From NCBI GenBank assembly GCA_021820785.1, contig JAKADE010000034.1:1-13736 (forward strand): DNA of 13,736 nt. Reading direction: 5' to 3'. The translations under genes and the position numbers were made by a program. Below, piece by piece: positions 1 through 13,736 of the stretch (the stretch's first letter is position 1; each line of letters begins with the position of its first letter). Source of the DNA: Pseudomonadota bacterium. Lineage in GTDB: Bacteria > Pseudomonadota > Gammaproteobacteria > Steroidobacterales > Steroidobacteraceae. A model generated the notes under the pieces. That model saw only the letters and a program-made list of their open reading frames with translations. It was not told the DNA's origin and searched no databases.

Positions 1-1067
1 ATATCGCCAACATGGGATTCGCCGAGGCCATCGACTGCCCCGTGGCGCTGATCGCGGACATCGACCGCGGAGGGGTGTTCGCGCAGCTGGTCGGCACGCT
101 GGCGCTGCTCAGCGAGTCCGAGCGCGCGCGCGTCACCGGCTTCGTGATCAATCGCTTCCGCGGCGATCGGGCACTGCTCGATCCCGGGCTCGAGTGGCTC
201 GAGACGCACAGCGGCAAGCCGGTATTCGGCGTGCTGCCCTACCTCGAGAACCTGCACCTCGATGCCGAGGACGGCATCCGCCGCGAGCCGGACCCACCCG
301 CAACGCAGGCGGCGCGGCTACGCGTGGTCGTACCGGTCACGCCGCGAATCTCCAACCACACCGATTTCGATCCGCTGCGCCAGCACCCGCAGATCGAGTT
401 CCGCTACACCGTGGACCCGCACGATGTGCCCGACGCCGACCTCATCATCCTGCCCGGCTCAAAGTCAGTGCGCGCCGATCTCGCCTGGCTGCGCGAGCGT
501 GGCTGGGGCGAGCGCCTCGCACGACACCTGCGCTACGGCGGCCGGCTGATCGGCATCTGTGGCGGATTGCAGATGCTCGGCGAAACGATCGCCGATCCCC
601 ACGGGATCGAGGGATCGGCGGGCACCAGCCTGGGCTTTGGCTGGCTGGAAATGGACACCACTTTGGAGAGAGAAAAACAGCTGCACAATCTCAGCGGCCG
701 TCTGACGCTGACTGGCGCCGCAGTCCGCGGCTACGAGATCCACATGGGCCGCAGCAGCGGCGCGGCGCTCACTCGGCCCTTGATCGAGCTCGAGGACGGA
801 CGAGCGGACGGGGCCATATCACCGGACGGGCAGGTCCTCGGCACCTATGTGCACGGACTGTTCGAAGAGCCGGACGCGTGCCGCGCACTGCTCGCCTGGG
901 CCGGGCTCGCCGCACCTATTCCGCTCGATCATCGCGAGCGACGTGAGCGTGCGCTCGATACACTCGCGGACGCCGTGGAAAGTTCCCTGCGCCTGAGACA
1001 GTTGCTCCTCGGCATCGAACCGGCGGCCGCAGCACGGAGTGCGCCGGAAAGGGCCACCGCGCGATGA
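1..1067 (+). CDS. cobQ: Cobyric acid synthase (glutamine-hydrolysing), 5'-truncated
   Basis: CobQ amidates four side-chain carboxylates of adenosylcobyrinic acid a,c-diamide, using ATP and ammonia from glutamine, to give adenosylcobyric acid in the cytoplasm. The open frame runs in from the left edge (first whole codon at base 3, reading I-A-N-M-G-F-A-E-A), so the first visible ATG at 12 is internal. About 355 C-terminal residues of a roughly 480-490-residue family are present. Visible marks are the end of the synthetase domain with [13 protein letters not shown], the LPGSKSV segment, and a class I glutamine amidotransferase domain with nucleophile motif [10 protein letters not shown] and the histidine region YEIHMGRS. 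The C-terminal HGLFEEP segment is also present. The stop overlaps the cobU start as ATGA, indicating coupling. The N-terminal P-loop lies outside the window. Identity is very secure from motifs and context. Confidence 0.97.
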
Positions 1068-1585
1068 AGCATCTGATCCTCGGCGGAGTGCGCTCAGGCA
1101 AGAGCCGGCTCGCGGAGCAACGCGCCCGCGCGAGCGCCCGTCAGGTGGTCTATGTGGCCACCGCGATCGATGTGGGCGATGCCGAGATGAATGCGCGGAT
1201 TCGGCAACATCGCGCGCGCCGCCCAGCGGAGTGGATCACGCTCGAAGAGCCGTTCGCCCTCGGCAGCGCGCTGCTCGCCAACGCATCGCCCGAGCGGTGC
1301 CTGCTGGTCGAGTGCCTGACGCTTTGGCTCACGAACCTGTTGTGCGTGAAACCCGAGCAGTTTGACGAGGAGCGTCGCAGTCTCTGTGCCGCTGTTTCGG
1401 ATGTCAGCGGTACGCTCATTCTCGTCGGAAACGAAACCGGCCTTGGGGTCGTGCCGCGTGACGAGCTGTCGCGCCAATTCCTCGACGCCAGCGGTGAACT
1501 GCATCAGACGCTGGCGGCGCTCTGTGATCGCGTCACGCTCACCGTCGCGGGGCTGCCGTTCGAGCTAAAAGGCCAGCCCCAATGA
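1064..1585 (+). CDS. cobU: Bifunctional adenosylcobinamide kinase / adenosylcobinamide-phosphate guanylyltransferase
   Basis: This 173-residue cytoplasmic enzyme (CobU, also called CobP) phosphorylates adenosylcobinamide and then transfers GMP to give adenosylcobinamide-GDP, the substrate of CobS. The P-loop GGVRSGKS sits at residues 7-14. The family block with ATA, then [14 protein letters not shown], places the guanylylated histidine at about H49. Further conserved blocks are [11 protein letters not shown] and [17 protein letters not shown]. Length is normal for the family. The ATG at 1064 overlaps the cobQ stop in ATGA, and the cobU stop is itself embedded in an ATGA that opens a small ORF. 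Neighbouring cobT, cobS and cobC encode the other steps of nucleotide-loop assembly. I see no defects. Confidence 0.97.
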
Positions 1586-1731
1586 GCTCGGTGACTGCCC
1601 GCCGGCCCTTGGAGACTGCGTGCACCCGCGCGGCGATCCCGATGATCATCAACGGCATGCCACGCGCGCGTTCCCTCGGCGCACGCGTCATCCAAGGCAT
1701 GCATTTCACCAGAAAGGTCTATTGGACATGA
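1582..1731 (+). CDS. Candidate 49-aa small ORF coupled between cobU and cobT
   Basis: An ATG at 1582 overlaps the cobU stop (ATGA). The frame runs 49 codons to a TGA at 1729-1731 that overlaps the cobT start (again ATGA). An AAAAGG stretch at 1567-1572, nine bases upstream, could serve as ribosome binding site. Third codon positions are about 80% G/C, as in the flanking genes. The product begins [10 protein letters not shown] and ends FTRKVYWT; it is basic, and I recognise no domain or membrane segment. It exactly fills the only gap in an otherwise overlapping operon. It could be a real small protein, a coupling device that carries ribosomes from cobU to cobT, or a chance open frame. An in-frame upstream extension of cobT also covers part of this stretch, but cobT homology begins only after 1728. 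Confidence 0.4.
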   Translation: MSSVTARRPLETACTRAAIPMIINGMPRARSLGARVIQGMHFTRKVYWT

Positions 1732-2813
1732 GCGATACCCTTCCCTCTTCGCTGCAGGAGACAGTGACGCACATCCGGCCCGCCAAGGAGCGCTTCCGGA
1801 TGGAGGCCAATCAACGCCTGGATCAGCTGACCAAGCCGCCGGGCAGCCTCGGGCAGCTGGAAGCGATCGCCGCGCAGTGCTACGCCATCGCTGAAGGCAG
1901 TTGGTCGGTTCCTCTGCGCAAAGCGGCTTATGTGTTCGCCGCCGACCATGGCGTGACCCAGGAGGGGGTGAGCGCCTATCCGAGTGCCGTCACTGCGCAG
2001 ATGGTCGAGAACTTTCTGCACGGTGGAGCGGCCATCAACGTGCTCGCACGGCTTCATGACGTGCAGCTGACGATCATCGACGTGGGTGTGGACGCGGATT
2101 TCTCCGCTCCCTCCGCATTGTGGCAACGGAAGGTACGGCACGGCAGCCGCAATCTGCGCCTCGAGCCGGCGATGTCGCCACGCGAGCTCGATGATGCGCT
2201 GCAGATCGGTCTGGAGGCCGCCCATGACGCCCACAGCCGCGACGTACGCATGGTGGCTGCCGGAGAGATGGGCATCGGCAATACAACGGCCGCCAGCGCC
2301 CTCGCCGCCGCCCTCACCCGTCAGCCGGTCGAAGCGGTCACGGGCACCGGGACCGGAATCACCTCGAGGGCACGTCAGATCAAGCAGCAGGTGATCGGTG
2401 AGGCACTGGATAGGCATCTTCCCCTATGGCACACGGAGAGGGCCGCACCGCTCGAGGCGTTGCGCTGCGTGGGTGGCCTTGAGATCGCGGCGATGACGGG
2501 CTTTTTTCTCGGGGCCGCGCGCCATCGGAAAATCATTATCGTCGACGGATTCATTGCCACAGCCGCCGCGGCGGTCGCCGTCGCGCTCGCCCCGCCGGTG
2601 CGCGAATATCTGCTTGCCGGCCATCGCTCGCAGGAGCCCGGGCACGCCCATCTGCTCGACTATATCGGCATCAGACCCATTCTGGATCTGCGCATGCGCC
2701 TCGGCGAGGGGACCGGAGCCGTCCTGGCTATGCCGGTCGTCACCTCGGCAATGCACATTCTGACGGAGATGGCGACGTTCGCATCGGCAGGAGTGAGCAC
2801 AGCGAACGAATGA
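1728..2813 (+). CDS. cobT: Nicotinate-nucleotide:dimethylbenzimidazole phosphoribosyltransferase
   Basis: CobT transfers phosphoribose from nicotinate mononucleotide to 5,6-dimethylbenzimidazole (or a related base), giving alpha-ribazole 5'-phosphate for the lower loop of cobalamin. I chose the ATG at 1728 (361 residues, close to the family's roughly 350). AAAGG at 1713-1717 lies ten bases upstream, and the protein then starts with the expected N-terminal helix. The same frame is open back to 1620, but that extension is arginine- and histidine-rich and looks non-native. Motifs in order are TKPPGSLGQLE, FAADHGV, GEMGIGNTTAASAL, the TGTGTG region, VDGFIATAAA, HRSQEPGH, and the catalytic-glutamate segment RLGEGTGA with E at about 327. 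The stop overlaps the cobS start as ATGA. Confidence 0.96.
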   Translation: MSDTLPSSLQETVTHIRPAKERFRMEANQRLDQLTKPPGSLGQLEAIAAQCYAIAEGSWSVPLRKAAYVFAADHGVTQEGVSAYPSAVTAQMVENFLHGGAAINVLARLHDVQLTIIDVGVDADFSAPSALWQRKVRHGSRNLRLEPAMSPRELDDALQIGLEAAHDAHSRDVRMVAAGEMGIGNTTAASALAAALTRQPVEAVTGTGTGITSRARQIKQQVIGEALDRHLPLWHTERAAPLEALRCVGGLEIAAMTGFFLGAARHRKIIIVDGFIATAAAAVAVALAPPVREYLLAGHRSQEPGHAHLLDYIGIRPILDLRMRLGEGTGAVLAMPVVTSAMHILTEMATFASAGVSTANE

Positions 2814-3562
2814 AGCGTCCGGCTCGCAACCTCCTCGGCGCCGTTCAATTTCTCACGCGCATTCCACTGCCCGAGCGGTGGCTCGGTGAGATAGCGCTGG
2901 CTGAGGTCGCGCCGTACTTCCCCCTGGTGGGTGCTTTACTCGGACTCGCAACGGCGGGCATCGACGCCGCTTTGCGTCCGCACCTCAAAGCGATCGCGGC
3001 GGCGGCCGCATCCGTAGCGTTTCTGGTGGTGATCACCGGCGCTCTTCACGAGGACGGACTCGCCGACAGCGCAGACGGCTTCGGTGGCGGAGCAACCGCC
3101 AATCGCGTCCTCGCCATCATGCGTGACAGTCGAATCGGTAGTTACGGCGCGATTGCCGTCGCGCTGTCTCTGTTACTGAGGATTGCATTCATCGCAGCGT
3201 TGCCCGCACAGGATGCACTCGCCTATTTCGTCTCGGCGGAAACGCTCTCGCGCTGGAGCGTGCTGCCGCTCGCGAGTTTTCTGCCCTCCGCCCGTCAGGG
3301 CGGACCGTCCGCGGGACAGGGCGCGAGGCTCGCCCGCAGCATCTCGCCCACGGCCATCGCGCTCGGCACGCTGATCGCCGCCGCGGTTACCGTGGCAAGT
3401 CTGCACGCGGCCAGCTGGCGCCCCTGGGCGGCCTGTCTGCTCGCCACCGCGGCAAGCGGTCTATATTTCAGACGGCGGATAGGCGGCGTGACCGGCGACT
3501 GCTTCGGCGCGGCCATCCAGCTTGTCGGCATTGCCGTTTATCTCTGCGGCGCGTGGCGATGA
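2810..3562 (+). CDS. cobS: Adenosylcobinamide-GDP ribazoletransferase (cobalamin synthase)
   Basis: CobS is an inner-membrane enzyme that joins adenosylcobinamide-GDP to alpha-ribazole (or its phosphate), releasing GMP and producing adenosylcobalamin (phosphate). The 250-residue length is typical. The family start LLGAVQFLTRIPLP is followed by hydrophobic segments near residues 38-52, 62-78, 115-133 and in the C-terminal third. The conserved acidic metal-binding motif HEDGLADSADGFGGG is at residues 80-94, followed by IMRDSRIGSYG. The C-terminal GGVTGDCFGA motif is also present. ATG 2810 overlaps the cobT stop and the cobS stop overlaps the cobC start, both as ATGA. Function and identity are clear. 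Confidence 0.96.
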   Translation: MKRPARNLLGAVQFLTRIPLPERWLGEIALAEVAPYFPLVGALLGLATAGIDAALRPHLKAIAAAAASVAFLVVITGALHEDGLADSADGFGGGATANRVLAIMRDSRIGSYGAIAVALSLLLRIAFIAALPAQDALAYFVSAETLSRWSVLPLASFLPSARQGGPSAGQGARLARSISPTAIALGTLIAAAVTVASLHAASWRPWAACLLATAASGLYFRRRIGGVTGDCFGAAIQLVGIAVYLCGAWR

Positions 3563-4158
3563 GACAACTGATTCTGATCCGCCACCCGGCTACCGGTCTT
3601 GCCGGAACGTTTTGCGGGTACAGCGACCCGGACTTGAGTGCAGCGGGGTTGGCCGAGCTGCATGCCTTGCAGCGAAGACTTGGCCGGGTTCCGCTGGATC
3701 GCCTCCTCAGCAGCGATCTGCTACGCGCCCGCCGCTGCGCCGAGGCACTGGCCGAGGGGCACGGGATCCAGGCGACCCTCAGCCTGGCACTGCGCGAGAT
3801 GCACTTTGGCGATTGGGAAGGGTTGCGGTGGGACGAAATCCAGACCCGCTTCCCGGAGCAGGCACAGCGCTGGCTGCAGGGGTTTGCGACGTTTACACCG
3901 CCCCATGCGGAACCGTACGCGCATTTCACGACGCGCATCAGCAGGCAAGTCGACGAGTGGCTGCGGGACGACTCGTGCACGACGCTCGCAGTCGTGACAC
4001 ACCGGGGCGTGCTGCAGTTCCTGTTGCAGACCTATTGCGGGGTCGACGCTACGGCGGCATGGCACCTGTCATCCTACTACGCGACCGCCCTGTTCTGCGC
4101 GCGAACGGCAGGCGCCGATAACCCATTGGCGGTCCGCGAGACATGGCACCTGGGCTGA
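3559..4158 (+). CDS. cobC: Alpha-ribazole phosphatase-like histidine phosphatase
   Basis: A 199-residue member of the histidine phosphatase superfamily. In this operon it should remove the 5'-phosphate from alpha-ribazole phosphate or from adenosylcobalamin 5'-phosphate. The catalytic histidine is H9 in LILIRHPAT. R58 lies in the SSDLLRARRC segment, the acid candidate E80 in LREMHFGDWEG, and the second histidine H148 in VVTHRGV. The usual RHG triplet reads RHP here, a variation that does not touch the catalytic residues. I prefer ATG 3559, which overlaps the cobS stop as ATGA; a GTG two codons upstream (3553) is possible. Phosphoglycerate-mutase-like relatives share the fold, so the CobC call rests on motifs plus operon position. 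Confidence 0.9.
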   Translation: MRQLILIRHPATGLAGTFCGYSDPDLSAAGLAELHALQRRLGRVPLDRLLSSDLLRARRCAEALAEGHGIQATLSLALREMHFGDWEGLRWDEIQTRFPEQAQRWLQGFATFTPPHAEPYAHFTTRISRQVDEWLRDDSCTTLAVVTHRGVLQFLLQTYCGVDATAAWHLSSYYATALFCARTAGADNPLAVRETWHLG

Positions 4159-5105
4159 TGGATTCACCTCAGCGCACACCGGTCTCGGGAACAGGGTTCG
4201 CCATCGGCCACGCCGGCCGGCATCACGGCGAGATTCTCCAGGGGCTATGGTGGCCGCAATCAGAGGCTTGCCCCAATCCAGTCCCCTGTCTACTCACCCA
4301 GCCAGTGCCCGGCGCTGGAAGTGAAGCGCGTTTCAGGCTAGCACCAGGACGACAGATCGAGGTTCATCCCGCCTACAAGCTGAAAGCGGCGCGCGCGGCC
4401 CGACTGGCACTCGATGCGCTCGATGCCACCGCATTCGGCGGCGTACTCAGGTTGCGCTGCCCCATACCGACTGGGCTCGGACTGGGTTCCTCAACCAGCG
4501 ACGTACTTGCCACCCTCCGGGCAGTATGCCTGGCGTGCGGCACGCAGGCCGACGCCGCCCTGCTCGCCCGGCTTGCGGTCCGCGCTGAGGTCGCTTCCGA
4601 CCCGCTCATGTTCGACGGCACAGTCCTGTTCGCCCACCGTGAGGGTCGTGTCCTCGAGCACTGGGGACAATGGATCCCTGAGTTCCTGTTACTGAGCGTC
4701 AACACTGATCCGCGGACCGCTGGGCGCGATACGTTGAGCCTACCCCGGCCACGCGGCGAAGCTATGCGGAACGATTACACTGCGCTCGTGCAGCAAGCAC
4801 GCGCTGCCTTCCAGGCTCACGATGCAGCTGCAATCGCCGCCGCGGCAACCCGCAGCGCCGAACTCAATCAAATCACCGTGGCCACGCGCGAATTCCACGC
4901 TCTGCGAGCGCTGAGCGTCACCAGCGGCGCGCTTGGCCTGCAGATCTCGCACTCGGGAACGGTCGCAGGGCTGCTGTTCGCTCCGCAGACTGAACCGCAC
5001 ACCTTCAAGCCTCTGCTGAGGCGGCTACGGACGCTTGGGATGGCACCACTTGGAACCTATCGAACCGGACACGATAACTTCCCGGCGCCGCCTGATCGCG
5101 CTTGA
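4158..5105 (+). CDS. pduX: GHMP kinase, PduX/BluE-like L-threonine kinase
   Basis: PduX (BluE in Rhodobacter) makes L-threonine phosphate, which CobD decarboxylates to the aminopropanol phosphate linking corrin ring and nucleotide loop. The 315-residue product resembles PduX in several places: GRHHGEILQG at 20-29 against the family's CGELIQG, the GHMP ATP-binding loop PTGLGLGSSTSD at about 104-115, the SDPLMFDGTVLF region at 148-158, and HSGTVAGLLF near the C-terminus. I chose ATG 4158 because it overlaps the cobC stop as TGATG, like the other junctions; an in-frame ATG at 4143 would overlap by 16 bases. Neither start has a strong ribosome binding site. It is the last gene before a convergent btuB. 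Threonine as substrate is inferred from family and context. Confidence 0.85.
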   Translation: MDSPQRTPVSGTGFAIGHAGRHHGEILQGLWWPQSEACPNPVPCLLTQPVPGAGSEARFRLAPGRQIEVHPAYKLKAARAARLALDALDATAFGGVLRLRCPIPTGLGLGSSTSDVLATLRAVCLACGTQADAALLARLAVRAEVASDPLMFDGTVLFAHREGRVLEHWGQWIPEFLLLSVNTDPRTAGRDTLSLPRPRGEAMRNDYTALVQQARAAFQAHDAAAIAAAATRSAELNQITVATREFHALRALSVTSGALGLQISHSGTVAGLLFAPQTEPHTFKPLLRRLRTLGMAPLGTYRTGHDNFPAPPDRA

Positions 5106-5156
5106 GAGGGGGGTATCCCCGTGGAACAGCCGCGAACCATCGTTCCGCCGCGAAAA

Positions 5157-5193
5157 CCTGCACGCCGATACCGCCCTGGTATCGGCGTGCAGG
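5157..5193 (-). terminator. Perfect 16-bp hairpin between cob operon and btuB, likely minus-strand terminator
   Basis: Bases 5157-5172 and 5178-5193 are perfect reverse complements around a five-base loop. Read on the minus strand the stem is followed by TTTTCG (5156-5151), a short U-run, so it fits an intrinsic terminator for btuB about 150 bases past its stop. On the plus strand the 3' side of the stem is not followed by T's, so it would end cob transcription poorly, though it could protect that mRNA's 3' end. A weaker GGGG-TAT-CCCC hairpin sits at 5110-5120. The remaining 5194-5341 holds no gene that I can support. Confidence 0.6.
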
Positions 5194-5341
5194 CAAGACC
5201 GATGTGCCGGATTTTTCGAGGCTCATCCGTGAAACACACCGCAGGACATCCCGCCTCGGGGCTCAGTATGGATTGTCCGCCACCCTGCCGAAGGAAGGAT
5301 GGATTAACAGCGATGGCTCGAGCATGCCGACGGCTGGCGCT

Positions 5342-7378
5342 TCAGAGTCCAAACGGACTCCACGTCAGTCCCACGAACACCCCGAAGGGCACGGAATTGT
5401 AGCTATAGGCAGTTTCGTACCGCTTATCGAACAGGTTCTCGGCGCGCATGCTCCAGCGAAAGTCTTTACCGATCGGCCCGTCGGCGCTCAGACTGACGGT
5501 GGTGTAGCTGCCGAGGGTCACGGGAATTGCTGTAAATGTAGGCGAGTACGCCACATCCGGCCGTGGCCCGGTGTAATGAATGAGGAAACCGGCTGTTATC
5601 TGCCCAAAATCGTAGTCGAGATTGACGTTAGCCATGCTTCTGGCCAGACGTTGCAACGTCGGATGACCGATCGCGCTCAGCGCGAGTGGCTGCTGCACGG
5701 TCACATTCGCCTCATAGCTCCAGCGCCGCCATGTGCCCCGGGCGGCAAGCTCCACGCCACGCGTACGCGTGCGGGCGATGTTTTGAAACTGTGTCATCCC
5801 GTTCGGCGTCGAGCCAAAGCCCCACATGTCGTTGCCGGTGGTCTGGAACACCGTCAAGCGTACATTGGCTGGAGCCCCGGACCATTGTAGCGCCGCCTGC
5901 ACCGTGTGCGCCGATTCGGGCTTCAAGAGTGGATTAGCCGCCCAGTACGGGTTGCTGTAGTAAAGATAACCGAGCGGCGGCACGTTGAAGGCGCTTGAGT
6001 AGCTGGCGATCGCCTCTAGTCCATGACCCAATTGCCGACCGTAGCCCGCATAGAATGTGTTCTGGGTGCTTGCATATCCTCCGAACTGGTCATGTCGCAC
6101 GTTCAACTGAATTTCATTTCCGGCGAACGCGCCATTGGCACCAAGGAAGACGGCGGTGACATTGCGCGAGACGCTCGGAATGTTGCCCTGCTCGGCGCTC
6201 GTGACCGACTGCTGCTGATGCGTGGCACCGCCGGTTAGCGTCCAATCCTTGGAAAGCCGGACGATATTCCGCCACAGGACATCGAGGTGGGTGGAACGGT
6301 ACACCGCCGGGTAGCTGCCGAGGTTGACGTTTTCGGTGCGTTGACGAGACACACTGAGGCGTGAACTCCAGATCGAAGCGATTCGATTGTCGCTAAATAG
6401 CTGAAAGAGACTTTCCCTCGTGCGCCCTCCCGCGGTTTCGTTGTCGTAGCTGTAGCGCCCGTCGCTCAAGAACGCGCGCGCGCCGAGCCGCTCGTGTTGG
6501 CCAAGATCCTGCACGATAGATCCATTCACCGTCAGGTTGTGGTATCCATCGGACCGGTTCGAGGTGACAAACGTGCTCTGTGCCGGGTTAATCGACGGAA
6601 TGCCGGCGCTCGTATAGCGGCTCACCCCGGCCTGCACGCGTGTGTCGTGAAGCCGACCGCTGGCGTTGGCCGAAACCGTCACCGTGTTGCGGCTTCCCGC
6701 GGTCACGGAGAGGTCCGCCTGAGGTTTATGGCCGCCCTGGCGCGTGGTGATCAGAATGACACCGCCAATCGCACCCGAGCCGTAAATTGCCGATACGTTG
6801 CCGTGAATGACCTCGATGCGCTCAATCTGATCGGTGGTGAGATTCTCAAGATAATCACCGCCACCGGAGGCGTCCTCGGCCGTGATCGGCACGCCATCGA
6901 GCAGGACCAGAACTCCTGCATCAGTGCCACCGAATCCCTCGAGGTAGGTCGTCGCCGTATGCCCAGGCCCGCCGTTCGAGGTGATCTGCACGCCGGCCAC
7001 CCGCTGCAGTAGCGTCGTGAGGTTTTTCACACCGCTCTGCTCGATCTGTATGCGGGTGATCACGCTCACGGTCGGCAACGCCTGCGCCAGGGGCTGCGCA
7101 AAGGTGGCGGCTGAAATGATGACCGTTGAGACGCCGATGGGCCCGTCCGCAGCGCTCGCGGGCGTCGCAATGGTCGCGATGCTCGCGATGATCGCCACCC
7201 ACCATGGAGCCATCCCCACACGGTGTCCGGTAACGGTCCGCGGCCGGGGGCTGGCTCCCCGTGCGTCGCCGCTCACACAACCTGGCCGCGCCCGCACATC
7301 GTGCGAGTTCGTCGCTTCCATCGCCCGCTCGCTGTGTGGGCATCGAGGCAAGTCAGTCGGTCGGGGGATCATTCGCAT
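5342..7378 (-). CDS. btuB: TonB-dependent vitamin B12 receptor (BtuB-like)
   Basis: An outer-membrane TonB-dependent receptor, presumably importing cobalamin or cobinamide. I chose ATG 7378, giving 678 residues, because GGAG at 7386-7389 sits seven bases upstream and leader pairing centres on this ATG. The next useful ATG is 7213 (623 residues, close to E. coli BtuB) but has no good ribosome site. From 7378 the hydrophobic signal core lies at about 59-72 with a likely ASA cleavage near 76, preceded by an unusually long 55-residue arginine-rich tail. Then come a TonB-box-like STVIISA (84-90), a plug domain (about 100-205, with LLQRVAGVQI, LLDGVPI and IERIEVIHGNVSAIYGSGAIGGVI) and a beta-barrel ending LTWSPFGL. 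The cobalamin riboswitch and convergent cob operon support B12 as substrate. The frame is intact. Confidence 0.9.
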   Translation of the reverse strand: MRMIPRPTDLPRCPHSERAMEATNSHDVRARPGCVSGDARGASPRPRTVTGHRVGMAPWWVAIIASIATIATPASAADGPIGVSTVIISAATFAQPLAQALPTVSVITRIQIEQSGVKNLTTLLQRVAGVQITSNGGPGHTATTYLEGFGGTDAGVLVLLDGVPITAEDASGGGDYLENLTTDQIERIEVIHGNVSAIYGSGAIGGVILITTRQGGHKPQADLSVTAGSRNTVTVSANASGRLHDTRVQAGVSRYTSAGIPSINPAQSTFVTSNRSDGYHNLTVNGSIVQDLGQHERLGARAFLSDGRYSYDNETAGGRTRESLFQLFSDNRIASIWSSRLSVSRQRTENVNLGSYPAVYRSTHLDVLWRNIVRLSKDWTLTGGATHQQQSVTSAEQGNIPSVSRNVTAVFLGANGAFAGNEIQLNVRHDQFGGYASTQNTFYAGYGRQLGHGLEAIASYSSAFNVPPLGYLYYSNPYWAANPLLKPESAHTVQAALQWSGAPANVRLTVFQTTGNDMWGFGSTPNGMTQFQNIARTRTRGVELAARGTWRRWSYEANVTVQQPLALSAIGHPTLQRLARSMANVNLDYDFGQITAGFLIHYTGPRPDVAYSPTFTAIPVTLGSYTTVSLSADGPIGKDFRWSMRAENLFDKRYETAYSYNSVPFGVFVGLTWSPFGL

Positions 7379-7553
7379 CGCAGTGCTCCGTTTATGTGCC
7401 CCTTGAGGGGTGTGGTAACGACAGCCGATGCGAACGGCACAGACGCAGATCGCGAATGCAGTGCTCTCGCGCCGCACACGCGTCTGAGATCGGTGGTTGT
7501 GGAATGCTATCCCACGGCCTTCGCATCGGTCTCAATGTCACCGCTGCGAATGA
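7371..7553 (-). promoter_or_regulatory. btuB leader expression platform with alternative pairings around the start codon
   Basis: In the btuB mRNA sense, segment A CCGATGCGAA (7529-7520), segment B TTCGCATCGG (7434-7425) and segment C CGATGCGAA (7380-7372) occur in that order. C contains the AUG at 7378. B can pair with A over ten bases (plus three after a bulged G), or with C over nine bases, hiding the AUG; the two pairings exclude each other. A further segment TCATTCGC (7553-7546) is complementary to GCGAATGA starting inside the AUG region. A small hairpin CCCC-TCAA-GGGG (7410-7399) and another at 7515-7499 lie between. This fits a riboswitch acting on translation initiation. That the pairings work in the cell is inference. 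Confidence 0.55.
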
Positions 7554-7589
7554 CCGCTCCGTGTGGTACGCCCCGCCCACCGGTTGGGT

Positions 7590-7764
7590 GACCGTACTGG
7601 CAGGTCTCCTGGCTCACGGGTCGTGATCCTGCGCCCGGCCTTCCCAGTTTCCCAGTGGCCGTCACGGGCGCGGACTCGCCGCTTACAGTTACGGGGGTAG
7701 CTACGGCATTGACTTGCGTCTCACCGCATTCCCTCTTGCCTCCCCGGCCTCAACCGGGGAACCA
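7590..7764 (-). promoter_or_regulatory. Cobalamin riboswitch (adenosylcobalamin/B12 element)
   Basis: Read on the minus strand, the region carries the conserved order of the cobalamin riboswitch. GGGAA (7733-7729) and GGTG (7725-7722) are followed by CCCCCGTAACTGTAA (ACTGTAA at 7689-7683), CCACTG (7658-7653) and the B12 box AGCCAGGAGACCTGCC (7614-7599). A CCCCGG/CCGGGG hairpin lies at its 5' end. The ends given are approximate. It sits upstream of btuB in the same direction. By family knowledge, bound B12 lowers expression of the downstream gene, so uptake would be repressed when B12 is plentiful. Confidence 0.95.
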
Positions 7765-7777
7765 GCACGCGGAGGAG

Positions 7778-7806
7778 AGTCTGTCCCTAAGTCCGGTCGT
7801 CGTCAA
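7778..7806 (-). promoter_or_regulatory. Possible sigma-70 promoter for the btuB transcript
   Basis: On the minus strand, TTGACG (7806-7801) is a five-of-six match to a -35 box. It is followed after 17 bases by CAGACT (7783-7778), a weak -10 match that keeps the important second A and final T. Transcription would start near 7771, just ahead of the riboswitch's 5' end at about 7764. The position is right but the -10 is poor, so this is tentative. Confidence 0.35.
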
Positions 7807-7842
7807 GAACGTCAGCTCGCAACGAGCGACAGCGAGCCCTAC

Positions 7843-8100
7843 ATGCGCTCGCGCCGTCCACCGGTGTCCGTACGGCTCCCCCGGCCAAGGCGAACGCCAG
7901 GTAGGCAGCCGCTCCTCGCAGCGGAGGCTTGTATTTCGAGCGAAGTTCCAGCACTCGATAAGGCGCTCACTGCGACCTTCTGGGCTGAGAAACTCGAAGA
8001 GCTGGAATACACTCAGGTCAATCAGACGCCGGATCAGATTGCATACTGGAGCGGGAAGTCCGTGTTGACGAAGCGGGGCGGCGAGCCGGCCACCAGCTGA
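7843..8100 (+). CDS. Unrecognised short ORF, divergent from btuB (possible gene or fragment)
   Basis: An ATG at 7843 opens an 85-codon frame ending at 8100; the frame is also open upstream to 7714, but that part overlaps the riboswitch. The first half is arginine- and proline-rich and looks like random high-GC translation. The second half (about 7950-8097) looks like a real soluble protein, with stretches such as FWAEKLEELEYTQVNQT and IAYWSGKSVLTKRGGE and ordinary codon use. GC there is clearly lower than around it. No strong ribosome site is visible (GAG six bases upstream). It might be a small gene or the C-terminal remnant of a broken one. I do not recognise the family. Confidence 0.25.
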   Translation: MRSRRPPVSVRLPRPRRTPGRQPLLAAEACISSEVPALDKALTATFWAEKLEELEYTQVNQTPDQIAYWSGKSVLTKRGGEPATS

Positions 8101-8226
8101 TCGCCGAGTGCCCTGCGACCACTCCTTTGTGTCCCGACCCCACGCGCACTGGAGTTGCGATCACCGGACATGGAACCAGCATGACAGACGCCTGCAGATG
8201 CACCGGCGCTTCCGATATCTATGCCG

Positions 8227-8571
8227 TCAGCGATTGCACCGATCAGACCCTCCACGACTCATGTGCGTCGCCACCGCAGCCGACGTTCTCGCCGCGATCA
8301 ACATGAACGGCGGAAGCGCAGCGCACGACCTCAGCGCCGGACTGGCGGTGATGTTCCTCGCCCCGCAGGCTTCCCCACCGTGCGTTGCAGAGAGCGGCTG
8401 GTGTACCACCGCGGCTTCAGGACCCGGAGCGTCGTGCTGGCGCTCGAGAATGTGTCTCATGGACTCGTGAATTTGGAGTGCCGCGGCTTCATCAAGAGGG
8501 CTGCCGCGGCCGGCCCCCATGGGGGCGCTCGGGCTCAAGGCGTGCGAAGAGCGGCCAAATGGGTGTGCCAT
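8227..8571 (-). CDS. Doubtful ORF behind an FNR-type promoter
   Basis: A 114-codon minus-strand frame starting with ATG 8571 (MAHPFGRSSHAL) and ending at 8227. Its middle (LDEAAALQIHESMRHILERQ) could form a helix, but the rest is low-information alanine, arginine and proline translation and I recognise no family. There is no convincing ribosome binding site. What raises it above a random ORF is the promoter: an FNR box centred 42 bases upstream of the ATG and a TACAGT -10-like hexamer at 8584-8579, placing the transcript start at or next to the ATG. It may be a leaderless gene, a broken remnant of an FNR-controlled gene, or nothing. Confidence 0.2.
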   Translation of the reverse strand: MAHPFGRSSHALSPSAPMGAGRGSPLDEAAALQIHESMRHILERQHDAPGPEAAVVHQPLSATHGGEACGARNITASPALRSCAALPPFMLIAARTSAAVATHMSRGGSDRCNR

Positions 8572-8578
8572 GCTGCGC

Positions 8579-8620
8579 ACTGTAGCGCTCGTCGCCCGCG
8601 CAGGTTTTGATCGCGATCAA
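8579..8620 (-). promoter_or_regulatory. Perfect FNR/Anr box with class II promoter spacing
   Basis: TTGAT-CGCG-ATCAA at 8607-8620 matches the FNR/Anr consensus TTGAT-N4-ATCAA with no mismatch. On the minus strand a TACAGT hexamer (8584-8579, four of six to TATAAT) sits so that the box centre is at about -41.5 relative to a start near 8572, the standard class II activator geometry. No comparable -10 appears in the plus direction. It suggests oxygen-responsive control of whatever is transcribed leftward from here. The site is symmetric and could arise by chance at a low rate. Confidence 0.5.
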
Positions 8621-8664
8621 TCCGCGCGATCAGCGGCATGACGAGCACGTTCCTGCGATCTTCC

Positions 8665-9000
8665 TCAATGCGGACCGAGCCCGACCTCGGCTGGACCTTC
8701 CTCTGGACCTCGACGCTGTTTGAGCCCGCCGGCCGCACCGGCCGGTTGCGCCCGCGTAGGAGCGGTGTCTGCGCCGCACCGGGAAACCGAGCACATGGCC
8801 ACCAATAGCCGATGAAACGCCGCGATCGAATGAGATCGGCCCGCAAGGCGAGCGTCGAACAATGCGGCCGAGCGACCGGTGGTGTGATATCCGGGCAGTG
8901 GCTCGCACTCCAGAAGCAGGACGGAGGATCATCCCGCGAGGCGGGCCGCAAACGAGGCCCCCGCGATCCCGGCTCCAATCACGACGAAATCGAATTTCAG
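8665..9000 (-). pseudogene. Remnant of an FAD-dependent (DAO-type) oxidoreductase gene
   Basis: In one minus-strand frame, FDFVVIGAGIAGASFAARL (dinucleotide-binding GxGxxG fold) is followed by an in-frame TGA at 8931-8929. The same frame then resumes with SSVLLLECEPLPGYHTTGR and SAALF, the expected next block of glycine/D-amino-acid oxidase-like proteins. A single CGA-to-TGA change would explain the stop. No ATG or well-placed start precedes the first block; the nearest codon is CTG at 9000. After SAALF similarity fades, and blocks such as TPLLRGR in another frame suggest frameshifts as well. Family members are about 350-400 residues, so most of the gene is lost. It lies downstream of fabB in the same direction. 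Confidence 0.65.
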
Positions 9001-9213
9001 CGTGACGAGTGTGACGCTATGTCTTCGTACCACGTGCCCCGCAGACGATGGCCGTGTCGATGCGAAGTTCGCATCGATCCCATTCTGCCTGCGCGCCTCG
9101 AGGGGCGCCACCTGCGGGCTGCTCAAGGCGCAGCGCCTCCCCGTCCCCTTGCGCAGGCTCCGCTCACCACCGCCACGGAGACCTGCCCGGCAGACACCCG
9201 GCTGCGGGCTGGT

Positions 9214-9239
9214 GTGCACCGCGTGTTTCTGCGGTGTAC
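9214..9239 (-). terminator. Hairpin just past the fabB stop
   Basis: GTGCACCGC (9214-9222) and GCGGTGTAC (9231-9239) form a nine-pair stem with one G-U pair around an eight-base loop, eight bases beyond the fabB stop on the minus strand. No U-run follows, so it may be a Rho-type or 3'-end-stabilising hairpin rather than a true intrinsic terminator. Confidence 0.35.
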
Positions 9240-9246
9240 CGGCCGG

Positions 9247-10455
9247 TCAAATTTTCTGGAACACCAGGGTCGCATTGGCCCCCCCGAAGCCGAAGCTGTT
9301 GGACATCACAGTCCGCACCTCGACCTCGCGCATCCGCCGCAGAATCGGGAATCCCACCGCCGCCGAGTCGAGCTGATCGATATTCGCGGATGCGACCAGA
9401 AATGCGCCTTTCAGCATCAGCAGGGCGTAGATGGCCTCGTGCACGCCCGCCGCACCAAGCGAATGACCCGATAGCGGCTTGGTCGAGGACAGCGGTGGAA
9501 TACTCTCGCCGAAGACCTCTCGCAACGCATTGAGCTCGACGATGTCGCCGAGGACAGTCGAGGTCCCATGCGTATTGACGTAGTCGATAGGCCCCTCGAC
9601 GGTACCCAGTGCCTGGCGCATGCACCGGACCGCGCCCTCCCCGGAGGGTGCCACCATGTCGGCGCCGTCGGCCGTGGCGCCATAGCCCACCAGCTCGGCG
9701 TAAATCCGTGCGCCGCGCGCTCGTGCGCGCTCGATTTCCTCCAGCACGAGAATACCAGCGCCGCCGGCGATGACGAAGCCGTCGCGCGTGGCGTCATACG
9801 TACGCGATGCTCGAGCGGGCGTGGCGTTGTACGCCGAGGACAGCGCACCCATCCCGTCGAACAACGCCGCGAGCGTCCAGTGCACCTCGTCGCCACCCCC
9901 GGCGAAAACGACATCGTGCTTGCCGAGCTGAATCTGCTCCATGCCGACGCCGATGCAATGCGCACTGGTCGCGCACGCCGAACTCACCGAGAAGCTGAGC
10001 CCCTTGATGCGGTACGAGGTTCCAAGGCAGGCTGCCACGGTGCTGCACATCGCGCGCGGCACACGATAGGGACCGACCCGACGAATGCCCCGGCTGCGCA
10101 GCACGTCGGCGGCCTCGACCTGGTTGGCCGAGGAGCCGCCGCCGGAGCCGGCGATCAGCCCGGTGCGTGGATGAGAAACCTCGGATGGCGCAAGCCCGCT
10201 GTCGATGATCGCTCGCGCCATGGCCACATGGCCGTAGGCCGCGGCGTCGCCCATGAAGCGCCGATCCTTGCGATCGATCAGCGCATCGAGGTCGATCTGC
10301 GGCACGCCCGCGATTTGGCTGCGCAGACCGAATCTCTCAAAATCCGCTACCGGCTGGATGCCGCAGCGGCCGTGGATCAGTGAGTCCGTCACGGTCTCGA
10401 GGTCGCTGCCGAGGCAGGAAACGATCCCCATTCCGGTCACGACGACACGCCTCAT
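9247..10455 (-). CDS. fabB: 3-oxoacyl-[acyl-carrier-protein] synthase I
   Basis: FabB condenses malonyl-ACP with acyl-ACP and is required to elongate the cis-unsaturated intermediates produced by FabA. The 402-residue product carries the Cys-His-His triad of the family: C161 in [15 protein letters not shown]296 in [11 protein letters not shown] and H331 in SGHSLGAAG. These positions are two residues from E. coli FabB C163/H298/H333. The start [16 protein letters not shown] and the end [13 protein letters not shown] are typical. The ATG at 10455 overlaps the fabA stop as ATGA, so the two are coupled. FabF paralogues share the fold, but linkage to fabA and the alignment of triad positions favour FabB. 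Confidence 0.95.
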
Positions 10456-10982
10456 GTGCCGGCCCGCCCGCCCAAGCCGTCCGTCGAGGTGAACAACCCC
10501 ACCCTGAGGCCCTTCGCGGTGTAGATGCGGCGGCCATCGACTCTGAGCTCACCGTCAGCCACCGCCATCACGAGACTACGGACCATCACCCGCTTGATAT
10601 CCACGTGATAACTGACCTGCTTGGAACTCGGCAGCACCTCCCCCGTGAAGCGCACCTCATCGACACCGAGCGCGCGGCCCCGGCCATGATGGCCGTCCCA
10701 GGCGAGAAAGAAGCCGACGAGCTGCCACAGCGCATCCAGCCCAAGGCATCCGGGCATCACCGGATCACCGGGGAAATGGCACTCGAAGAACCACAGATCG
10801 GGGCGAATGTCGAGCTCCGCATCGATCTCACCTTTGCCGTACGCCCCGCCCTCGCTGGCGACATGATTGATGCGGTCGAGCATCAACATATGCCCGGTGG
10901 GCAACCTGGAGCCGAAGCCCTCGAATACGACGCCGCCGTCGAGCTCGGACAAATGATCAAAATGATGGCGGACCGAATTCAC
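10452..10982 (-). CDS. fabA: 3-hydroxydecanoyl-[acyl-carrier-protein] dehydratase/isomerase
   Basis: FabA dehydrates 3-hydroxydecanoyl-ACP and isomerises the trans-2 product to cis-3-decenoyl-ACP, the branch point of oxygen-independent unsaturated fatty acid synthesis. The 176-residue length is typical. The active site segment [20 protein letters not shown] gives H69 and D83, in register with E. coli H70/D84. The GTG start at 10982 is set by a strong AAGGAG seven bases upstream and by the expected N-terminus ([11 protein letters not shown], then [13 protein letters not shown]). It is followed by fabB with an ATGA overlap. The protein is cytoplasmic. A 14-base palindrome lies about 65 bases upstream and may bear on regulation. 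Confidence 0.96.
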
Positions 10983-11404
10983 CGAGGCTCTCCTTCGTTT
11001 GCACCACAGGGCCGGCGATTAGATACCACTTCGGCACGCCCGAAATTGACGCTCGTCAAGGTGATTGGCAGGCCACCGAAAAACCCGACGATTCAAGCAA
11101 TTTGCGCAATCGTTGAGGCATAACCGAAGCTCTCCAATGCGAGGCCCGGTTTTCAATCGAGAAGGGGTCTTCAGCTACGTCACGCCCAGCGCGAGTGCCA
11201 ACCAAGCTGCCCCCGAAGTACGCTTTATCGACTTCCCGCATGACTCAAGAGTTGAGGTTTTGGCACTGATCCGTGCGGCGCTTGGATCAGCCCACCGGAC
11301 TTCCTCCCCGCCGACTGATTTCCCCGAAAACGGCCCCTGATCCTAATCTGCGGGCGACGTACGCGAAGCGATGTTTCCGACTGAGCCGAGCAACGCGGCG
11401 ATGC
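10983..11404. other. fabA upstream region (no supported gene)
   Basis: This 420-base stretch holds the fabA ribosome site, a palindrome at 11046-11059 and an inverted repeat CTGATCC (11266-11272) / GGATCAG (11284-11290) around an 11-base loop. A 61-codon minus-strand frame (11056-11241, start MREVDKAYFGGSL) and a 91-codon plus-strand frame (TTG start at 11065) are open, but neither has a ribosome site or a recognisable family. GC in the middle part is lower than in the neighbouring genes. The fabA promoter is presumably here, but no convincing -35/-10 pair stands out. Confidence 0.5.
11046..11059. promoter_or_regulatory. Palindromic operator-like site upstream of fabA
   Basis: TTGACG-CT-CGTCAA is a perfect 14-base inverted repeat about 64 bases before the fabA GTG. 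It does not match the FabR or FadR consensus sequences I know, nor the PsrA-type GAAAC-N4-GTTTC. On the minus strand its first half reads TTGACG, also a -35-like hexamer, so a bound protein could compete with RNA polymerase. No good -10 is spaced from it, so the promoter reading is weak. The symmetry is seen; the operator role is inferred. Confidence 0.4.
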
Positions 11405-11731
11405 TCATCGCGAACGGCGATCCTTCCAATTGCGCGAGGCTTTGATCTCCTCGCTGAGCTTGCGCAGGTCATCCAGCGAGCGTCTCTTGGGACCCGATGG
11501 ATCGGATTGCCTAGGGACCGTTCGATTGTAGGGATCATGGTTTGGCCCGCCGTCCGGCACCTGCTCATCCTCGCAGCCCAAGTCCGCCCCAATCCTTTTG
11601 AGCTTCTGGGTATCGATCTCACCGTCCAAGCCGTCGGTCTCGCCGTGCCAGTCCCAGCTCGCATTTCCTCGATCATCGAACACCACCCGACCGGATGGCT
11701 TGCCTCGTTTGCGGGGTTTGTGGGTGCTCAT
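11405..11731 (-). CDS. Conserved hypothetical protein (108 aa)
   Basis: A small, very hydrophilic cytoplasmic protein with no signal peptide or membrane segment. It starts MSTHKPRKRGKPSGRVVFDD with a GRVVFDDRGNASWDW block near residues 13-28. It has a DPYNR motif at about 66-70 and ends with a charged helix (SLDDLRKLSEEIKASR). I recall this layout (R-V-V-x-D-D-R-G-N-A-x-W-x-W, then a PYN motif and a lysine/arginine-rich tail) from uncharacterised proteins of beta- and gammaproteobacteria; no function is known to me. AGAGG nine bases upstream of ATG 11731 supports the start. It stands alone between fabA and the cyclic-di-GMP gene, in the same direction as both. Confidence 0.75.
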   Translation of the reverse strand: MSTHKPRKRGKPSGRVVFDDRGNASWDWHGETDGLDGEIDTQKLKRIGADLGCEDEQVPDGGPNHDPYNRTVPRQSDPSGPKRRSLDDLRKLSEEIKASRNWKDRRSR

Positions 11732-12023
11732 GCCAACACGCCTCTGTGATCAGATGACTACGGTTCGTGGCTCAACGGCGCATTAATTGACAGAATGCAT
11801 GAACGACTCGATCCGACCGGTCTCGACTGTCTCTGCGGGCCGAAGTCCGAAGACTCTCGCTGCACACGGGTCATGGGTCTTTCCCCTTCCGCGATTCGCT
11901 GTGCCTGGGTTCCTGGTGTGGGTCGCTCCGATGTTCCGCCCTTCGTCCCGGATCCTCCTGATTCCCCCGAGGCATTTGCCGCCTTCCGAGTGAGGCGAAG
12001 GGTTTGTGGATCTCGCATGGGGG
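11732..12023. other. Intergenic region, no gene supported
   Basis: The region carries the 5' side of the hypothetical gene, including its ribosome site, an AT-rich patch (ATTAATTGACAG with a nearby ATGCAT, 11783-11804) that may hold its promoter, and a small hairpin CGCCT (11980-11984) / AGGCG (11993-11997) past the cyclic-di-GMP gene's stop. No U-run follows that hairpin. Open frames here are short and unsupported. Confidence 0.4.
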
Positions 12024-13736
12024 CTAAATCTCGCGCCTCAACACCGCGCTCCTCTGCGACTCGCGCGCGCTCAACTCGTTCAGCACCTCTTGGAATGCGC
12101 GCGGCTTTTCCACGCCGTACCCTTGCGCGTACTGCACGCCGAGCGCGCGCAATCGCTCGATGATCCTGATGTTCTCGGCGTACTCCGCAACTGTTCCGAT
12201 TCCGAGATCCTGGGCGAGACTCACGATCGCGCGTACCATGGCAACCGACTGGGGGTTGGTGAGAAGGTCGGTGACGAAGCTACCATCGATCTTGATGTGA
12301 TCGACGGGCAGGTTCGTGAGATTTTTCAGGGAATTGGTCCCCGTGCCAAAGTCATCGAGCGCGAAACGGCAGCCCATGGCTCGCAGTTCGCGCACGAACG
12401 TCAGGGCCTTGGTGAGATTCAGCACCGCAATGGTCTCGGTGATCTCAAAGGTGATCAACGAGGGGGCGATTCGCGAGCCGCGAATCAGTCGCTCGACGCG
12501 CTCGAGAAAGGTCGCGTCCGTCAGAGAAGGCCCCGTGATGTTGATCGATAACGAGGTGCTTGCCGCGAGCAGCGCCGAGCGGTGCGGCGCCGCCGCGGCA
12601 AGGGCGTGCTCGACGACCCACAAGTCGAGCGCCGGGGCGAGTTGGCCGCGGTGCGCGGCGGAGAGAAGATCCGCGGGCGCGTGATCCGCATCCCCGGCGC
12701 GCAGCAGCAGCTCGAAGCCCTCCGGATCCCCCCGGCCCTGCAGCGGCATGATCCGCTGCGCAACGAGCGTGAACGCGTCATTGTGGAGCGCTTCCCGGAG
12801 ACTAATCACGGCGATCACGTCGGAGCGGCGGCGGATCATCGAGTCGTCATCGTCCTGATAGATCTCGACGCGCCCCCGCCCGTGGTCCTTGGCGGCGCGA
12901 CAGGCGAGCTGAGCGAGTGCGAGCGCGCTCGGGAACTCGCGGGGGTCGTTAAAGCAGGCGATGCCGCAACTCAAGGACACCGGCTCGTCGCCTGCCGCGG
13001 GGAGCTCGAGCGGCAGCCGTGCCGCGGCGCGCTGGAGCACTCGGGCCAGGTCGGCCGCGGCCCCGGCGTCCACGTTCGGCAGCGCGAGTGCAAATTTGTC
13101 GCTCGAGATGTGTGCCGCCACGGCGTCGGCCGGCAGATGCGGCCCCGCGAGAAGCTGAGCCACACGAACCATGAGGGCGTCTCCGGCATCGAAGCCCTTG
13201 GTGTCATTGACGATGCCCAACCGGTCGATGCCGAGGAAGATGACACTGTGCGGGCCTCGCAGTCTCGCCCGTTCCCAGGAGAGCACCTGGCTGTGCGCGC
13301 TCGAGCGGGTACGCAGGCCGGTCAGGGCATCGAAGTCCGCCTCGAGCCAAGAGGCGATGTAACGGCTCAGATGCTTGGCCAGCGACAGATGTCTGCGGGT
13401 GAATTCGGGCGCATCCGCCGGACGCAGCAGCATCAGTGCACCCGCGGGGCGGCTTGCGTGACTGTGGACGGGCACGGCAAGCACCCGCACGGCCACCGCC
13501 GCGCCCCGGGCCGCAGCACCCCTATTCCAGGCCGTCGTCTTATTGACCACCAGGGGTCGATGCTTGTTTTGAACCCAGCTGAGGACCGGGGCGGCGAGAT
13601 GACGGAGCGCATCCTCGGCGCCATCGGCGGCCTCAGCGGTGCGGACAATCCGCAGCGGCCCCTGCGGCACCACGAGCGCGCCCAACGCGCAGTCCAGATG
13701 CGCCACCGAGGCGCCCACCAACTCCGCCAGTCGCTC
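12024..13736 (-). CDS. GAF-GGDEF-EAL protein, probable cyclic-di-GMP phosphodiesterase, N-terminus cut by window edge
   Basis: The frame enters from the right edge (E-R-L-A-E-L-V-G-A-S at 13736-13707), so the TTG at 13721 is not the true start. About 570 residues are visible. First comes a GAF-like sensor domain (roughly the first 125 residues), then a GGDEF domain opening with FDALTGLRTR. Its signature reads SSDKF (13106-13092) instead of GGDEF, so cyclase activity is unlikely. The EAL domain follows, with EAL itself as ELL (GFELLLR). The catalytic set is kept: N in SINIT, E in FEITET, DDFGTG, K in HIKIDGSF, E in AEYAEN and Q in AQGYG. It therefore probably hydrolyses cyclic-di-GMP, with GAF and degenerate GGDEF as regulators. 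The signal sensed is unknown. Confidence 0.9.
   Translation of the reverse strand, partial: ERLAELVGASVAHLDCALGALVVPQGPLRIVRTAEAADGAEDALRHLAAPVLSWVQNKHRPLVVNKTTAWNRGAAARGAAVAVRVLAVPVHSHASRPAGALMLLRPADAPEFTRRHLSLAKHLSRYIASWLEADFDALTGLRTRSSAHSQVLSWERARLRGPHSVIFLGIDRLGIVNDTKGFDAGDALMVRVAQLLAGPHLPADAVAAHISSDKFALALPNVDAGAAADLARVLQRAAARLPLELPAAGDEPVSLSCGIACFNDPREFPSALALAQLACRAAKDHGRGRVEIYQDDDDSMIRRRSDVIAVISLREALHNDAFTLVAQRIMPLQGRGDPEGFELLLRAGDADHAPADLLSAAHRGQLAPALDLWVVEHALAAAAPHRSALLAASTSLSINITGPSLTDATFLERVERLIRGSRIAPSLITFEITETIAVLNLTKALTFVRELRAMGCRFALDDFGTGTNSLKNLTNLPVDHIKIDGSFVTDLLTNPQSVAMVRAIVSLAQDLGIGTVAEYAENIRIIERLRALGVQYAQGYGVEKPRAFQEVLNELSARESQRSAVLRREI

Follow-up and report, generated by a model that had tools for sequence, protein, structure and literature searches.

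A conserved candidate expression platform between a cobalamin riboswitch aptamer and btuB in one genus of Steroidobacteraceae

The antisequestor/sequestor principle is stated in generic form in PMC2258182, and several described riboswitches resemble the leader reported here. In the account that PMC11260477 gives of the B12 riboswitch of M. tuberculosis metE, an anti-TIR strand occludes the TIR in the bound state and, in the free state, is itself paired with an anti-anti-TIR; with ligand bound, the anti-anti-TIR is held in a hairpin, and L5 and L13 form a kissing loop. That anti-anti-TIR hairpin itself carries the L5-pairing loop, which is unlike the present locus, as are the gene and the organism. 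For E. coli btuB, PMC11162775 describes control of btuB translation, with a P13 that is joined by a pseudoknot, a hairpin P14 that governs access to the Shine-Dalgarno sequence (SD) and an ON state that is reached via an anti-SD/anti-anti-SD helix. The corrinoid riboswitch of P. megaterium metE, as described in PMC10653944, likewise has a kissing loop that holds P13 and mutually exclusive pairings that relay the signal, but it is transcriptional, and part of the 3' strand of P13 is itself the antiterminator strand. The E. coli thiC TPP riboswitch, with a different aptamer and an anti-P1 stem as its alternative pairing, is described in PMC5234074 as sequestering both the ribosome binding site and the start codon when bound, so that sequestration of an AUG is not new; the same source reports pauses close to the start in several switches, btuB among them. 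According to PMC10653944, transmission from the kissing loop to the expression platform is diverse and incompletely known. The anti-anti-TIR/anti-TIR/TIR scheme is already in print for B12 riboswitches in PMC11260477 and PMC11162775; in the leader described here, the antisequestor strand sits in a hairpin that follows P13. Word matching in the open-licence PMC literature found no description of an antisequestor outside the L13 hairpin or of a linker relay.

We analysed a stretch of 13,736 nucleotides from a member of the Steroidobacteraceae (the window), in which a putative corrinoid-binding aptamer, assigned by its match to RF00174, precedes btuB (Table 1). The match spans the full model (positions 1-189) and exceeds the curated cut-off. 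For the btuB product, the best NCBIfam match was TIGR01779 (TonB-B12; 326.7 bits), which does not reach the equivalog cut-off of 599.7, and the named close BtuB relatives, from metagenome-assembled Proteobacteria and Gammaproteobacteria, share 53-80% identity with it. A scan of the leader region (7100-8150) returned no terminator-like sites (0 intrinsic terminators).

Table 1. Features of the btuB leader, with coordinates in the window. Counts of leaders refer to the alignment of 22 relatives described in the text.
Feature	Position	Strand	Basis
Cobalamin riboswitch aptamer (RF00174)	7582..7781	-	cmscan, 110.3 bits (gathering score 31.5; E 2e-27)
Linker L from P1 to P13, GUCACC; potential partner of GGUGAC (7542-7537)	7587..7592	-	99.2% of cells paired, 22 leaders
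P13 hairpin, CCGGUGG / CCAC-A-CGG, loop GCGGGGCGUA	7559..7583	-	7/7 pairs standard in 22/22 leaders
D:A hairpin, CGGUC-a-UUCGCA-g-CGGU / ACCG-a-UGCGAA-GGCCG, loop GACAUUGAG	7515..7556	-	sequence; lower part 92.5% of cells paired
Strand D, contains 7553-7546; partner of A, less conserved partner of C	7545..7556	-	10/12 positions invariant
Strand A, antisequestor (anti-anti-TIR), CCGATGCGAA	7520..7529	-	A:B core, 8 pairs, each standard in 21-22/22 leaders
Strand B, anti-TIR, TTCGCATCGG; partner of A or C	7425..7434	-	core 7432-7425 invariant at 8/8 positions
Sequestor hairpin	7370..7436	-	folds; 18-pair family model, 96.6% of cells paired, no covariation
Shine-Dalgarno sequence GGAG, within the sequestor	7386..7389	-	sequence; 7390-7384 mean identity 0.94
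Strand C, CGATGCGAA, carries the btuB AUG (7378-7376) and codon 2	7372..7380	-	ATG in 22/22 leaders
btuB, TonB-dependent vitamin B12 receptor, 678 aa from AUG 7378	5342..7378	-	Pfam Plug and TonB barrel above cut-off

The L5 loop of the aptamer holds CCCCG (7696-7692), complementary to CGGGG (7575-7571) in the loop of the P13 hairpin, which a 10-nt linker separates from the aptamer. We took these two segments as L5 and L13 because they fit the published pattern of a C-rich L5 with an L13 partner. Another assignment, in which the D:A hairpin would be P13 and its loop CAUUGA would kiss UCAAUG of L5, was discarded, as relatives keep the loop while the supposed partner changes; an outer stem of CACGG (7563-7559) with CCGUG (7517-7513) was also dropped, its pairing probability not exceeding 0.02 in any of 23 folded leaders. 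The layout differs from the metE type, where the antisequestor lies within the L13 hairpin: L13 is located in P13 (7583-7559) and strand A in the next hairpin (7556-7515), which is predicted to hide A. Downstream, the folds give a sequestor hairpin composed of the helices 7436-7426:7370-7380, GCU 7425-7423:7385-7387, UCGUU 7421-7417:7388-7392 and CCCC 7410-7407:GGGG 7402-7399, so that the helix extends beyond B:C into GCU:AGC and UCGUU:AACGG. A single B:C hairpin is thus predicted to bury both the SD and the AUG at 7378. The preliminary description had proposed a start-codon sequestor and had set it against the usual kissing loop or ribosome-site sequestor. Burial of the AUG was borne out by the folds, with the addition that the SD is buried as well; the opposition had to be given up, since an L5-L13 match is present and the SD is also sequestered.

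Strands A, B and C, the fourth segment of the preliminary description (TCATTCGC, 7553-7546, within strand D) and the partner of that segment from inside the AUG onward (GCGAATGA, 7376-7369) were all re-read on the minus strand at the positions originally given; B follows A by 85 nt. As A and C each pair with B, word-complement-word is the signature expected of any antisequestor/sequestor pair that shares one strand. Its occurrence by chance was evaluated with 2000 dinucleotide-preserving shuffles of the 234-nt platform. Perfect inverted repeats of at least 10 nt arose in 79 of the shuffles, which makes A:B by itself weak evidence, while ordered triples X...rc(X)...X arose in two for 8-mers and in none for 9-mers. 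The genomic background consisted of 5533 overlapping 234-nt segments of the loci compared, nearly all from the same genus, from which segments with the motifs of this leader and loci of the named BtuB relatives had been left out; it contained the 9-mer triple in 11 segments and the 8-mer triple in 34. With 9-mer triples in 0/2000 shuffles and 11/5533 segments, the ordered triple exceeds chance, which would produce it in no more than about 0.2% of cases. The overlap of C with a start codon was noted post hoc and carries no probability of its own. The earlier view of a ten-base word reused at the AUG as a distinctive variant is hence only partly upheld: the triple is real, but the pattern is the expected one for shared-strand switches and the logic has been published. 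In its three-word pattern the platform is less distinctive than that view held; its fourth and fifth strands make it more interesting.

RF00174 matches were obtained in 55 of the 58 genomes of the genus, and 128 cobalamin-leader places were taken from these genomes, comprising 24 leaders of the present type, identified by motif, and 104 others. A covariance model of P13 and the D:A hairpin (R1) had 24 matches in 17/58 genomes of the genus; a model of the sequestor (R2), searched in the genus only, had 23 matches in the same 17 genomes, and the sole R1 match without R2 (G014:C164) runs off the end of its contig. Outside the genus, R1 gave no match under stricter filters that may lose weak matches: 9 of 296 genomes of the order (68 genera) matched, all within the genus, and the single match among 369 genomes of the class (272 genera) was the source's own genome. 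Of the 24 leaders, 13 are listed with the exact 7-mer triple CGATGCG/CGCATCG/CGATGCG; L008 lacks B and C because its contig ends before them. An 8-mer triple occurs in 6/24 leaders of this type versus 2/104 other cobalamin leaders of the genus. L008 was left out of the folds (23 leaders), and the alignment (22 leaders) further omits L028, the leader sequence of which is the same as that of L027. Several leaders are paralogues within one genome, and all relatives found belong to one genus; one of the leaders, L030, is a degenerate paralogue with an altered L5 and a frame that stops at codon 289 from its ATG.

In the alignment, the 5' strand of P13 was invariant at 7/7 positions, as were the CGGGG columns of L13, and L5 read CCCCCG in 17 of 18 leaders aligned, the exception being L030. 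The conserved parts of the three words were CCGATGCG in A, CGCATCGG in B and GATGCG in C, with a few exceptions in A and C; the full ten-base word appears particular to this window, the conserved cores being 6-8 nt long. The core of A was invariant at 5/8 positions (mean identity 0.97), the AUG at 3/3, and that of B throughout, versus only 3/62 positions of the spacer between A and B (mean identity 0.67). Each of the seven pairs of the B:C core was standard in 20-22 of the 22 leaders and none showed a compensatory change. Two pairs flanking the A:B core did change compensatingly (types GU/AU/CG and AU/GU/GC). The covariation score of the structure combining A:B with D:C was reached by 7/500 shuffles, a number that is no probability for related sequences. 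No covariation was evident for the OFF structure in the 22 leaders, its score being reached by 147/500 shuffles, nor for the sequestor alone (500/500 shuffles; 21 distinct rows counted). As the pairing cores are nearly invariant, covariation is almost silent here and decisive neither for nor against the pairings.

Cores of 7-8 nt that hardly vary, show no compensatory change and are found in leaders all from one genus might also be kept for another reason, for instance because a protein or small RNA binds there or because the leaders share a recent ancestor, the pairings being incidental. This explanation would have to accommodate that the spacer between A and B has diverged, that three separate cores remain complementary, that the modules co-occur and that pairs flanking the A:B core vary compensatingly, and we regard it as unlikely. 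The co-occurrence of R1 and R2 in the same genomes was counted in favour of the best explanation, set out below. Together, these data indicate a real and conserved platform that is probably functional; it is of a familiar kind, and its extra layer has so far been seen in a single genus.

The start of btuB at 7378, which the preliminary description preferred to 7213, is supported by the relatives. All 22 leaders have the ATG, and in 21 the frame stays open across the plug region and as far as the compared sequence extends. In L017 and L029, no more than about 45 residues lie between the ATG and the beginning of the VVISAATF stretch that is shared ahead of the plug, so that a different start would hardly fit in. 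The alternative start at 7213 was rejected, as its methionine is missing in some relatives (e.g. L010, L011 and L051). Between 7378 and 7213 (codons 4-55), substitutions summed over all pairs of nine leaders numbered 708, 749 and 830 by codon position; this near-even distribution indicates that these codons are weakly constrained as protein.

We consider it probable (roughly 0.72) that the leader is a class-I-like cobalamin riboswitch platform that controls btuB translation from the AUG at 7378, repressed by B12 via B:C and opened via A:B. With B12 bound, L5 would kiss L13 and P13 would be held; D would keep A in the D:A hairpin, leaving B free for C, and B:C would bury SD and AUG (OFF). When B12 is absent, A would pair with B, the B:C hairpin would be blocked, and SD and AUG would be released (ON). 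Without the kissing loop, the linker L may pair with D, which would couple P13 to the D:A hairpin. Sequence and comparison show the elements on which this reading builds: the aptamer, the L5/L13 match, P13, the complementarity of D:A, A:B and B:C together with its conservation across 22 leaders, and the start codon.

Energy models predict the mutual exclusion of A:B and B:C and the two accessibilities of the start. With the RF00174 aptamer upstream, this agrees with the earlier proposal of an expression platform behind a cobalamin riboswitch. When B:C was forced in the window, SD and AUG were unpaired with probabilities of 0.08 and 0.00, compared with 0.49 and 0.38 when A:B was forced; the medians over 22 leaders were 0.11/0.00 (SD/AUG) for B:C and 0.52/0.38 for A:B. 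The forced ON and OFF states of the window lay 1.2 kcal/mol apart. For the whole platform, the median preference for A:B with D:C over D:A with B:C was 3.8 kcal/mol (4.9 when the two medians are subtracted), with the opposite order in 7/22 leaders. The earlier statement that A-B frees the start requires a qualification: SD and AUG are more open than with B:C, but the G of the AUG and the bases after it can be recaptured by D, and the A:B state with this recapture had median unpaired probabilities of 0.51 for SD and 0.33 for AUG.

The recapture raises the question of whether D:C is itself the regulatory lock on the start codon, with A:B as its companion and the two together as the OFF state. 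In unconstrained folding the D:C probability was at least 0.5 in 13/23 leaders, and the state with A:B and D:C lay a median of 0.2 kcal/mol above the ensemble (22 leaders). The core complementarity of D and C, however, follows automatically from D:A, A:B and B:C, the helix outside the core is broken by a mismatch at 7550:7372 in 12/22 leaders, so that a conserved D:C lock was rejected, and the SD is more open than under B:C (median 0.51 vs 0.11). We judge a regulatory D:C lock very improbable. The complementarity of D to the bases from the AUG onward, as described earlier, is present, but D mainly pairs with A in the conserved hairpin.

For repression by B12 via B:C, that the ligand favours OFF is suggested by analogy with the known sign of btuB switches and by the presumed geometry of the kissing loop. 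Secondary-structure energies do not reproduce this repression, and shortened chains in the models lean the other way. Forcing P13 caused no shift of the balance to B:C in secondary-structure folds of 23 leaders: mean A:B went from 0.55 (free) to 0.44 (bound-like), B:C was 0.28 in both, and A:B in the window rose from 0.76 to 0.81. In shortened chains with P13 forced, mean A:B at 7425 increased from 0.74 to 0.94. A:B at 7425, 0.74 in the free chain, dropped to 0.17 when only the linker was kept single-stranded and to 0.50 when P13 was forced as well; in the chain ending at 7366, P13 forced together with a single-stranded linker gave a mean A:B of 0.74 vs 0.55 and a mean B:C of 0.09 vs 0.24, which likewise speaks against repression. 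The folding models leave out the geometry of the kissing loop.

These folds bear on a switch of the reverse sign, in which a ligand-stabilised P13 would free L for D, A would be released to B, the start would open, and B12 would turn btuB on. Its model support comes from shortened chains with P13 forced and L13 single-stranded, where at 7425 not only mean A:B rose from 0.74 to 0.94 but also L:D from 0.71 to 0.94, and one activating corrinoid riboswitch, A. halodurans cobT, has been published (PMC10653944). The same source calls it the first known activating one, and the btuB switch of E. coli represses according to PMC11162775. Moreover, the model is built without kissing-loop geometry, and L:D may be impossible if the linker is stretched for L13 to reach L5; on average, forcing P13 alone had no effect in the chain ending at 7366, where A:B stayed at 0.55 and SD at 0.38. 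An activating switch therefore appears improbable to us.

The linker L and strand D distinguish this type of leader from the other cobalamin leaders of the genus. GGUGAC, the partner of L, is the 3' continuation of strand D. An exact GTCACC close to the 3' end of the aptamer, followed by GGTGAC no more than 100 nt later, was found in 23/24 leaders of this type, which are related and so represent fewer than 23 independent cases, and in 0/104 of the others, four of which had GTCACC without its partner; L030 was the lone leader of this type without exact GTCACC or GGTGAC. A more permissive search, for a 6-mer from anywhere in the 14 nt at the 3' end of the aptamer with its complement 20-60 nt further on, gave 23/24 and 9/104, respectively. 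L030 shows a double change in L:D from A-U to G-C, which weighs little given that it is a degenerate paralogue. D is conserved beyond what pairing with A needs, and the loop that follows it keeps GAC in 22/22 leaders, with only one of its six other positions invariant. Averaged over 22 leaders, folds of shortened chains, which are equilibrium folds and not kinetics, gave L:D 0.91 at 7530, D:A 0.94 at 7515, A:B 0.84 with L:D 0.59 at 7415 and, at 7372, D:A 0.62, B:C 0.46 and A:B 0.28.

More speculatively, L, D, A, B and C might form a five-strand relay in which neighbours compete, L:D with A:B opening the start and D:A with B:C closing it. The aptamer would then signal via the single-stranded linker L and not via a strand of P13, and co-transcriptional folding would pass the choice down the chain. 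Since the kissing loop might either block L or free it, the sign could even be activating. We put this forward as a tentative and rather doubtful possibility.

Compared with E. coli btuB, where PMC11162775 describes sequestration of the SD, the present platform is set apart by description: SD and AUG would both be covered, and a conserved extra hairpin would guard A. With P13 and the antisequestor hairpin separate from each other, it would offer a clean natural setting in which to find the transmitter of the signal. For the genus, the platform fixes the start of btuB and supplies 24 natural variants for testing.

Within the btuB leader, the hexamer GUCACC of the linker is complementary to GGUGAC, which lies within the D:A hairpin. 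When the cobalamin leaders of the genus were compared, this complementary pair was found to be conserved in 23 of the 24 leaders of the window's type, but in none of the 104 other cobalamin leaders (0/104). A pairing of the linker with GGUGAC is putative, and it is possible that it alternates with D:A.

The window's own genome contains five RF00174 matches altogether, among them a second leader of this type (L029; G000:C28:2741-3006, genome and contig handles), located ahead of another receptor gene. On contig G000:C685 of this genome the window maps to 2811-16546, which is at odds with the 11257 listed as that contig's length. A degenerate paralogue of the window's leader was observed elsewhere in the genus (L030; G028:C250); its L5 is altered, its A:B pairing contains mismatches, and the btuB copy behind it carries a premature stop at codon 289. 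A further copy in the same genome, L013, is stop-free across the DNA examined.

The N-terminal stretch of BtuB that precedes the signal-like segment differs in length among relatives. Comparison of the relatives' leaders revealed substitutions spread nearly evenly across codon positions in this stretch. The plus-strand gene group from cobQ to the GHMP kinase gene is convergent with btuB. The ketoacyl synthase and FabA-like dehydratase genes, which adjoin one another, bear no relation to the leader finding.

Coordinates of btuB, its leader elements and neighbouring genes
Feature	Position	Strand
cobyric acid synthase (cobQ), CobU, DBI phosphoribosyltransferase (CobT-like), CobS, histidine phosphatase and GHMP kinase genes	12-5105	+
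btuB	5342-7378	-
BtuB N-terminal stretch	7378-7213	
GGUGAC	7542-7537	
GUCACC	7592-7587	-
ketoacyl synthase and FabA-like dehydratase genes	9247-10982	-

Judged by eye, the cobalamin leaders L162, L166, L169 and similar ones carry a different platform type within the genus. Their platform appears to resemble a classical SD sequestor, AGCTTCTGA versus AGGAGCT further on, and the antisequestor would, on the same visual reading, overlap the 3' strand of P13.
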